From positions 310,001 through 374,000 of the forward strand of contig NZ_RKSM01000003.1 of NCBI RefSeq assembly GCF_008729015.1: 64,000 nucleotides of DNA, read 5' to 3'. This stretch comes from Haloarcula sp. CBA1129. Lineage in GTDB: Archaea > Halobacteriota > Halobacteria > Halobacteriales > Haloarculaceae. The notes beneath the pieces were generated by a model. That model saw nothing but the letters and a program-made list of their open reading frames with translations, was not told where the DNA came from and searched no databases. The position numbers were made by a program, and so were the translations under genes. How positions within the stretch are numbered: position 1 is the stretch's first letter; the number at the start of each line of letters is the position of its first letter. This document shows positions 1 to 64,000 of the stretch, piece after piece.

Positions 1-245
1 TTGACACCCTTCTCGGTGATGTCGTACACGCGGCCTTTCTTCCGATCTTCCGAAACTAATAGGTCAACGAGTTCCGATTCACGGAGCTCCTGCAGGGCGC
101 GTGAAACATGAGCAATGCTCATTTCCCTGTCGTCCGCGATTAACGACGGTGTCGCAGGGCCTTCTGACAACCGACGGAGAGTCTCGACTCGATACCGTGA
201 ACTGATTACGTAGCTCACTTCGTCCCACTGATCAAAGTCTGCCAT
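1..245 (-). CDS. Winged-helix transcriptional regulator, C-terminus cut by the window edge
   Basis: The gene starts at the ATG whose A is at 245 and reads off the left edge, so about 81 residues are visible. It begins MADFDQWDEVSYVISSRYR and then has a compact winged-helix: a helix around VETLRRLSEGPATP, a recognition helix around SIAHVSRALQELRES and a wing ending GRVYDITEKG. This is the ArsR/MarR-like fold common in short haloarchaeal regulators. The ligand and targets cannot be inferred. No signal peptide or membrane segment is visible. An ATP-binding, kinase or other C-terminal domain cannot be excluded because the end is missing. Confidence 0.8.
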   Translation of the reverse strand, partial: MADFDQWDEVSYVISSRYRVETLRRLSEGPATPSLIADDREMSIAHVSRALQELRESELVDLLVSEDRKKGRVYDITEKGV

Positions 246-1029
246 CGTATCTATTCGTATGCACGAGTGTACCAGCTACCTTCTTTGGACACAGACTCGT
301 GTACAGTGATATTCCATGTGCCTATGGTTAATTGTTTCGCTCGTGTCTTTTGCTCTCGCTTCGTAGCCATACACGATTTTGGTTGATATACTGAGTATGT
401 GGTGAGTAATATCCCTCTTCCACTCTGTTCACAAAAACGCGTATTTCATCTACGTGCTCAGCCATTAGACAGCAACCGGTCAACAACAAAGACTGCGAAG
501 TCCGTAAGGCTCCAATTCCTGACGACAACCCAGAAGAGAATGTATTCGGGACCTTCGCCCGTACGGGTGCATCTCTTCGATACAGATGGCCGTTCAATTG
601 CAACTCATAAGATTACGTTACTGGAACAGCTCACAGAAACGGTGGATATACGCTACAATTTATCCGGTACAATTTCGAGGATTTCAGTTGCGTTTACCCG
701 CAATATTAGAGTGTCTAGGCGATTATGGCAGGTATTCCACGTATTTTTCGCATCTCAGTACACACTGAGGCAGGCTTTCAGTATGGATCATCAGATATCG
801 AGTCGAAGAACGCTGTTACTCCCGGAATACCCAAACAACTACTCACTACCCCTGCGGTAATCAAAGAAAAATTATCTAACCAGTCACATAACAAAGTATT
901 AAGTGGCAAGGTGATGTTGATTTGAAATGCTGGCTGACAGCGTAACGCTCCGTCGATACAGCCGGGGGGCTGTGTGAGCGCGATTCCAGACGGGTGGACG
1001 ATGTCGCAGCACACAGGAAGTGGGTAAAT
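246..1029. other. Intergenic stretch with no convincing gene
   Basis: I see no gene here. Open frames of 60-190 codons occur on both strands, but none has a recognisable domain, acidic haloarchaeal composition or a promoter at a suitable distance. Two overlap in opposite directions, which is typical of chance frames. The stretch probably carries the divergent promoters of the flanking regulator and the DUF7344 gene. Confidence 0.5.
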
Positions 1030-1662
1030 ATGGGAGTCAAAGACACCGCACAAACGAAAGCAGAACCGAATAATGAACTAAGCGACGAATCTGTCCCGGT
1101 GCCAAAAGGAAAGGAAAGCAGTACCGACCAGACGGCGCCGCAGGAGCAGGACGAATCTGGTGCATCTCTAGATGTTATTTTTGAAATACTGAAAAACAGC
1201 CGTCGGAGAGAGGTCCTCCACTTTCTTCGAGAACGAGACGAACAGGTCTCTCTTGGAGAACTCGCAGAACACGTCGCAGCCATCGAGAACGAAACCACAA
1301 CTGATGCGTTGACATCAAGTGAGCGCAAGCGCGTGTACGTAGGATTGTACCAATGCCATCTCCCGAAGATGGACGACATCGGTGTCATCGATTTTAACCA
1401 AGACAGAGGGCATATCACCCTTACCGAGAAGGCCAACGACTTTGAAGAGTACCTTGACCGCTCTGAAGAGGAGGAAGGAGAACAGTGGTATCAGTATTAC
1501 GCGGCTGTCTCGGTGCTGGGTGCGATGGTCCTAGCCGCCTCTGTCGCCTTCTCTCTTTCCGGAAGCACGGTTTTAGGTCTGTTTTCTCTGGTAGTAGGTG
1601 TTGCAGGGGCATGTTCGGTGTATCACTGGTCAGTTGAACGCGAAAAGGCAGACAGCGAGTAG
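1030..1662 (+). CDS. DUF7344-type winged-helix protein with two C-terminal membrane segments
   Basis: Translated from ATG 1030 it is 210 residues. Residues 1-45 are acidic and low-complexity. A winged helix follows (ILKNSRRREVLHFLRERDE, then a long helix and LPKMDDIGVIDFNQDRGHITLT), matching the haloarchaeal DUF7344 pattern in which ILxNxRRRxVL opens the domain and LPKLxxxGVI closes it. The C-terminus has two hydrophobic segments (roughly 163-182 and 184-200) separated by a short turn, so the DNA-binding domain would be membrane-anchored. The upstream in-frame ATG at 994 adds 12 unconserved-looking residues; I prefer 1030. The role is unknown; membrane-tethered regulation is inference. Confidence 0.8.
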   Translation: MGVKDTAQTKAEPNNELSDESVPVPKGKESSTDQTAPQEQDESGASLDVIFEILKNSRRREVLHFLRERDEQVSLGELAEHVAAIENETTTDALTSSERKRVYVGLYQCHLPKMDDIGVIDFNQDRGHITLTEKANDFEEYLDRSEEEEGEQWYQYYAAVSVLGAMVLAASVAFSLSGSTVLGLFSLVVGVAGACSVYHWSVEREKADSE

Positions 1663-1719
1663 TCCGATAAGAACGGTTTGGTTCGCGTGCAGTTTTACTC
1701 GGTAGACGTCACGAGTAGG

Positions 1720-2865
1720 CTATGCGGAGCGATAGACTTCGTCGCCGGCAACAAATGTTCGTGCTATCGATGGAACCGGGTCTGGGTCAACAATAATAAG
1801 ATCGGCCCTTGCCCCGCACTCCAATCGGCCACGGTCGTACAGGCCGGCAGCAGCAGCTGGTGCAGTAGACACACGTAACACCCGGTCTGTGAGAGAATCA
1901 CCGTTTTCGATGAAAACAGAGCTAAGCAGTGATTGCGGACGAAAGTCGCTACAGAGGATGTCGACAACACCGTCTCTGATTGCCTGAGAAGCGTCGAGCC
2001 CGTCCCACAGGCTCCCACCACGAACCACATTCGGTGCGCCCATCACAACGGCCAAGTTTAGCTCGGTTGCACGCTGTGCAACACAGTGGGAGAGCGGATA
2101 TTCACTGATATCCACTCCGATAGCAGCGGCGTTGTCTACACTCGAGACGCTTTCATCGTCGTGTGAGGCGACTGGGATATTTCTATTGCTCGCCAGCTCT
2201 GTGATCTTTCGGGCACGTGAGATTATCTCTGCTTCAGAGACACCAGTGCGGCATTTTTCGAGAGTCTGAAGGCTTGTTTCTGAGGTCTCATCCGGGAGAT
2301 TATAGCGTTGTGCAAGTGTGTTTTCGCCAGCGTACTGGCCTGTTCCGGGAATGTGTGAAACAAGGGAAACGAGATCTCCTCCCGATTGAATTTCTTGCGA
2401 GACGGCGTCGACGGCCGTTTCGTTGGTGAGTTCACACCGCAGATGGAGCCTGTTGTCGACCCTACCGCCGGTTTCACGGTTAAAATCTCGGATATGCTCA
2501 GCCAAGCGACGGGCTAATTCGATGCTCCGGTTATCATCTGGAACGTCTTCAAATGCAATGGCATGATACTTTGTCGTAACTCCCGCGCTGGCATTTGCAA
2601 TATCACACCGATCCAGACCGACAGTCGTATCCACGCGCTCACCAGCTCTCGGAAAAAGGTGCTGTTCGATATCATCACCGTGGAGATCAACCAATCCGGG
2701 AAGGACATATTTCCCCGTCGCATCAATATCTGGAGAATTATGAGATTCGGCTTCCACTGAGACGATTTTTCCATCGGAGAAGACTACTGTCCCATCCTCA
2801 ATTTCGGTGGTCGGCGTAACAACAGTTCCTCCCGAAATCAACGTTCGATTTGCATTGTTGTTCAT
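1720..2865 (-). CDS. phnM: Alpha-D-ribose 1-methylphosphonate 5-triphosphate diphosphatase PhnM
   Basis: A 381-residue amidohydrolase of normal PhnM length. In the C-P lyase pathway PhnM releases pyrophosphate from ribose methylphosphonate triphosphate in the cytoplasm. The PhnM signature is at residues 59-75 (VDLHGDDIEQHLFPRAG), where the family has HGDxxE in place of the plain HxH of other amidohydrolases. Later metal-site motifs are VASHDDES, LSHCVAQRA and CSDFRPQSLL, and the C-terminal sheet ends LECGARADLIIVDPD. None of phnG-L or phnJ is in this window, but a phnDCEE-type transporter lies at 51.9-55.5 kb. The gene stands alone, followed by AT-rich DNA and an insertion sequence, so a former phn operon may have been broken here; that is inference. 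Confidence 0.88.
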   Translation of the reverse strand: MNNNANRTLISGGTVVTPTTEIEDGTVVFSDGKIVSVEAESHNSPDIDATGKYVLPGLVDLHGDDIEQHLFPRAGERVDTTVGLDRCDIANASAGVTTKYHAIAFEDVPDDNRSIELARRLAEHIRDFNRETGGRVDNRLHLRCELTNETAVDAVSQEIQSGGDLVSLVSHIPGTGQYAGENTLAQRYNLPDETSETSLQTLEKCRTGVSEAEIISRARKITELASNRNIPVASHDDESVSSVDNAAAIGVDISEYPLSHCVAQRATELNLAVVMGAPNVVRGGSLWDGLDASQAIRDGVVDILCSDFRPQSLLSSVFIENGDSLTDRVLRVSTAPAAAAGLYDRGRLECGARADLIIVDPDPVPSIARTFVAGDEVYRSA

Positions 2866-3341
2866 GCGCTGTGACTCCCTGTAAGATGCGCCAATGTGTT
2901 TACAAACGACTTCCCCAAAACATCAATATACGCTTACTACGGCTGCGCCACAGTCGGATATAGAGTACATATTTATATGTAATTGACAGCCATAGCTGTT
3001 ATAATAAATGAAATAATGGAAGATAGGCTGGTCAATCAGCATTATTGGCTGATAAAGACGAACCCAGAGCATTCTAGCAATTCTCAAAGGTTGGAATGAG
3101 GCATCAATTTAGAGGCTTTAAACCCACTTAGTGTTTCAGGTAGTTTATATAAATGTCATCCCATAGCAAATTCTAAGTTATAATTATATAATACCTTCAT
3201 ATAGTAGATATCTTGACAGTGGTTCTGGCGGTTTCATATCTATTAGGATATACTTACCAACATAAGACTGTGTTAGCTGTCTGAACGAGGGTGTTTGAGC
3301 AGTGATTTCTGTCTATTTTTCCATAGTCAGAGAGAGTATAA
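2866..3341. other. AT-rich intergenic stretch upstream of phnM
   Basis: This stretch is visibly more AT-rich than the coding DNA around it and has no supported gene. It contains several TATA-like runs (around 2965-2985 and 3145-3200) that could include the phnM promoter, and a short hairpin (ATCAGC, 7-nt loop, GCTGAT) near 3036-3054. Low-GC DNA next to insertion sequences is common at transfer-prone sites in haloarchaea. Confidence 0.5.
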
Positions 3342-3411
3342 TAGCACCTACGCTCTTCTGTAGAGGATTGTTGGTAAGCTCTCAGCAGTAGCTGGAAGTC
3401 GTAGCGGGCAA

Positions 3412-3421
3412 GGGTGGCGCG
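3412..3421 (+). repeat. Left arm of the IS1595 internal hairpin (partner 4578-4587)
   Basis: GGGTGGCGCG at 3412-3421 is the exact complement of CGCGCCACCC at 4578-4587. In copy 2 of the same element (12590-12611) the arms are separated by only 2 nt, giving a 22-nt palindrome just before the transposase start. Here the loop was ATAA and its TA was used as target by the IS630-family element. A hairpin in this place could limit transposase expression or shape the end of the element; the function is inference. Confidence 0.85.
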
Positions 3422-3422
3422 A

Positions 3423-4576
3423 TAGTGGCTAGTGGAAGTTATGAAGGTGGAATATGATGTATGAGTATGTCTGGAGATCGCCGCAAAGAGATCGTTCGTC
3501 ACCTCAGTGAGGACGATCTCGATCGACTCCTCACAGAGTCTACGGATGAGAAACTCACTGAGCGGCTGATCTTCATTAAGCGGCTGTACAAGGGGGCGAC
3601 CCTGGAGGACGCTGCCGACGACGTCGGCAGGTCCTCCGCAACAGGAACACGCTGGGCTCGTCGGTGGAACAAGGGTGGTCTCGGACTTTTGATGCCGAAC
3701 TTCGGGGGCGGCAGGCCCCCGAAGCTCGGCCCAGCCCAACGAGAACGCCTCCTGGACCTGCTCCGTGAGGGCCAACCCTGGAAGAAACAGGAGATACAGC
3801 ACCTCATCAACGAGGAGTTCGACGTTGAATTTCACCCAGCCCACCTCACTACATTCCTCGAAAAGCTCGGCCTCTCCTACGCAATTCCACGGACTAAGCG
3901 TCCATCACGGCCAGAGAATGCCGAAGAGATCCTCGACGAACGCGTCAGCGACGTGTTCGACGAGGGGTCTGATGAGCCCCACAACAAACGCGATGGAGAC
4001 GACGAGGAAGGCTGGGTCGTTGACGAAGAGATCCGTACGGACGGTGGAACTGTACTTGGATTCCTCGACACATCGCATCCGCAACCGTGGGACAACTCAC
4101 AGCGACTCTACACCGTCGACGACCCTCACATCACCCGACCGCTGGTGAAGTTAGACGAACCAGCGGTCGGGTTCTATGCACTCTCTGGTGAGAGTGTACT
4201 TCAGTTTCCAACCACTCAGGAGAAAGAGCGAATTTGCGAGTGTCTCGAGGGGATCCGCGAGCAGAATCCGCTGGCTCGGATTCTGCTCGTTTTGGATAAC
4301 TTCTCTTCACACGTGTGCGAGTATACACGCAAGCGAGCCCATCAACTCGGGATTGACCTCGTGTTTCTCCCCGTTGGCTCACCGGATCTCAACCCAATCG
4401 AGCAGGTCTGGAAGAGTCTGAAATGGGAAGCGTCACCGTTGATTGTGGAGAACGCGGCAGAATACCGCGCTCTCCTCACCGAACTCTTTGAGAAGCTCAC
4501 AGCTCAGCTGAGTTTCGCGGCCTCTTGGATCGACAATCATCTCGGCAGTTATCTTCAAAAGTTACGCTAGGTACTA
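3423..4576 (+). mobile_element. IS630-family element nested in the IS1595 copy 1
   Basis: The element is bounded by TA at 3423-3424 and 4575-4576, the TA duplication expected of IS630/Tc1-type transposition. Its ends are related inverted repeats: TAGTGGCTAGTGGAAGTTAT on the left and, inward from the right, TAGTACCTAGCGTAACTTTT. It carries one transposase gene (3461-4570). The insertion lies in the loop of the IS1595 hairpin, about 170 bp upstream of the IS1595 transposase start in the uninterrupted numbering, and leaves both element ends and both transposase frames intact. Confidence 0.88.
3461..4570 (+). CDS. IS630-family transposase
   Basis: A 369-residue protein with an N-terminal helix-turn-helix (KRLYKGATLEDAADDVGRSSATGTRWARRWNKGG), a second winged-helix-like part (KQEIQHLINEEFDVEFHPAHL) and a C-terminal DDE nuclease. 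The catalytic residues are probably D in GFLDTSHPQP, D in LVLDNFSSH and E in SPDLNPIEQVWK; SPxLNPIE is the IS630 hallmark. No frameshift is present, unlike many IS630 elements where the gene is split, so it may be active. The start could be ATG 3461 or 3467. It ends 26 bp before the IS1595 transposase start and reads in the same direction, so read-through could drive both. Confidence 0.93.
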   Translation: MSMSGDRRKEIVRHLSEDDLDRLLTESTDEKLTERLIFIKRLYKGATLEDAADDVGRSSATGTRWARRWNKGGLGLLMPNFGGGRPPKLGPAQRERLLDLLREGQPWKKQEIQHLINEEFDVEFHPAHLTTFLEKLGLSYAIPRTKRPSRPENAEEILDERVSDVFDEGSDEPHNKRDGDDEEGWVVDEEIRTDGGTVLGFLDTSHPQPWDNSQRLYTVDDPHITRPLVKLDEPAVGFYALSGESVLQFPTTQEKERICECLEGIREQNPLARILLVLDNFSSHVCEYTRKRAHQLGIDLVFLPVGSPDLNPIEQVWKSLKWEASPLIVENAAEYRALLTELFEKLTAQLSFAASWIDNHLGSYLQKLR

Positions 4577-4596
4577 ACGCGCCACCCGACGAAAGC

Positions 4597-5481
4597 ATGA
4601 TTCCACTCAAGACGTTCGTCTCGGAGCGTCGCGCCGCGAATCTGCTGGCACAGATTCGCTGGCGTGACGGCGTCTATTGCCCGCGCTGCCGTACCGAATC
4701 GCTGATTCGGCACGGCAGCTATCGGCTCTATCAACGGTATCTGTGTAAGGATTGCGGCCGCACGTTCAACGACAAGACTGGCACAGTCTTCGAGTACTCG
4801 TCGATACCGCTCAGGAAGTGGTATCTCGCCGTCTACACCTACATCCGGCTAAATACGAGTATTAGACAACTGGACGCTGAACTCGCCGTCACCTACAAGA
4901 CGGTCTACCGGCGCGTCCAGCGCTTCCTGCGGGCGCTGGACGCGCCTCGGCCACAACTCGAAGGGCCAGTAGAAATCGACGAACTGTACGTGAACGCCGG
5001 GAAGAAAGGCCGCGAGCGCGACGGTCGGTCGCGCTCGCGTGGCCTGTCCACGCGTGGGCGTGGAACATATCACGAGGACAAGCCGCCAGTGTTCATCCTC
5101 GCTGACCGTGGCACTGGTGAAACGTATGTCCACCCGGCGAAAGCCGCCGATGAATCGACGATTCGACTCCTGCTCGGCGACCGCCAGCAGGAGTCGCTGA
5201 CTGTCTATACCGACGGCTTTCGGGCCTACGAGCCACTTGACTCGGACGACGCGTTCGACCGCAAATACGTCGTCCACGGGGAGGGTGAATACGCTGACGA
5301 CGACGTTCACGTGAATACCTGCGAGAGCCACGCGTCGCTGGCGCGACGGTGGCTCTCGCCCCATCGGGGCGTCTCCAAGGACAAGCTCACGCCGTATCTC
5401 AGAGGACTTCAGCTACGCCAGCGCGTCCGCCGAAAACCCGGCGAGGAAGCGCTCAAAATCATCTTGGAAACTGCGCTATGA
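4597..5481 (+). CDS. IS1595-family transposase, copy 1
   Basis: A 294-residue transposase of the ISXO2/IS1595 type. It has a zinc ribbon at the N-terminus (CPRCR about residue 28 and CKDCGR about residue 51), then an HTH, then a DDE-like nuclease with VEIDELYV, VYTDGFRAY and the C-terminal NTCESHASLARRWLSPHRGV. The start at ATG 4597 gives exactly the same length as copy 2. An upstream in-frame start at 4525 lies inside the nested IS630 gene and is an artefact of the insertion. The frame is intact, so copy 1 could still supply transposase in trans. Confidence 0.93.
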   Translation: MIPLKTFVSERRAANLLAQIRWRDGVYCPRCRTESLIRHGSYRLYQRYLCKDCGRTFNDKTGTVFEYSSIPLRKWYLAVYTYIRLNTSIRQLDAELAVTYKTVYRRVQRFLRALDAPRPQLEGPVEIDELYVNAGKKGRERDGRSRSRGLSTRGRGTYHEDKPPVFILADRGTGETYVHPAKAADESTIRLLLGDRQQESLTVYTDGFRAYEPLDSDDAFDRKYVVHGEGEYADDDVHVNTCESHASLARRWLSPHRGVSKDKLTPYLRGLQLRQRVRRKPGEEALKIILETAL

Positions 5482-5519
5482 GGCCACCAACAATCGCTTA
5501 CCCAAGAGCGTAGCACCTA

Positions 5520-5750
5520 ACTGAAGAAGGCCAATTATAATTAGATTACAACACAGAACAGTGGCTGACTCCAGCGACGTGACCCACTCACCAGCAATTG
5601 GACGTGGAAAGGACAAAACCTCAGACGTCATCAAGCACCGTCGTCGAAAACCAGAAGTTGCGGTGAGACTCAATGGGCTACTACCACCGAGACGGTGTTT
5701 GTGTGTCCAGAATCCGAAGATTTTAGCACCAAGGTTTAAAATAACTTTGT
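5520..5750. other. Spacer between the IS and the sugar dehydrogenase gene
   Basis: No supported gene. A 68-codon plus-strand frame (5561-5767) is rich in basic residues and runs into the next gene, so I treat it as chance. The last 30 bp before ATG 5751 hold an AT-rich run (TTTAAAATAACTTTG) that is too close to the start for a leaderless TATA box. Confidence 0.5.
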
Positions 5751-6821
5751 ATGAAAGACTGGATTGATACCTATAACGAGCGTGACTGGCAAACCACTAC
5801 CGACGGAACGGTCCGATATGCACTGTTAGGCCTCGGTTGGTGGACGATTGACCTTGCACTCCCCGCGATTCAGGACTCTGATCTAGGTGAAGTTACGACG
5901 TTCATCAGTAGTTCCACGGAGAAAGCTGAGCGTCTCGCCGATGAGAACGACGTGGACCACGGGATCAGTTATGAAAAGTTCCATGACGGAGAGAAAGCAG
6001 ATGCGTTCGATGCCATCTACATCGGGACACCGAACGCCTTGCATCTGGAGTATGCCGAGACAGCCGCGGAGTTAGACAAGGCGATCCTGTGCGAGAAACC
6101 GATGGAATCGACAGTCGAACGGGCGCAGGAAATGGTTGAAGTCTGTGAGGCCGCCGCGGTACCGTTGATGATTGCCTACCGGATGCAGACTGATCCCGCT
6201 GTTAGGCGTGCAAAAGAGCTCATCGATGACGGATTCATCGGTGAGCCAGTATCCGTGTACGGCAACAATAGTCAGCCCTTGCTTGAGATGAATCCGAATA
6301 CGGACCAGTGGCGACTCGATCCAGAGCTCTCGGGCTACGGTACCTCAGTAATGGACTTAGGGATTTACTCGATTAACACGACTCGGTTTCTGCTCGACCG
6401 GGAGCCACTGGCGGTGCAGTCACAGATGGATTCGCATGGAGACGCCTTCGAAGACGTGCCTGATGAACGCTCCGGGGCGTTGCTTGCGCTGGAAGACGGT
6501 GTCAAAATGGTCACGACCGACAGCCAGAACGCCCACAGTGATACACAACTGAAAATAACTGGGACAGACGGGCAAATCGAATTCCGTCCAGCATTCCACG
6601 GAAAGGCGAAACTTCACATGTCTCGAAATCAGACTACAGTAACTGTCGAGCACGACAATTTTGACGCGGAGTACGAAATGCGAGAGGAGTTCGACTACTT
6701 CGCCGACCGCGTTCTGACTGATGCTAATATTGTCCCGGACGGCCGCTACGGTCTTCAAGATATGCGGATCATCAGAGCGATTCACAAAGCCGCCGAGAGC
6801 GGCGATGTCGTCGAACTGTAA
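5751..6821 (+). CDS. Gfo/Idh/MocA oxidoreductase, Gfo6 / D-xylose 1-dehydrogenase-like
   Basis: A 356-residue NAD(P)-dependent dehydrogenase. Residues about 23-40 (RYALLGLGWWTIDLALPAI) form the Rossmann glycine loop, with the GVGWW variant that I associate with the haloarchaeal Gfo6 group, whose characterised Haloarcula and Haloferax members oxidise D-xylose with NADP. The catalytic-site motif is ILCEKPMES (about 112-120) and the active-site stretch continues at IAYRMQTDPAVRRAKELI. No other pentose pathway gene is adjacent, so the substrate is not shown by context. A different aldose or an inositol-type substrate is possible. Confidence 0.82.
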   Translation: MKDWIDTYNERDWQTTTDGTVRYALLGLGWWTIDLALPAIQDSDLGEVTTFISSSTEKAERLADENDVDHGISYEKFHDGEKADAFDAIYIGTPNALHLEYAETAAELDKAILCEKPMESTVERAQEMVEVCEAAAVPLMIAYRMQTDPAVRRAKELIDDGFIGEPVSVYGNNSQPLLEMNPNTDQWRLDPELSGYGTSVMDLGIYSINTTRFLLDREPLAVQSQMDSHGDAFEDVPDERSGALLALEDGVKMVTTDSQNAHSDTQLKITGTDGQIEFRPAFHGKAKLHMSRNQTTVTVEHDNFDAEYEMREEFDYFADRVLTDANIVPDGRYGLQDMRIIRAIHKAAESGDVVEL

Positions 6822-7877
6822 CTGAATCGCTCCGAGTTATCTGATGCCATCGCTGACTAACTGTCCTGAGAGTTGTTCAGGTACCGATAACGGCTACGTG
6901 TTATTCCAGTCAAGGCGGAGTACAGCACTATCGTAGTATATTCTTTCAGATGTATTCCCGAGTAAATGAGTCCACTCCGCTGCCCTATCCAGAATTGAAA
7001 ATCTGTTTTGGCAGCCATAGTTAGCTGATAGTCGCAACGAAGATTTACTACATATTGTACTGGGTATCAGTTAAAAAGCTGTTCCCAAAGGGTGAAACAA
7101 GAATACAATAACAGCTGTACATGTGTTATGGGTGTGCCAGCAGTGAACCCGACAGGCCCTCATCGGCCGCTGGTATCGGAAAATTGTGATTGATATAACT
7201 ACGGACTGATTTGATGCCAAAGACAACAGGTACAAGTTGAATTCGATTGTTCTTTAGTATCTACGGATATCTAGTTCCAATATAGCTCGGTTTGGGGAGA
7301 TAAATGCTGCCTTTAGCTGTTGATATTATTTCTAGATGAAAGAATAGCACTAGTCCTATTTATTATTCTTATACATCCCTGAATCCATTGTTACTACTTT
7401 CATTGTTGTCGTATTTGGTTTATCATGGCTGTACAATAGTGAACTTCCAATCAATAGGTGCAAATACATAGTTTGGGCAGAGAAGTTCCGAGGTATCGTC
7501 ACAGAGTCCGGTTGGTTGACATCCACTACAATGTGTGATTAGTCACTCGCACTGCAAGCAAGGCATAAACAACCCCAGTGAGGCCGATGTCCTGTCGTGG
7601 ACGGGCTGACACTGACGGTACGTGCCCTACGTTTGGGAGTTATCTGGGAACGTCTCTGCTCAGCGCGGAGAATACCACCCTCGATGAGAATGAAACGACC
7701 TCGTTCGAAGTGACCCACACTGAAGCAGTGTCGTAACATCTGAACCGAGTCTCATGCCGCAGTGGGGTTCTGGCACATCCGGCCAGAGCGACGACTGTAT
7801 CCGGGCCGAAGCTCCTACTACAGTCACGCGGCTGGTATCGTTCGGTCAAGACCGCGTTCTCACAACTGCACGGCAAA
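6822..7877. other. Long AT-rich gap of about 1 kb with one doubtful small ORF
   Basis: No confident gene. 6900-7500 is AT-rich and broken by stops in all frames. At 7587-7736 (+) a 49-codon frame ends with a serine/threonine-rich segment (LLSAENTTLDENETTSFEV then THTEAVS) that has the composition of an exported haloarchaeal protein; it may be a C-terminal relic or a small gene. 7740-7877 shows nothing recognisable beyond the end of nuoB. Confidence 0.4.
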
Positions 7878-8567
7878 TCAAGGTGAGTTTGTCCAGTCGT
7901 ACCGCATGACGAGGTCCTCCTCGTCGATTTCGCTGGCGAGTTTGTCCACGAGTTCGTCCCGTTCGAGGTCGCCGAACTGCTCCAGTTCGTATGGCTTGAC
8001 CGTCACCGGTGAGGACTCGCCCTCCGCGATTCGCTCCTGTAGCTTGGCGACACCGTAGATGAGCGCCTCGGGCCGGGGCGGACAGCCCGGCACGTGGATA
8101 TCGACCGGAATGATTTGCTCCGCACCTTTGATGACGTTGTATCCGTCCTGAAACGGCCCGCCGGAGATGGTACATGACCCCATAGAGACGACGAATTTCG
8201 GCTCTGGCATCTGGTCGTACACGCGCTTCATCCGCGGTGCGAACTTCGAAACGATGGTCCCAGGGACGATAATCAGATCTGCCTGTCGCGGTGATGCCCG
8301 AGGGACTCCGGCAGCAAAACGGTCGAGATCGTGTTTTGTGGCGAGCGTGCCCATCATCTCAATGGTACAACAGGCGATACCGAACTGCAGCACGAACATC
8401 GAGGATCCCCGGACCCAGTTCAGGAACGTGTCGAATTTCGTGAGAATGAATGGTGACGAACCAAGCACCTCACGGAGTGTAGAATTAAATCGGTTGTTCG
8501 TGTGTCTGCCACAACATGGACGCTTATCAGCCTGTGCGTCGTCCACATTCCGCCGGTCACTGCTCAT
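7878..8567 (-). CDS. nuoB: NADH:quinone oxidoreductase subunit B homologue, orphan
   Basis: A 229-residue NuoB/PSST protein (from ATG 8567; the earlier ATG at 8618 adds an unlikely 17 residues). It has the four cysteines that hold the N2 [4Fe-4S] cluster: adjacent cysteines in GIACCTIEMM, one in SMGSCTISGG and one in VPGCPPRPEA. NuoB normally sits in the membrane arm junction of complex I next to NuoD. None of nuoA, C, D, H, I or L is nearby, so this is a stand-alone copy, probably additional to a complete nuo operon elsewhere. It is divergent from an HTH-10 regulator with 89 bp between the start codons. Confidence 0.9.
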   Translation of the reverse strand: MSSDRRNVDDAQADKRPCCGRHTNNRFNSTLREVLGSSPFILTKFDTFLNWVRGSSMFVLQFGIACCTIEMMGTLATKHDLDRFAAGVPRASPRQADLIIVPGTIVSKFAPRMKRVYDQMPEPKFVVSMGSCTISGGPFQDGYNVIKGAEQIIPVDIHVPGCPPRPEALIYGVAKLQERIAEGESSPVTVKPYELEQFGDLERDELVDKLASEIDEEDLVMRYDWTNSP

Positions 8568-8625
8568 GAACAGAGACAGATAGATTGTGGGAGCGAATAC
8601 GCGAACTGTCGAACACACTAGTGTC

Positions 8626-8634
8626 TTTATATGG
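8626..8634 (+). promoter_or_regulatory. TATA element between nuoB and the HTH-10 regulator
   Basis: TTTATATGG lies about 27 bp upstream of ATG 8657, the spacing expected for leaderless transcription of the regulator. Read on the other strand it is CCATATAAA, which could also serve nuoB with a leader of about 40 nt. One AT-rich core may therefore be shared by both genes. Confidence 0.6.
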
Positions 8635-8656
8635 TAGTCACTTCCAGAGACCGCCT

Positions 8657-9313
8657 ATGAGATATCTCCGCTTGGAGATTCAGTATGCACCGGAGCATCA
8701 GCGTCCGATGCATCGCTTTATGACCGACAGCGATGCCATCAAGCACGAATGGCTCGTTACGTGGAAAGTCGGCGTCGAAGACGGGATGGCCTATACGCTA
8801 TTTTACATCGTTGGCGACCGCGAACCCTACGAATCGGCGCTTTCTGCGGTCGATACCGTGGAGAACTACGATATCACACCGGTTCGAGACGAGGCATTCT
8901 ACGCGTTCGTCCGTGGCCGCGAGACTGAGCAATCACGGCAATTCTACGCGGCGTTCGAACAGCCGACGCTAATGGTGGTTCCACCGGTGGCGTACCGACC
9001 ACACGGTATCGTACTATTTGATGTCGTCGGCGAACCGGTCGCTCTCGAAGAAGTCCGGGATGCACTTCCCGATGGAATCACCGTAACCATCCGGAAAGTC
9101 GGCGAATACGATGCCCAGCCCGGAACCTTCGCCATCGACCTCACTGCACGTCAGCGCGAGGCACTCGCCGTAGGACGGGAAATCGGTTACTACGACGTCC
9201 CGCGAAATGGGAGCGTCGAGGACGTTGCTGAGGAACTCGGTTGTGCTCCGAGTACCACATCGAATCATCTCAGAAAGGCGGAGGCACGGCTTGTCGAACG
9301 TGTTTTCAGATAA
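8657..9313 (+). CDS. HTH-10 (Bat-type) transcriptional regulator
   Basis: A 218-residue protein starting MRYLRLEIQY at ATG 8657, which fits the TATA box upstream. Residues 1-150 are the variable sensor half typical of the haloarchaeal bacterio-opsin-activator-like family, with no cofactor motif that I recognise. The C-terminal 55 residues are the HTH-10 domain: LTARQREALAVGREIGYYDV, then VEDVAEELGCAPSTTSNHLR and KAEARLVERVF. It lies divergent to the orphan nuoB, so regulation of nuoB or of its own gene is plausible but not shown. Confidence 0.87.
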   Translation: MRYLRLEIQYAPEHQRPMHRFMTDSDAIKHEWLVTWKVGVEDGMAYTLFYIVGDREPYESALSAVDTVENYDITPVRDEAFYAFVRGRETEQSRQFYAAFEQPTLMVVPPVAYRPHGIVLFDVVGEPVALEEVRDALPDGITVTIRKVGEYDAQPGTFAIDLTARQREALAVGREIGYYDVPRNGSVEDVAEELGCAPSTTSNHLRKAEARLVERVFR

Positions 9314-9783
9314 TGGCTGTAGTTATGGCTGGCAACCGGTCTACTGCCGACCGGTGTGGAAGTATGACTCAATGGCCGATTTGCGTCCGTTAGAGATCGC
9401 GACAGGTGGTCAGGAGCACTCCAGTGACAGGCATGCCCAGTGCGACGCCAGCAGTGAAGCCCAAGCCGAAGCAGGGGCCGTGTTAGAATCTGTATTGTAC
9501 TTGCGTTTATCTTGTCTCTGAAGTGGTTGTCTCTCTGTTGGTCGTTCCGGGACAGCCCAAGCTAAACTGAGATTACAGACGGTGATACTAGTTTGCCGCG
9601 TCAACTGATTGCTTGTTCGAAAGTCAGAGACTCGCTCGTTTATCACTGGGAACATTTGAAGCCTGTCGTGGTCTGGGCCATCCGGTGGGAATAAGTCTGC
9701 AATGCAGGTGGTGAACAGTCTGGGCAGCGAAGTACATACACAAAAGACGACCGGCCCAGATGGACAGTCCTGTACCCCCGCGC
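9314..9783. other. Intergenic stretch
   Basis: No gene supported. On the minus strand near 9400-9480 one frame encodes a short glycine- and valine-rich hydrophobic run (CFGLGFTAGVALGMPVTGVL), but it has an upstream stop and no start, so at most it is a relic of a membrane protein. Confidence 0.4.
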
Positions 9784-10143
9784 TTAGTTCGTTCGTGTAC
9801 TGCTGCCAGCGCCCGACAGCTGGACCACTCCGTCAGCGCGAACAGTCACCAGAATGTTACGGTACCGAAAGGTGATGTTCTGGGTCGCCGGTCCGGTTGA
9901 CTGGTCTGGCTGTGTACCGAATAGTAGCGTCTCAATCGCATCGACATCAATGTAGTCGTGTAACGGCGACTCATGGTACGTTTCTGTCTCTATTCCCGTC
10001 TGATCGGTGATGGCCTCAACGATGACTGCAGTAAGCTCCTGATCACTGGTTGGGTTGTACTGAACTTCAGTTAGGGTGCCGCTCGGCGCCGAAAATAGTC
10101 TCTCATCTCCATCAGCCTCATCGCTCTGGCTGTTGTCGGTCAT
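9784..10143 (-). CDS. HalOD1 output-domain protein
   Basis: A 119-residue acidic protein. The pattern PLHDYIDVDAIETLLFG followed by a short linker and ITFRYRNILVTVRADGVVQL is the haloarchaeal HalOD1 output domain, in which a helix capped by DxDAIxxLF precedes a three-strand hairpin ending VxxDGxV. HalOD1 is found alone or behind receiver and PAS domains and is assumed to act in signalling; its ligand is unknown. A TATA-like CATATAGTAT at 10169-10178 (minus strand) is about 30 bp before the ATG. The IS5 element inserted 85 bp upstream of the start, just behind this promoter. Confidence 0.82.
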   Translation of the reverse strand: MTDNSQSDEADGDERLFSAPSGTLTEVQYNPTSDQELTAVIVEAITDQTGIETETYHESPLHDYIDVDAIETLLFGTQPDQSTGPATQNITFRYRNILVTVRADGVVQLSGAGSSTRTN

Positions 10144-10228
10144 CTATCTAGCAAATAACTGGAACGCACATATAGTATCTGTATGAATATTCGGGCATAA
10201 CAATTACCCCTCGAATTATCTCTCTAAC

Positions 10229-11166
10229 GGCCGTGGTGAATCAGCAGACGTAGCTTGATTTCACGGTTTCAGAAACTGCTTGATGTTGTGAACGACACAC
10301 ATCAAGACGAGTTCACGAAATTCGCCGTACCAAGTTCGCGCACGCACGGTGTCGCCGAGCGTGCGCTTAATCGTGGAGAAAACGGTCTCACACATCGCTC
10401 GTTGGCGGTATTGAGGTCCATCGATCCGCGCGTTATGCGCGTGATCGATGGGCTGGAACTCACGATGTTTGATCAACGGTCTTACGCCCTCTTCGCGGAG
10501 TTTTTCGCGTAAATCCATCCAGTCATAGCCTTTGTCCGCAGCGAGGCTGGCGAGGTCGCCCGCGTTGCGTCGGGCGACCTGCCAGCCGAGCTGTGTGTCG
10601 TGGCGTTTCTCAGTCGTACAGTGAACGTCTAGAATCGCTTGGCTTTCTGTGTCGACGAGAGCTGTCGCTTTGAGCGTCTGAACCCGGTAATTCGTCCGCC
10701 GACAGTAGTGTTTGCTAGCGTTTTCGCGGTCGAAAAACGTCGCATCGATAGCGGCGTGATCGCTTGGCTCGTGCAGCTGCGCCGACAGGCGCAGCAGCAC
10801 TCGCCAGAGTTCGGTTTTGATTCTGTCAAACCACTTGACTAGCGTGGAGTGATCGGGGAGATCGGCCGCGTCAAGGCCGATCTTCCCAAGTATTTGTGGC
10901 ATCTCGCTCAGCAAATCAAGTGCTTCTCGGTAGGACTTTCCTAGGTAAACCCGCAGACAGTGCAGCGACACCACCGCATACTCGGCGAAGCCGCCACCCC
11001 CTTCGGGGGCGGCGACTTCGCCTCGCTCACCAACAGCATTTTTAGCTAACTGAACGACATTGCTCGTGAAGCGGGAAATTTTCGACATGAACCATCGGCG
11101 GTTTCCCGCTTCATTCCACTAGTTCTAACGGTCGAAGTCGACGCTTTCCAGCGATTCACCAGAGCC
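10229..11166 (-). mobile_element. IS5-family element, 938 bp with 8-bp target duplication
   Basis: TCTCTAAC is repeated exactly at 10221-10228 and 11167-11174. The terminal repeats inside it are related: GGCCGTGGTGAATCAGC on the left and, inward from the right, GGCTCTGGTGAATCGCT. An 8-bp duplication is characteristic of the ISH1-like branch of IS5. The element is intact, with one transposase gene on the minus strand. Confidence 0.9.
10261..11088 (-). CDS. IS5-family transposase
   Basis: A 275-residue DDE transposase. Catalytic motifs are AIDATFFDRENAS (first D), SLAADKGYDWMDLR (second D) and CETVFSTIKRTLG (E, with the downstream basic residue of the IS5 Y/F-2-R-3-E-6-K type region). The N-terminus contains a glycine-rich low-complexity turn (APEGGGGFAEYAVVSLHCLR) before the helical targeting region. 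No frameshift is seen. It ends 32 bp inside the left end of the element and starts 78 bp inside the right end. Confidence 0.92.
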   Translation of the reverse strand: MSKISRFTSNVVQLAKNAVGERGEVAAPEGGGGFAEYAVVSLHCLRVYLGKSYREALDLLSEMPQILGKIGLDAADLPDHSTLVKWFDRIKTELWRVLLRLSAQLHEPSDHAAIDATFFDRENASKHYCRRTNYRVQTLKATALVDTESQAILDVHCTTEKRHDTQLGWQVARRNAGDLASLAADKGYDWMDLREKLREEGVRPLIKHREFQPIDHAHNARIDGPQYRQRAMCETVFSTIKRTLGDTVRARTWYGEFRELVLMCVVHNIKQFLKP

Positions 11167-11696
11167 TCTCTAACTTGATTCGAACAAATCGATATCAAGG
11201 TGAGTTATTCGGTATAGCTATACTGGATACTACTACCTAGCCCATACGATGAATCCATTCGTGGTCAGAGTGGGACGTACATGATGATAACGATAATCAA
11301 AATACATGACATACTCATCTGTTGAGGGTATCCGCCTCCATGCACAACCATCAAGACGGCAGTTACTCGCTGCCGCGTGTTCGGGATTGGCCGTACTCGC
11401 CGGTTGCAGCAGCGACCAAAATAGTGGGTCAGACGGGACAGAGAGTGGCGGCGGAGCCGAACCGACGCCTGAGCCAACTGCCACGGATAAACCGACGGTC
11501 AGCGGAAACAATGACGGGTCGACACAGTTCGGACAGGTCGCGCGGTTTCCGGAGTCATATGCGATGACAGCCACGATACAGTCCGAGGGACGGACTATGG
11601 AGATGACTGGCCGTTTCTATCAAGGAGATATGTACTGGTCCTTCGACCAGCAGGGACAAAAGATGGACGCTCTTGGGTAAGCGATTGTTGGTGGCG

Positions 11697-12581
11697 TCAT
11701 AGCGCAGTTTCGAGGATGGTTTTGAGTGCTTCATCGCCGGGTTTGCGGCGAACGCGCTTCCGAAGTTGTAACGCTCTGAGATACGGTGTGAGTCTGTCTT
11801 TGGAGACGCCCCGATGGGGCGAGAGCCACCGTCGTGCCAGCGACGCGTGGCTCTCGCACGTATTGACGTGAACGTCGCCATCAGCGTATTCACCCTCGCC
11901 ATGGACGACATACTGGCGGTCGAACGTGTCGTCCGAATCTAGTGGCTCGTAGGCTCGAAAGCCGTCGGTGTAGACAGTCAGCGACTCCTGCTGGCGGTTT
12001 CCTAGTAGGAGTCGAATCGTCGATTCGTCGGCGGCTTTCGCCGGGTGAACGTACGTTTCTCCAGTGCCACGGTCAGCGAGGAGAAACACCGGCGGCTTGT
12101 CCTCATGATACGTTCCACGCCCACGCGTGGACAGGCCACGCGAGCGCGACCGACCGTCGCGCTCGCGGCCTTTCTTCCCGGCTTTCACGTACAGTTCGTC
12201 GATTTCCACCGGGCCTTCGAGTTGTGGCCGAGGCGCGTCCAGGGCCCGCAGAAAGCGCTGGACGCGCCGGTAGACCGTCTTGTAGGTGACGGCGAGTTCA
12301 GCGTCCAGTTGCCTGATGCTCGTGTTCAGCCGGATGTAGGTGTAGACGGCGAGATACCACTTCCTGAGTGGTATCGACGAGTACTCGAAGACTGTGCCAG
12401 TCTTGTCGTTGAACGTGCGGTCGCAATCCTTACACAGATACCGTTGAAACACCCGATAGCTGCCGTACCGAATCGCGGATTCGTCACGGCAGCGCGGGCA
12501 ATAGATGCCGTTACGCCAGCGAATCTGTGCCAGCAGATTCGCGGCCCGACGCTCCGAGACGAACGTCTTCAATGGGAACAT
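11697..12581 (-). CDS. IS1595-family transposase, copy 2
   Basis: 294 residues, colinear with copy 1 and differing by scattered substitutions concentrated near the zinc ribbon (for example DGVYCPRCRTE against NGIYCPRCRDE, and CKDCGR against CKDCDR). The zinc-ribbon cysteines and the VEIDELYV, VYTDGFRAY and NTCESHASL motifs are conserved. The number of differences means the two copies are not a very recent duplication of one another. The frame is complete, so the element may be mobile. Confidence 0.93.
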   Translation of the reverse strand: MFPLKTFVSERRAANLLAQIRWRNGIYCPRCRDESAIRYGSYRVFQRYLCKDCDRTFNDKTGTVFEYSSIPLRKWYLAVYTYIRLNTSIRQLDAELAVTYKTVYRRVQRFLRALDAPRPQLEGPVEIDELYVKAGKKGRERDGRSRSRGLSTRGRGTYHEDKPPVFLLADRGTGETYVHPAKAADESTIRLLLGNRQQESLTVYTDGFRAYEPLDSDDTFDRQYVVHGEGEYADGDVHVNTCESHASLARRWLSPHRGVSKDRLTPYLRALQLRKRVRRKPGDEALKTILETAL

Positions 12582-12589
12582 TGTTCGTC

Positions 12590-12611
12590 GGGTGGCGCGG
12601 CCGCGCCACCC
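12590..12611. repeat. Palindrome in the IS1595 copy 2 leader
   Basis: A 22-nt self-complementary sequence, GGGTGGCGCG then GC then CGCGCCACCC, 8 bp before the transposase ATG. The same arms flank the nested IS630 element in copy 1, so the hairpin belongs to the element itself. Confidence 0.85.
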
Positions 12612-13086
12612 TTGCCCGCTGTGACTTCCAGCTACTACTGCAACTCACCAACAATCTTCTACAGAAGAGCGAAGATGGAAATGTACCATCTCGGGAACAA
12701 CACGTATACTGTAGCTGGAGGGCAGTGCCTCCGGGGAACGATGCAACAGGGAATGGACCGCGACGAGGTTAATCCGGGTCGGTTCTCCGATCAACCGGCG
12801 GCAAACCCCGATATCACACCGGTCGGCCGAGATACCATCGATGGTGAGGAAGTGCTAGTGTATGAAATCGCTCAGGACGGCTCCCCGGAGCCGGTGACAT
12901 ACTACATCCTCGCGGATTCCGGATATCCGCGACGTATTGAAGCCGAGTCAATGCGGTGGGACTTCCACTCTTGGGGTTCAGTTGAGCCGATCCAGAAACC
13001 CGAAGGAGACTGCCGCTCGATGTCCGGCGGTGGTATGCCAGCTGACGGTGGCAGTTAATCGCTCAGCAGGCCCTGACCTTGACCGG

Positions 13087-13686
13087 CTACTCGGAGAGTA
13101 AACACTTCTCGACATACCGCCGAAATTCGGCTCGCACGTCGTCGATAGTCTCCTTGTCGCTGGTAATCCGTTCAGCCTGAATCCCGACTAAAACGGTGTG
13201 GAACAGCGCGGCTGTCTGGGATGGGTCTTCAACATCAAATGCCCCTGCATCAACACCCGCTCGGATGACACGGGCGATCTGTTTTCGAATGAAATCATCA
13301 CTCCTGCGAAAGAGGCGGTTGTAATCGTCGTCGTGTGCTGCTTGCGCCCGCAATTCAATTACAGCCTGCGAAAACTCGACATCACTGTTACTGCTAGTGC
13401 CAAATATTTCGTCGACGATGATCTCGATATACTCTTCGGGAGACTGGTTAGGCAACGGGACCTGATTCTCGACCTGCTCCAACATATAATCCAAGAGATC
13501 TACCAACAGCTCGTCTTTGTTATCGTAATGATGATATATGAGGGATTGGCTCTTCCCGAATTCATCACCTATCTTTGAAATAGTAAGATCCGCGTACCCG
13601 TGCTGGCGTAATGCATAGAACGTAGCTTCAAGAATCTCCTCGCGGGTTCCCTCTGGATTCTGGAAAAAGGATATCTCGTTAGTCAT
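13087..13686 (-). CDS. TetR/AcrR-family repressor
   Basis: A 199-residue TetR protein. The N-terminal HTH is clear: TREEILEATFYALRQHGYADLTISKIGDEFGKSQSLIYHHYDNKDELLVDLLDYML. The C-terminal part is the all-helical ligand domain, with no specific ligand predicted. It is divergent from the COG1361-RND transporter genes, and two near-identical inverted repeats lie in the shared 500-bp upstream region, one of them on the core promoter of the transporter operon. Regulation of that transporter, by analogy with AcrR and similar repressors, is a reasonable inference. Confidence 0.92.
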   Translation of the reverse strand: MTNEISFFQNPEGTREEILEATFYALRQHGYADLTISKIGDEFGKSQSLIYHHYDNKDELLVDLLDYMLEQVENQVPLPNQSPEEYIEIIVDEIFGTSSNSDVEFSQAVIELRAQAAHDDDYNRLFRRSDDFIRKQIARVIRAGVDAGAFDVEDPSQTAALFHTVLVGIQAERITSDKETIDDVRAEFRRYVEKCLLSE

Positions 13687-13833
13687 CGTTACATCGACCG
13701 TTTCCTGCTTGTCTGGTACGGTTCAAATGGCTCACGGTTTTACTGTTTCCTCCCTGCAGATGCGAGGCCAATCTGAATTATGTTGTCTATCATTGAACTG
13801 AATAGCGGGTACAGGTTGCAGATAACTACACTG

Positions 13834-13849
13834 TTGACTATACATTCAA
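13834..13849. promoter_or_regulatory. Candidate TetR operator 1
   Basis: TTGACTATACATTCAA is an inverted repeat of the form TTGA-N8-TCAA. It matches operator 2 in reverse orientation in 16 of 20 positions over the extended site. It sits 148 bp upstream of the TetR start codon. Confidence 0.6.
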
Positions 13850-14073
13850 TGAACTTAAGCGTATTGTCGATCACTATCTCACCGAAGTACACTGGACTGT
13901 CCTCTAGTTCTATGTGCTCGGAGACATATTTCCCCTAGTGTTTCACAGTCTCTAAGACCCGTAAATTCCAGCAATAGACGCTTAGAATTGGCTGATTGCG
14001 AAACAGACAACCGGGTAGTGTCGCTTTTGATCTGGCGGCTGTCAGCATCTAGCTCTCAAAAGATACGAAAGCA

Positions 14074-14099
14074 CTATATGTGATTGAACGTTTAGTCAA
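14074..14099 (+). promoter_or_regulatory. TATA box with overlapping candidate TetR operator 2
   Basis: CTATATG at 14074-14080 is a TATA box about 30 bp before the ATG of the small ORF at 14109. Directly behind it at 14084-14099 is TTGAACGTTTAGTCAA, again TTGA-N8-TCAA. A repressor bound here would cover the start-site region, a standard repression geometry in archaea. Confidence 0.65.
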
Positions 14100-14108
14100 T
14101 ACCACGAA

Positions 14109-14186
14109 ATGACTACTCACAAACGAAGAATGCCGAGGCGGATTATCGCTAACAACGAGATGCGGTTTGAATGGACCCGCAAGTAA
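14109..14186 (+). CDS. 25-residue upstream ORF before the COG1361 gene
   Basis: ATG 14109 opens a 25-codon frame ending in TAA at 14184-14186, one base before the COG1361 start ATG at 14188. The peptide is very basic (it starts MTTHKRRMPRRIIANNEMR), unlike the acidic haloarchaeal proteome, so it may be a leader whose translation matters more than its product. The TATA box at 14074-14080 predicts a transcript starting within a few bases of this ATG, so leaderless ribosomes would enter here and could reinitiate at 14188. It could also be a chance frame. Confidence 0.45.
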   Translation: MTTHKRRMPRRIIANNEMRFEWTRK

Positions 14187-14187
14187 G

Positions 14188-16122
14188 ATGGCCGCTACAA
14201 GACATAAACTGCTACTTTTGGCTGTAATCGGGATTACCGTGACTAGTGGGACGGCAACTGCTGCAGTCGTTGGAAGCCCCGATATCGCGGCAACGCTTGA
14301 AGACGACACCGTTGCCCCGGGCGAACAGAAGACCATAGAAATCTCACTGGTCAACAGCGGGGAACTCGACAGTGGCTCCACTCGAAACCCGGCGTTGAAC
14401 AGCGAAGTAACAACGGCAAAGGGGCTTACTGTGTCACTCGGGTCAGGCGACGCCCCCATCTCAGTCAAGAACTCGAAACGCAGCCTCGGCACGCTACAGG
14501 CCGGGCCGAAAGTAACAGTGCCGTTTGACATCAGCGTGAACGAAGACGCCAGTTCTGGAACGTACGATGCACAACTGCGACTCAACTACAAGCACACAAG
14601 CTATATCTCCGAAGGGACAGGGTCACGAGACGAAGACAGGAAAACCAGAACTGTCGACATCGAAATCGACGTCACCGATGACGCCACGTTTAATGTGACC
14701 GATATTGACTCGAACGCACGCGTCGACTCTACAGGCTCGGTAGCAGTTCGCGTCGAAAATACTGGGGATAGCTCTGCACGGAACGCTGCGGTAACACTGG
14801 AATCACAGAATCAGGATCTCACAGTGAGCGGCGGCGATGCCACGTCACGGTTTGTTGATAAGTGGGAACCGGGAGAAGTCCGAACGTTCAACTACCGTGT
14901 GCGCGCTGCCGAAGCCGCGGAACCGGAGCCCTACGGGTTTGAGCTGTCGGTCGCATTTGACAACGAAGACGGCCTCCGAACACAATCCGTCGCACAATCT
15001 ATCGCGGTCGAACCTGACCCGGAACAGCGGTTCTCGGTCGTCAATTCAAGCAGTTCTGTCGCGGTCAGTAATACGGGAACGTACGAGGTTCAACTCCGAA
15101 ACACGGGCCCGCTGACTGTTGACGACGCATCTGTCTCGTTTGTTTCACAGAACGCCGATATAACGTTTGGAAAGAGCTCTTCGACGACCGCCTACGTGGG
15201 GGCATGGGAACCCGGGGAAGTCCGGACTGTCCGCGTCGACACGACGGCGAGCCCCGATGCCGAGGATCGAAGCTACGCGCTGTCGGCCAGCGTGCAGTAT
15301 GACGACCCGGAAGGCGATACCAGCACATATGATGATGTGCCGTTAAGCCTCACTCCTGCGCCTGAACAGAACTTCGGCGTGTCCAACATTGACACGTCGC
15401 TTCAGGCCGGCGAAGACGGATCACTGAGTGCAACCCTTACAAACACTGGAACACGTGACGTCGAGAACGTCGTCATCGGATGGGAAAGCCAGCAGTCGAC
15501 ACTGTCGCCAAAAGAGTCACAGTATGCTGTTGGAGATCTCGCTGCGGGCGAATCAGCCAACTTCAGCTTCGGTGTTGATGTGTCCAACAGTGCAGAGGCG
15601 GGCGCTCGGCAGTTTGACTTCGGCGTGAGCTACCGCGACGACAACGGTGACAGGGTCGGAGCGGACACACTCGAAATCCGCTCAGAAGTGGCTGGTAGTC
15701 AGGACGAATTCGACATCGAGATGCAAAATTCGACGCTCGGTGTGGGACAGGCCCGGTCAGTCACGTTTACGATAACCAACACAAAGGACAAGACGCTGAC
15801 AAGCATCGAGGGGAAAGCGTTCGTCAATGACCCGCTCAGCAGTAGTGACGATGAAACGTTCATCGCGACACTGGAACCCGGAGAGTCGGAAACGGTCTCC
15901 GTCCAGCTTTCGGCGGGGAGCGATGCGCTGGATAAGACGTATCCGCTCAATCTGGACTTCCAGTATGAGACGCCTGATGGGGAGAAACGGGTTTCTGACA
16001 CCTACAGTCTCCCGATAGAAGTCAGTGACCAGTCCGGAAGCGGAGGGACGCCGCTGTGGTTGGTCGGTGGCATTGGACTCCTTGCCGTCGTCGGCGGCGT
16101 GGTCTGGTACAGGCGACAGTAA
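14188..16122 (+). CDS. COG1361 S-layer-like protein, partner of the RND transporter
   Basis: A 644-residue exported protein. It has a signal peptide (KLLLLAVIGITVTSGTATAA), then at least five repeated Ig-like or CARDB-like units marked by the recurring patterns VENTGDSSARNAAVTLES, VEPDPEQRF and WEPGEVRTF, and a single C-terminal membrane segment (PLWLVGGIGLLAVVGGVVWY) with a short basic tail. It is 27 bp upstream of an RND transporter, a pairing seen in other archaea. It would lie outside the membrane, anchored at the C-terminus, and may act as an adaptor for the transporter; this role is inference. ATG 14188 is preferred over the in-frame TTG at 14167. Confidence 0.87.
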   Translation: MAATRHKLLLLAVIGITVTSGTATAAVVGSPDIAATLEDDTVAPGEQKTIEISLVNSGELDSGSTRNPALNSEVTTAKGLTVSLGSGDAPISVKNSKRSLGTLQAGPKVTVPFDISVNEDASSGTYDAQLRLNYKHTSYISEGTGSRDEDRKTRTVDIEIDVTDDATFNVTDIDSNARVDSTGSVAVRVENTGDSSARNAAVTLESQNQDLTVSGGDATSRFVDKWEPGEVRTFNYRVRAAEAAEPEPYGFELSVAFDNEDGLRTQSVAQSIAVEPDPEQRFSVVNSSSSVAVSNTGTYEVQLRNTGPLTVDDASVSFVSQNADITFGKSSSTTAYVGAWEPGEVRTVRVDTTASPDAEDRSYALSASVQYDDPEGDTSTYDDVPLSLTPAPEQNFGVSNIDTSLQAGEDGSLSATLTNTGTRDVENVVIGWESQQSTLSPKESQYAVGDLAAGESANFSFGVDVSNSAEAGARQFDFGVSYRDDNGDRVGADTLEIRSEVAGSQDEFDIEMQNSTLGVGQARSVTFTITNTKDKTLTSIEGKAFVNDPLSSSDDETFIATLEPGESETVSVQLSAGSDALDKTYPLNLDFQYETPDGEKRVSDTYSLPIEVSDQSGSGGTPLWLVGGIGLLAVVGGVVWYRRQ

Positions 16123-16149
16123 CCGTCCGAGGCTAACGTATATGTCACA

Positions 16150-18642
16150 ATGTTAGATTATCAGAAATATATCGACGTACTAGACGATTGGATTGTCAAC
16201 CGTGACAAGACAGTCGTCGCTGTGTTCATCGTCACAACCCTCATTCTGTCGGCGGGGTTCGGCATGACTGCGACCGACTCAGGGACATCACAGTTCACTG
16301 ACGGCGTTCCTGCACAGGAAGCGTTCGACGAGGTCAATGACAACTTCGAGCGCGAACCGTTCGGTGAAGGGACCGGCTCTACGACACTTATTCAAAAGGA
16401 CCAGAACGTCCTGTCGAAGCCGGCCATCCTCAACATGCTGAAAGCGCAGCACCGGCTTACGCAGCGCGAATCACAGGACGTTGTCGGAACGACGAGTGTC
16501 GCACAGGCCGTCGCCCAGACACTTGACCCGGACGCGAACACACTGCCCGAACAAATCGACACTGTGGAAGCAGCCTCACAGACGGAGATTAAATCGGCCA
16601 CCAGAACGACGCTTGAGCGCCAGCCGGCAGTTGCAGGGCTGCTCAGCAACGACCTCAACCGAGAAGCGCCGTCGGCCTCTGCAACGCTGACGACTGTTAC
16701 ACACGAGGTTTCGGGTGTGTCAAGCAGTGCTGGGACAGAGGGGTCATCACCACTGACACCCATTCAACAGGAAGCGGAGTTCATTGTCAGTTCGGTTGAC
16801 GGTGATATCTCTGTGTTCGGCAGTGGACTCATCTCTGCAGAACTGAGCAGTGTCATCTCCGATTCGCTGGGGCTCGTCGTCCCAGCCGCCGTGGTCCTGA
16901 TACTGTTCTTCCTTATTATCGCATACCGAGACCCGTTTGATCTGCTGATTGGCCTCGTCTCCCTTGCGATGGCGATTATCTGGACATTCGGGTTCATGGG
17001 ATGGGCCAGTATCCCCTTCACGCAGATGCTGATCACAGTCCCGCCGTTGCTTCTCGCAATCGGGATTGACTTCGGGATTCACGCTGTAAACCGATACCGC
17101 GAAGAGCGGGTCGAAGGGATCGAACCGACGCCTGCAATGCGGACCGCAACCGACCAGTTGCTCCCGGCGTTCTTCATTGTGACAGGAACGACAGTGCTGG
17201 GATTCGCCGCAAACGGGACCAGCCAGCTCGGTCCGATCCGCGATCTCGGCTTCGTGGCCAGCGTCGGCATCATATTTACGTTCCTCATCTTCGGTATCTT
17301 CCTCCCGTCGTTCAAGCACTTCATGGATCGCCAGCGTGTGCGATACGACCTCCCTGAGTTCAGCATCGCCCCGATTGGCTCTGAGGACTCCGCAGTCGGG
17401 AAGTCGCTAACTGTCGGTGTGACAATCGCCCGTCGAGCCCCGTACGTATTCTTTGCCCTCGTACTGGTGTCTACGGCGGCTTTGGGGGCGTATGGAACTG
17501 GGATTGATACCCGGTTCACTACGGAGGACTTCCTGCCACCGGAAGAGAACCCCGAATACGTTGAGGTTCTGCCGGAAGCTGTGGCTCCGAGCGAGTACAC
17601 AGTCACGAAGCAGATAAATTATCTCGAAGACACGTTCGAGAGCGGCGAGAGTGACACAGTAACGATATACGTCGAAGGGTCGTTACAGGACGGAACAGCG
17701 CTGGAGGAGATCCATCGGGCGAATCAGGACCCGCCCGACTCCTTTGTTACAGCCGGCGGGAGTGCAGATACGACAAGCATCCTCACCGTTATTAACCGGT
17801 ACGAGCGTGCGTCGCCGGAGTTCCGGCAACTCGTCGCACAGAACGACCAGAACGGTAACGGCGTCCCTGACCAGAATCTCCCGACAATCTACAACGCGTT
17901 GTATGAGTCACCGTACGGCGACCGCGCGGAATCGTACATGACTGACGACTACGCGCGAACGCGCATCGTGTACTCCGTTGAGTCTGATGCGAGCCAACAG
18001 GAAGTGACAGATGATACGAGAGCCGTTGCGGATGAGTTCCGGATGGAGGCGACCGCGACTGGTAGCGTTGTAGTCCTGAAAGCGGTCTCTGACGTTATCG
18101 CCGAGTCAGCGTACATCAGCTTAGGCCTCGCGATCCTCGCGTCTGCAGTGTTCCTGTTCTTTGCCTACTGGCTACTTGAACGCCGTCCCGGGCTGGGGGC
18201 TGCGAATCTCGTGCCGATACTGCTCACTATCGCCGCCTTGGCTGCGACAATGCGGTATCTGGACATCCCGTTCAACGTCCTCACCGGAACGACGCTATCA
18301 ATCGGCATCGGGCTTGGTATCGATTACTCCGCCCACCTCGTGCATCGGTTCTCCGAGGAGTACCGCGGCGACACCGGCTTGCTTGAAGCACTCGACATTA
18401 GTGTCCGCGGAACCGGTGGCGCACTGGCGGGCAGTATGGTCACCACAACATCTGGAACCGGGGTACTCGTCCTCGCGGTTGTCCCGATTCTGGGCCAGTT
18501 TGGACTGTTGATCGCCCTTAGCGTCCTCTATTCGTTCATTGCGTCCATACTGGTCCTCCCAGCATCGATTGTCATCTGGGACCACAGCCGTGGAGCGCTT
18601 GAGACACTGCTATCCTCACGCACAGCACGGAGCATGAATTAA
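16150..18642 (+). CDS. RND/MMPL-family transporter
   Basis: 830 residues with the typical two-half layout: a first membrane segment near 20-40, a large external loop to about 230, five membrane segments to about 400, a second membrane segment near 430, an external loop to about 650 and five more segments to the end. Both halves carry the family motif around GIDFGIHAVNRYREE and GLGIDYSAHLVHRFSEE, which contains the acidic residues used for ion coupling in MMPL proteins. It follows the COG1361 protein and precedes a second TetR gene, so an efflux or surface-lipid export role is likely. The substrate is not predictable. Confidence 0.92.
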   Translation: MLDYQKYIDVLDDWIVNRDKTVVAVFIVTTLILSAGFGMTATDSGTSQFTDGVPAQEAFDEVNDNFEREPFGEGTGSTTLIQKDQNVLSKPAILNMLKAQHRLTQRESQDVVGTTSVAQAVAQTLDPDANTLPEQIDTVEAASQTEIKSATRTTLERQPAVAGLLSNDLNREAPSASATLTTVTHEVSGVSSSAGTEGSSPLTPIQQEAEFIVSSVDGDISVFGSGLISAELSSVISDSLGLVVPAAVVLILFFLIIAYRDPFDLLIGLVSLAMAIIWTFGFMGWASIPFTQMLITVPPLLLAIGIDFGIHAVNRYREERVEGIEPTPAMRTATDQLLPAFFIVTGTTVLGFAANGTSQLGPIRDLGFVASVGIIFTFLIFGIFLPSFKHFMDRQRVRYDLPEFSIAPIGSEDSAVGKSLTVGVTIARRAPYVFFALVLVSTAALGAYGTGIDTRFTTEDFLPPEENPEYVEVLPEAVAPSEYTVTKQINYLEDTFESGESDTVTIYVEGSLQDGTALEEIHRANQDPPDSFVTAGGSADTTSILTVINRYERASPEFRQLVAQNDQNGNGVPDQNLPTIYNALYESPYGDRAESYMTDDYARTRIVYSVESDASQQEVTDDTRAVADEFRMEATATGSVVVLKAVSDVIAESAYISLGLAILASAVFLFFAYWLLERRPGLGAANLVPILLTIAALAATMRYLDIPFNVLTGTTLSIGIGLGIDYSAHLVHRFSEEYRGDTGLLEALDISVRGTGGALAGSMVTTTSGTGVLVLAVVPILGQFGLLIALSVLYSFIASILVLPASIVIWDHSRGALETLLSSRTARSMN

Positions 18643-18784
18643 TGCGGCCCGCTCGTTTCGGTTTCCGCCCACCTGTGGCCCGTGATGAGCAAACTGAACG
18701 GATTGGTCGGGATTGCTCCGGTGCAGAGTTCGAAGAAGCCCCTGTGCCGTCAGCCCATCCACAATCAGGAGGCCGACTGTCTGT

Positions 18785-19381
18785 ATGACTAGAGACAGTG
18801 ACGGCCTAAGTGCAACTGAAGAAGAGATTATGCACGCAACCCATCGAGCGCTGGTAAACAGTGGGTACGCTGAGCTTTCGATATCGCTTATCTCTGACGA
18901 ACTCGACAAGGCGAAATCGACGATCTACCACTATTACGATTCAAAAGACGCCTTACTACTCCGCTTTCTCAGATTCACCGTTGACCGGTTCGAAGCCACA
19001 ATCAATACGAGCATCGGTGACCACCCGAAAGAAGACCTCAACCACATCATTACGACGCTCCTGCCGTGTGAGTTGACCGAGGAGAAACGTCAGCTTCACA
19101 GCGTTTTAGTTACGCTCGCCCCGCAAGCGCTGGATCAGGAGGTGTTTCGCGAGCAGTTCACCGAGATCGATGCTCGACTCTCCACAATCATCGAAAAAAC
19201 GGTTCGTCGAGGCATAGACGCAAACGTGTTTCGTGCGGTGAATCCGGCACACGTGGCCGAGCACATTCTGGCAACGATTAAAGGAACGATGTATAGCCGC
19301 CTCACGACCAATCGTGGGGCCGCAACGGTAGCGGCGAAATCGTCCCTTTCCACATATATCGAGTCACATTTGATTTCGTAG
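18785..19381 (+). CDS. TetR/AcrR-family regulator
   Basis: 198 residues from ATG 18785. The HTH reads EEEIMHATHRALVNSGYAELSISLISDELDKAKSTIYHYYDSKDALLLRFL. It follows the RND gene by 142 bp in the same direction and may be co-transcribed. It is distantly related to the TetR at 13087-13686 but clearly a separate protein. I find no copy of the TTGA-N8-TCAA operator in front of it. An in-frame ATG further upstream (18713) adds an unlikely arginine-rich stretch and was rejected. Confidence 0.9.
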   Translation: MTRDSDGLSATEEEIMHATHRALVNSGYAELSISLISDELDKAKSTIYHYYDSKDALLLRFLRFTVDRFEATINTSIGDHPKEDLNHIITTLLPCELTEEKRQLHSVLVTLAPQALDQEVFREQFTEIDARLSTIIEKTVRRGIDANVFRAVNPAHVAEHILATIKGTMYSRLTTNRGAATVAAKSSLSTYIESHLIS

Positions 19382-19635
19382 CTCCTGTCGGTATGGCCCT
19401 TGGCGAACTCTCCCTATCATACGGTTTGGATCACGCCGGTCGATAGGTGACTTTTGCTGGAATACGGAGGGGAGAAACACACTCAATCGCGGTTTTTCGA
19501 TAGCGTGGTTATACTGTCGGCTGTACCTATTGTAAGAGGTTTGCCACCCCGGGATGGTATCGTTCTTGACAGACGTACAGCCGACGTAGTAGACCGGAAC
19601 CGATGACCGCCGTCCAGCCGTTGACTGTAGGCCAG

Positions 19636-20292
19636 TTAGTAGCCGAGGTGCTCGCGGATGAGGACAACGGTAGTGCGGTTCTCCTCTAGCTCCTGCCGCA
19701 GGATGAGTTGTTTGGCAATCGCGGAGTCGACGCCGTAGGCCTCCTTCGCACGCTCGTTTTCGAGGGGGTACGCGACGGTTTCCAGTCGGTCGAGCGCGTC
19801 TTCGAGTGTTGGCACGATTTTGTTCACGCCACTGACAATGACGACGTTACTGGCTGCGAACGGATACGCACCGATGCGGCTTCCCGAACGGTCTGCCGCG
19901 ACGAGTTCGCCGGTCTGGGAAATGCCGTTGATGCCACCAAGGAAGTAGTCGGCCGTTTGCGACTCTCGGCGGGCAGCCTGGCGCTTTGCGTCGTCGTCGA
20001 TACTCCAGATCTCGTCGGGGAGGCTCTCCCACTCGTGGTCACCGTCACTCAGGTACTCGACGAACCCGATTTCTTCGAGCGTCGTCGAGTGGCCGTTCAT
20101 CACGGACGCCTCTTCGGGGATGACTGACTGCAGTTCCGCGAGCGCATCGTCAGCCGAGTCAACGACAATGACATCGAACCCGTTTGCCTCCAAGTTCTCG
20201 ACAGTCTCTTCAATGGTCTCTTCCGAGGCCAGTTCGTCCAGTGATTCATCGATATCCGCGTCGTCTGCGTACTCTGATTTCTGTTGGGACAT
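19636..20292 (-). CDS. LUD-domain protein (LutC-like)
   Basis: 218 residues from ATG 20292 (MSQQKSEYADD). The LUD fold is recognisable from the N-terminal ANGFDVIVVDSADDALAELQSVIPEEASVMNGHSTTLEEIGF, then GGINGISQTGELVAADRSGSRIGAYPFAASNVVIVSGVNKIVPTLEDAL, which corresponds to the ISxTGxL and IVxGxNKI motifs of LutC/YkgG proteins. In bacteria these proteins work with LutA and LutB iron-sulphur subunits in L-lactate oxidation. Neither partner is here, so a stand-alone role, possibly shared with DUF162 proteins, is more likely. The longer frame starting at 20397 adds a hydrophobic unlikely extension. Confidence 0.85.
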   Translation of the reverse strand: MSQQKSEYADDADIDESLDELASEETIEETVENLEANGFDVIVVDSADDALAELQSVIPEEASVMNGHSTTLEEIGFVEYLSDGDHEWESLPDEIWSIDDDAKRQAARRESQTADYFLGGINGISQTGELVAADRSGSRIGAYPFAASNVVIVSGVNKIVPTLEDALDRLETVAYPLENERAKEAYGVDSAIAKQLILRQELEENRTTVVLIREHLGY

Positions 20293-20479
20293 ATTGGTTC
20301 GAGGTAGGTATTTCAGCATCAACAAGAAGGTACAGCTAGTGTAAAAGTGCTCGCAGACACCGGTGTCAGGTAGTAACACCAGTGATACTCCACCCACCGG
20401 TCGGATGCGATATCAAATACTGAAAACCGGGGGGTAGCATATATTGCCCTCCATTTATCATGTTACGCTATCAATGCAA

Positions 20480-20662
20480 ATGGCTCGTAAGGAAACTACA
20501 GACACTATTAGGATGCCCTCAAAAACGGTATTGTTCTGTCCGGACTGTGATTTTGAGAGTGGTATGATCGGGGGAGACTGGGACGTTTCGAGCACCGAAT
20601 ATACCACTATTTATCACTGCCCGCAATGCCAGCACTCGTTCAGCGTCTCCAAGTGTCGGTGA
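20480..20662 (+). CDS. Small zinc-ribbon protein of the DUF8106 type
   Basis: About 60 residues from ATG 20480; starts at 20474 and 20513 are also possible. Two CPxC knuckles, FCPDCDFES and HCPQCQHSF, are 34 residues apart (first cysteine to first cysteine) and would bind one zinc ion. The intervening segment GMIGGDWDV and TEYTTIYHCPQC resembles small haloarchaeal zinc-finger proteins of this type. A TATA-like CATATATTG is near 20438-20446. The function is unknown; related short zinc proteins in Haloferax are reported to influence stress and biofilm traits. Confidence 0.75.
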   Translation: MARKETTDTIRMPSKTVLFCPDCDFESGMIGGDWDVSSTEYTTIYHCPQCQHSFSVSKCR

Positions 20663-20761
20663 CACCTGTACAGACTGCGGACGGCGTATAGCCCATCGAA
20701 ATTTCACGGGGTGAACATCGTACACACCGTGTTACGTCGTAAGGGAGGAATCACTAAACTG

Positions 20762-20780
20762 TTTTAGGCACACCTGAAAA
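20762..20780. promoter_or_regulatory. Candidate DtxR-type metal repressor site
   Basis: TTTTAGGCACACCTGAAAA is a near-perfect inverted repeat of TTTTAGG and CCTAAAA separated by CACA (one mismatch). TTAGG/CCTAA half-sites are the core of DtxR/IdeR-type sites and of the related haloarchaeal iron and manganese repressors. It ends 3 bp before the ATG of an iron-type ABC binding protein, so a repressor bound here would overlap the transcript start. Confidence 0.6.
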
Positions 20781-20783
20781 TTG

Positions 20784-21989
20784 ATGACGTACAGACGCCA
20801 AGTACTTGCAGGTAGTGCCGGACTCGTGGCCGCCCTCGCCGGTTGCACCGGTGGGAGTTCGAGCGAAGCCTCGACCGAACAAGATGCAACACCGACGACA
20901 GAAGCCGAAGGCACACAGAACCGGGCGACAGAGACCGAACAGGCGACCACTGAGGGTTTGACGCCGTACACGGTCCAGATGGAACCCAACGAGCCCTACA
21001 CGTTCGAGGAAGTGCCCGAGACGTACGGCGTCGGCACCAGTCCCTTTCTGGATATGGGGATGGCACTCGGGATTCACCCGAGCGCGACCACCGGCCTCGA
21101 GCGCGCGCCGCTCAAATTCTACGATGCTCTCGATTTGGAGTTTGACGAGAGCCAGATCACCAAACTCGCAAGCGGTGCCGAGTCGGGCTACGACAAGGAG
21201 AACTTCTATGCCGCTAACGCCGACGTCTGGCTCATCTCACAGACAAATATCGGTCGCTATGTCAGCTGGGACGACGCCGACTTTCAGGATGTTGAGTCCC
21301 ACACCGGCCCCTTCCTCGGCACGACACTTCGCTTTGCCCCCCAGTCCGCCGTCCAGAACGAACCGAACCCGTACACGATGTACGAGGCCTTTGAGAAAGT
21401 CGCGAACATCTTCCAGCGTCAGGAACAGTTCGAAGCATGGCAGGCACTGCACAACGACCTCATGAGTTCAATCGAGGACGGCCTGCCTTCGGAGGACGAA
21501 CGGCCCACCATCGCTGCTATCTGGCGCGGTGTGAACCCGGATTCTGGCCAGTTCCGTATCGCCCCCCTCCACCGACTCGGAAACAACACCAAGTCCTACT
21601 ACCGCGTCGGTCTGCAGGACGCCTTCGCGGGGCAGTATCCGGACGGTCCTGTCGGCTACGAGGAACTGCTCCGAGCCGACCCCGATTACATCGGTGCCGT
21701 CGGCGCGCTCACCTCCTCAACTCACGAGGAATTTGTCACAAACGTCATTGAGCCCTTCGAGAACAACGAGAGCGGCCAGCAGCTCAGCGCCGTCCAGAAC
21801 GGCAACGTCATCCGTAGCGGCGGCCAGTACATGGGCCCTATCGTCGACATGTTCTCCACGGAAGCCGTCGCGAAGCAGGTCTACCCTGACGAGTTCGGCG
21901 AATGGCCGGGGGCTGTCGGTGACGTTCCGGAGAGCCAGCAGCTCTTCGACCGCCAGCGCCTCCTCGACATCGTCCATGGAGACCTGTAG
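20784..21989 (+). CDS. ABC transporter substrate-binding lipoprotein, iron-siderophore/cobalamin type
   Basis: 401 residues from ATG 20784. The signal is a Tat lipoprotein type (TYRRQVLAGSAGLVAALAGC) with the lipid-attachment cysteine at about 21, then a Ser/Thr/Glu linker. The remainder has the class III periplasmic-binding layout (FecB/BtuF type): AYGVGTSPFL-like N lobe and the paired SQTNIGRYVSWDDADFQDV and GAVGALTSSTHEEFV segments. Together with the FecCD-type permease 5 bp downstream it forms a high-affinity iron or cobalamin importer. The DtxR-like operator favours iron. The substrate is inferred from family and operator, not proved. Confidence 0.85.
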   Translation: MTYRRQVLAGSAGLVAALAGCTGGSSSEASTEQDATPTTEAEGTQNRATETEQATTEGLTPYTVQMEPNEPYTFEEVPETYGVGTSPFLDMGMALGIHPSATTGLERAPLKFYDALDLEFDESQITKLASGAESGYDKENFYAANADVWLISQTNIGRYVSWDDADFQDVESHTGPFLGTTLRFAPQSAVQNEPNPYTMYEAFEKVANIFQRQEQFEAWQALHNDLMSSIEDGLPSEDERPTIAAIWRGVNPDSGQFRIAPLHRLGNNTKSYYRVGLQDAFAGQYPDGPVGYEELLRADPDYIGAVGALTSSTHEEFVTNVIEPFENNESGQQLSAVQNGNVIRSGGQYMGPIVDMFSTEAVAKQVYPDEFGEWPGAVGDVPESQQLFDRQRLLDIVHGDL

Positions 21990-21994
21990 GACTG

Positions 21995-23107
21995 ATGGCG
22001 GAACTGTTCGACCGACTCACAGACCGTGGAGCGGCGGCCAGCCGTTGGTACGCTGATTCGACCCTTACAGGCCTTGTACTCGGAAGCATCGCCGTTCTGG
22101 TCGGCGCGACGCTGCTACAGGTGAGCTTCGGTGCGTTTCCGCTGACCCTCGGAGACGCATGGGGTGCGGTGTTCGACCCCGAAATCGTGTTCAGCGCGGC
22201 GGCGTGGCGGTCGTTTCTGCTCGGCGGCGACAACCCCGAGTGGTTCACCCAGCAACAGCACATCGTCTGGAACATCCGTCTGCCGCGTATCCTCGTCGGC
22301 GGGCTCGTCGGCGCGAACCTCGCGGTATCGGGCGCTATCTTCCAGATCATCACGCGGAACGAACTCGCCAGCCCGTACATCCTCGGCGTCAGTGACGGAG
22401 CGGGCCTCGTAGTGCTCGTTATTCTGACGGCATTCTCCCAGTTACTCCCGCTCGTGCCCGTGCTCGCGGCACTCGGGGGTGGTGTGGCGTTCCTGCTGGT
22501 GTACGTCATCGCTTGGAAGAACGGGACGAGTCCGGTCCGGCTGGTGCTCGCGGGCGTCATCGTCGGGACCATCTTCGGGTCTGTACAGCGTGCGCTCTTT
22601 TTCTTCATCGACGACCTCAGTACGGTGATGTCCGCACAAGCGTGGTTGTCTGGGTCGCTGTTGAACACCGACTGGGGCGAGGTCCGCATCGCGCTGCCGT
22701 TCACTGTGCTAGCGATCGCGCTCGCGTTCACCGTGACCCGAGAGTTGGATGTGTTGGCGCTTGGTGAGGAAACCGCGAGCTCGCTCGGGATGCCGGTCGA
22801 AAAGATGCGGTTCGCAGTCGCCGGCATCGCAGTGCTGTCGACGGCAGCCGCCATCGCGGTCGCGGGTCTCATCGGATTCGTCGGGCTGATCGTCCCGCAT
22901 ATGGTGCGAAGCGTCGTCGGCGGCGACTCGCAGCGACTCCTGTTTGGGTGTCTGTTCGTCGGGCCGGCGCTACTGGTCGGTGCTGATGTCGGCGCACGCC
23001 TAGCACTCAACCCGGTCCAGCTCCCGGTCGGCATCATCACCGGACTAGTCGGCGGGCCGTACTTCCTGTACCTGATGCGGAAGAGCGAGAATCTGGGTGA
23101 GGTGTGA
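21995..23107 (+). CDS. FecCD-family ABC permease
   Basis: 370 residues with about ten hydrophobic helices. Family markers include IRLPRILVGGLVGANLAVSGAIFQIITRNELASPYILGVSDGAGL (the FecCD signature region) and, late in the protein, GLIGFVGLIVPHMVRSVVGGDSQRLLFGCLFVGPALLVGADVGAR, which couples to the ATPase. It starts 5 bp after the binding-protein stop codon, so the two are one transcript. The expected ATP-binding subunit does not follow; the next 290 bp contain no intact frame, and the neighbouring gene is on the other strand. The ATPase must be encoded elsewhere or has been lost. Confidence 0.9.
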   Translation: MAELFDRLTDRGAAASRWYADSTLTGLVLGSIAVLVGATLLQVSFGAFPLTLGDAWGAVFDPEIVFSAAAWRSFLLGGDNPEWFTQQQHIVWNIRLPRILVGGLVGANLAVSGAIFQIITRNELASPYILGVSDGAGLVVLVILTAFSQLLPLVPVLAALGGGVAFLLVYVIAWKNGTSPVRLVLAGVIVGTIFGSVQRALFFFIDDLSTVMSAQAWLSGSLLNTDWGEVRIALPFTVLAIALAFTVTRELDVLALGEETASSLGMPVEKMRFAVAGIAVLSTAAAIAVAGLIGFVGLIVPHMVRSVVGGDSQRLLFGCLFVGPALLVGADVGARLALNPVQLPVGIITGLVGGPYFLYLMRKSENLGEV

Positions 23108-23400
23108 TGCTGGAGAATACCACCGAATACGTGGCGTAAACGAACAGCCTGCCGACGCCGGCCGCAGACGAAACGGGGTCGAAGATGCTCCTCGATGTGG
23201 CTGACGTACGATATCGAACAGGCAGTGTCCGACGACACTGTGCTCGTACTCATGGACGGCGCGATGTAGCTCACGGCCCCTGTTCAAGAAGGTACTCTCG
23301 ATCAGCGTTGGGGGTCGTGAGCTATGGCACTCCTACACAGACAGCCGGTATGAGAGAGAGGGTGAAATAACGACACTGGGGAACCGCGTGAAACCGAGTC
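23108..23400. other. Gap where the ABC ATPase would be expected
   Basis: No intact gene. A plus-strand frame from 23185 opens MLLDVADVRYRTG, which looks like the first strand of an ABC ATPase, then runs into unrelated sequence. A different frame ends DDTVLVLMDGAM. This may be the scar of a deleted ATPase gene but is too short to be sure. Confidence 0.3.
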
Positions 23401-24384
23401 TCAGTCGTCGTTCGGCACAGCTGCAGCCGATTTTTGCCCGTCGTCCTGCCAGCTAAAGAGGCTTGCCAGCGCCGGCCCCGTGATGTTGTGCCAGACGCTG
23501 AACAGCGCGGGGATGAGTGCAGCCGCGGGCTCAAACAGCGTCGTCGCCAGCGCGACGGCTAGACCACTGTTTTGGAGACCCACTTCGAACGCACAGGTCC
23601 GAACGCGGTCTTTCGACATCCCCGTTGCGCGACCGACGCCGTATCCCGAGCCGAGCCCGATAGCGTTGTGCGCAACGACCGCCACGACCACAAGCAGACC
23701 AGCCGTGAGAATGTTGTCCACGTTCGCGCCAACGACACCAGCGACAATCGCAACGATGGCGGCGACACTGATAACCGGGAACACGTCAGTTCCGATTTCG
23801 GCGGCTTTGGGTGAATACCGGTCCAAGGAATACCGGATCGTAAACCCGAGCAACACCGGAACGATGACGATCTGAATGATGCTCTGGAACATCTCGGCAA
23901 AGGTGACGTTGATCTGCTCGCCGAGAGTAAACACCACCCAAGCCGGCATCACGAGCGGTGCTGCAAGGGTCGTAAGCGTCGTGATTGCGACGGAGAGGGC
24001 CACGTCGCCCCGACCGAGATACGTCATCACGTTCGATGCGGTTCCACCGGGGGCGGCACCAACCAGAATGAGACCGATACCGACAGCGTCTGGCAGATCA
24101 AGCAGGACATACAGTCCGTACGCAGCGGCAGGCATCACCAGCCACTGCGTGACAGCGCCGATACCGATATCCACCGGTTCCTCGACAAGCCGGCGAAAGT
24201 CCGCTGGCTGGAGAGTCAGGCCCATCCCAAGCATGATTAGCCCGAGCAGCGGGGACACATAGTTCAACACTGGGACGAACGGCTCTGGCCTGAGGAGAGC
24301 AAGCCCCGCCAGCACGATAACCCAGACAACGAAGTATTTGCTCGCAGCCCGACTCACCGTCCGAAGCGTCGATATCGAAGTCAC
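23401..24384 (-). CDS. Bile acid:sodium symporter (BASS) family protein
   Basis: 327 residues with nine to ten hydrophobic helices. Markers of the BASS family are GLIMLGMGLTLQPADFRRLVEEP, GAAPGGTASNVMTYLGRGDVALSVAITTLTTLAAPLVMPAW and FEVGLQNSGLAVALA. The polar crossover residues (the N-terminal part of GGTASN and the E in FEVGLQN) are those used for sodium binding in BASS transporters. Substrates of this family range from bile acids to pyruvate, pantothenate and arsenite; Acr3 arsenite transporters are distant relatives. Nothing in the context fixes the substrate. Confidence 0.9.
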   Translation of the reverse strand: MTSISTLRTVSRAASKYFVVWVIVLAGLALLRPEPFVPVLNYVSPLLGLIMLGMGLTLQPADFRRLVEEPVDIGIGAVTQWLVMPAAAYGLYVLLDLPDAVGIGLILVGAAPGGTASNVMTYLGRGDVALSVAITTLTTLAAPLVMPAWVVFTLGEQINVTFAEMFQSIIQIVIVPVLLGFTIRYSLDRYSPKAAEIGTDVFPVISVAAIVAIVAGVVGANVDNILTAGLLVVVAVVAHNAIGLGSGYGVGRATGMSKDRVRTCAFEVGLQNSGLAVALATTLFEPAAALIPALFSVWHNITGPALASLFSWQDDGQKSAAAVPNDD

Positions 24385-24791
24385 GTATCTGGGTGAGACA
24401 CAATGTAAAAAAAGCTTACTTTTGATCCTGTAACGTCGGAATACGAATACACAATACGGGACGGCTGCTGATCCTTTGAGCTAGCTAATTGTTGGGGTCG
24501 AGATTGATGTGGACGCTCTATTGATCTGTCCGAAAGCAAACAGGTCATACCGTCGCCGAACTGCTCGTGAAGTCTGGTGCTCACCTGTCGTAGTATCGTC
24601 CAGTCGCCTATGCTCACTCTATCCCGCGGTCGCTTGCTCAGACAGCGCTCGCCAACAGAGACGAAGGTATTCAGCACAGTTGACTATGCGCTCATCCACG
24701 ACGAAGTCAAACCGATATTACTTCGACGTTCAAAGCTATTTAATATAGAATAGGATTTTACTGTATAGTTCGCGGATATTCTACTGCAGCT
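24385..24791. other. Divergent promoter region
   Basis: No gene supported. A 98-codon minus frame (24381-24677) is basic and cysteine-rich and overlaps the symporter start, so I treat it as chance. CTATTTAATATAG at 24734-24746 is a good TATA element for the downstream prenyltransferase gene with a short leader. Confidence 0.5.
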
Positions 24792-25733
24792 ATGCCGACC
24801 GATGCACAAAATTCAGGCAAACAGCCTGACATAGAATCCGTGAGGAACCGCTCTCTGATTACAAGACTATCTACACTGACGAGACCAGTCAGGAATCTAT
24901 TTCTCTACAGTTCCGTATATCTCGCAGTTATTGCGATGGCAGAAGTAGTCCTTGTGAGTAAGCTACTGGCACTCCCGCTAACACCCGCTCCGGTCGTGGC
25001 AGGACTGCTCACGTTCGCGGTGTATGGCAACGACCGATTGACAGATCTCGAAACTGATGCGAAAACGGCCCCCGCACGGACTGCCTTCGTGCGACGATAT
25101 CAGGATGGGTTCTACGTTCTGGCGGCTATCGCATACGGCCTCGCGGTAGCCCTGTCTGTCTTAGGTGGCCCCATCAGCTTTGGTCTATCGCTGTTACCGG
25201 GTGTGTTCTGGATTCTCTACGCCTGCGACTGGATCCCTAGCCTTCCGAGCGGTACCCAGCGATTGAAGGAGGTCTTCCTTCTCAATTCAACTCTCGTCGC
25301 TGTAGCTTGGGCGCTCATAATTGTGTGCTTGCCGCTAACGTACGCAGGTGCCGCCGCTTCTCCAGCGGTCGGTGTCGTGTTCCTGTTCTTTGTATTGGCG
25401 ACGTTCGTCAATACAGAGATCCCGAATGTGCGCGACAAGGAGGGTGACAGCGAAATCGGTGTCCGGACGCTCCCGGTTGTGGTCGGTGTTCGCTGGACTA
25501 AGTATATTCTCTACGGAATCACGACTCTGACAGCGGTCCTGCTCGGTGTTGCGTTTGTCGCAAATATCATCAATTTCAGCGAAGCAGTCGTCCTTTTAGT
25601 TAGTTTGCTCTTCCTGAATGGCGTCATCTTCTGTCTTAACCGAACCGAAAACGACAGTGCACTTGCGGTCGCAGCGGAGTGTACTCGCTTACCAGCGTTC
25701 GTTATTGTGGTCCTTCCGCTGCTCAGTCAGTAG
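24792..25733 (+). CDS. UbiA-family prenyltransferase
   Basis: 313 residues with eight or nine membrane segments. The two Asp-rich motifs that bind magnesium and the allylic diphosphate are NDRLTDLETD (about 78-87) and NVRDKEGD (about 215-222), as in UbiA and in the haloarchaeal lycopene elongases that make bacterioruberin. Whether the substrate is a quinone head group, a lipid precursor or a carotenoid cannot be told from this locus. It is followed by a histidine kinase gene; no other pathway gene is adjacent. The length is normal for the family. Confidence 0.86.
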   Translation: MPTDAQNSGKQPDIESVRNRSLITRLSTLTRPVRNLFLYSSVYLAVIAMAEVVLVSKLLALPLTPAPVVAGLLTFAVYGNDRLTDLETDAKTAPARTAFVRRYQDGFYVLAAIAYGLAVALSVLGGPISFGLSLLPGVFWILYACDWIPSLPSGTQRLKEVFLLNSTLVAVAWALIIVCLPLTYAGAAASPAVGVVFLFFVLATFVNTEIPNVRDKEGDSEIGVRTLPVVVGVRWTKYILYGITTLTAVLLGVAFVANIINFSEAVVLLVSLLFLNGVIFCLNRTENDSALAVAAECTRLPAFVIVVLPLLSQ

Positions 25734-25894
25734 CACTATCATATAAATTACCATTATTTGTAAAGCATCCCGCTCCCACCAGTATTCGGCCCTCTAATGC
25801 CCATTCTGTCAATTTTGTATACTTTCGAAGGCAAATAGGTTATAACGATGGCGCGCAATTAATCTTCAACACAGTTGTGTTCTCACTGACGCTG

Positions 25895-27550
25895 ATGAAG
25901 CTGGTGCTGGTCGCCACGATTGGGGTCGGCGTTACGGGTGGCCTCCTCGCCTGGAGAGAGCGCCCCGAACCCGGCGCCGACCCACTTATTCTGCTACTGG
26001 CAGGCCAGTGCTGGTGGTCTGCGACGTTGATATTTCGGATTGAGGCAGCGACCCTGAGTTCGAAAGTTTTCTGGGTTGACGTCTCGTGGATCGGTGTTGC
26101 AATCATCCCGATCGCGTGGCTACTTTTTTCGCTCGAATACGCCGGCTATACCGAGTATACGGCCCGTAAGCACATCCTGCTCTATTCAATCGTCCCCGCT
26201 ATTACCGTCTTCCTAGGGCTCACGAGCCACTCCCACCAGTTGCTGTACACCAATTCTGTCATCATGCAGGAAAACGGGATTGCGACGTTGAACAGGACGC
26301 CGGGTATCTGGTTTTGGATTATCGCTGGCTATACGTACCTTCTGGGCCTTCTCGGGGCTCTTCCGCTGTTGAAACTCGTCACGAGTCAGGTGGATCCGTT
26401 CCGCGGCCAGAGCTTAGCCCTCCTTATTGGCCTCCTTGCGCCCTGCGTGACGAACGTCCTCTTTTTGATGGGGTCACTCCCATCTGCCGGTGTCGATCCG
26501 ACACCGATTGCCTTTGCTGTGTCAGGTCTCGCGTATTTAGGCGCACTCACCAAGTTCCAACTCTTCGGTGCAAATCCGACACCGATCCGCCATGCTCGAA
26601 GTTCGCTGTTTCAGCAGATGCAGCAAGGGGCTCTCGTGTTGGATACGCACAATCATATCGTCGACATGAATGAGAGGGCGACTACTGCCCTGCAAACAAC
26701 ACCGAGTGAAGCCCTTGGCCGACCACTTGAGCAAATCAGTCCGGATCTATCAGCGCTCGGTAGCGCAACACAGGCCGGGCAAACGATTTATCGTCCCCAG
26801 GGATCGACCCAGTCGTACGATGTTTCTGAAAGCCCTGTTACAGACATTCATGATCGGACTATCGGCCGCGTCGTTACGCTCCATGATGTGAGTTCCCTTC
26901 TGCGCGACCAGCAACGACTGGAGGTTCTCCACCGGGCCTTCCGGCACAACATCCGAACAAACGTGCAGGTCATCCTCGGCAATGCTGCGTATCTAGCCAC
27001 GCACAACAGTGAGTCGAAAGCCGCAACCTTACAAGAACACGCCGTCGAGATAAATGACCTCGGCGAGAAAGTCCGGTCAGTTATTAATATCTTTGAACAG
27101 AGTCGGAAGGAGCGAGAGACTCTCAGCCTGAACTCTATCCTTGACGAATGTGTCGATTCGGCCAGCGAATCGTATCCCGAGGTCACGTTCGAGTATGCTT
27201 CCGGACAGGCCGATTGCGCGGTGGATTGTCTGTTTGACGTCGTCTGTCTGAATATCATTCAAAACGCCGCTCAACACAACACCTCCTCCGATCCTGTGGT
27301 AGCAGTCAAAGTTGAACAGGACGGCGAATACGTTCAAGTCACTGTTCAGGACAACGGCCCCGGTATTGACTCCAACGAACTCGCTCTCGTAGAACATGGC
27401 TCGGAAACACCGCTAAAACACGGGAGCGGATTCGGGCTTGCGCTGGTTTTGTGGGGAACCGATATCGCAGGTGGGACAGTCGATATCGAGTCAAGTGACT
27501 CGACCGGAACGACTGTCACTCTACGGATTCCAGTTCTCTCATCAGAGTAA
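25895..27550 (+). CDS. Histidine kinase with N-terminal 7TM sensor and PAS domain
   Basis: 551 residues from ATG 25895. Residues 1-220 contain about seven hydrophobic helices of the HisKA 7TM type. A PAS-like segment follows (FQQMQQGALVLDTHNHIVDMNERATTALQTTPSEALGRPLEQI). The kinase core has the phospho-acceptor in LHRAFRHNIRTNVQVILG (H in RHNI) and a HATPase domain with NIIQNAAQHN (N box), VTVQDNGPGIDSNELAL (G1) and HGSGFGLALVLWG (G2). The 7TM-PAS-HisKA layout is common in haloarchaea, where the signal is unknown. The open frame reaches upstream to 25679, overlapping the UbiA end, but ATG 25895 fits the first membrane helix best. Confidence 0.9.
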   Translation: MKLVLVATIGVGVTGGLLAWRERPEPGADPLILLLAGQCWWSATLIFRIEAATLSSKVFWVDVSWIGVAIIPIAWLLFSLEYAGYTEYTARKHILLYSIVPAITVFLGLTSHSHQLLYTNSVIMQENGIATLNRTPGIWFWIIAGYTYLLGLLGALPLLKLVTSQVDPFRGQSLALLIGLLAPCVTNVLFLMGSLPSAGVDPTPIAFAVSGLAYLGALTKFQLFGANPTPIRHARSSLFQQMQQGALVLDTHNHIVDMNERATTALQTTPSEALGRPLEQISPDLSALGSATQAGQTIYRPQGSTQSYDVSESPVTDIHDRTIGRVVTLHDVSSLLRDQQRLEVLHRAFRHNIRTNVQVILGNAAYLATHNSESKAATLQEHAVEINDLGEKVRSVINIFEQSRKERETLSLNSILDECVDSASESYPEVTFEYASGQADCAVDCLFDVVCLNIIQNAAQHNTSSDPVVAVKVEQDGEYVQVTVQDNGPGIDSNELALVEHGSETPLKHGSGFGLALVLWGTDIAGGTVDIESSDSTGTTVTLRIPVLSSE

Positions 27551-27975
27551 GTCATCAAGGCACCGAAAAGCAACAGGCTAGTCGATTTTTCCACCCGCCG
27601 ATAAGTCGGTGCCTCTTCATAGAAGCCGATAATTCAGATGATATTACGCAACAATATCGTTCGTAAAAACGCAAATTTTTCGGAGAGGGTCGACTAGAGC
27701 CGTCATACCCCGAAATACCAAGGAAAGTATGGTTCACTGATAGGAACAACCTATTACATTACGTGCTAGACTGAAATAATCGGACCGCTCGTTTCGGTTC
27801 TACACCAGCGTTGATATACTATTGGGGATTCGCCGCTATCTATGCGTTACTAACTGGAAACTACGATTAGTAGCACATACCAATCAGACTGGGGCATGAT
27901 GACTCAACCATTGGTACTGCTGCACCGGGAGAGGCAGCAGTACAGTACTCTGGCTACAACAGAGGTGGATCACCG
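27551..27975. other. Intergenic stretch with a strong hairpin
   Basis: No gene supported. The only clear structure is the inverted repeat at 27914-27943. The last 15 bp before the GTG start include GGTGGATCACC, a plausible ribosome-binding region. Confidence 0.5.
27914..27943. repeat. 10-bp perfect inverted repeat in the leader of the coiled-coil gene
   Basis: GTACTGCTGC (27914-27923) and GCAGCAGTAC (27934-27943) are exact complements with a 10-nt loop. The stem ends 32 bp before the GTG start at 27976 and would form in the mRNA. It could be a terminator-like element or a regulator-binding site. Confidence 0.6.
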
Positions 27976-28413
27976 GTGACCACGCTTGCACGCAATATCA
28001 GTTCTTGGCTAATCATCGCCACTGTGGTGGCCACCAGCGGGACGGTCGGGACAACAGTTGCATTTCAGGATTCTGCACAGGACATACAGACAGAGAACGA
28101 AGCCCTCCGCGCTGAAAACGAGGAATTGCGTGCACAGCTGAACGAGAGTCGGGAAGACCGACAGGCGGCAAAAGCCCGCGCTAAAGAGCTCAACAGACAG
28201 TTAGAAACGCGCAACGAGGACGTAAACACACTTGTTTCGGAGCTAGAAACGAAAGAAAAAATGCTAAATGCCAGTCAAGCCCGGCTCGCGGAGTCACGGG
28301 AAAGTCAAGCTGGGATGTCACGATCAGAAATGGAAAAACGGCTCGATTATCTCTGTGCACAGCCGGAAAACAGGGAGAGATTCGGCTGTCAAGAGTTCGG
28401 TCCCAATGGGTGA
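27976..28413 (+). CDS. Exported or membrane-anchored coiled-coil protein
   Basis: 145 residues starting at GTG 27976. A hydrophobic segment near residues 7-29 (ISSWLIIATVVATSGTVGTTVAF) is a signal or anchor. Residues 40-115 are a heptad-repeat coiled coil rich in Glu, Leu, Arg and Ala (ENEALRAENEELRAQLNESRED and similar). The tail contains two cysteines (DYLCAQPENRERFGCQEFG) that could pair. I do not recognise a family. The likely form is an extracytoplasmic rod; partners are unknown. Confidence 0.7.
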   Translation: MTTLARNISSWLIIATVVATSGTVGTTVAFQDSAQDIQTENEALRAENEELRAQLNESREDRQAAKARAKELNRQLETRNEDVNTLVSELETKEKMLNASQARLAESRESQAGMSRSEMEKRLDYLCAQPENRERFGCQEFGPNG

Positions 28414-28783
28414 CAACGAGAGATTGGCTCCCGAGTAAAGCCACACTACAATTGGCAAGATTCGTTTGCGATCCGTCGACGGGTTATCACCTCATGCACC
28501 GCCAACTCAACAGCTGAGATATCAATTCCAGCTGAAGCCTTATTAGCTGATTGGCCTTCCGCTGTGGAAGTCTGCGTGGCTTCAGTGAACATCCTGTTTG
28601 GGATGCAGATTCCACAGCGTTTCCGCCGATGACACTCCCATCAGTAGCTACGTCAGGACGACCCTCATAGTCTGTTTCTCTCGGAGGAGATGGTGAATTA
28701 TGTCTGTGTGCTGGATACGGGCGTCTGTCGAAAGTAGCGGTCAACGATTTACATGTGATCCTGTAAGTTCGGCGTGAAACCGA
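28414..28783. other. Intergenic stretch with a doubtful small minus-strand frame
   Basis: No confident gene. On the minus strand 28446-28592 gives a 48-codon frame (beginning MFTEATQTSTAEGQSANK and ending VITRRRIANESCQL) that could be a small protein, but it has no clear promoter or homologue that I know. Confidence 0.3.
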
Positions 28784-29842
28784 CTAATCCGCAGCCGAAG
28801 TCTGCTGGCGATGCGTCACACGGAGTGAAGATATCGCCGTATAGAGGATCGCGAGAGCGACGACGACTGCCGCACCGATGACGAGCACCAGTCCGATCAG
28901 TTCGAGGGTCGGGCTGCCGATGTAGGAGCCGACTTCCCCGACACCCACCGCGATGGCACCGACCAGTAACATCCCGCCGAAATATATCTTGATGCCGTCG
29001 GCGTCGACAACAGCGGTCGCTGCAGAGCCGATACGGGCACCGAGTGCGCTCCCGAACAGGAGCGGAACGACGATACCGAGGTCGACGCCGCCGCCCTGTC
29101 CATAGAGGTAACTCCCGAGGCCGCCGGAGAAGACGATCTCGAAGAGGTCCGTCCCAACAGCCACCGGCACAGGGACGCCGATCGCGTAGATCATTGCGGG
29201 CATCCGAATGAAGCCACCACCGACGCCCAGAAAGCCCGACAAGAGGCCGGTCGCGAAGGCGACAGCCGTAATGACCCACGCGGAAACGCGGACATCACCG
29301 CGAAGCGTCACCATCGGTGGGATCCGAACCGTCTGCTGGATGGTCCTCGCGATTTCGGGAATCTCGTACTCGCTGAGTTCCTGGTCAGTCGCCTCGTGGT
29401 CAAGGCCACTGTCAGCGTCACCTTTCAGGGCGTCACGGGTAACCATGGCACCGACGCCGCCGAGGAGGACGACGTATGCGACACTGATGATACCACCGGC
29501 AAGTCCCAGCGATTCGAGGTAGTAAACGCTGGCGCGTCCGACCTCAATGCCGATGGTCGTCCCAGTAATCATAATCACGCCGAGCTTGTAGTCGACTTGG
29601 CCGAGATCGTGGTGCTTCAGGGTCGCGATGACAGCCGTCCCAAAGACGAACGCCATCCCGCTACCGACCGCAACGGGTGCCGGGTAATCTAGCATCAGCA
29701 GGGCGGGGGTAACGAGGAACGACCCACCCATACCGAAGAAGCCGAACAGAACTCCGACAACGAGCCCGAAACCGACGAACAACGCCAGCATCTCGGGACT
29801 CGTCCCCAGGATTCCGAGTCCGTCGGGGAGGCTATCGAGCAT
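28784..29842 (-). CDS. TauE/SafE-family sulfite/anion exporter
   Basis: 352 residues from ATG 29842; a GTG at 29851 is also in frame. The protein has about eight membrane segments in two repeats of the family motif: GFFGMGGSFLVTPALLMLDYPAPVAVGSGMAFVF in the first half and GFLGVGGGFIRMPAMIYAIGVPVPVAVGTDLFEIVF in the second. An acidic cytoplasmic insert separates the halves. Members export sulfite, sulfoacetate or other anions. The start overlaps the end of a 54-residue membrane protein gene (29832-29996), so the two are co-translated and probably form a complex. Confidence 0.9.
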   Translation of the reverse strand: MLDSLPDGLGILGTSPEMLALFVGFGLVVGVLFGFFGMGGSFLVTPALLMLDYPAPVAVGSGMAFVFGTAVIATLKHHDLGQVDYKLGVIMITGTTIGIEVGRASVYYLESLGLAGGIISVAYVVLLGGVGAMVTRDALKGDADSGLDHEATDQELSEYEIPEIARTIQQTVRIPPMVTLRGDVRVSAWVITAVAFATGLLSGFLGVGGGFIRMPAMIYAIGVPVPVAVGTDLFEIVFSGGLGSYLYGQGGGVDLGIVVPLLFGSALGARIGSAATAVVDADGIKIYFGGMLLVGAIAVGVGEVGSYIGSPTLELIGLVLVIGAAVVVALAILYTAISSLRVTHRQQTSAAD

Positions 29843-29996
29843 CCGTTTCACCCCCGATCAGGAGCTTCATTAAATAGGGTCCGAAGAGCCGCTCCATACC
29901 TCCATACCCCACGTACAGTACGATTGCCTCCAGTAGAATCGTTCCGATGAGCAAGGCTGTCTCTGGGTCCCAAGTGGGTACTTCTAGTCCAGCCAT
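29832..29996 (-). CDS. 54-residue DUF7512-type membrane protein overlapping TauE/SafE
   Basis: A short gene from ATG 29996 to TAG 29832, with its 3' end overlapping the TauE/SafE start by 11 bp. The product has one membrane segment, TALLIGTILLEAIVLYVGYG, followed by GMERLFGPYLMKLLIGGE. This matches the haloarchaeal DUF7512 pattern, in which LLEAIVLYVGYGxLE precedes a GPxxxxxLxGE tail. The position before a TauE/SafE gene and the overlap suggest a dedicated partner subunit. The role is unknown. Confidence 0.8.
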   Translation of the reverse strand: MAGLEVPTWDPETALLIGTILLEAIVLYVGYGGMERLFGPYLMKLLIGGETDAR

Positions 29997-30225
29997 CGAT
30001 TCATCCTCCGACTGTCAGGCTCGGTAGTTCGTTGTTGCCACATTTCTATTCAATACCTTCTATCCGGTTCACGGGTATAACGGTTTTGGGAATGTCGCAC
30101 AATACTATATTCGAGTAACCTCGACTGGAGTACCGGTAAGTTATAGATAACGTAACGGTGCATGTAGTTTCAAAACCAGTCGGTTTCCGACCGAGTGTGC
30201 GCGCAGGCGCAAACCGAACCGAACT

Positions 30226-31101
30226 ATGTTGTCGGTCCCCGGCGAAGTGGCCGATATGAGGGCCCTGTGTGCGACCGACCTATCGGCCGCCAGTGAGGCT
30301 GCAATAGAGAACGAAACCTGTCTCGAATGTCTGGGACGTATCGGAATCGATACGATTCATCTCGTGACAGTTGTTCCGGCAAACGTCCATTCCGGGATGC
30401 CCGGCGTGGACTTCGACGGGCGCCGTCAGCGGGGGTTAGATCGGTATCGAACCGTGATAGAAGGGGCGGGATTCGACGTCGAGACCCACGTTGTCCGTGG
30501 AACGCCGTATCGCCGTATCAACGGTATCGCCGAGACCGTTCAGGCCGACATGTCAGTCGTCGGGTCACGGGGCCAGAGCCCGCTAGAGAACCGTATCATC
30601 GGCTCGACCGCACGCAACCTCGCACGGACCACTGTCGTTCCACTGCTGGTCAACCGCATCGAACGGGCGACCGACGACCCCGACGTCCTCCGCGAACACC
30701 TCTTTCAGCGAATCCTCTTCGCGACAGATTTTTCCGAGCACGCTGACCGAGCGTTCGACGCCTTCTCATACCTCCGCCACGCAACCGAGGAGGCAACGCT
30801 CGTTCACGTCCAGTCGCCGAAAGACGAGGGAGCTGACGCCGGTATCGACCCGCGTGAGCGGCTAGCCGAGCACGCGAGCACGCTCGAAAACTGGGATATC
30901 GAGACGCGAACCGAGGTCCGGCAAGGCGACCCCGCTGACGAAATCCTCGCCGTCGAAGCGGAGGGAACGCCGTCGACAGTCCTCGTCGGAGCAAAGGGGC
31001 GAAGCCGCATCCGGCGACTCCTGCTGGGCAGCGTCTCGGAGGAGATTGTCGCACGGGCAGCGGGGAACGTTTTCCTCGTCCCGCCGCCCCGGGCAGTGTG
31101 A
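30226..31101 (+). CDS. Tandem UspA-domain universal stress protein
   Basis: 291 residues with two Usp domains (about 10-145 and 160-290). Each ends with the nucleotide-binding pattern: VVGSRGQSPLENRIIGSTARNLAR and VLVGAKGRSRIRRLLLGSVSEEIVARAAGNVFLVP, equivalent to the G-2x-G-9x-G(S/T) motif of ATP-binding Usp proteins. Domain starts are MRALCATDLSAASEAAIEN and RILFATDFSEHADRAFDAF. It is divergent from the TauE/SafE pair. ATG 30226 gives an extra 11 residues over ATG 30259; either start could be real. Confidence 0.9.
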   Translation: MLSVPGEVADMRALCATDLSAASEAAIENETCLECLGRIGIDTIHLVTVVPANVHSGMPGVDFDGRRQRGLDRYRTVIEGAGFDVETHVVRGTPYRRINGIAETVQADMSVVGSRGQSPLENRIIGSTARNLARTTVVPLLVNRIERATDDPDVLREHLFQRILFATDFSEHADRAFDAFSYLRHATEEATLVHVQSPKDEGADAGIDPRERLAEHASTLENWDIETRTEVRQGDPADEILAVEAEGTPSTVLVGAKGRSRIRRLLLGSVSEEIVARAAGNVFLVPPPRAV

Positions 31102-31154
31102 GTCCGGGTGAACGGTAGCATGGTCGGCACACTGTAGCCGGACGCTGGCGGCCA

Positions 31155-31639
31155 AGCCACAGTCACTGTCTCGAGGCGGTCAAACGCGGCTTCCGTGAGA
31201 GTACGGCCGAGGTTATCGTCACGTTCGACGCGGACGGTGAGCACTGCCTGACCGACATCAACCGTCTCGCTGAGCCGATACTCGCGGACGAACTCGACTT
31301 GGTGTTGGGGCTCGGTCGACGGTTCCAAGGCTATCAGAACGGTTCCTCAATCGTCTCCCACAGCGTCAAGTCGATATGACCGACTCAGGGACCAGACGGC
31401 AGTGGCTCTCCCGGGATCTCGTCGCACAGTTAGAACTCGACACTGCATGTACCTGCGGGATGTTCGTGCTGGAAGCAGCAAACAGGGGTGTGCGTATCGG
31501 CGAGAGACGCGTCACTACGAGGGAAGTTCAGGAGCAACTGGGTATCGCGAAGATTCGTGCCAACAGCTGTTTCACGTTCTCAGATGTTTGTTTTGGAGTA
31601 GCTAAAGCCGCTCGTTGTCTACAATTTCGGGATTACTGA
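31155..31639 (+). pseudogene. Family 2 glycosyltransferase remnant
   Basis: 31155-31379 encodes CLEAVKRGFRESTAEVIVTFDADGEHCLTDINRLAEPIL, the nucleotide-sugar core of a dolichol-phosphate-mannose-synthase-like GT2 enzyme (DADG is the DxD-type metal site). 31376-31567 encodes SRDLVAQLELDTACTCGMFVLEAANRGVRIGERRVTTREV, the C-terminal part of the same family. The two parts are in different frames (overlapping at ATGA), the N-terminal Rossmann start is missing and the middle is deleted. This is a decayed gene, not a functional enzyme. Confidence 0.75.
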
Positions 31640-31646
31640 TAAATCC

Positions 31647-31871
31647 TCACCGGGTGTCGGCTGGACATGTGTCCATACCGAGTAGCGAGTACAGGCCACA
31701 GAACCCCGTCAGACCGGTCACGAGCAGTATCACTGCACCGAGTCCCAGAACAGGAGCTACCAGTAACGGGAGCGAGAGTACGCCCGCCAGTATCGCAATC
31801 GAGACGAGCCCGGCGATGGCACCCAATCCGATTCTGACGCGCTTGTCCGTAGCACCGACATTTCTGTCCAT
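31647..31871 (-). CDS. YgaP-type (DUF2892) small membrane protein
   Basis: 74 residues from ATG 31871. It starts MDRNVGATDKRVRIGLGAI and has two membrane helices separated by a short turn (AIAGLVSIAILAGVL and LLVAPVLGLGAVILLVTGLTGFCGLYSLLGMDTC). The NxGxxDrxxRixlG opening and the GFCPLYxLLGxxTC-like ending are the DUF2892 pattern. In bacteria the domain is fused to rhodanese in YgaP and occurs near sulfur-trafficking genes. Here there is no rhodanese; the TauE/SafE gene lies about 2 kb away. Longer starts at 31940 add no similarity. Confidence 0.85.
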   Translation of the reverse strand: MDRNVGATDKRVRIGLGAIAGLVSIAILAGVLSLPLLVAPVLGLGAVILLVTGLTGFCGLYSLLGMDTCPADTR

Positions 31872-32113
31872 ACCTGTACTTAGTGCCGTGTGCGTAATAT
31901 TCTTTCTATTGTGCAATACAGACAAGACATCCGCACTCATTTACAGTCGCCAACAAGCGGCCGATGCTGGGATTCTTGCGGCAAGCTCTACGTGCGGCCA
32001 CGTTGCTGCCATTCACCGTGGTAGCAGTCCGACGGTAGAGCGGACACAGTATCACCTTGAAAGTCACTCGCCAAGTAAACCGTATCCTTGTCGCTCGACA
32101 AAATGGGAGCTAA

Positions 32114-32467
32114 GCTTCTCTCGGAGCGGCGGTCATGACCTACAACCTCGTCGCCGTCATCGCGATACTCATGGACCCCGCCGTCGACCCAGCAACGGGC
32201 ACCACCGTTCAGGACGCCATTGTCTCGAGGCTGCCGCTGAACCTGATGACTATCGGCGCGTCGCTATTGTTGCCGCTGGTCGCGGCGTACTTCATCACGC
32301 TGTACTCGGCTTTCAGCGGCCCTAACGTCCCAGAGGACCGTACGACCGTGGCCAAAGACAGCACGCTGCAACCGCTGCTGCTGTCGCGTACCGTCGTCAC
32401 CCGGGTCGAGGTCTTGTGTGCTACCCTTGGCGACGGACAACTATACACAGAAACCAGCAGCCATTGA
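32114..32467 (+). pseudogene. C-terminal fragment of cytochrome bd oxidase subunit II (CydB)
   Basis: In frame after a stop at 32111, the sequence reads ASLGAAVMTYNLVAVIAILM, then DPATGTTVQDAIVSRLPLN and LMTIGASLLLPLVAAYFITLYSAF. This fits the last two membrane helices of CydB, with the loop motif and the LxxMxIxAxxxLPxVxxYxxxxYxxF ending. No CydA or N-terminal CydB is present. The frame continues into unrelated sequence. I judge it a truncated relic; because the match is short, confidence is moderate. Confidence 0.5.
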
Positions 32468-32497
32468 CGCAGTGTTGGGCTGGGTACTGCCTACTGG

Positions 32498-32620
32498 TTA
32501 CCAAGCTTCGGCAAACGCTAGCAGGTCAATACCGATAATAAAGAGGAGTACCAACAGCGTAATCGCGATAACAACTTTGACGAACCACGGAAGAGAGTCA
32601 TCAGTTGTAGTGTCTCTCAT
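32498..32620 (-). CDS. 40-residue single-span membrane protein
   Basis: A small gene from ATG 32620 to TAA 32498. The product has a polar N-terminus (MRDTTTDDSLPWFVK), one strongly hydrophobic segment (VVIAITLLVLLFIIGIDLLAF) and a short tail (AEAW). The layout is typical of small haloarchaeal membrane proteins, including small oxidase subunits, and it lies antisense to the end of the cydB remnant. No promoter was identified with certainty. The function is unknown. Confidence 0.5.
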   Translation of the reverse strand: MRDTTTDDSLPWFVKVVIAITLLVLLFIIGIDLLAFAEAW

Positions 32621-32781
32621 GTGGCTGTATTCTTGCCGTGGGGGCCTGTAGTTTGCCTTGTCTTACGACAACTACGGGAGGCGACGGCTACGGTGTCAGC
32701 ATATACGCGAACTCCATGGACCTTGGGAGCGAACAACGGGAACCGAAATTGGCTGTCCGATCTACACTCAAAATGGTCTAG

Positions 32782-33493
32782 GTGCGGGAGTTTGTGTTCG
32801 AGATCCGGTACGAGGATGGTGTCGACGAGCTAATCGATCTGTTCATCGAGACACCGGAAGCCCGTTCGACGACGTTCATCTGTTCGATGGGGAACGCACA
32901 ACTCTGGCGGTTAGACCGAATAACGGGGCCAGTTCAATCGGTGAAGACGCGACGACGCTGTTGACGGACTCGACGTACAACCAACAAGTATCAGCGACCG
33001 CATCTGCGGTGGCCGCCACTACAGCGACGTGCTCGAAAACGGTCTCAGCGAAGTCTCGTCTACAGTTATTTGAGGATTTTGTCCACTGCGACTCAGTCCC
33101 GACGGTTACTAACCGGTACATAACTGGGGTGCTACTTTTCGAAATTATCCGAGAGGAGAACACTGAGTGCTGGCGCATCCTCATGGCGGATGATAAAAAA
33201 AAGTCGGCATGCTGTACGACACGCTGGGCGGCTTGCTCCAAAATGGATTGTCTTTCCACTTTGACCACGTCAGCGACGCGACCGGTCCGTTACTCACGCT
33301 GTTCGACTCAGTTTCTATTCGGCCTGAGCGGAGCCGGGTGCTCGAACTAGCCGCCGAAAAGGGGTCTATGAGACACCCCGCGAGACGACTCTTGATGAGG
33401 TTGCAGCAGAACTCGATTGGCCGCGCTCCAGTGTCGTACAGGTTGCGTAAAGCCGAGGCATCACTCGTTGAGGCGTACATCTCGACGATGTGA
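32782..33493 (+). pseudogene. HTH-10 (Bat-type) regulator with several frameshifts
   Basis: Three frames together give one full-length HTH-10 protein. The first frame from GTG 32782 reads VREFVFEIRYEDGVDELIDL and ends RLDRITGPVQSV. The middle reads EIIREENTECWRILMADDKK. The third from 33209 reads MLYDTLGGLLQNGLSFHFDH. The HTH (YETPRETTLDEVAAELDWPR followed by SSVVQ and RKAEASLVEAY) is again split by frameshifts near 33360 and 33440. At least three frame changes make it inactive. The family matches the intact regulator at 8657-9313. Confidence 0.8.
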
Positions 33494-33571
33494 CGGGGGT
33501 TTGAGTGGGTGGCTAGATAAGAACGACACTGTAGAGGAATTTTCGAGAGTTCAGTACAGTTGCCTCACATC

Positions 33572-36163
33572 TCAGTCACTGGTCTGTTCACTCAGCGTTG
33601 TAATCTCTATTCGTGCTCCACCAGCCCTACTCTCGGTAATCGTGATGTCCCATCCGTGCGCCTCAACAATTTCCTGTACGATGTTCATCCCGAACCCCGT
33701 CCCGTCAGCTGTATTTGAATACCCAGCCTCGAAGACGGTCTCGCGTTCATCCACTGGAATGCCCGGGCCGTCATCGGCGATGTAGAAGCCGCCCTCAGTT
33801 ATCTCACCGATGATAACTTCTCCTTCAGCACCGTGTTGGACCGCATTTTGAAGCAGGTTTTTTAGTAGTTGCCGCAGTCGGTTCGGATCAGCTTGAAGCG
33901 TTTGCGTCGTCTCGACCGTGAATGTCGCGTCGCCTGTTTCAATGCTCCGCCAGCAGTCGCCAACCACGTCAGCGAGATTAACTGCTTCCGGTGTGTCAAC
34001 GACTTCGCCCTCTTGAGCAAGCGTTAAGATTTCGTCAATAAGTCTCTCCATCCTGCTGTGTGCCTGAGCAATCTCATCAAGACGGTCGCAATCACACTCC
34101 ATCTGCACTAATTCCAAGTGTCCCGTTGCAACGCTCAATGGGTTGCGAAGATCGTGAGAAATAATGCTAGCGAATTTATCTAGCCTGTCACGTTCACGCT
34201 CCAGTTGCTGTCGCTGCTCAACGTGGTCAAAGGCGGCTTCGACATTGGCACTGAAGACCTCGGTGAGTGCTCTATCAGTAGCGTCGAACGCGTCTGGCGT
34301 TTGTGACGAGACGATAAACACGCCGTGGGCCCCAAGCGGACAAATGTATTCACTGCGAAACGGCGTGTCAGCAATAATCGTGTCTTCGATGTCTTGAAGA
34401 TCGGGATAGTTCTGTGGGTCCCCCGCTTGGTAGACTTGTCCTGCTAAGCTGTCATTAAGATCAAGTGTAGGTGGCGGGCCACCGAGGAGGTCTCTCGTCT
34501 CATCTGAGCATATCGCGGGGACGAGTGCGTCCGCTTCTGCGTCGTATAGATGGACGCCGTTCATCGGATGTTTCAGGACCTGTGTAGCGGTTTCAGACGC
34601 AATCGTCGCCACCTCTTCAGTGCTCGTTGCCGTCAGCAGATCCCGTGTGGCATCATGTAATTGTTCCAATGTCTCTTCATGTTCTTTGCGCTCTGTAATG
34701 TCACGGACAATACATATTATTTGATCCTCGTCAGTGACTGCAAGGGACAGCTCCTGTGGGAATGTACTTCCATCTCTGCGGGTACCGGTGGCTTCGCCGC
34801 GCCAACGGCCGGTCTCACGCAGTTTCGGAACGATTTCTTCCTCGAAATGAGCTACTGTCGCGTCGTCGTAGCACATCCGCCACGTCTCGCCGATAAAAGT
34901 CTCTGGATCATCATACCCATAGATGTCAGCGTGGGCTTCGTTGATGTAACTGTACTCACCATCACTGTTGAGTAGCCCGATTCCATCAATCGAGGCTTCC
35001 ATGGCCTTGAGGCGGGTATTTAGTTTCTGCTCACGATGCTTCCGTTCTGTTGCTTCGCGGTACAGCCACAGGTTCCCCTCACCGCTGGGTAGGCTGTACG
35101 GCACGTAGTCTCGTTCGAGTATGCGACCATCAGCGAGGCTTAGTTCTTTGTTTTGAACGGGCTCCCGCTGCTCAAGTCGCTCCGTTATGTCGTTAATGAA
35201 TCTTTCAGGGTCGGCAAACAGATCTTTGACCTCATGGGCTGCTGTGCCGCAGTCGCGCCCAATGAGTTCATCACCAGTGCGTGACATGCCAAGTGTTTCC
35301 CCCAACTGGTCATTTGCCATGAGCACGTTGCTGTCAGCATCTTCAACCAGCACGCCCATTGGAAGATTATCAATGATCGTCCGGAGAACGGTACTTGTCC
35401 GACCAAGCTCTTGCTCGCGCTGTTTGCGTTCGGTGATATCCTGCACGGTACAGACGAGTTCATTGTGATCGGTTGCAGCGACTCGATGGTCCTCGCGGAA
35501 CGTGCTCCCATCGGACCGGAGTCCAGTCGTTATCCCAGACCAAGAGCCCGTTTCTTCGACCGTTGGCAATATCTCTTCATGGGCGAGATTCACCTCGTCA
35601 GCAGGGTAGACTACTTCCCAGTGCTTGCCGACCAACTCTTGAGGATCATACCGGTAAAGGTCGGCATATGCCTCATTGACGTAGCGAAAGTAGCCCTGTT
35701 CATCGAGGATGCTGATACCTTCGTGGGCCGTTTTAATAGCTTCGAGGTGTCGCTGGTGAGCCCGTTCACTCCGTCGCTTCTCCACCGCATTGTGAATCCT
35801 GTTTGCCAAGACAGTGTACTGTCCGGTCCCGGTTTCTTTTTGTAGGTAGTCCGTGACACCGGCTGAAATTGCGTCACTTGCGACGGCCTCACTCCCTTCG
35901 CCAGTATAGAGGATAAACGGTATATCAGGGTACTCTTCGCGTACCGTTTCAAGGAACTCAATGCCATTCCGGCCAGGCATCTGGTAGTCGCTCACAATAC
36001 AGTCAACGTCACTTTCGGCAAGTCGGTATAGACCTTCGCTTGCGCTCATTGCCGTCTCGATGGTAAACTGGCCTGCTTGTTCTGCAAGCATATCGGCTGT
36101 CAGGTCCGCAATATCAGGGTCGTCATCAACATGAAGAACTGAAATCTCTGCTGATTGGCTCAC
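33572..36163 (-). CDS. Response-regulator/multi-PAS/GAF histidine kinase hybrid
   Basis: 863 residues. Domains in order: receiver (about 5-125, acidic pocket DDD at 13-15, phospho-acceptor D59 in VSDYQMPG), three PAS domains (about 135-255, 260-380, 390-505), a GAF domain (about 515-655), HisKA (H at about 670 in SIISHDLRNPLS) and HATPase (NLLQNAVQHG, YIADDGPGIP, GTGFGMNIV). The N-terminal receiver means it is itself controlled by phosphorelay, and the kinase output may pass phosphate on to another regulator. Repeated PAS copies have WxGxxTGxRxDGS-type motifs. No partner regulator is adjacent. The signal is unknown. Confidence 0.92.
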   Translation of the reverse strand: MSQSAEISVLHVDDDPDIADLTADMLAEQAGQFTIETAMSASEGLYRLAESDVDCIVSDYQMPGRNGIEFLETVREEYPDIPFILYTGEGSEAVASDAISAGVTDYLQKETGTGQYTVLANRIHNAVEKRRSERAHQRHLEAIKTAHEGISILDEQGYFRYVNEAYADLYRYDPQELVGKHWEVVYPADEVNLAHEEILPTVEETGSWSGITTGLRSDGSTFREDHRVAATDHNELVCTVQDITERKQREQELGRTSTVLRTIIDNLPMGVLVEDADSNVLMANDQLGETLGMSRTGDELIGRDCGTAAHEVKDLFADPERFINDITERLEQREPVQNKELSLADGRILERDYVPYSLPSGEGNLWLYREATERKHREQKLNTRLKAMEASIDGIGLLNSDGEYSYINEAHADIYGYDDPETFIGETWRMCYDDATVAHFEEEIVPKLRETGRWRGEATGTRRDGSTFPQELSLAVTDEDQIICIVRDITERKEHEETLEQLHDATRDLLTATSTEEVATIASETATQVLKHPMNGVHLYDAEADALVPAICSDETRDLLGGPPPTLDLNDSLAGQVYQAGDPQNYPDLQDIEDTIIADTPFRSEYICPLGAHGVFIVSSQTPDAFDATDRALTEVFSANVEAAFDHVEQRQQLERERDRLDKFASIISHDLRNPLSVATGHLELVQMECDCDRLDEIAQAHSRMERLIDEILTLAQEGEVVDTPEAVNLADVVGDCWRSIETGDATFTVETTQTLQADPNRLRQLLKNLLQNAVQHGAEGEVIIGEITEGGFYIADDGPGIPVDERETVFEAGYSNTADGTGFGMNIVQEIVEAHGWDITITESRAGGARIEITTLSEQTSD

Positions 36164-36353
36164 TGTACTGAGTGGTTGTCGTCAGCTGGTATAAGATTAT
36201 GGCGCTAATTTGTAGAGAGTGACACTAATTCGGCTGATTTGAATGAATAATGCCATCTATCAGAAGCGGTGTTCGGTTTGCAAGTGATATACTCAATTAC
36301 AGTTGTGAGGATTACACACTTACGGAATGGTTCAACTGCTTAGAAATACAGAA

Positions 36354-36389
36354 AGCCCACTCCAGAGAGATCCCTCTCCTGAGTGGGCT
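36354..36389 (-). terminator. Hairpin at the end of the rRNA operon
   Basis: AGCCCACTC and GAGTGGGCT pair, with further pairing of AGAGAG and CTCTC in the interior. It lies 15 bp beyond the 5S gene, and on the minus strand the stem is followed by TTCTGTATTTCT. This is consistent with a terminator or 3' processing site. Confidence 0.6.
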
Positions 36390-36404
36390 ATGATAGGTAT
36401 GAAT

Positions 36405-36526
36405 GGTGGCGGCGAACCGCGTTTCCCAGAGGCTCGCGCACTCCAGTACTCCCCGGAACGCTGGTGGGCTTATCTTCCGTGTTCGGGATGGGTACGGGAG
36501 GCAACCCCACCGCTATGGCCGCCTAA
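36405..36526 (-). rRNA. rrf: 5S ribosomal RNA
   Basis: 122 nt. On the minus strand it begins TTAGGCGGCCATAGCGGTGG and ends CCGCCACC, so the ends pair as in 5S helix I. The internal sequence includes the conserved CCCATCCCGAACACGG. It is the last gene of the operon; no tRNA follows it. Confidence 0.95.
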
Positions 36527-36527
36527 C

Positions 36528-36661
36528 GTCGAGTCACGGAATCGAACCGTGAAAGTACCAGTCTCGATCAACACTCCACCGTGTGTCCGTGCGATCCAGT
36601 TTGCGCCTGGACTCGGTCAGCGACGAGATAATTCGTCGGTGAATGAGTCACAGTGCGTATG
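36528..36661 (-). other. 23S-5S spacer with processing-stem arm and a tRNA-like 3' half
   Basis: 36579-36617 is the 3' arm of the 23S processing stem (partner 39607-39645). 36528-36551 on the minus strand reads CACGG, TTCGATT, CCGTG, ACTCGAC, which is the T-arm and 3' acceptor strand of a tRNA; no D-arm or anticodon arm precedes it, so it would be a tRNA relic. Confidence 0.6.
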
Positions 36662-39583
<2,922 letters not shown>

Positions 39584-39958
39584 CGTCGTTGTGACTCGTT
39601 CAACTGAACGAGTCCAGTGGACGCCTGGATCGCACGTACACACGGTTTCATTCTCGCCCCCAAGGTGGAGATGGTGGGCGAATCGACCCTTCCCAAGCGC
39701 GGTTTCACCCGGCTTGGTGCATCTGTCGTCGTACCACACTCGAACGCCGTCCCACACTTAAGGGGACGGATTCGGCGGTGGTACGAAGTACGGACCCGTC
39801 GGGAGTTGCACCCGACATCCCCGTGAGGGGATATCCGCCTCGGATAGGTCGTGTGAGCCCAGCGGGCCCATGCAGTAGTCGGCGCTTACCGACTCGCGGT
39901 GACTTGTGGTCACCAGTCAATGTAGGTGGGTCAGGGCAAAGCCCTGATCCCGGTCAGT
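39584..39958 (-). other. 16S-23S internal transcribed spacer without a canonical tRNA
   Basis: The spacer is about 375 nt. It contains the 3' arm of the 16S processing stem (39854-39880) and the 5' arm of the 23S stem (39607-39645). Between them lie perfect hairpins (GTCGGG/CCCGAC, ATCCCC/GGGGAT, TATCCG/CGGATA), but no complete tRNA-Ala, which many haloarchaeal operons carry here. Confidence 0.75.
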
Positions 39959-41430
<1,472 letters not shown>

Positions 41431-41700
41431 GTGCTGATATACATCAGCGGCGGAAGTGGTTGCACTCCGTCGGAAGCTAACACACTGGTTCCTACGCCAG
41501 TGTTGACTACTGCATGGGTCCGTGGGCTCACATCAGATTCCATCTTGACGGCGGACCGCAGGGGTGGAATCCTCATGGGATGAAACCTCGCCAACCCCAG
41601 AAGGGAAGGCGAGAATTTCTCGTAGCTCGGCCGACCTAGGTGGCCACCCGAGCGTGTCGACCCGGGCTCGCTGCCCGGTGCGACCTTCGCATCATATCCG
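41431..41700 (-). other. 16S leader with 5' processing-stem arm
   Basis: The transcribed leader of the operon. 41505-41530 is the 5' arm that pairs with 39854-39880 to loop out the 16S precursor. The pairing covers TGAGCCCA, CGG and CCCATGCAGTAGTC with small internal bulges, the form cut by the archaeal splicing endonuclease at bulge-helix-bulge motifs. Confidence 0.7.
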
Positions 41701-41710
41701 ATGGGAGGGG

Positions 41711-41722
41711 AGTATATAAATG
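41711..41722 (-). promoter_or_regulatory. rRNA operon core promoter
   Basis: On the minus strand CCATTTATATACT is a strong TATA element, about 25-30 bp before the probable start near 41690 (GATATGATGCGAAGG). It is the closest promoter to 16S; other promoters may lie further upstream, as in other haloarchaeal rrn operons. Confidence 0.7.
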
Positions 41723-42365
41723 GACGGTCTCGAACCGGCCGTGTTCAGCCGTCACACAGGATATGTGTCGCATACACACTATCAAGACCTCACAGAGCAT
41801 TACCGGTTAACCTGACCTGATTCACTTGTTCTGTCGTGATGAGTCATCGATGTTGGTTGAACGCCGCGAGTCGAGGACAGAGTCGTCGCTGTCGGCGACG
41901 GTTCGCCACTGATGCGACAGCGTAGCCACTCCCAAGGAGGCTTCTCCGGTCAGTAACTACCGGTTGAACCTGTCATTAGGTAGCCGGTTCGTGCGGGCGA
42001 CCCGGCCACTGAGAGGGCTGTCTATGCAGTCCGTCGAACCATATTGACCAATCCTTGTACGGCCGCCCCCAGAGACGACGGTCGCTCCGGTGGGGCGTTG
42101 CTACGTATTTGTAGTCACGGAGGCGTGTTGTGCGTCTGTGGGTGACACCCTGACATCGACGCCCCAGTTTCGTGTGCTCTGCACTGTTATTTAGCTTCTT
42201 GTGCTTCCGAGATATTTGAGAAATAAGTTACCAGATTAGACCTGAATAAGTATCATTTGAAGACCATTTCATATTAATATTACATGTGTATTATATTAGT
42301 GACATGGGAAAGTACTGTCCATCCAAAAGACATATTCGTAACTGCAGCATAGGTACAATGTCGAC
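41723..42365. other. Upstream region of the rRNA operon
   Basis: About 640 bp with no gene. Several GGTTCGA/GGTTCAA repeats occur on the minus strand (for example near 41733, 41867, 41965 and 42035) and may mark additional rrn promoters or regulator sites. Near 42275-42300 an AT-rich run (ATTAATATTACATGTG) could be the promoter of the plus-strand gene at 42366. Confidence 0.5.
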
Positions 42366-42719
42366 ATGCCCTCCAGCAGTCGTAAGCTTCTCTCGACGAC
42401 CAGTGAACAGTGGCGTCTGGCGCGTGAAGACCTCCACGTCAGAAACACCACGGATACCAAGCGTGATATCGGCATAGAAATATACGACGACAACAAAGTG
42501 TGTTGTCATACGGCACACTATCAGCTCTTGTCAGGCCAGTCCGGCTGTTCGGTCAACTTGCTACAGGCTGGCTGCTACAAGGTTAAAGCCGTTCTCGATC
42601 AACAACACGAATCAGTCGCTACCGTGACAGTCTCTGATGAACCCGAACAGACTATTTTCATCCACATTCAGAACGAAGGGATCACAATCAAGGAAGGAGT
42701 GACTCCCTCGCGTACCTGA
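42366..42719 (+). CDS. Haloarchaeal hypothetical protein, beta-sandwich-like
   Basis: 117 residues. The pattern VRNTTDTKRDIGIEIYDDNK, then YQLLSGQSGCSVNLLQAGCYKVKAVLDQQHESVATVTVSDEPEQTIFIHIQNEGITI, alternates short strands as in an Ig-like or CARDB-like fold, and has four cysteines. No signal peptide or membrane segment is present. I do not recognise a named family. It lies just upstream of the DUF7139-salactin pair and reads the same way, so it could belong to the same functional unit. Confidence 0.55.
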   Translation: MPSSSRKLLSTTSEQWRLAREDLHVRNTTDTKRDIGIEIYDDNKVCCHTAHYQLLSGQSGCSVNLLQAGCYKVKAVLDQQHESVATVTVSDEPEQTIFIHIQNEGITIKEGVTPSRT

Positions 42720-42817
42720 ACCAGCGTGTTGCATCTTCCCCTCCCCCTTGCAGGCAGGATTGAACGAGATAGGGTAAGCCTATCTTTAACACCCATCCGA
42801 ACGAAATAACAAATTGA

Positions 42818-43774
42818 ATGAGCTCTGCATCTACATCGGACAGGTCCCCCGAGTCTGCCGATCCCGTGTCGGGCTATCGTGACACGCTTACATCGCTTTA
42901 TCGCGAATATGTCGGTGAACCAGCCAAAGAGCGAGACATCTATGTTGGATTTGGCCTCTTCTTCGCTGGGGTCACGCTTGCCATCGTCGGATTCTGCCTC
43001 TTTCTGTACAGTAACGTTCTAGAATCCGGGAGCACACTGTACTGGCAGATTCGTGAGGTTGCGCTCGTCGTCGGGTTCATCGGACTGCCCTCCGTGCTGT
43101 TGAGCGTCGTCGTGCTCCTCCCGGTCGGTTTCAAAACTCGGATCGTTAGTGCCGCTGGCACGTTATTCTGTCTCGCCGCAACCATAATTCTGGTTGATGT
43201 CTTTCCGTATGGATGGACGAATAGTGGCGGAATCAACGGTAGCGTCTGGACAATCAGCGTTTACGCCACTGGGCTGGTCATGCTTGCGGCCTCGACAGGG
43301 GCGGCGCTGGTTGCACACTACCTCGAGAAAGCGACAAGCACAGGCGAGTCAACTGAACCGGTTGAGTCGGCCGAGAGCGAGTCTGAGTCTGTCAGCAAAG
43401 CAGATGTGGACAACGATATCGAACAGGCACTAGAAGGGGCGGAACTATCGTGGGGTGGCGTCGAACAGCAGCCCAAAACTAAGCGGTTAAATCTGGATAT
43501 GCCAGAAACGGACTCGGACCTCGATCGGACGGCTATCGAGAATTCTGAGGCAACCACGACCCGAGCCGACAGCAATGATGTTGATGACGCGGTGGATGGG
43601 CTCAGGCAGCTACAGGGTGGCCAATCAAAGACTGAGCGAAGCGCCGGCACCGAAGATCAGGTCAACGCTCTCACGCAGTTTCGAAATGAGCAGGGCGAAG
43701 ATGACGATGTGGAAACCGGTGTCAAAGAGCAACAAGGCATTGTTAGTCGTCTTCGGTCATGGTTTTTTGAATAA
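42818..43774 (+). CDS. DUF7139-type membrane protein upstream of the actin gene
   Basis: 318 residues. An acidic N-terminal region is followed by four membrane segments (about 48-68, 83-105, 113-128 and 147-170) and then a long acidic, Ser/Glu/Asp-rich cytoplasmic tail of about 150 residues. The tail has low complexity but conserved-looking short motifs (LSWGG, LNLDMPE, VDGLRQLQGG, NALTQFR). Its place immediately before the actin-like gene (169 bp gap) suggests a membrane anchor or partner for the filament; that is inference. The DUF label is from memory of the haloarchaeal family. Confidence 0.75.
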   Translation: MSSASTSDRSPESADPVSGYRDTLTSLYREYVGEPAKERDIYVGFGLFFAGVTLAIVGFCLFLYSNVLESGSTLYWQIREVALVVGFIGLPSVLLSVVVLLPVGFKTRIVSAAGTLFCLAATIILVDVFPYGWTNSGGINGSVWTISVYATGLVMLAASTGAALVAHYLEKATSTGESTEPVESAESESESVSKADVDNDIEQALEGAELSWGGVEQQPKTKRLNLDMPETDSDLDRTAIENSEATTTRADSNDVDDAVDGLRQLQGGQSKTERSAGTEDQVNALTQFRNEQGEDDDVETGVKEQQGIVSRLRSWFFE

Positions 43775-43872
43775 GCGGACTGAACTCCTCCACAGACACT
43801 CCGCTGTGCTTCTCTCGTTGCGTGAGTGTGATCGTATTATTATGTCCCTACGAGTCAGTCAATCTGAGTTTT

Positions 43873-43932
43873 CATAAATAAAAGGTTACTTGTTGGAACA
43901 AAACAGGATAGTTTTTTCAACTTGGTGGGAGG
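43873..43932 (+). promoter_or_regulatory. Promoter and ribosome-binding site of the actin-like gene
   Basis: TCATAAATAAAA at 43873-43884 is a TATA element, and GGAGG at 43928-43932 lies 11 bp before ATG 43944. The transcript would have a leader of about 35 nt with a real Shine-Dalgarno, unusual among the mostly leaderless haloarchaeal genes. It supports the 43944 start over 43890. Confidence 0.65.
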
Positions 43933-43943
43933 AATACAACTGT

Positions 43944-44972
43944 ATGCCCCAAGGTCTCGATGTCGGTACGATGAACCTCCTGTCTGCACGTCAAGACGGT
44001 AACGAGACGGTATTCGTGCAGCAGCGGAACTCTTTCGTCGAAATTGACTACAGCGACATGGCCGAACAGATGCTGTCGAGAAGTGATGTTCTCCACATCC
44101 GCAAGGATGACCGGGTCTACATCGTTGGCGATGACGCCCTGAATTTCGCGAACATCTTCAGTGAGGAGACACGCCGCCCGATGCAAGCCGGGATACTCTC
44201 AAGCGACGAGCAATCAGCGATCCCGATGATTAAGCTCATTACTGAACAGGTGGTGGGACAGCCGGAGTTCCCGAACGAGCGCCTGTTTTTCTCGGTTCCT
44301 GCGGACCCAATCGATGCCGATGTCTCGACACTGTATCATCAGAAGACGATCGAATCCCTGCTCACTGATATGGGCTACAGCCCAGAACCGATCAATGAAG
44401 GGATGGCCGTCATCTACTCCGAGCTTGCAAATCGTGAGTTCACCGGACTCGGTATCAGCTTTGGCGCCGGAATGACCAACGTTTGTCTGTCATACTATGC
44501 GGTCCCCGTAATGAAGTTCTCTATCGCACGTGGTGGCGACTGGATCGACGAGCAGGCTGCACAGGCAACAGGCACACCCGTAGATAAGGTTACCTCCGTT
44601 AAAGAAGAAGACTTCGCGCTCAATTTCGAGACGGACGTCGGCGGTATCGAAGGTGCGCTGAGTATCTATTACGACAATCTGCTCGACTATGTCATCGAAA
44701 ACATCATCAGTGAGGTCGATGAGGAAGATGTCGAGGAGGGACTAGATGTCCCGGTCGTCGTGACTGGTGGGACATCCAGTCCTGACGGCTTCGAAGAGCT
44801 GTTTGCCGAACGGATCAACGAATCTGAGATACCGTTCTCGATCAGTGACGTCCGCCAAGCCGAGAATCCACTATATAGTGTCGCACAGGGTGCACTCGTC
44901 GCAGCGCGGTCGGAAGAAGAGCGCGAGGGGCAAAGCGAGCAGACCGAAGAACCTGACACCACCGCCGAGTAA
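43944..44972 (+). CDS. Salactin-like actin/MreB-fold ATPase
   Basis: 342 residues from ATG 43944. The actin nucleotide-binding motifs are present: phosphate 1 [14 protein letters not shown], connect 1 [22 protein letters not shown] (phosphate 2 region) and [23 protein letters not shown] (adenosine motif). It is shorter than the 370-residue-plus MreB consensus and ends in an acidic low-complexity tail. It fits the haloarchaeal actin group that includes Halobacterium salactin, a polymer reported to form dynamic filaments that help partition DNA. Identity is based on motifs and remembered similarity. The DUF7139 gene precedes it; a CetZ-like gene is 3 kb downstream. Confidence 0.85.
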
Positions 44973-45062
44973 CGGTTGGTCTCGAATAGAAGCACGGTTC
45001 ACCGGCGTCAGTCGGGATACACTACTGGTCCTCGTTTCAGGTAATACAACCGACGTCGGAGG

Positions 45063-45536
45063 CTACTCGGTTTCTGCCCCGTTTTTATCGGCTTCAGTTT
45101 CCGTATTTTGACTGTTTTCGTCGCTCTCGTCGCATTTGGCTGTAACCGCTCTGCGCTGTTCAGTTTCCCTCTCGTCGATAACGCGGTTCAGTTCGTCAGC
45201 GGCATCCTGTCGGAGCTTGTTCACGTCAGACCCTAAAGAGACACCCACCGCGACACCAGCCTGTTCAAGCGAGAACTCTGGTCGGTCTGTGGGCTCGTCC
45301 CTTTCTGGAATCGGAACGCTGGGTGTACGGCCAGTATTTTCGGGTTTACCGAGGTTAGAATCAGGATGCTGGTTGAAACGAGCGAGAGCGAATTCCCATG
45401 ACTCTGGAGGGGATGCCTCGTTGTGATGCGACGCAGAGATGTCCGCGAAGCCGCACGATTCACAGACGATCGCTGTCTGGTCGGCGGTCGCAAGCGTATA
45501 CGTGCTGAGGTCGGAGTCGCAGCGGGGACACCGCAT
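45063..45536 (-). CDS. Zinc-ribbon protein with acidic tail
   Basis: 157 residues. The N-terminus has one zinc ribbon, MRCPRCDSDLSTY, then IVCESCGFADI (CPxC and CxxC, 23 residues apart). A second conserved-looking part, PESWEFALARFNQ and SLEQAGVAVGVSLGSDVNKLRQDAADELNRVIDERE, may be a helical hairpin, and the tail is acidic and disordered. It converges on the actin gene, with about 90 bp between the stop codons, and is divergent from the next gene. Family and function are not known to me. Confidence 0.7.
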   Translation of the reverse strand: MRCPRCDSDLSTYTLATADQTAIVCESCGFADISASHHNEASPPESWEFALARFNQHPDSNLGKPENTGRTPSVPIPERDEPTDRPEFSLEQAGVAVGVSLGSDVNKLRQDAADELNRVIDERETEQRRAVTAKCDESDENSQNTETEADKNGAETE

Positions 45537-45617
45537 ACTACACTATGCGTGTCTCTCCTATACAATGGTTCCGTCAGTTCTCGCCGTTTAGGGAACGAGT
45601 TATGAGATGGGCGACCG

Positions 45618-46316
45618 ATGGTGGAGGCAATGCCGGAGATCGAGATTACAGACACGCAACAGGCGGATTTGGCATCGGTTAAGGATGATCTTGAAGACGC
45701 ATTCATCGAGACATACGGTCATATTCGCACGCAAGATGTCGTTGACTACCTCCTCGACACATACACACCGCCGGACAAGCTCGAAGACGAGCAAGGCATA
45801 GGCCGTACCGACTACGAGCGTATTGCCTCGGCTGAGTATCCGGAGCTCCAACACATTGCGTCTGAGGTGCCGGAAGTTCCCGGGAGCGGTATTGAGGCCG
45901 ACGAGATGCGAGGGAAACTCCTCTCAGCACTTGGAACGAGTGAACTTGCGGCTCGCCTCGCGGATATCGAACCTGAACAAAGAGCGAACGAAGGGGATGA
46001 GGGTGAGGCGGCCGCCAACCCAACTAGGGCAGGGGACATGCCAGACGACGGCGTCGCACAGAACAGTACGTCGACACAGACCAGTTCGTCGCCCGACACC
46101 ACCGAAAGCTCCGACGCGGCCGAGTCGACCGAGGCACCTGACGACACTCCGAGTGACACTCTTTCCGCTGCCAACCGCTTGTTAACCGAACATGACGAGA
46201 AGTGGACCCGATCAGACGAGAATGACGAACCATACGAAGTCACACTCCCCGACGGTTCCACGGTAAGCGCACGGACGAAAGACGACGTCCGAAAACTACT
46301 GTTTCAAAACTACTGA
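45618..46316 (+). CDS. Haloarchaeal hypothetical protein with helical N- and C-terminal domains
   Basis: 232 residues (a start at 45630, preceded by GGTGGAGG, is also possible). The N-terminal domain of about 110 residues (IEITDTQQADLASVKDDLEDAF and HIRTQDVVDYLLDTYTPP) is helical and ends before an acidic Ser/Thr/Glu linker. The C-terminal 45 residues, YEVTLPDGSTVSARTKDDVRKLLFQNY, look like a small folded end. It is divergent from the zinc-ribbon gene with an 81-bp shared promoter region. I know no function. Confidence 0.65.
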   Translation: MVEAMPEIEITDTQQADLASVKDDLEDAFIETYGHIRTQDVVDYLLDTYTPPDKLEDEQGIGRTDYERIASAEYPELQHIASEVPEVPGSGIEADEMRGKLLSALGTSELAARLADIEPEQRANEGDEGEAAANPTRAGDMPDDGVAQNSTSTQTSSSPDTTESSDAAESTEAPDDTPSDTLSAANRLLTEHDEKWTRSDENDEPYEVTLPDGSTVSARTKDDVRKLLFQNY

Positions 46317-46368
46317 ACGGACTCTAGTCGCGAAAATACCGGCTGACATCGACCACCTCTCCACGAAG

Positions 46369-47157
46369 TTACGCCGCATCGGGCGACGACGACTCACTAT
46401 CCGCTACGTCCTCGAGGTAGCCGACCCGACACTGTGGGCACACATCACCGGTAAAGAACGACGATTTACTCACGGGGAGCTCGAACCCACACCTTGGACA
46501 CTGATACGTCGGAACCGAGTCGCTTGTAGTATGTTTTGAGTGGGCCGCCGTATGCGAATGCCCGTCTCGACCGTTGCCAGTATCCGATTTTTCGGGGGTT
46601 TCAGACGACGAGTCTGCCGTGCCTGTAGCAGCATCATCAATGATGACTGCACCGTCACTATTCGGCGGCGTGTAGTTGTCGTCATCCGGTTCTTGTGTCT
46701 CTGACGCAGGCAGTATCACGGCGTCATCGGTCGTCTCCAGACGCGCCGATTCGGTCGCCGCTGATGGCTCGCCACTCGCCTCCGCATCTGGAGATGGTTC
46801 TGCCACGTTGTCTGACACGGTCACCGTCGATGCGGGCGTATCGGTCGGTTCCGGTTCGTCCGTCGCCTGCATCGGGTCTGTCGCTTCAGCCCTGTCCTCT
46901 GCATGCTCTCCCACCCCCGTTTGCCGCTTGGTTTCGGTTCTGTGTTCGACGTCATCCGACTCCTCGCTATTTGCTTTCGAGTCTTCTATGGTCGATATCA
47001 GGCCTTGGTTCTCAGAGATATCCCAGATATGCTCACAGCGCTTGCAAGACCTGTATTCCCGAACAGTCAGAACAGTGCCGCGCTTGCCTTCGTCATACGA
47101 CTTCTCTATCGTCGACTCCCCGAAGTCGTGTCCAAATAGCTCACAGCGCAGTCCCAT
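46369..47157 (-). CDS. DUF7093-type protein with terminal zinc ribbons
   Basis: 262 residues. The N-terminus starts MGLRCELFGHDFG and has a CKRC knuckle (SCKRCEHIWDI); the C-terminus has another zinc ribbon, YQCPRCGFELPVSKSSFFTGDVCPQCRVGYLEDV. The middle 130 residues are an acidic, Thr/Ser/Pro/Ala-rich disordered linker. The MGLRCELFGHDF opening with separate C-terminal ribbon matches the haloarchaeal DUF7093 group as I remember it. It converges on the previous gene, with 53 bp between. Role unknown; nucleic-acid binding is possible. Confidence 0.72.
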   Translation of the reverse strand: MGLRCELFGHDFGESTIEKSYDEGKRGTVLTVREYRSCKRCEHIWDISENQGLISTIEDSKANSEESDDVEHRTETKRQTGVGEHAEDRAEATDPMQATDEPEPTDTPASTVTVSDNVAEPSPDAEASGEPSAATESARLETTDDAVILPASETQEPDDDNYTPPNSDGAVIIDDAATGTADSSSETPEKSDTGNGRDGHSHTAAHSKHTTSDSVPTYQCPRCGFELPVSKSSFFTGDVCPQCRVGYLEDVADSESSSPDAA

Positions 47158-47405
47158 GCGCGGTCATTTACTTCGTACCGTTAAGAAGGTATTCACCAGC
47201 AGTGACATCTATGCCACGAGAGACGCAGGCGGAAACGTCTCTGTGGCCATCCTTGCGCCGAACATCGACTGAATAGGGGCAGTCTATGAAAGAGTCTAAA
47301 CAAGGCCTGTTGCTAGCAAGTATTGTTGGTTACTACAGGGTAGTTCTAAGCCAGTCGGTGCCTGATGGAGGCAGTACAGAAGGGACCATCCATAACGAGA
47401 ACTAG

Positions 47406-47900
47406 TCAGCAGTCTCGGAGTCGTCCCCCTACTCGGACAGTGATACCCTCTTCGCGAGCGTAGTCTGCGGCGATCTTGAACGGGGGACCGAACGAATCGG
47501 CGGTTGCTTCGTGTGGAATCGGCCAGTCATCGCTGGCTGTGACGGAGGAGTTGGTTGCGAGTCTGTACTCTCGACTGACTTCCAGATTCTGGCCGTTGAC
47601 TGCCACACTGATTAGCCGTCCAGTCTCAGAATCGAACTCAACGGTCATCCCGCTGTCGTCGCCATGCCAGAGCCGTCCGTCGTCGCGGTGGGGACGGAAG
47701 GCCGCATCAAGAGGGTCCGTAGTTGCCCACCAGAGACATGGAGGGCTTCTACCTTGCCGACGAAGGGGTTTATGCTGGCTATCTCTCCAGCAGTGACCTC
47801 GCCGGATAGGGGTCGCTCTACCCGAGCATCTACATTGCTCGTCCACAGTAAAGGCCGGCCGTCTTGGTCCCATCGGCGGGGCCACCGACGTTGCTGGGTG
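47406..47900 (-). pseudogene. 5'-nucleotidase / metallophosphatase C-terminal remnant
   Basis: Two frames make up a 5'-nucleotidase C-terminal domain: RPLSGEVTAGEIASINPFVG followed by KVEALHVSGGQLRTLL (about 47698-47820), and then SGMTVEFDSETGRLISVAVN followed by GQNLEVSREYRLATNSSVT (to about 47540). The order is correct but a frameshift near 47650 separates them, and the N-terminal metallophosphatase domain is absent. It is a decayed gene, probably left by a recombination event. Confidence 0.72.
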
Positions 47901-47970
47901 AGATTTGCTGCCTCTCAGGTAGAAGCAGGATTAACTGGAGTCCCCTCCAGTTGGTACAAATGCAGTCTCC

Positions 47971-49077
47971 TCATCTTGAGTCTTCGACCAGCGTTTTGAG
48001 TTCCGTCAGGCGCGGGAGTTCTGTGACGCCGCTAAGCACGACCAGTACCGACAACGTGTCCCGGTCGGGCGTGGGCATATCACCGCTCCGAACCTCCGGT
48101 GACTGGAGTTCCTCCGTGAGCCATCGCCGACCGTCTGTAACGGCATCCCGAATCAACCACGCGGGTGGCCCGGCAAACACGGCCAGAGCCCTGTCGGCTG
48201 AATCTAGTTCGCACTCCGCCGTCAGTTTGCCACGCACCGCTCGGCGAAGTGTCGTCTCGACGGCGTTGTATGCCTCGATTTCATCGACATCCTCGGATTC
48301 GCCGCCGAGAAAACGGTTCCTGAGCTGGTCTATAACTGTCCCGTTATCGCGGCCATCGTTCGCTTGCAGTTCCTGACTGGCATAGCCAAGCGTTGTGAAA
48401 CCCGAGTCTGAGAAGGTATTGATTATCTCACTGGCGTCGACGACACTCTGGCCCACAGCATCGGCTGCCGTCGCCTCACCAGCTGCGAATAACGCACCCA
48501 GCCGCGTCACAACGGTCTCGTTCAGCGTCTCGGTGGCTGCCTCGACCGTCTGCCCACTCCCAAGCCACACGTCGTTGTCGAACAGTATCTGCCCGTCGAC
48601 GGTCGCTTCCAGCGCCCGGAGTGCTTGGAGCGTGTTTGTGGCTGCTCCGTTGTCCCTGCCGGCAGGCAACACCGATAGACAGTAGACGGGAATCGTGTAA
48701 ATCTCTCGGAGTGCGGCAGCGATGTGGGCCGTAGTGCCACTGCCCGTCCCGCCAGCAAGCCCGGCCACGAGAAGGATGGCGTCGATGTCGCTCGTTACCA
48801 GTTGGTCTAGCGCCCGTCGTACTTCGAGCCGTTCGTCTTCGATGGCGGCGGTGCCAGTCGTCCGGTCCCCGTTCGTCCCAGTCCCATTTGTTTCGGAGAG
48901 TCCAAAGGTATACCGCCGGTCGTCCGGGAGTGCGTCGAGTTCGTCGAGCGCTTCGGTGTCCGTATCGATGGCACAGGCCGCCCCGAGATACGTCGTATCG
49001 CGGCGTTTGTTGTCCTGCCACAGCCGCTCAACGATCCGGCCCCCAGCGCCGCCGATTCCGACTGCCGCGACTCGCAT
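47971..49077 (-). CDS. CetZ/FtsZ-family tubulin-like GTPase
   Basis: 368 residues. It opens MRVAAVGIGGAGGRIVERLW (the first nucleotide loop) and has the tubulin signature in VAGLAGGTGSGTTAHIAAAL (about 120-140). The following YTIPVYCLSVLPAGRDNGAATNTLQALRALEATVDGQILFDNDVW matches the CetZ pattern (VLP, N..RS/AL, FDND) more than true FtsZ. It has an insert with NGTGTNGDRTTGT at about 65-80. CetZ proteins control cell shape, motility and surface traits in haloarchaea. It is a divergent member, so which CetZ subgroup cannot be stated. It is divergently placed next to the FAD monooxygenase. Confidence 0.85.
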   Translation of the reverse strand: MRVAAVGIGGAGGRIVERLWQDNKRRDTTYLGAACAIDTDTEALDELDALPDDRRYTFGLSETNGTGTNGDRTTGTAAIEDERLEVRRALDQLVTSDIDAILLVAGLAGGTGSGTTAHIAAALREIYTIPVYCLSVLPAGRDNGAATNTLQALRALEATVDGQILFDNDVWLGSGQTVEAATETLNETVVTRLGALFAAGEATAADAVGQSVVDASEIINTFSDSGFTTLGYASQELQANDGRDNGTVIDQLRNRFLGGESEDVDEIEAYNAVETTLRRAVRGKLTAECELDSADRALAVFAGPPAWLIRDAVTDGRRWLTEELQSPEVRSGDMPTPDRDTLSVLVVLSGVTELPRLTELKTLVEDSR

Positions 49078-49273
49078 ACGTCGTGTTTAGTGTAGACTGA
49101 CATTAATAGTCCGACTCGGTTCGATGTCACCGCCGCGAGTCCGTAGCAGAACGATTTACAGCGAAATCATCACAAAAGCGTCACTAGAGCCGCACAGAGC
49201 TGATATCCGGGAGCGAGCGTGTCACTGCCCGGCAAACCAGTGGCCTTTCATACGGCAGGCGCTGAAGAGGTCT

Positions 49274-50422
49274 GTGTCCCAAGACCTCGCCAACGAACCA
49301 GCCGATTCCGTGTCTGTTACCATCTCCGGCGGGTCGATGGGCGGCCTGTTTACCGGCATCGCTCTCGACAGTGCAGGCCACGACGTAACTATCGCCGAGC
49401 AATCGACTGGCACCCTCCGAAGCCGCGGCGGCGGCATCGTCGCCCAACAATCAATTCGCCAGTTCCTCTCACGTCACGACATCGTCGACCCGACAAACAT
49501 AACCACCCGAGCCAGTGAACGTCGCTTTCTGACTGCTAACGGCGATGTTCGGACGTCAAAAGCGGATTCGATGGTGTTTACGTCTTGGGACGCGGTCTAC
49601 CGACAGTTGCGGGCAGCGTTCCCGGATGACCGGTACCACACCGGCCGGACGGTCACGGGAATCAGGGCCACAGACGGCACGGTTCGATTCGCCGATGGGG
49701 AGCAGACTACCACAGAGCTGGTCGTCGCTGCCGACGGCGGGCAGTCCACAGCACGTGAGCAGCTGTTTCCCGACACCGAGGCTACGTTTGCCGACTACGT
49801 CGCCTGGCGTGGTGTCGTCCCGGAAGCAGACCTTTCGGACACAGTCATCGACGCGTTCGATGGCCGTTTCACGTTTTATCAGGGGGAACGAATGCTTATT
49901 CTCGCGTACTTCATCCCCGGTGGAGACGGCAGCACAGCCCCCGGAGACCGCCGTCTCAACTGGGTCTGGTACGACACACTCTCCGGGCGAGAGCGTGAGA
50001 CTGTCTTCACAGACACGACTGGCACGAACCACCAGTTCAGCGTCTCACCGGGACAGCTCCAAGATCCCGTCGAAACTCGCCAGCGTGAGCGGGCGACCGA
50101 GATACTGCCACCTGTGTTTGCCGACCTCGTTGCAACAACAGCAACCCCCTTTGTGCAGGCGATTTACGATCTCCAGAGCCCCCAGATGACAGTCGGCAGG
50201 GCCTGTCTGCTGGGTGATGCGGCGTTCGTCGCGCGACCGCATACTGCTGCCGGCACTGCAAAGGCGGCCAGTGACGCCGTTGAACTCAAGGCTGCCCTCG
50301 GCCGCCACAGTTCGCTTGGAGGCGCACTGGCGTCTTGGGACGAGGCCCGGACCGACTACGGAGAGCGGCTCGTTGCGCAGGGCAAGCGGATGGGCGACGA
50401 ACGGTTGTCCCTCGGGAGTTGA
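49274..50422 (+). CDS. FAD-dependent monooxygenase (PHBH-type)
   Basis: 382 residues from GTG 49274 (VSQDLANEPADSVSVTISGG); an ATG start at 49124 adds 50 unlikely residues. Motifs of the aromatic-hydroxylase family are VTISGGSMGGLFTGIALDSAGHDVTIAEQS (FAD-binding strand, with GGSMGG in place of GxGxxG), the region DGGQSTAREQL (GD-like) and LLGDAAFVARPHTAAGTAKAASDA (the LGDAAH-type FAD motif). The substrate is unknown; related haloarchaeal proteins are annotated as 2-polyprenyl-6-methoxyphenol hydroxylase-like. There is no adjacent aromatic pathway gene. Confidence 0.84.
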   Translation: MSQDLANEPADSVSVTISGGSMGGLFTGIALDSAGHDVTIAEQSTGTLRSRGGGIVAQQSIRQFLSRHDIVDPTNITTRASERRFLTANGDVRTSKADSMVFTSWDAVYRQLRAAFPDDRYHTGRTVTGIRATDGTVRFADGEQTTTELVVAADGGQSTAREQLFPDTEATFADYVAWRGVVPEADLSDTVIDAFDGRFTFYQGERMLILAYFIPGGDGSTAPGDRRLNWVWYDTLSGRERETVFTDTTGTNHQFSVSPGQLQDPVETRQRERATEILPPVFADLVATTATPFVQAIYDLQSPQMTVGRACLLGDAAFVARPHTAAGTAKAASDAVELKAALGRHSSLGGALASWDEARTDYGERLVAQGKRMGDERLSLGS

Positions 50423-50543
50423 TGGACGACCGTTCTACGTGTGGGTGCTCTCGGGTCTGGATCCGGTACTGGCCCCTAGCGTCCCTTCTCGCGTTGTAAG
50501 AATGGAGGGAATGTTACTTGTCTTCCGCCCCAATAGTCGGCAC

Positions 50544-51053
50544 ATGACACTCGTTGTGCCGTTCGACGGCTCCGAACTGGCTGAGGCAGCACTCGTCCGG
50601 GCGACGGAGTTCGGCACAGTCTTCGAGGAGGACGTGTTGGCCGTCAGCGTCATCCGGAAAGGGAATGCGAAATACGCTCGGGAACGCGACTGGCTCAAGC
50701 CAAACGAGGAATTCGACCTAGAGACAGTCGTCACCTCGCTACACGAACAGGTGATGGACCTGTGTCCGAGTTCTGATTTTCGACATACGGTCGTGGATCG
50801 ATACGCGCCGGCTGGGGCTGTCGCGAAAGCCATTCGCAAGCTGGCCAAGAGAGAAGACGCGTCAATGGTGTTCATCGGAAGCGAAAACGCCGGCCATCTC
50901 GTCACAGGCATCAGCAGCGTTGGGGGGTCAATCGCATCGGACGACGCCTACGACGTCGTCATCGTTCGACATCGAAACCCATCCAAAATCGCCAAGCTCA
51001 GGGACTCGTCCCCGCACAGGCAACCGAAATCCGATTTTTATCTCCCGGAATAG
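50544..51053 (+). CDS. Single-domain universal stress protein
   Basis: 169 residues from ATG 50544 (MTLVVPFDGSELAEAAL). The Usp fold is clear from that start and from the C-terminal VFIGSENAGHLVTGISSVGGSIASDDAYDVVIVRHR, which corresponds to the nucleotide-binding motif with some residues replaced (GSENAG for the usual GxxG). It lies 121 bp after the monooxygenase in the same direction. A long basic C-terminal tail (SKIAKLRDSSPHRQPKSDF) extends past the usual end. An extended frame upstream from 50214 was rejected because it overlaps the monooxygenase gene. Confidence 0.85.
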   Translation: MTLVVPFDGSELAEAALVRATEFGTVFEEDVLAVSVIRKGNAKYARERDWLKPNEEFDLETVVTSLHEQVMDLCPSSDFRHTVVDRYAPAGAVAKAIRKLAKREDASMVFIGSENAGHLVTGISSVGGSIASDDAYDVVIVRHRNPSKIAKLRDSSPHRQPKSDFYLPE

Positions 51054-51921
51054 GTGGCGATAGTCGTTCCGCAAGACAGGTATTGAAGAGTCACCAGCAC
51101 TCGGCTCGTGGTTTTCTAACAGGGAAGTAACAGCTTGCGAGACGGCCGAAAGAGTGACAGTCATTCCGGGACTCTCGCCGGTGTTTCCTGCGAAGAAATG
51201 GTCGTACCTGCGACGCTTCCGCTGACAATCAGCTGGGCAATTCACCCTTTCCGATAGCGCGTTCGTTGCCGCGCAACAATCGCAGAACCGATAAACTGCA
51301 AGCAGACATCACAGGAGTTTTTGTTACCAAATGTATATCGGTCAGTTGGGTTCTGGTCCTTGCTCCATTTCCCCGAATCCAACTCAAATCATCGATTGGC
51401 CCGAGTCCAGAACCTGTCGTCGTGGATGACGACTTTGAATGGTGTTGCACGCCACTCCCCCCGGCTGCCCACCATTCGTTTACTACCCTGAAGTAAGGAA
51501 CTGGAGATCCTCGTGACACTTATCGGGAAGTTCGACTGGCGTCATGCCGTGTCTCGCCAGCAGCGAAGCGGCTACAGAGTGGTTTGAACACTTCTTCGTC
51601 GATCTGGCTATGATGGAGTTATCGTGGTCAAGTTTTCCGCGACGAGCACCAACAAGCGAACCCCAGAAGAACACTCAGGTATTCGGACCGTGGCAAGGCC
51701 TCGATGTCCTATTCTCCTTCCAGAATGACTTGCCTCGTGACGCTGTATCCAGAGATACTGGGATTTGCAAAACGGAGAAGGGGAAAACCAGGTTGGCAGA
51801 CACTGGCGTTGGCCCCACTGGCTATATATACCGCAAACACATAAGTCTTTTGACAGGTATTCTATAATATTATGTTCCCAAATAGACGGAGAATAGTAGG
51901 CGATACGAGCTGGAGGCTCGC
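51054..51921. other. Long gap before the phn genes
   Basis: No gene supported in about 870 bp. Frames up to 107 codons occur on both strands (for example 51544-51867 plus and 51483-51674 minus) but they have no recognisable domain and no haloarchaeal composition. The stretch contains a few TATA-like runs (near 51827). It may hold the scar of an earlier insertion. Confidence 0.45.
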
Positions 51922-52716
51922 CTACATTACTTTCTTGCGCAGATAGGCCGAGATAGCTTCACTGATGAGCACAAGGCCCAGAATCGAGATGAGAATCGTC
52001 AGGACTGCTTCCCAATTGAAGTAATTAATCTCGGTCTGTAGCGGGACGCCGATACCGCCTGCACCGACGAACCCAATGATCGTCGACGCTCTGACGTTGA
52101 TATCCCAGCGAAGCGTCGCGACACTGATGAACGCCGGCTTGATCTGTGGAACGATACTGTAGATGAGTACATCAACGGGTGATGCCCCAGCTGCAGTGAT
52201 CGCTTCGACAGACCCGCGGTCGATTTCCTCGATAGCTTCCGCGATTAGCTTTGCAGTGAATCCGATTGACCTGATCGAGATCGCCAGCACGCCAGCGAGG
52301 GCCCCGGGTCCAAAGATGACCACGAAGATCAGTGCCCAGATGATGACGTTGACCGACCGGGTAAACGAGATGATGAACTTACCCAGCAGGTACGCGGGCT
52401 TGTTGGGTGTCGTGTTGCTGGCGCCGAGGAACGCAACTGGGACGGCCATCACGATGGCCAGTGCCGTGCCGAGAATCGAGATATTGATTGTCTCGAGCAG
52501 CGGCCCCACAATCTTCCGGGAGTATCCCACATTAGGAGGATACATCCGGCCGAAGAGGTCGGCCAGCTCACGCGGGGCAGTCACGGCATAGCCGTAATTC
52601 ACTTCCATGGCGCGCCAAGCTGCGACGAGAATGACAAGTCCGGCCAGCAGCCCGAAGAACCGGAGCAAGCGCTCACGTCGATCGAACCGACTCCAAGAGT
52701 CAGTGCTGTTTGACAT
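51922..52716 (-). CDS. phnE: Phosphonate/phosphate ABC permease PhnE, second copy
   Basis: 264 residues with six predicted membrane segments and the ABC permease contact loop around LAEAIEEIDRGSVEAITAAGASPVDVLIYSIVPQIKPAFISV. PhnE-type markers are NISILGTALAIVMAVPVAFLGA and WDINVRASTIIGFVGAGGIGVPLQTEINYFNW. It overlaps the preceding permease stop codon by one base (TAATG), so the two are co-translated and probably form a heterodimeric channel for the PhnC ATPase and PhnD binding protein. Substrate may be phosphonate, phosphite or phosphate. Confidence 0.9.
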   Translation of the reverse strand: MSNSTDSWSRFDRRERLLRFFGLLAGLVILVAAWRAMEVNYGYAVTAPRELADLFGRMYPPNVGYSRKIVGPLLETINISILGTALAIVMAVPVAFLGASNTTPNKPAYLLGKFIISFTRSVNVIIWALIFVVIFGPGALAGVLAISIRSIGFTAKLIAEAIEEIDRGSVEAITAAGASPVDVLIYSIVPQIKPAFISVATLRWDINVRASTIIGFVGAGGIGVPLQTEINYFNWEAVLTILISILGLVLISEAISAYLRKKVM

Positions 52717-53531
52717 TATTGGATCCGCCTCCGGACGAGAGCGCTGACACCTTCACCGACCATGACGATCGCCACGATGACAGCGATAATCGCCATGCTG
52801 AACTGGTAATCGTACTTATCGAAGGAGTTCAGCAGCGTGATCCCGATACCACCCGCTCCGACAATCCCGACGACAGTGCTGTGACGGAGGTTGATGTCCA
52901 GCCGGTAGATCGACAGTCCAACAATCCGGGGCATTACCTGTGGGAGAACGCCATAGACATACGTCTGGACAGGCGTCCCGCCGACAGCAGTGATCGCCTC
53001 CATCTGCCCACGGTCGATATCTTCGATTTCCTCTGCGAGGAGTTTCGCGAAGAATCCGATAGTTTTGAAAGCGAGTGCTAGGACACCAGCGAGCGGACCG
53101 AACCCGACCGCTTTGACCATAACAATCGCAACAATGAGCTCGTGGAGTGAGCGCGTGACGGCAACAATGCTGCGACCGACGTAGTACACTGGCTTCGGCG
53201 AGAGGTTGTTGGAAGCCATGACAGCGACCGGCACGCTGACGATGATACCGATTGTCGTGGCGACAATCGTCATCACAATACTCTCGAGGATACCCTGTAT
53301 GAGGAGTTCCCGTTGCGACGGAGTGTACGCTGGCGGGAGCATACTCGAGACGAGCTCGACACCGGCGCCAATTCCTCGCAGAAATCGGCTGGGGGAAATC
53401 CGAAGGTTCCAGAAGCTATACGCGAAGAACAACAAGATAAGCCCGTAGATGAGATACTTGACTTTCTTGTTGTAGAAGGCTGTGGGTCGCTCCCACGATC
53501 CTTCAACAGCCGATCCAGATTCAGCAGCCAT
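52716..53531 (-). CDS. phnE: Phosphonate/phosphate ABC permease PhnE, first copy
   Basis: 271 residues, homologous to the next permease and with the same WRLDINLRHSTVVGIVGAGGIGITL and LAEEIEDIDRGQMEAITAVGGTPVQTYVYGVLPQVMPRIVG segments. The cytoplasmic N-terminus of about 30 residues is acidic and then basic. It is translated 5 bp after phnC and overlaps the second permease. Two different permeases in one phn operon are the norm in haloarchaea and in several bacteria. Confidence 0.9.
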   Translation of the reverse strand: MAAESGSAVEGSWERPTAFYNKKVKYLIYGLILLFFAYSFWNLRISPSRFLRGIGAGVELVSSMLPPAYTPSQRELLIQGILESIVMTIVATTIGIIVSVPVAVMASNNLSPKPVYYVGRSIVAVTRSLHELIVAIVMVKAVGFGPLAGVLALAFKTIGFFAKLLAEEIEDIDRGQMEAITAVGGTPVQTYVYGVLPQVMPRIVGLSIYRLDINLRHSTVVGIVGAGGIGITLLNSFDKYDYQFSMAIIAVIVAIVMVGEGVSALVRRRIQ

Positions 53532-53536
53532 ATTGA

Positions 53537-54352
53537 TTAGTCACCTCGTTCAGCAATGACGTCGTCAGAGTCGGTGTTGCTACTAGCACTCGGCTCTTCG
53601 CGGTCCGCAATGGATTCACCACCGCGATAGATCTCGTCTCTGGCTGCCTGATCCAGATCGTCCGGTGGGCCGTTAAAGACGATTTCACCGTCGCTGAGGC
53701 CGATGATCCGGTCCGCGTAGTCGATCGCTAGGTCGACTTCGTGGATGTTGATGATGATCGGGATATCGTCTTCATGAGCGATGTCTGTCAGGAGGCTCAT
53801 GACCTCTCGGGAGGTGTCAGGATCCAGCGCACTCGTCGGTTCGTCAGCGAGCAGGATTTTTGGCCGCTGAATGACGGCACGGGCGATACCGACGCGCTGC
53901 CGCTGGCCACCGGAGAGTTCGTCTGCACGGTTGTTCTCGACGCCCTCTAGGTTCACCCGACTGAGGATCTCCCGTGCGCGCCTGATGTCTTCTGGTGGGA
54001 AGTTCCGCCGGAACGCGTTCCATGTACTGAGATAGCCTAGGCGACCAGAGAGAATATTCTCCATGACCGTGAGGCGCTCGACGAGATTGAACTCTTGGAA
54101 AATCATGCCCATATCGCGACGGACATCGCGAAGGGCTGATTTCCCCAAGCCAGTCACCTCTGTATCGTCGAGCGAGACGCGACCGCCAGTGGGCTCGGTC
54201 AGTCTGTTGATGCTACGAACGAGCGTGCTTTTTCCGGCCCCGCTTGGCCCGATGATCGCAACGATCTCGTTACCACTGACTTCGAATGAGACACCTTTGA
54301 GTGCTTTATCACCGGAGTCGTACGTTTTTTCCAGATTATCTACAGTGAGCAT
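53537..54352 (-). CDS. phnC: Phosphonate/phosphate ABC transporter ATPase PhnC
   Basis: 271 residues. Walker [18 protein letters not shown] (about 32-48), Q loop [36 protein letters not shown], signature [15 protein letters not shown], Walker [21 protein letters not shown] and the H loop [22 protein letters not shown]. The [10 protein letters not shown] region is characteristic of PhnC. The N-terminus starts [20 protein letters not shown]. It is the second gene of the phnDCE1E2 operon, 15 bp after phnD. Confidence 0.93.
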
Positions 54353-54367
54353 TATTCGGGTCTCTTC

Positions 54368-55546
54368 TTAGCCTTCGATGTTCTCGGTGTTGTACTTGAT
54401 CTCGTTGTTCTCTTGGATCTGGAGGATGATATCGTAGACAGTGGCGTAGTCGATCTCCGTCCACTTTCCACGACCACCGAATACCTCCGCGATCTTGGTG
54501 TCCGAGTAGTCGTACTCGAGGAATGCTGCCCTGATACCTTCCTGAATTTCTGGTTTCAGGTTGTAGCGGTAACAGAAGCTCGTCGTGGGGAACGGATTGC
54601 TGGCCCAGACAACTTTGAGGTCCGTCGGATCAATGTTGTCAGCCTCTGCAACACGCGTGACACAGGTGCTACAGACGGGGGCAGCATCGTAGTCGTCGTT
54701 TGCCACTCCGAGGATGCTCTGTTCGTGCCCGCCAGAGTAACTGACTTCGTAGTCTTCTCCCGGGGTAACGCCCTGGTTCGAGAACAGCGCACGCGGAGCG
54801 AGGTTCCCGGAGTTAGACGACGGTTCGGCGTGTGCGACACGCTTGCCCTTGAGATCCTCAAGCGACGAGATGTCGTCATTGTCCGCCTGTGTGGCAAGCC
54901 ACAGCCGATAGCCGAAGTCCCCTTCTTTCGAGATCTGGAGCGAGAACGGGACAGCACCAGCCAGATTCACGGCGAACGGCGTCGGCCCAGTGGAGAACCC
55001 GGCGACGTGGAGCCGTTCGGATCGCATCGCCTCAATCTGGGACGCGTACGAGTTGAGAGGGAAGTACTTGACCGATTTCCCTGTCTCCTCAGCGATGTTG
55101 TCCATCAGCGGTTGCATCGTATCCCGGTAGACTGCCGGGTCCTCCGTCGGCGTCATCGCAAACGCAATCCGGTCCGGGTCAATGAGATCGTCTTCGTTAC
55201 TGGGGGTACTCTGGACCGGGTTACCGTAGCGAGGCTTCTCGCGTTCCTGCATGTTCTTCAGGTCCTGCAGGGACCCCGTCTCGAACCCGGCCTCGATGAG
55301 CGTCTGCATCAGCTGCGGGAACTCCGGGCTCGCCGGGTCGAACTCGGGGTAGTTGTTACTCTGTCCGGAGCTACCGTCACCGCTACTGGAACCGTCACTG
55401 CTGTCAGTGCTGTCTCCGCCAGATGCTTCGGTGCTTTGGCTACTCTCCTGCGAACAGCCTGCAACGCCCGCTGCGAGCGCAGTAGCGCCAATTTTCAACA
55501 CAGATCGTCGGTCAACTGGGTTCTGTTTCATTGTCGACGGAGACAT
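54368..55546 (-). CDS. phnD: Phosphonate/phosphate-binding lipoprotein PhnD
   Basis: 392 residues from ATG 55546, which is about 25 bp downstream of the TATA-like TAAATACTT and so fits leaderless transcription. The signal is a Tat lipoprotein type (DRRSVLKIGATALAAGVAGC). A long Ser/Gly/Asp linker follows. The binding domain includes FAMTPTEDPAVYRDTMQPLMDNIAEETGKSVKYFPLNSYASQIEAMRSERLHVAGFSTGP, ALFSNQGVTPGEDYEVSYSGGHEQSILGVANDDYDAAP and VVWASNPFPTTSFCYRYNL, the PhnD pattern. It is the first gene of the operon. Confidence 0.92.
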   Translation of the reverse strand: MSPSTMKQNPVDRRSVLKIGATALAAGVAGCSQESSQSTEASGGDSTDSSDGSSSGDGSSGQSNNYPEFDPASPEFPQLMQTLIEAGFETGSLQDLKNMQEREKPRYGNPVQSTPSNEDDLIDPDRIAFAMTPTEDPAVYRDTMQPLMDNIAEETGKSVKYFPLNSYASQIEAMRSERLHVAGFSTGPTPFAVNLAGAVPFSLQISKEGDFGYRLWLATQADNDDISSLEDLKGKRVAHAEPSSNSGNLAPRALFSNQGVTPGEDYEVSYSGGHEQSILGVANDDYDAAPVCSTCVTRVAEADNIDPTDLKVVWASNPFPTTSFCYRYNLKPEIQEGIRAAFLEYDYSDTKIAEVFGGRGKWTEIDYATVYDIILQIQENNEIKYNTENIEG

Positions 55547-55846
55547 ATGCGAAATCTGGGTTAAAAAGTATTTATGATTGAATCTGACAAGAACATAAGC
55601 CTGCAATAATGAGTGTTAGATACTGTTAATGTCGATTCCAAAATAAGTATTAGATTCCAATATATGTTATGTAGCGTATACTATCGACTAGGTGAGGGAG
55701 ATTTTCGATTTCCGCATGGGGCCACGGCGTTATTCAAGCGAGCCTCAAGGCCAACACCTATTACCCATCAGTATGTTTGTCTCCATATAGAACATAGTAG
55801 TATATAGACTATATAAAAATGACGGAACCACGGTTTGTAAGCTAAG

Positions 55847-57148
55847 ATGACTGTAACGAGTGCAATCGCGAATACGGCTGTTTTCGGAGGTATAGAAGGG
55901 ATAACTGTCGATACTGAGATACTTCACCTGTTTATTGCGGGTGCGCTGGGTATGCTGCTCGGGCTCGAACGAGAGTGGGCCAACAAGTCTGCAGGAATCA
56001 GGACGTTTACCCTGACAAGCTTGGTCGGCGCTGCCGCAATGTCGCTTGACGAGAGGATACTACTCGCCTTGGGAGGGGCGTTGGTACTCGTGCAAGGTGG
56101 GTTGCTTGGGATCCGAGGGATAGTCGCACAGTGGACTAGCGACGATGGTGAATTAGATTTCGGCCTGTCACTGACAACTTCGACCTCGCTGCTCGTCGCG
56201 TACGCGGTCGGGATATTGGTTGGAGCCAATCACGTCTTGATCGGCGTCATCATTGGCATAACGTCGTCGTTCCTGCTGGTCCTTCGAAGGGAGCTTCACG
56301 AGTTTGCGAATCAGCTCTCACGGGAAGAAGTACGTAGCGCGGGCGAGTTTGCGATCATCTCGTTCGTCGTGTATCCGCTCCTGCCCGGCGGGACCTACGG
56401 GCCATGGGATGCGATTGACCCGAAATTGGTCTGGATGCTCGTGATCGCAGTCAGTGGTATCGGGTTTGTCAACTATATCGTGATGCAACGATACGGCAGC
56501 AAGGGGATCGCTGTAACTGGTTTCTTCGGCGGTCTAGTGAACTCCACCGCCGTGATTGGCGAAATCGCAGGCCGTGCAAAGAACAATGCAGGTATCACGG
56601 AACTCGCAGTTGGAACGATACTAATAGCTGATGCAGCGATGGCGGTCCGTAATTTAGCGATTATCGTTGCATTCGTCCCCGAGTCAGCTGTCAGCGTCGG
56701 ACTGCCACTCGGCCTGATCGCGATCAGTGGCGTCGGACTCGCATATTACGATAGCGACTGGGAGGGAGACCTAGAATTGGATTTCGACTCGCCGTTTAGC
56801 AGCGCAAACGCGCTGAAGTTCGGATTACTGTTCCTCGCCGTCTTGATTCTGACCGCTGGAGCACAGCGGATATTCGGAACGGCAGGGTTCCTGATTACGA
56901 GCTTCCTCAGCGGAATCGTATCGAGTGGCACGACGACAACGACTGCAGTGACGCTGACCTCAACTGGTCAGATATCGCCGACAGTAGCGGCACAGGGTGT
57001 TTTGGCCGGGACGCTCTCCAGTATCCTTGTGAAAATCGGGTTTGCAACGAGTATCAACCGCTCACTGTTGGCCCCGGTCGTGCGAAAGTCGCTCTACTTA
57101 TCGCTCATCGGGATCGGCGGCGTGGTCATCAGCGTCCAATTGGTATGA
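55847..57148 (+). CDS. MgtC/SapB-like membrane protein with DUF4010
   Basis: 433 residues with about 12 membrane segments. The N-terminal third is MgtC-like (LHLFIAGALGMLLGLEREWANKSAGIRTFTLTSLVGAAAM, where GLEREW and GIRTF/TL are typical). The C-terminal two thirds are a DUF4010 domain, with REELHEFANQLSREEVRSAGEFAIISFVVYPLLPGG and GFFGGLVNSTAVIGEIAGRAKNN. The substrate is unknown; MgtC proteins affect magnesium and phosphate homeostasis, which fits a phosphate-acquisition neighbourhood. It is divergent from phnD. Confidence 0.85.
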   Translation: MTVTSAIANTAVFGGIEGITVDTEILHLFIAGALGMLLGLEREWANKSAGIRTFTLTSLVGAAAMSLDERILLALGGALVLVQGGLLGIRGIVAQWTSDDGELDFGLSLTTSTSLLVAYAVGILVGANHVLIGVIIGITSSFLLVLRRELHEFANQLSREEVRSAGEFAIISFVVYPLLPGGTYGPWDAIDPKLVWMLVIAVSGIGFVNYIVMQRYGSKGIAVTGFFGGLVNSTAVIGEIAGRAKNNAGITELAVGTILIADAAMAVRNLAIIVAFVPESAVSVGLPLGLIAISGVGLAYYDSDWEGDLELDFDSPFSSANALKFGLLFLAVLILTAGAQRIFGTAGFLITSFLSGIVSSGTTTTTAVTLTSTGQISPTVAAQGVLAGTLSSILVKIGFATSINRSLLAPVVRKSLYLSLIGIGGVVISVQLV

Positions 57149-57158
57149 CCAGTCAGCG

Positions 57159-57824
57159 CTATCGGAGTGTTTCGAGGGCCTCCGTGGTCCCTGCGGCAAA
57201 GGAAGCGTCTGTGACCTCGTCAGCAGCGGCTTCTGCTGCGGCGTCAGCGTTCGAGACAGCAAACGAGTGCTTGCACGCACGGAACATCTCGGTGTCGTTT
57301 TCCGAGTCACCGACAGCGACGAAGTCATCTGGTTTGCGCCCCAGTTCCTCGGCGACGTACGCGAGTCCGTCGGCCTTTGAGAGTTCCGGTGATTTGACGT
57401 GATACGAGTAGCCCGTATCGACGACTGTTTGTCCGTGTTTTTCAGCAAATTCGGACAGCGTGCTGAACGCAACGGAGGTGGCGACAGAGACCTCAGTTTC
57501 GCGCCACCGATTGTGGAGGTCGTTCTCGCCACGTTGGATGTCGTGCCCTTCAGACTCAAACTCGGAAACAGCGTTTCGAGCAGCCTCGCCGTTCCCGAGA
57601 ATAGCAAGAGAGTCCTCGGTACAGGCGACCCCACCGTTTTCGGCCACAACTCGGGTCGGAAGTCCAAGGAATTCACAGAGTGCAACAGGGTACGGGAACG
57701 CTTTGCCAGTCGCAACAACGACAGGCTCGGGCCAGTCCTGAAGTGCCTGAAACAGTTGTGGGTCGATCCCGCCGTCCGGTGTCGTCATCGTGCCGTCGAT
57801 ATCTATCGCAACTGGTGGTACCAT
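57159..57824 (-). CDS. Phosphoglycolate phosphatase (HAD-IIB, archaeal type)
   Basis: 221 residues. HAD motifs are DIDGTMTTPDGG (motif I), VVVATGKAFPYPVALCEFLGLPTRVVAENGGV (cap region) and FVAVGDSENDTEMFRACKHSFAVSNAD (motif IV). The layout and length are those of archaeal 2-phosphoglycolate phosphatase (Thermoplasma TA0175 family). It removes phosphate from 2-phosphoglycolate made during DNA repair and oxidative damage. It converges on the MgtC gene, with 10 bp between the stop codons. Confidence 0.88.
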   Translation of the reverse strand: MVPPVAIDIDGTMTTPDGGIDPQLFQALQDWPEPVVVATGKAFPYPVALCEFLGLPTRVVAENGGVACTEDSLAILGNGEAARNAVSEFESEGHDIQRGENDLHNRWRETEVSVATSVAFSTLSEFAEKHGQTVVDTGYSYHVKSPELSKADGLAYVAEELGRKPDDFVAVGDSENDTEMFRACKHSFAVSNADAAAEAAADEVTDASFAAGTTEALETLR

Positions 57825-57946
57825 CAGTCAATAACACAGACAGGAGTGTCTAATATATCTTTCTCTGCATTGAGAGATATACTGAGTTCTCTGTATTATT
57901 AAATATGTCTCGTTTTAGAAAATATATTATTCAAATTCTAGAATGG

Positions 57947-57965
57947 AAAAGTATAATATACTTTT
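57947..57965. repeat. 19-bp perfect palindrome in the AT-rich divergent promoter region
   Basis: AAAAGTATAATATACTTTT is a perfect inverted repeat with a central A. It lies 92 bp before the HAD-IIA gene and 122 bp before the phosphoglycolate phosphatase start, in a region rich in TATA-like runs. It could be a regulator site or part of the core promoter. Confidence 0.5.
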
Positions 57966-58057
57966 GTTATATATGTGGCGGTATGGCAGTAAAGATATCA
58001 GGCAAATGCATCGGCGATCAAACCTCGAAATGGGGTAACCGTTCAGAGTTGCTTTAG

Positions 58058-58849
58058 ATGACATACAGCAGTGCCATCATCGATCTCGACGGAACGGTGT
58101 ATCGCGGTGATTCGTTAGTTGAAAACGCTGCAGAAGGAGTACGCACAGTGCGTGAGGCAGGGCTGTCGACGCTATTCGTTACTAACAAGCCGATTGACCG
58201 TCGCGAAAAGTATTGCGAGAAGCTGAACGCGCTGGGCATTGATTGCAGCAGTGATGACATAATCACGTCTGCTACTGCATCAGCGGATTATCTATCCGCG
58301 CAGTATCCAGAGTGCGAGATCTACGTTATCGGTGAGGACGCTCTCGTAGCGGAGTTGCGTGCCGCTGGACTGAAAACAACAACTGACCCAGAACGAGCGG
58401 GTACCGTGATCGCATCACTTGATTTTGGTTTTGATTACCAAGCGCTACAAGATGCGCTAATTGCACTCACTGAGAACGATGCGCTTTTTGTTGCGACCAA
58501 TCCGGATCGCACGTGTCCAGTAGATGAGGGTGAGATACCCGATGCAGCAGGAATGATCGGGGCAATAGAAGGAGTAACCGGGCGGGAACTGGACCAGTTG
58601 ATTGGCAAGCCGTCCGACATAATCCTTCAGATGGCGCTTGAGCGGGTCGGCGGAGAGCCAGACCGCTGCCTCATGATCGGCGACCGACTCGAGACAGACA
58701 TCAGGATGGGAAATCAGGCCGGAATGGAAACGGTGCTACCACTAACCGGCGTTACCAGTAGGGCAGACTTAGAAGAAAGTGACGTGAGTGCTGACCACGT
58801 CGTGACCGACCTTTCAGAGCTGGCAGCCATCGTAGAAAGCGGACAGTAG
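58058..58849 (+). CDS. HAD-IIA family phosphatase (NagD-like)
   Basis: 263 residues. Motif I is IIDLDGTVYRGDSLVENAAEG; motif II TLFVTNKPIDRREKYCEKL; the cap domain follows, and motif III/IV are GKPSDIILQMALERV and CLMIGDRLETDIRMGNQAGMETVLPLTGVTSRADL. The family includes NagD and the archaeal and bacterial glycerol-1-phosphate/glycerol-3-phosphate phosphatases. Given the neighbouring glycerophosphodiesterase and ugp transporter, glycerol phosphate is a reasonable substrate guess, but several sugar phosphates are also possible. Confidence 0.85.
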   Translation: MTYSSAIIDLDGTVYRGDSLVENAAEGVRTVREAGLSTLFVTNKPIDRREKYCEKLNALGIDCSSDDIITSATASADYLSAQYPECEIYVIGEDALVAELRAAGLKTTTDPERAGTVIASLDFGFDYQALQDALIALTENDALFVATNPDRTCPVDEGEIPDAAGMIGAIEGVTGRELDQLIGKPSDIILQMALERVGGEPDRCLMIGDRLETDIRMGNQAGMETVLPLTGVTSRADLEESDVSADHVVTDLSELAAIVESGQ

Positions 58850-58902
58850 GTCTGGAAACAGTAGGCGAGTACCTGTTTCCAAAAGCGTTTCTGCCCAAAA
58901 GC

Positions 58903-59847
58903 TCAGTCAAGCACTCCGGGGTAGTCAGCGATGATTCCGTCAACACCAGCCTCGACCAGCTGCTCCGCCTGATGCCATGTCGTTATCGTGTACGGGATCA
59001 CTTTCCGACCTTCCTCATGCGCGGTCTTGACCAGATCGATCTCAGCGAAATCCGGGTCTTCGAGGTAGTAATCCTCGTTGAAGAAGGGCGTGTTCATAAT
59101 CATATTATACGGCGGCTGGATGTACTCCGCATCCAGTTCACGGACGACAGAAAGACCCTCTTCGATTGAATCCCAGAGCAAGTACGCTATCGGAATCTCA
59201 GGGTTCGAGTTCTGGACGGATTGCAGGGCAGCCTTCTGGAACGACTGGACGATAAAGTCGTTCTCGTGATTGGAGAGGACGTCGAGCGCCTGTTCTGTGA
59301 ACGGATCCCAAGTATCAACGGCGGATTCTGACGCGTCATCATCAGGCGAGACACCAGCAGCCTTCCACTCAATGTTGAGCGGGATGCTGTCCGGAGTGGC
59401 TTCGACAAACTCGTCTAATCGGGGGATCGTCTGTCCACTGTCACGGATTTCAGCGTTCAGAACGGTCTGTACGTCGTTCTCCCAGACGTACCCGGATTCA
59501 TCTGTCAAGTTGTCGAGCTTATCGTCGTGGAAAACAACGATTTCGAAGTCCTCGCCCTTCCAAGGTTTTCCGCCTGCAGGGACGAGGTCACATTCCATCA
59601 TATCGGTATCGTACCCATGACTGCTACGACCGCCGTACGCCGCCTGCTGAACTGCGGCGATGGTGTTTTGTGGATACAGGCCGCGGTAGCCACGGTGTGC
59701 AGCGAGGATTGGTGTGGAAGCGATGGGGGGTTCGGGACTGCTGTGATCGTTTTCCCTGCCGGCCGCAGTTCCAATAATGGACCCCAGTGCGGCAGCAGAT
59801 GTACTTTTCAGCACAGTGCGACGGCATATGTCTGGTATTCGAACCAT
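58903..59847 (-). CDS. Glycerophosphodiester phosphodiesterase, Tat-exported
   Basis: 314 residues. The Tat signal is CRRTVLKSTSAAALGSIIGTAAG (RRTVLK motif, no lipobox cysteine). The GDPD catalytic segments are LAAHRGYRGLYPQNTIAAVQQAAYGG (HRG and N/E metal site), YDTDMMECDLVPAGGK (ExD pair) and VFHDDKLDNLT (HD). The end EEGRKVIPYTITTWHQAEQLVEAGVDGIIADYPGVL matches the C-terminal barrel strands. The TATA-like GTTATATATAG lies about 27 bp before the start. Outside the cell it would free glycerol phosphate from phospholipid head groups. Confidence 0.9.
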   Translation of the reverse strand: MVRIPDICRRTVLKSTSAAALGSIIGTAAGRENDHSSPEPPIASTPILAAHRGYRGLYPQNTIAAVQQAAYGGRSSHGYDTDMMECDLVPAGGKPWKGEDFEIVVFHDDKLDNLTDESGYVWENDVQTVLNAEIRDSGQTIPRLDEFVEATPDSIPLNIEWKAAGVSPDDDASESAVDTWDPFTEQALDVLSNHENDFIVQSFQKAALQSVQNSNPEIPIAYLLWDSIEEGLSVVRELDAEYIQPPYNMIMNTPFFNEDYYLEDPDFAEIDLVKTAHEEGRKVIPYTITTWHQAEQLVEAGVDGIIADYPGVLD

Positions 59848-60274
59848 TCCGTGGCCTATTACCTACACAATCTATATATAACTATTGATTGGTCATATCA
59901 ATATATACTATTCAGTTTTCTTGAGTTTATTTGGGTTATACAGCGGTAGAACTGGCTGTAAAGACGATGTATATATTAATATATAGCATAAATACCGGTT
60001 GGATGTCTGGCTTTGTTATGTTGAAACGATAGGTAGCGAACGAGTCAGACAGAACTGATTTTGTATAGTAATCTGGCTACGAACAGTGCTGAGACAGGGC
60101 TCTGCTACTGGAAGGGCTACTGATCCAGTTACTCCGTCGGGTCTGTAACGGTCTGAGAGCGCGTGTCATCTTGAGGTTACTTTCGGTCGTCGTGTTCGAG
60201 AAAGTAGCGACGGACCGAGCCAAGGAAATCAGTGGCCCCGCTTCGAGCGACGAGTCGAGAATCCGCCGAGAAAC
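59848..60274. other. AT-rich intergenic stretch with a remnant frame at the ugpC end
   Basis: No supported gene. TATATATTAATATATA at 59970-59985 is a perfect 16-bp palindrome. On the minus strand 60177-60285 has a frame ending DSRLVARSGATDFLGSVRRY, then FLEHDDRK, which may be the end of a lost gene; it overlaps the ugpC 3' end. Confidence 0.4.
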
Positions 60275-61411
60275 CTAGATAGTGGTATCGATTGTGCCAG
60301 TTTGTTCGGGTGACTGCGCCGCCGCGTGATAGATGGCTTTGCCTGTCTGTGGGTCGAACAGATGGAGTCGCTGGGCATCGACCGTCAACGGAACTCGGTC
60401 GCCCGGCTCTACGGCCGTTCGGGGTTCGGCATGCAGTTTGAACTCCTGATCGCCAGTCCGACACTCCAACAAGAGGCTATCACCGAGCGGTTCGGTGACG
60501 GTTACCTCAGCGGCGAACGAGTTTCTGTCGGCCGAATCGGCTAGCGAAAGGCTCTCTGGGCGGATGCCCAGCAGCGCCTCTGCTCCGGCGGCTGATTCCA
60601 ATCCGTCGCCCTCGGGTAAGGGGATGCGAAACGTCGGCCCGATAGCCTCGTATTCAGTCCCGTCACAAGTGATATCCACGGAGAGCATATTCATCGCGGG
60701 GTCGCCGATGAACTCCGCGACAAACCGAGTCTTGGGATAGTCGTACAGTCGTTGTGGGCTGTCGACCTGCTGGATGCGGCCGTCGTTCATCACCACCACC
60801 CGGTCGCCGAGGGTCATCGCTTCTGTCTGGTCGTGGGTGACGTAGATCGTGGTGGTGCCGAACTCGCTGTGGAGTTTCGCCAGCTCAGCCCGCATCTTGA
60901 TCCGGAGTTTAGCATCGAGGTTCGACAGCGGTTCGTCCATAAGGAACACTTCGGGGTCCCGTACCAGTGCGCGGCCGAGTGCGACCCGCTGGCGTTCGCC
61001 GCCGGATAGCTCACCGGGCTTTCGGTCAAGCAGATCGTCGATGTCGAGCACCTCCGTGGCTTCTTTCACTTGGCGGTCGATTTCCTCATCACTGAAATCA
61101 CCGGCTGACTTCATACCGAACGTGATGTTCCGGCGCGCGGTCATATGGGGGTACAGCGCGTAGTTCTGGAACACCATCGCAACGTCCCGATCTTTCGGTT
61201 CGACGCCGGTGACGTCCTGATTGCCCATCTGTATCCCGCCGTCAGTGGCTTGCTCTAACCCGGCGATCAGCCGAAGCGTGGTGCTTTTGCCACAGCCACT
61301 CGGGCCGACCACAGTCACGAACGCCCCGTCCGGGATCTGGAGGTCGATATTTTTCACGGCGACGACACCATCGAATTCCTTTCGTACGTCCTGTAAGGTT
61401 ACGTCAGTCAT
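60275..61411 (-). CDS. ugpC: Ugp-type ABC transporter ATPase (MalK/UgpC family)
   Basis: 378 residues. Walker A GPSGCGKSTTLRLIAGLEQ, Q loop VFQNYALYPHMTARRNITFGMK, signature LSGGERQRVALGRALVRDPEVFLMDEPLSNLDAKLR, H loop YVTHDQTEAMTLGDRVVVMNDGRIQQVD, and a C-terminal OB-like regulatory domain (about 240-378) typical of MalK and UgpC. It is the last gene of the operon. The name ugpC follows from the neighbouring phosphodiesterase and is not proof of substrate; trehalose or maltose transporters use the same type. Confidence 0.88.
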   Translation of the reverse strand: MTDVTLQDVRKEFDGVVAVKNIDLQIPDGAFVTVVGPSGCGKSTTLRLIAGLEQATDGGIQMGNQDVTGVEPKDRDVAMVFQNYALYPHMTARRNITFGMKSAGDFSDEEIDRQVKEATEVLDIDDLLDRKPGELSGGERQRVALGRALVRDPEVFLMDEPLSNLDAKLRIKMRAELAKLHSEFGTTTIYVTHDQTEAMTLGDRVVVMNDGRIQQVDSPQRLYDYPKTRFVAEFIGDPAMNMLSVDITCDGTEYEAIGPTFRIPLPEGDGLESAAGAEALLGIRPESLSLADSADRNSFAAEVTVTEPLGDSLLLECRTGDQEFKLHAEPRTAVEPGDRVPLTVDAQRLHLFDPQTGKAIYHAAAQSPEQTGTIDTTI

Positions 61412-61421
61412 TGGTAGCCTC

Positions 61422-62324
61422 TCATTTTTGTTGGATCGTAAACGTCTCCAGCAGCTGTCGACGGAACAGCACGAGCAGCGCCAGCGGGGGCAGCAGGGTC
61501 AGTATCGACCCGGTCATCACCATTGACCAAGCCACTTCACCGGTGCTTGCCTGTCCTCGAAGCAGACTCAGGCCGACCTGTGCGACCTGCAGGTCCTCTG
61601 CGTTGACGATCACCAGCGGCCAGAGGTACTGATTCCACGTGTACACGAACATGATCACCGACACGCCCACAAGGACGGCACGAGACATCGGAATCAGTAC
61701 CGACCACAGAAACCGCAACGGACCGACACCGTCGACCTTGGCCGTCTCAACGAGCGAGGCCGGAATCGATAGGAAGTGCTGGCGCAGTATGAAGACGGTT
61801 GTCGCGCTGGCTAGGTATGGGACAGTGATCGCGAAGACGGTATTTCCCATGCCAAGTTCGGTCGTCAAGCGATAGAGTGGCACAAACCTGACTGGGACCG
61901 GCAGCAGGAGTGTAAAGAGAATAAAGAGGAACACGGCGTTCTTGTACGGGAACCTGTAGTAGACGATCACCAGCGCGGCCAGCAGCGACACGATCAGCTT
62001 CCCGACGACAACGGTAACAGACATCACGAATGAGTTGAGCATGAACCGCCAGAATTCGAGACCAATGAGGGCATGCCGGTAGTTCGACAGCGCGTGGCCA
62101 CCGGGTGCCAAATCGCTGATAGAGGTAACAATCCCGGCCCGCTTCGTCGAGACAAGCGCCGCGATCAACACTGGCAGTACGATCAGAAACACGACGGTAG
62201 CTGCGAGCACGTGCAGCGTGACTTGCTCCGTCTCGAATCGCTGGATGCGTTCACTGGCCGTTCGTCCCGCAGCCCGGGAGCGCTCAGCGGCGGCGGTCAA
62301 CACAGTGAGAAGTGATCCGAGCAT
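61422..62324 (-). CDS. ugpE: Carbohydrate/glycerol-phosphate ABC permease, UgpE-like
   Basis: 300 residues, six membrane segments, with the permease loop VETAKVDGVGPLRFLWSVLIPMSRAVLVGVSVIMF and the motif YTWNQYLWPLVIVNAEDLQVAQVGLSLL. The type is MalG/UgpE. The N-terminus (LLTVLTAAAERSRAAG) is arginine- and alanine-rich and cytoplasmic. It ends 10 bp before ugpC and starts 1 bp after the stop of the other permease. Confidence 0.87.
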   Translation of the reverse strand: MLGSLLTVLTAAAERSRAAGRTASERIQRFETEQVTLHVLAATVVFLIVLPVLIAALVSTKRAGIVTSISDLAPGGHALSNYRHALIGLEFWRFMLNSFVMSVTVVVGKLIVSLLAALVIVYYRFPYKNAVFLFILFTLLLPVPVRFVPLYRLTTELGMGNTVFAITVPYLASATTVFILRQHFLSIPASLVETAKVDGVGPLRFLWSVLIPMSRAVLVGVSVIMFVYTWNQYLWPLVIVNAEDLQVAQVGLSLLRGQASTGEVAWSMVMTGSILTLLPPLALLVLFRRQLLETFTIQQK

Positions 62325-62325
62325 A

Positions 62326-63210
62326 TTATCCTCCGTAGTAGGCGTACCTGTCGCTCAGCCGGAACTGGCCGTACATCAACAGCCCGACAGCGACGAACAA
62401 CACAACGGACTTCGCCGAGGCGAATCCGAACTCGTAAAACTGGAAGGCCGTCCGATAGAGGTCATAGATGAGGATGTTCGTCGCACCGGCGGGCCCACCC
62501 TTTGTCATGAGATCGACCATCGCAAACGTACCGAAAAAGCCGTAGATCGTGTTCATGATGACCAGAAACACGAGCGTCGGCGAGATAATCGGGACGTACA
62601 CGCGGAGCAGTCGTTGCGTTCGGGAGACGCCGTCCAGTTCGGCGGTCTCAGTCAACGATTCGGGGACGTTTCCCAGAGCGGCTGTCATGAAGATAACATT
62701 GTACCCGACCTGCTTCCACACCGCCGCGATCAACACGACGACGAACGCCTGTGGACCGTTGCTGAACCAGTTGACATCGACACCAAGGGCCTCAATGTAG
62801 CCCGTGAAGATGCCGATGTTCGGGTGTGCGATGAACAGGAACACCAGCCCGGCGACTGCCGGCGGGAGCGCGTACGGCCAGATAACCGCCACCAGATACA
62901 GCCCTTTCCCGACTTCGACCTCGTGGATGAGAAAGGAGACACACAGGGCAACGGCCATCACACCGACAACGACACACGTAGCGAACAGGACCGATATCAG
63001 GACGCTGCGGAGATATTCCGAAGAGCCGGCTAACCGTCTGTAGTTCTCTAGCCCGACAAACACGTCACCCCGAGCGAGCGAGGCCCGATAGAAGCTGAGC
63101 CCTACCGCACGGACCGTCGGATAATAGAGAAACAACAGCGACACGAGCATCGTCGGTAACAGCAACACACCGGCCTGCAGGCGGTCTGTGAAGACTTCGC
63201 GCGTGGACAT
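62326..63210 (-). CDS. ugpA: Carbohydrate/glycerol-phosphate ABC permease, UgpA-like
   Basis: 294 residues with six membrane segments. The contact loop is SLTETAELDGVSRTQRLLRVYVPIISPTLVFLVIMNTIYGFFGTFAMVDLMTKGGPAGATNILIYDLYRTAFQFYEFGFASA, very close to the UgpA/MalF consensus. The start codon overlaps the preceding binding-protein stop by one base (TAATG), so they are translationally coupled. A second copy of the membrane subunit follows. Confidence 0.88.
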   Translation of the reverse strand: MSTREVFTDRLQAGVLLLPTMLVSLLFLYYPTVRAVGLSFYRASLARGDVFVGLENYRRLAGSSEYLRSVLISVLFATCVVVGVMAVALCVSFLIHEVEVGKGLYLVAVIWPYALPPAVAGLVFLFIAHPNIGIFTGYIEALGVDVNWFSNGPQAFVVVLIAAVWKQVGYNVIFMTAALGNVPESLTETAELDGVSRTQRLLRVYVPIISPTLVFLVIMNTIYGFFGTFAMVDLMTKGGPAGATNILIYDLYRTAFQFYEFGFASAKSVVLFVAVGLLMYGQFRLSDRYAYYGG

Positions 63211-64000
63211 TAGCTGTAGTATCGGTTTAGTTCTTCTTCGACAGCCGATTTCAGCTCGGAGAGCCCCTCGTCGACGCTGACCTCACCACTGAACAGCTCG
63301 ACTGACATGTCCTGAATCGTTGTCTGGACCTGCCGAGCCGGGCCGATGAGCATCCGTTTCGTCGCCTGCGTGTTGTCGGCCTGTGTCAGCTGGTCGAACG
63401 CGGTGCGGTACATCGGGTTCTCCGCAAACCAGCCGTCGCTTTCGAGTTGCTCGACAGCGGTCTGTCGGATCGGGTAGTAGCCAGTCCCCTTGTGCCAAGT
63501 GATCTGTGCCTCCGGCCGGCCCATGAATTCGAGAAAGCTGCCGATGTCGTCTTGGCGACCCTGTGGCAGTCCGGAGGGAACGAACCACGATGCGCCACCG
63601 ATAACCGGCCCGGTTCGGTCGCCGTCGATAGTCGGATAGAAGGCGTTGTCGACCTCGAATCCGTTCTCCGCCGCGCCGGACCGGATCCCAGTGACCGATG
63701 CCGTCGAGGTCAGCAACATGGCGGCCTGCCCCGTAAGGAACGTAGACGTTGCTTCCCCCCAAGCCTCGATTCCGGGGTTGCTGAACAGGCCATTGTCAGC
63801 CATCTCATGCCACCACTCATACAGTGACCGAGCCGTGTCGGTGTCCGTTCGCATCGTCGTCGGCTGGCCGGCATGGCCGTTCTCGGCGTCAAGAAGCGTC
63901 TGTCCGTCGACGGCGTAGAAGTGCTCGACGAACCAGACATGGTTCGGCCACGTGAGACCGGCTTCGGTGACGCCTTCGTCGACAAGCGTCTGCGAGTAGT
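63210..64000 (-). CDS. ugpB: Ugp-type substrate-binding protein, N-terminus beyond the window
   Basis: 263 visible residues; the start is outside the window. The part present matches the C-terminal half of extracellular solute-binding proteins: FLTGQAAMLLTSTASVTGI, then GGASWFVPSGLPQGRQDDIGSFLEFMGRPEAQITWHKGTGYYPIR, where the W/Y residues at the ligand cleft and the TGYYPIR turn are typical of UgpB. It is the first visible gene of the operon ugpBAEC. The name rests on this layout plus the neighbouring phosphodiesterase. Confidence 0.82.
   Translation of the reverse strand, partial: YSQTLVDEGVTEAGLTWPNHVWFVEHFYAVDGQTLLDAENGHAGQPTTMRTDTDTARSLYEWWHEMADNGLFSNPGIEAWGEATSTFLTGQAAMLLTSTASVTGIRSGAAENGFEVDNAFYPTIDGDRTGPVIGGASWFVPSGLPQGRQDDIGSFLEFMGRPEAQITWHKGTGYYPIRQTAVEQLESDGWFAENPMYRTAFDQLTQADNTQATKRMLIGPARQVQTTIQDMSVELFSGEVSVDEGLSELKSAVEEELNRYYS

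Follow-up and report, generated by a model that had tools for sequence, protein, structure and literature searches.

The DNA between a divergent TetR-family repressor gene and the gene of a COG1361 surface protein in Haloarcula raises the question of how ribosomes are supplied to a coding sequence lying behind a leader of some 85 nt, and whether a 25-codon open reading frame placed just upstream of it takes part in this supply. The question is a real one, since leaderless mRNAs make up 72% of the protein-coding transcripts of Haloferax (PMC4983044), while the Shine-Dalgarno (SD) sequence has no initiating role at 5′ UTRs and is inessential for reinitiation (PMC6728339), as stated in the available portions of these two reports.

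The window (the whole stretch of 64,000 nucleotides that was analysed) sits within a contig of 528,641 bases, in a genome of 4.05 Mb. The tetR gene is on the minus strand (13087 to 13686, Pfam TetR_N and TetR_C_6), and the annotations of H. hispanica and H. marismortui call its counterpart TetR/AcrR. About 500 bases separate it from the plus-strand gene of the COG1361, or CARDB-NEW3, surface protein (14188 to 16122, 644 aa, Pfam CARDB and NPCBM_assoc). An MMPL/RND-type transporter gene follows on the same strand after a gap of 27 nt (16150 to 18642, Pfam MMPL, 2.4e-29). The seven closest relatives, at 80-92% identity, are from six Haloarcula and one Haloglomus. On the other side of tetR, in 11306 to 13058, a lipoprotein-like ORF with a lipobox-like cysteine (start 11306) is apparently interrupted by an IS1595-type transposase gene (11697 to 12581, minus strand); from a reading of the translations, more of its frame is near the end of the ORF at 12045 to 13058.

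The small ORF, hereafter uORF, begins with an ATG at 14109 on the plus strand, stops with a TAA at 14184 to 14186, and encodes MTTHKRRMPRRIIANNEMRFEWTRK. A single G (14187) lies between this stop and the COG1361 ATG at 14188. The peptide has a net charge of +6, only 4.8% of the 310 short ORFs of the window being equally basic per residue, and it has no Pfam match. Upstream are a BRE-like cgaaa (14066 to 14070) and a TATA-like tatat (14075 to 14079), both on the plus strand, the centre of the latter being ∼32 nt from the uORF ATG. Archaeal transcription usually starts about 26-27 nt from the TATA centre. By this spacing rule, and given that the length between operator (see below) and ATG varies by only 0-2 nt among orthologues, the start site is predicted at 14102 to 14105 on the plus strand, with a leader of ∼4-7 nt before the uORF ATG, as counted from the TATA position. 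Such a leader would be at the edge of the Haloferax definition of leaderless, which is 0-5 nt in the available text of PMC4983044. The initial annotation had described a basic ORF of 25 residues ending one base before the COG1361 start, and this is confirmed (14109 to 14186, charge +6), as is its direct abutment on COG1361 with a one-base gap. It had also seen there a leaderless mini-gene, with the promoter aimed at it rather than at COG1361: the positions of the BRE- and TATA-like elements support the second point, with a start site that is predicted, and a near-leaderless first AUG is supported as a prediction from the position of the TATA box.

The pattern TTGA-N8-TCAA occurs just twice in the 64-kb window, both times inside the tetR-COG1361 intergenic region. 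One putative TetR operator is on the tetR side (13834 to 13849), and none of the 13 orthologues lacks it; the other, TTGAACGTTTAGTCAA (14084 to 14099), is placed between the TATA box and the predicted start site. This second site is strict in 11 of the 13, and ends in TCAG instead in L028 and L029. Of the 36 columns in the block running from the BRE to the operator, 27 are invariant, and the 13 sequences align there without a gap. These palindromes are likely to be operators of the divergent TetR protein, which would then be autoregulatory. A search of the plus strand between 13600 and 14300 returned no bacterial-type promoter or terminator. In L018, L019, L020 and L021, a third TTGA-N8-TCAA site was noticed inside the 3′-terminal part of the uORF, ∼21 nt before COG1361, and the window carries a near match at this place.

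Conservation was analysed in 13 distinct orthologous leaders, namely the window's own (L016) and L018 to L029. The uORF ATG is kept in all of them, with a frame that remains open over 24-25 codons and has no indel, so that the comparison with related strains proposed in the initial annotation found the ORF conserved in 13 of 13 Haloarcula orthologues. The stop is 1 nt before the COG1361 ATG in 12 of them and 4 nt before it in the last (L027). In the same alignment, no gap falls within the uORF, as against 63 gap runs over the 193 columns from −320 to −130. The encoded sequence is another matter. Over the 78 pairs formed by the 13 orthologues, pN/pS of the uORF is 0.94, against 0.13 for COG1361. 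Per site, codon positions 1, 2 and 3 differ by 0.27, 0.24 and 0.29 in the uORF, and by 0.07, 0.04 and 0.34 in COG1361. The uORF frame is very short and its pN/pS is noisy, as seen from the values of 1.42 and 0.58 in two subgroups; with these three values, purifying selection on the amino-acid sequence of the uORF was not detected. Net charge spans +1 to +7 among the 13 peptides. The weight that had been placed on a positive peptide is therefore not supported, because both charge and sequence drift, and the basic character is most likely incidental.

Amid this drift, CGAAGAAT (14124 to 14131), which contains the arginine codons CGA and AGA, forms an 8-nt invariant run in all 13 uORFs, and at the peptide level Arg6-Arg7 and Glu17 are invariant in 13 of 13. 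The constancy of CGA-AGA and of Glu17 is a hint that nucleotides or residues are under some constraint. AGA accounts for 4, and CGA for 17, of the 1676 codons of tetR, COG1361 and MMPL taken together. A conserved RNA element was considered and rejected: the RNAalifold consensus had 15 pairs, a single one with a two-sided change and none inside the uORF, and Rfam gave no match in 13000 to 15000.

One such mini-ORF proves nothing by itself, because on Haloarcula hispanica pHH400 a comparable coupled ORF precedes 11 of the 61 genes used as controls. These were annotated genes whose upstream DNA was free over at least 80 nt, and the rule counted any ATG ORF of at least 8 codons within 160 nt whose end fell between −8 and +6 nt relative to the start. 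Neutral HKY evolution along the COG1361 tree was simulated by substitutions alone, with the leader of the window as the initial sequence. Not one of 4000 runs preserved the strict ORF throughout the 12 relatives (mean 1.4 kept out of 12), and 0.6% preserved some coupled first-AUG route in all of them, the test being slightly too severe since simulated divergence was 0.313 for an observed value of 0.276. Retention of the uORF in 13 of 13 orthologues exceeds a neutral model. When leaders were shuffled by dinucleotides with the first ATG fixed, coupling was obtained in 3.5-6.5% of cases for the five orthologues tried. In most paralogue clades the corresponding probability was 0.36-0.83, and it was about 0.1 for L053 and L057. 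The case thus rests on the 13 orthologues, because an ATGA start in stop-poor DNA often couples by chance (36-83%). The product across clades, 3.5e-6, was set aside as a probability, two of its nine rows being related.

Whether translation can pass from the uORF to COG1361 depends on where the latter starts. As annotated in H. hispanica pHH400, H. marismortui pNG700 and H. taiwanensis pNYT2, it begins at the ATG that corresponds to 14188; the PLSDB gene tables of these three plasmids, which are incomplete, list no mini-gene before COG1361. An SD match of at least 4 nt is absent before COG1361 in 12 of 13 orthologues, the window included, and L023 has GGAG. An in-frame TTG (14167 in the window, replaced by GTG in L029) is found 21 nt before the COG1361 ATG in 12 of 13. 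This TTG could be an alternative start, the annotated relatives using ATG; were COG1361 to start there, the overlap with the uORF would be too long for coupling. With the annotated ATG, the distance from stop to start (+1 in 12 of 13, +4 in one) falls in the haloarchaeal reinitiation range of about −8 to +10 nt.

From the sequence, its conservation, the near-neutral codon drift, the operator-like pair and the absent SD match, all observed directly, we infer that the uORF is probably a near-leaderless ribosome-delivery cistron that feeds COG1361 by termination-reinitiation. RNA polymerase would start a few bases before 14109, in a region that would be covered by a TetR-type operator. The mRNA would open with the uORF AUG, used by leaderless or near-leaderless initiation; the ribosome would read 25 codons, terminate at the TAA and reinitiate at the COG1361 AUG one base further on. 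In Haloferax, a native pair with a +1-nt spacing is coupled, reinitiation is down 60% when the spacing is 13 nt and abolished at 22 nt, so that coupling is lost over some 20 nt (PMC10666635), and for the nine pairs tested the downstream gene depended fully on upstream translation (PMC6728339), going by the available parts of both articles. Together with the prevalence of leaderless transcripts, the lack of initiation by SD at 5′ UTRs and the SD-less COG1361 start, this coupling suggests that an mRNA beginning at the uORF AUG would be read from there. Start, stop and frame would be kept, and the peptide left free, because COG1361 would be reached by reinitiation from that AUG. Selection would then retain the ATG, the open frame, its length and the position of the stop, the encoded peptide being largely irrelevant.

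Other readings have to be weighed. COG1361 might be initiated independently, at the ATG or the TTG of its SD-less leader of ∼85 nt, the uORF being a tolerated by-product. Haloferax does translate leadered mRNAs that lack an SD, coupled uORFs arise readily by chance, as in the 11 of 61 controls, and the TTG or GTG at −21 is shared by 12 of 13 orthologues. However, with such a passive leader, the observed divergence should have cost some of the uORFs their start, stop or frame, all 4000 simulations lost the strict ORF somewhere, and the 13 uORFs have zero indels where flanking DNA has many; use of the TTG is moreover at odds with the ATG of the annotated relatives. We hold independent initiation to be rather unlikely. 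It is also improbable that the uORF acts by attenuation or stalling, its invariant CGA-AGA slowing ribosomes early and tuning COG1361 expression: the 8 nt of CGAAGAAT are the same in 13 sequences and AGA is rare, but CGA is not so rare, RNAalifold places no conserved structure within the uORF and the Rfam search of 13000 to 15000 was negative. A leader-peptide attenuator proper was not supported, as the uORF has no consensus structure, 13600 to 14300 has no bacterial-type terminator and Rfam has no match.

That the 25-aa product would be a functional basic micro-protein of the operon is very unlikely in our estimate. The constant Arg6-Arg7 and Glu17, the constant ORF length and a basicity above that of 95% of the short ORFs of the window do speak for it. 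Against it are the near-neutral pN/pS of 0.94, a charge that varies from +1 to +7, the lack of a Pfam match, its absence from Haloglomus and the fact that paralogues encode other peptides at the same place; a conserved micro-protein was disfavoured on the first two grounds in particular. More generally, a conserved short ORF of which mainly the frame is conserved is no ground for naming a basic micro-protein.

Our preferred reading, a ribosome-delivery cistron, describes an arrangement that is known from mycobacteria and built of steps shown in Haloferax. The following comparisons are drawn from the portions of the cited papers that were available. The nearest known arrangement is that of the mycobacterial leaderless small ORFs (Shell et al. 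2015, PMC4633059), in which a small ORF at a leaderless 5′ end directly precedes an annotated gene. Its placement is sometimes conserved above its peptide, and ribosome delivery was proposed; likewise the Haloarcula uORF is kept in 13 of 13 with a pN/pS of 0.94, and its 25 codons lie within the 5-50 codons used there. The mycobacterial “coupled” class is defined by an RTGA overlap, whereas the Haloarcula junction, TAAGATG with +1 nt, would belong to the “uORF” class, ATGA being seen in paralogues only. The present case further differs in being archaeal, in having an operator-like site over the start region, and in that its start site and translation are predicted. The uORF of Mycobacterium tuberculosis ppe2 must be translated for the downstream protein to be made, termination-reinitiation being given as the main route; it stands under a B12 riboswitch (PMC11260477), unlike the Haloarcula leader with its negative Rfam search.

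Among archaea, the reinitiation pairs of Haloferax volcanii (PMC6728339, PMC10666635) are close in that the Haloarcula stop and start are within the coupling range, a native +1 pair is among them, and SD is inessential; the Haloarcula upstream cistron differs by having just 25 codons and a hardly constrained peptide. H. volcanii also has uORFs of 15-31 aa, that is, small ORFs preceding normal genes as in Haloarcula. Those were sought in leaders of 150-250 nt and all had a low isoelectric point (PMC4983044), whereas the Haloarcula uORF is basic, opens close to where the transcript is predicted to begin, and runs directly up to the following gene. Translated small ORFs are reported in Methanosarcina mazei, 10% of the unannotated ones being in 5′ UTRs and possible uORFs; unlike Haloarcula, the available text holds no conserved, coupled and peptide-independent case (PMC11456600). 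Delivery of ribosomes by short ORFs is an idea present in a recent review, as far as its available text goes (PMC12548453), and archaeal translation is reviewed in PMC7531240. The initial annotation had called such a control step unusual in archaea. This holds in part: uORFs, leaderless transcripts and +1-nt coupling are described in H. volcanii, but a mini-cistron whose conservation lies mainly in its ends and its frame does look unusual. Among the matches listed for haloarchaeal leaderless uORFs and for archaeal uORF reinitiation, seen in part, none was an archaeal conserved peptide-independent mini-cistron, an earlier description in H. volcanii ribosome profiling being possible; those listed for haloarchaeal TetR with MMPL, or for COG1361, showed nothing on this operon in their titles and the opening of their abstracts.

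We finally surveyed the upstream regions of 82 COG1361 loci, with paralogue starts assigned from translations. L042 to L046, weaker search matches, G060, G136 and L012 were left out. L001 to L005 and L007, which are the same contigs as loci with G handles, were used in alignment A1 only; L008 and L009 duplicate the contigs of L059 and L036, and L008 to L011 and L013 to L015 were read once. In L099 the position assigned as the start holds no start codon, and this locus counts only in the total of 82 and in the 46 of 82 that were positive by the rule applied to the pHH400 controls. Operator patterns were matched by 43 of the 82 loci and not by the other 39, the pattern variant for L006 being derived from the L006 sequence itself. 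Assuming that transcription starts four bases after the operator-like site, the route from the first AUG reached the COG1361 start in 41 of the 43 operator-bearing loci, the exceptions being L054 and L092. Of the 42 that have an upstream AUG, 40 (the 13 orthologues included) reached it by coupled steps. Paralogue mini-peptides differ, vary from 7 to 47 codons, and nearly always overlap the next start by ATGA. Two mini-ORFs are in tandem in the L017 clade, and three in L057 and L060; the route in the L017 clade hinges on where transcription is assumed to begin, because several members have an AUG a little further upstream that shares the COG1361 frame. Taken singly, paralogue clades are weak evidence, and many of the loci are closely related.

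The remaining locus with an operator is that of Haloglomus irregulare (L006, one genome), which has no uORF: the COG1361 ATG comes 7 nt after the operator and is reached by a direct route. Its COG1361 is 80% identical, it has TetR and MMPL neighbours, and it has a like promoter with a variant of the same operator. Natural states can thus be compared, the uORF being kept in Haloarcula and absent behind a like promoter in Haloglomus, which makes a small testable case. An MMPL gene lies downstream of COG1361 in all loci checked (L006, L008, L017, L030, L038, L041, L047 and L050), and the same loci have a divergent tetR gene upstream, apart from L008, which was checked for MMPL only.

Many of the 39 loci that lack an operator match also lack a coupled ORF. 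In L036, L052 and L059, GGAG or GGAGG closely precedes the COG1361 start; GGAG is also present in L037, where the sole upstream frame, of 62 codons, begins 185 nt upstream. SD is no clean separator: the uORF-bearing L038, L040, L047 and L050 show SD-like matches of 4-6 nt, and many COG1361 loci devoid of uORF are devoid of an SD match as well. It is possible, and we suggest it tentatively, that the TetR-linked COG1361-MMPL operons of the Haloarculaceae carry a class of peptide-independent starter cistrons, single or chained, that would convert a leaderless start into a supply of ribosomes for the surface protein; other lineages would meet the same need by direct leaderless initiation, as in Haloglomus, or by an SD-like leader, as in L036, L052 and L059.

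Further small ORFs were noticed on the way. In the paralogue leaders of L017, L053, L056, L058, L061, L062 and L064, a mini-ORF of 19 codons has CPKCPYA or CPKCPYV as its last residues, overlaps the next start by ATGA, has a pN/pS of about 0.4, and is itself preceded by a 10-codon mini-ORF. H. hispanica pHH400 (L115, 21583 to 23024) has another case of a small cistron next to a large gene, in which the gene for a rubrerythrin-like product of 47 aa ends 2 nt before gdhB.

Follow-up and report, generated by a model that had tools for sequence, protein, structure and literature searches.

The window, i.e., the whole 64,000-nt stretch of Haloarcula sp. CBA1129 DNA analysed in the present study, is carried by a 528-kb replicon (C3). 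The sequence and a Pfam/NCBIfam scan of the window placed the genes named in the first-pass annotation at the coordinates given there, and its outline of the cluster was borne out: a membrane protein gene lies directly 5' of an actin gene, three small proteins follow, two of them with zinc ribbons, and a true CetZ tubulin, matched by both its GTPase and its C-terminal profile, lies 3.0 kb from the actin gene, which had been put at about 3 kb (Table 1). The genes fall into a conserved Haloarcula block (block A) and a second block (block B, from 47294) that comprises a weak nucleotidase-like match, probably a gene remnant, the CetZ gene, and the genes following it. Pfam and NCBIfam scans returned no match for the product of the 42366 ORF. 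For the actin gene (volA), the family start corresponds to the ATG at 43944, the TTG at 43890 reflecting a mechanical extension of the ORF. In addition, an A+T-rich element and a GGGAGG precede this ATG within 43775..43943, a region in which volA may possibly have a promoter of its own. A complete rRNA operon (36404-41430) was also observed ~0.8 kb to the left of the cluster, outside the conserved block.

Table 1. Features of the volactin locus and the neighbouring CetZ block (positions in the window).
Feature	Coordinates	Strand	Evidence or remark
117-aa protein	42366..42719	+	only in some Haloarcula copies of block A (10 loci)
volA-type DUF7139 membrane protein, 318 aa	42818..43774	+	PF23600, E 1.6e-39
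Codons of tail motif ELSWGGVEQ, residues 209-217	43442..43468	+	lowest column entropy in the protein
DUF7139-volA intergenic region, 169 nt	43775..43943	+	sequence read directly
volA, volactin, 342 aa	43944..44972	+	PF25216, E 2.8e-133
Zinc-ribbon protein	45063..45536	-	convergent with volA
Putative nucleic-acid-binding accessory protein	45618/45630..46316	+	conserved C-terminal domain; low-confidence fold
DUF7093 protein	46369..47157	-	PF23373, E 8e-22; C-terminal CxxC...CxxC zinc ribbon
Weak short match to 5'-nucleotidase C-terminal domain	47406..47885	-	PF02872, E 0.012, below cut-off; block B
CetZ tubulin	47971..49077	-	PF00091, E 1.3e-29; CetZ_C PF21011, E 1.1e-51
Conserved Haloarcula block A	42231..47260		84-89% identity, collinear with sister genomes and ending there
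Junction of block A and CetZ block	47260..47294		strain-specific; 801-nt probe

Family assignment revealed that the actin is volactin and not, as first annotated, salactin-like. It matched the volactin family along the whole actin domain (Pfam, profile 1-321) and shared 78-90% identity with volactins of other haloarchaea, whereas its score against the salactin family PF25229 (17.9 bits, E 0.0017) fell below the cut-off of 27.1. The true salactin of the same genome (PF25229, E 4e-186) is encoded on another replicon, the main chromosome. Searched by sequence against solved structures, the window volactin gave no match at E 1e-5. For volactin (VolA, HVO_2015), dynamic filaments and the promotion of disk shape are known only from Haloferax volcanii (PMC10869688). 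The Haloferax locus likewise combines a PF25216 actin with the order DUF7139, volA, zinc ribbon, although a different CetZ follows. Salactin is the dynamically unstable partition actin of Halobacterium salinarum and is anchored at the cell poles (cited in PMC10869688). Both are dynamically unstable, anchored haloarchaeal actins, but they belong to different families. Because the window actin is not salactin-like and the role of volactin is in disk shape (PMC10869688), the locus loses its link to DNA partition, and the volactin system (shape) is set apart from the salactin system (partition).

For the membrane protein, AlphaFold2 predicted membrane helices at residues 38-65, 73-100, 105-128, and 140-176 (pLDDT mostly >85), followed by a 142-residue tail. 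The first-pass annotation had regarded this long acidic tail as suited to anchor filaments, and its suspicion fell on a fitting gene; the tail contains 36 D/E versus 13 K/R. With four membrane helices, the protein would have an N-in/C-in topology and a cytoplasmic tail. The tail is largely disordered in the model, with helices at 194-207, 255-267, 278-297, and 308-316 (pLDDT ~40-80), and three of its segments are kept: a helix followed by WGGVE, the stretch VDxxVxGLxxLxGG...DDQxxxLxELR, and a terminal amphipathic helix. The most conserved stretch of the protein was ELSWGGVEQ (209-217), with a mean entropy of 0.75 bits versus 1.72 in the membrane helices. The WGGV-type motif was present in 107 of the 111 volA-type proteins and in none of the genuine paralogues, and judging from this conservation ELSWGGVEQ is a candidate volactin-contact motif. 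One apparent paralogue with the motif (L096) was a fragment of a volA-type protein. Foldseek comparison of the model with the PDB revealed no significant match (best E 0.28). In bacteria, the actin MreB has a dedicated membrane adaptor, RodZ, which has a single membrane helix plus a helix-turn-helix domain. The proposed system would work alike, in that an actin filament is paired with a dedicated membrane protein bearing a cytoplasmic actin-binding part, such binding being only proposed for DUF7139. Unlike RodZ, however, DUF7139 combines four helices with a tail of short motifs; no homology was detected between the two, and neither the model nor Pfam revealed a helix-turn-helix domain or the single-helix layout.

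DUF7139 is a multi-copy family in haloarchaea, with paralogues also in genomes lacking volactin. The volA-type subfamily was therefore defined by PF23600 plus a full-length HMM match including the tail (>250 bits); the window protein scored 404.9 bits against this HMM and paralogues at most about 120. The idea that every DUF7139 protein is a volactin partner was rejected, since this subfamily alone tracks volA. Of 242 Halobacteria genomes, each at least 90% complete, 143 encode full-length volactin and 144 the volA-type DUF7139; both genes occurred in 143, volA alone in 0, DUF7139 alone in 1, and neither in 98 (Fisher p 2e-68, a value that ignores relatedness, as the counts are not phylogenetically independent). 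The lone exception (G218) is an assembly of 180 contigs that retains both accessory genes, and its volA is therefore probably lost in an assembly gap. Presence and absence of the two genes run together in nine mixed genera (g1, g2, g8, g18, g28, g29, g30, g37, and g45), which gives a rough minimum of events. In one genome (G048), a 146-aa ORF consists of the DUF7139 start fused to the volA end, and a single deletion has therefore taken out both genes.

The proximity of the two genes is far beyond chance. They were adjacent on the same strand for 120 of the 144 volA copies, with a median gap of 115 nt between domain ends, and among the 77 named loci with sufficient sequence 5' of volA, 59 have a DUF7139 gene immediately before it in the same orientation. 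The 24 non-adjacent copies belong mostly to a Halorubrum-like genus (g8), and all genomes concerned possess both genes. A few of these cases are contig breaks (e.g., G118, with volA at base 92 of a contig), and the separation is real on several complete g8 chromosomes. Two further genomes of this genus (G169 and G236) lack both genes. Conservation of gene order outside this strain, which the first-pass annotation had offered as a check, was found decisively for DUF7139 and volA, in part for the zinc-ribbon gene and the gene at 45630, and not generally for CetZ and DUF7093.

The zinc-ribbon protein carries the pattern CPRC-x-CxxCG-x-H-x-ESWxxAxxRF. Strong matches to it were detected in 140 of the 143 volA-positive genomes and otherwise only in G218, together with a weak match in G139 (E 1.4e-8), and its gene was found in 56 of the 80 named volA loci, suggesting that it may be a haloarchaea-only accessory of the volactin module. 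The 45630 protein occurred in 123 genomes, all volA-positive except G218, although its gene is unlinked in many. It comprises an N-terminal helical domain and a conserved C-terminal LLxxHxxKW...RTKDDVRxxLFxxY domain, and its predicted structure is of low confidence. By eye, the N-terminus resembles a ribbon-helix-helix. A Rho_N/SAP-like segment is present in several orthologues, and these two features prompt the guess that the protein may have a regulatory role. Where volA lies elsewhere in Halorubrum-like genomes, the zinc-ribbon and 45630 genes remain next to DUF7139. DUF7093 was rejected as a general member of the module: 59 of 60 genomes encode the family, for the most part at a distance from volA, and 8 of the 80 named loci have it close to volA. 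Being nearly universal and seldom near volA, it is probably incidental outside Haloarcula.

Volactin above the family cut-off was also detected in three other families of the same phylum (f19, f21, and f22). In all 20 of these non-haloarchaeal loci, the directly upstream, same-strand gene has a product of 223-305 aa with 3-4 hydrophobic segments and lies at a distance of -35 to 168 nt from volA (within 12 nt in 11 of the 20). The haloarchaeal DUF7139 HMM matched 17 of the 20 upstream proteins at E < 1e-3. Seven were scanned with Pfam, two of them from among the three that the HMM had missed, and all seven scored above the PF23600 cut-off. Furthermore, profile-profile comparison aligned the non-haloarchaeal with the haloarchaeal proteins over a span that starts at the first membrane helix and includes the tail (99.3%, E 1.9e-20), although the letters WGGVE are not kept in the former. 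No other gene was widely common to the non-haloarchaeal and haloarchaeal volA neighbourhoods, and searches of the non-haloarchaeal loci for the zinc-ribbon and 45630 proteins gave no match. Not every volactin-like actin is paired in this way, since on 13 viral contigs encoding such actins no four-helix membrane neighbour was found where the flank was covered.

Volactin filaments touch the membrane by their tips, and unknown volactin-binding factors have been invoked (PMC10869688). DUF7139 fits this gap best, because it has a conserved, predicted cytoplasmic motif and is never missing where volactin is present, and its co-inheritance with volA, in distant archaea as well as where the genes are unlinked, makes it a probable membrane tether. 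On the comparative evidence, the functional unit probably consists of volactin and the volA-type DUF7139 protein: the tail would bind volactin, the bound tail would fix filament tips at the membrane, and the anchored volactin would then stretch across the cytoplasm and underpin the disk shape. To this unit haloarchaea would have added the zinc-ribbon and 45630 proteins, probably as regulators. Co-inheritance is likewise compatible with a regulator, a mechanosensor, or a filament client, and DUF7139 could be a volactin partner other than an anchor, i.e., a membrane sensor or regulator of polymerisation, or a client positioned by the filaments. The co-occurrence data agree equally well with such a role, as does a multi-helix membrane domain without a known fold, and the paralogues in volactin-free genomes imply that the DUF7139 domain is not an actin anchor by default. 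Nevertheless, the WGGVE tail is peculiar to the volA-type subfamily and thereby points to direct cytoplasmic contact, and the membrane is an established end point of filament tips (PMC10869688), so that a non-anchoring partner is considered rather unlikely. Still less credence is given to an old operon whose genes, with no direct functional contact between their products, are kept together by co-regulation or joint loss. The short gaps and overlaps in the non-haloarchaeal loci would suit co-translation, but both genes are retained where unlinked, two genomes of the genus with the unlinked copies lack both, and the tail is conserved, making this explanation very improbable. A wider version of the tether model can be put forward tentatively, with somewhat less assurance than the tether itself: DUF7139 may be an ancient archaeal actin-membrane adaptor predating the split of haloarchaea from the other volactin lineages of the phylum, whose tail would capture or nucleate filament ends, and the haloarchaeal two-protein regulatory addition might control the rod-to-disk switch. 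Neither DUF7139 nor HVO_2016 was named in the literature searched, a partial mention in Supplementary Note 4 of PMC10869688 being possible; the main text of that paper, which refers the region to this note, names neither the upstream membrane protein nor its co-inheritance. DUF7139 is thus a named and testable leading candidate for the membrane attachment of volactin, in a genetically tractable model.

The CetZ gene bears on the remaining explanation, the original one, in which a conserved actin-tubulin locus links DNA partition and cell shape. The presence of a cytoskeleton locus was upheld, but the partition link was lost with the identification of volactin, and CetZ membership with the comparison of blocks and the CetZ tree. 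The window CetZ is, like CetZ1/CetZ2 (PDB 4b45, 4b46; E 5.6e-76 to 4b46), a CetZ protein, but it groups with other Haloarcula second-replicon copies, apart from the main conserved CetZ clade. In sister Haloarcula genomes, block A and the CetZ block are each collinear and lie at separate places, with volA and CetZ at least 94 kb apart on one contig (e.g., 94 kb in G028 and 148 kb in G012) or on different contigs. The 801-nt probe across the junction at ~47260-47294 was contiguous in this genome only (contigs C3 and C5) and in no other among 32 Haloarcula genomes; 11 others matched its parts separately or partially, and matches in sister genomes covered either the left side, up to base 361, or the right side, from base 395 onwards, and never spanned the junction. 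The junction is therefore private to this genome, and an actin-CetZ coupling in Haloarcula was rejected on block comparison, junction probe, and tree. In favour of the original explanation, CetZ was found near volA in 9 of the 80 named loci within the flanks examined, at ~1.6 kb in 8/8 Haloferax loci and at 3.6 kb in a single Halorubrum locus, and hvo_2013 to hvo_2020, listed in one line among the shape regions of Hfx. volcanii (PMC10869688), begins with HVO_2013, named CetZ5 (PMC10927574). The closeness of CetZ and volA in Haloferax is accordingly already known, having been noted in 2024. However, the examined flanks of the other 71 named loci contained no CetZ, the actin is not salactin, and the Haloferax volA-adjacent CetZ and the near-volA CetZ of Halorubrum ezzemoulense fall into other clades than the window CetZ, so that the three volA-near CetZs are of different clades. 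An orthology of the window CetZ with Haloferax CetZ5 was rejected on the same tree. The impression of an actin-tubulin locus is thus corrected; such a locus is largely refuted and hardly credible, and CetZ appears to be a passive neighbour outside the volactin unit that a rearrangement on this replicon has placed there. A weak attraction between CetZ and volA may nonetheless exist, since the three unrelated proximities mildly exceed the roughly one expected by our own estimate from 3 CetZ per 3.7 Mb.

Volactin was absent from ~40% of the haloarchaeal sample (242 genomes), and the genomes without it included three of genus g45 (assigned to Haloferax from contig coordinates shared with named loci), despite the apparent essentiality of the volactin gene in Hfx. 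volcanii (PMC10869688). A complete set of volA and its upstream DUF7139 membrane protein gene was found twice in each of two Haloarcula genomes. In the CBA1129 assembly itself, window positions 36345-53125 recurred on contig C5 at 99.7% identity, with scattered indels and frameshifts, and contig C4 carried a frameshifted volA. On C5, the copied region was fused at the rRNA operon to main-chromosome sequence (C1:1439782-1442140). This arrangement may reflect either recombination between rRNA operons or a chimera of assembly.

Volactin-like actins (33-44% identity) were also encoded on IMG/VR contigs classed as viral (L137-L149), and no four-helix membrane neighbour was present beside those with flanking sequence. 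In many genomes, a CetZ gene was located ~7-10 kb from another DUF7139 paralogue, mostly ~280-370 aa in length and without the WGGVE tail. Some other haloarchaea encoded proteins of ~775-1230 aa in which a second volactin domain was fused to a long coiled-coil-like region, and three of these fusion proteins were scanned with Pfam.

Loci, contigs and genomes with the volactin- and DUF7139-related features
Feature	Genome or locus	Contigs	Position
Volactin domain-coiled-coil-like fusion	L246		2811-6362
Volactin domain-coiled-coil-like fusion	L247		2478-5897
Volactin domain-coiled-coil-like fusion	L231		6484-8811
Volactin domain-coiled-coil-like fusion	L230		4741-7341
Two volA-DUF7139 sets	G003	C6/C7	
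Two volA-DUF7139 sets	G028	C40/C22	
DUF7139 paralogue near CetZ (examples)	G002, G008, G010, G013, G033, G055
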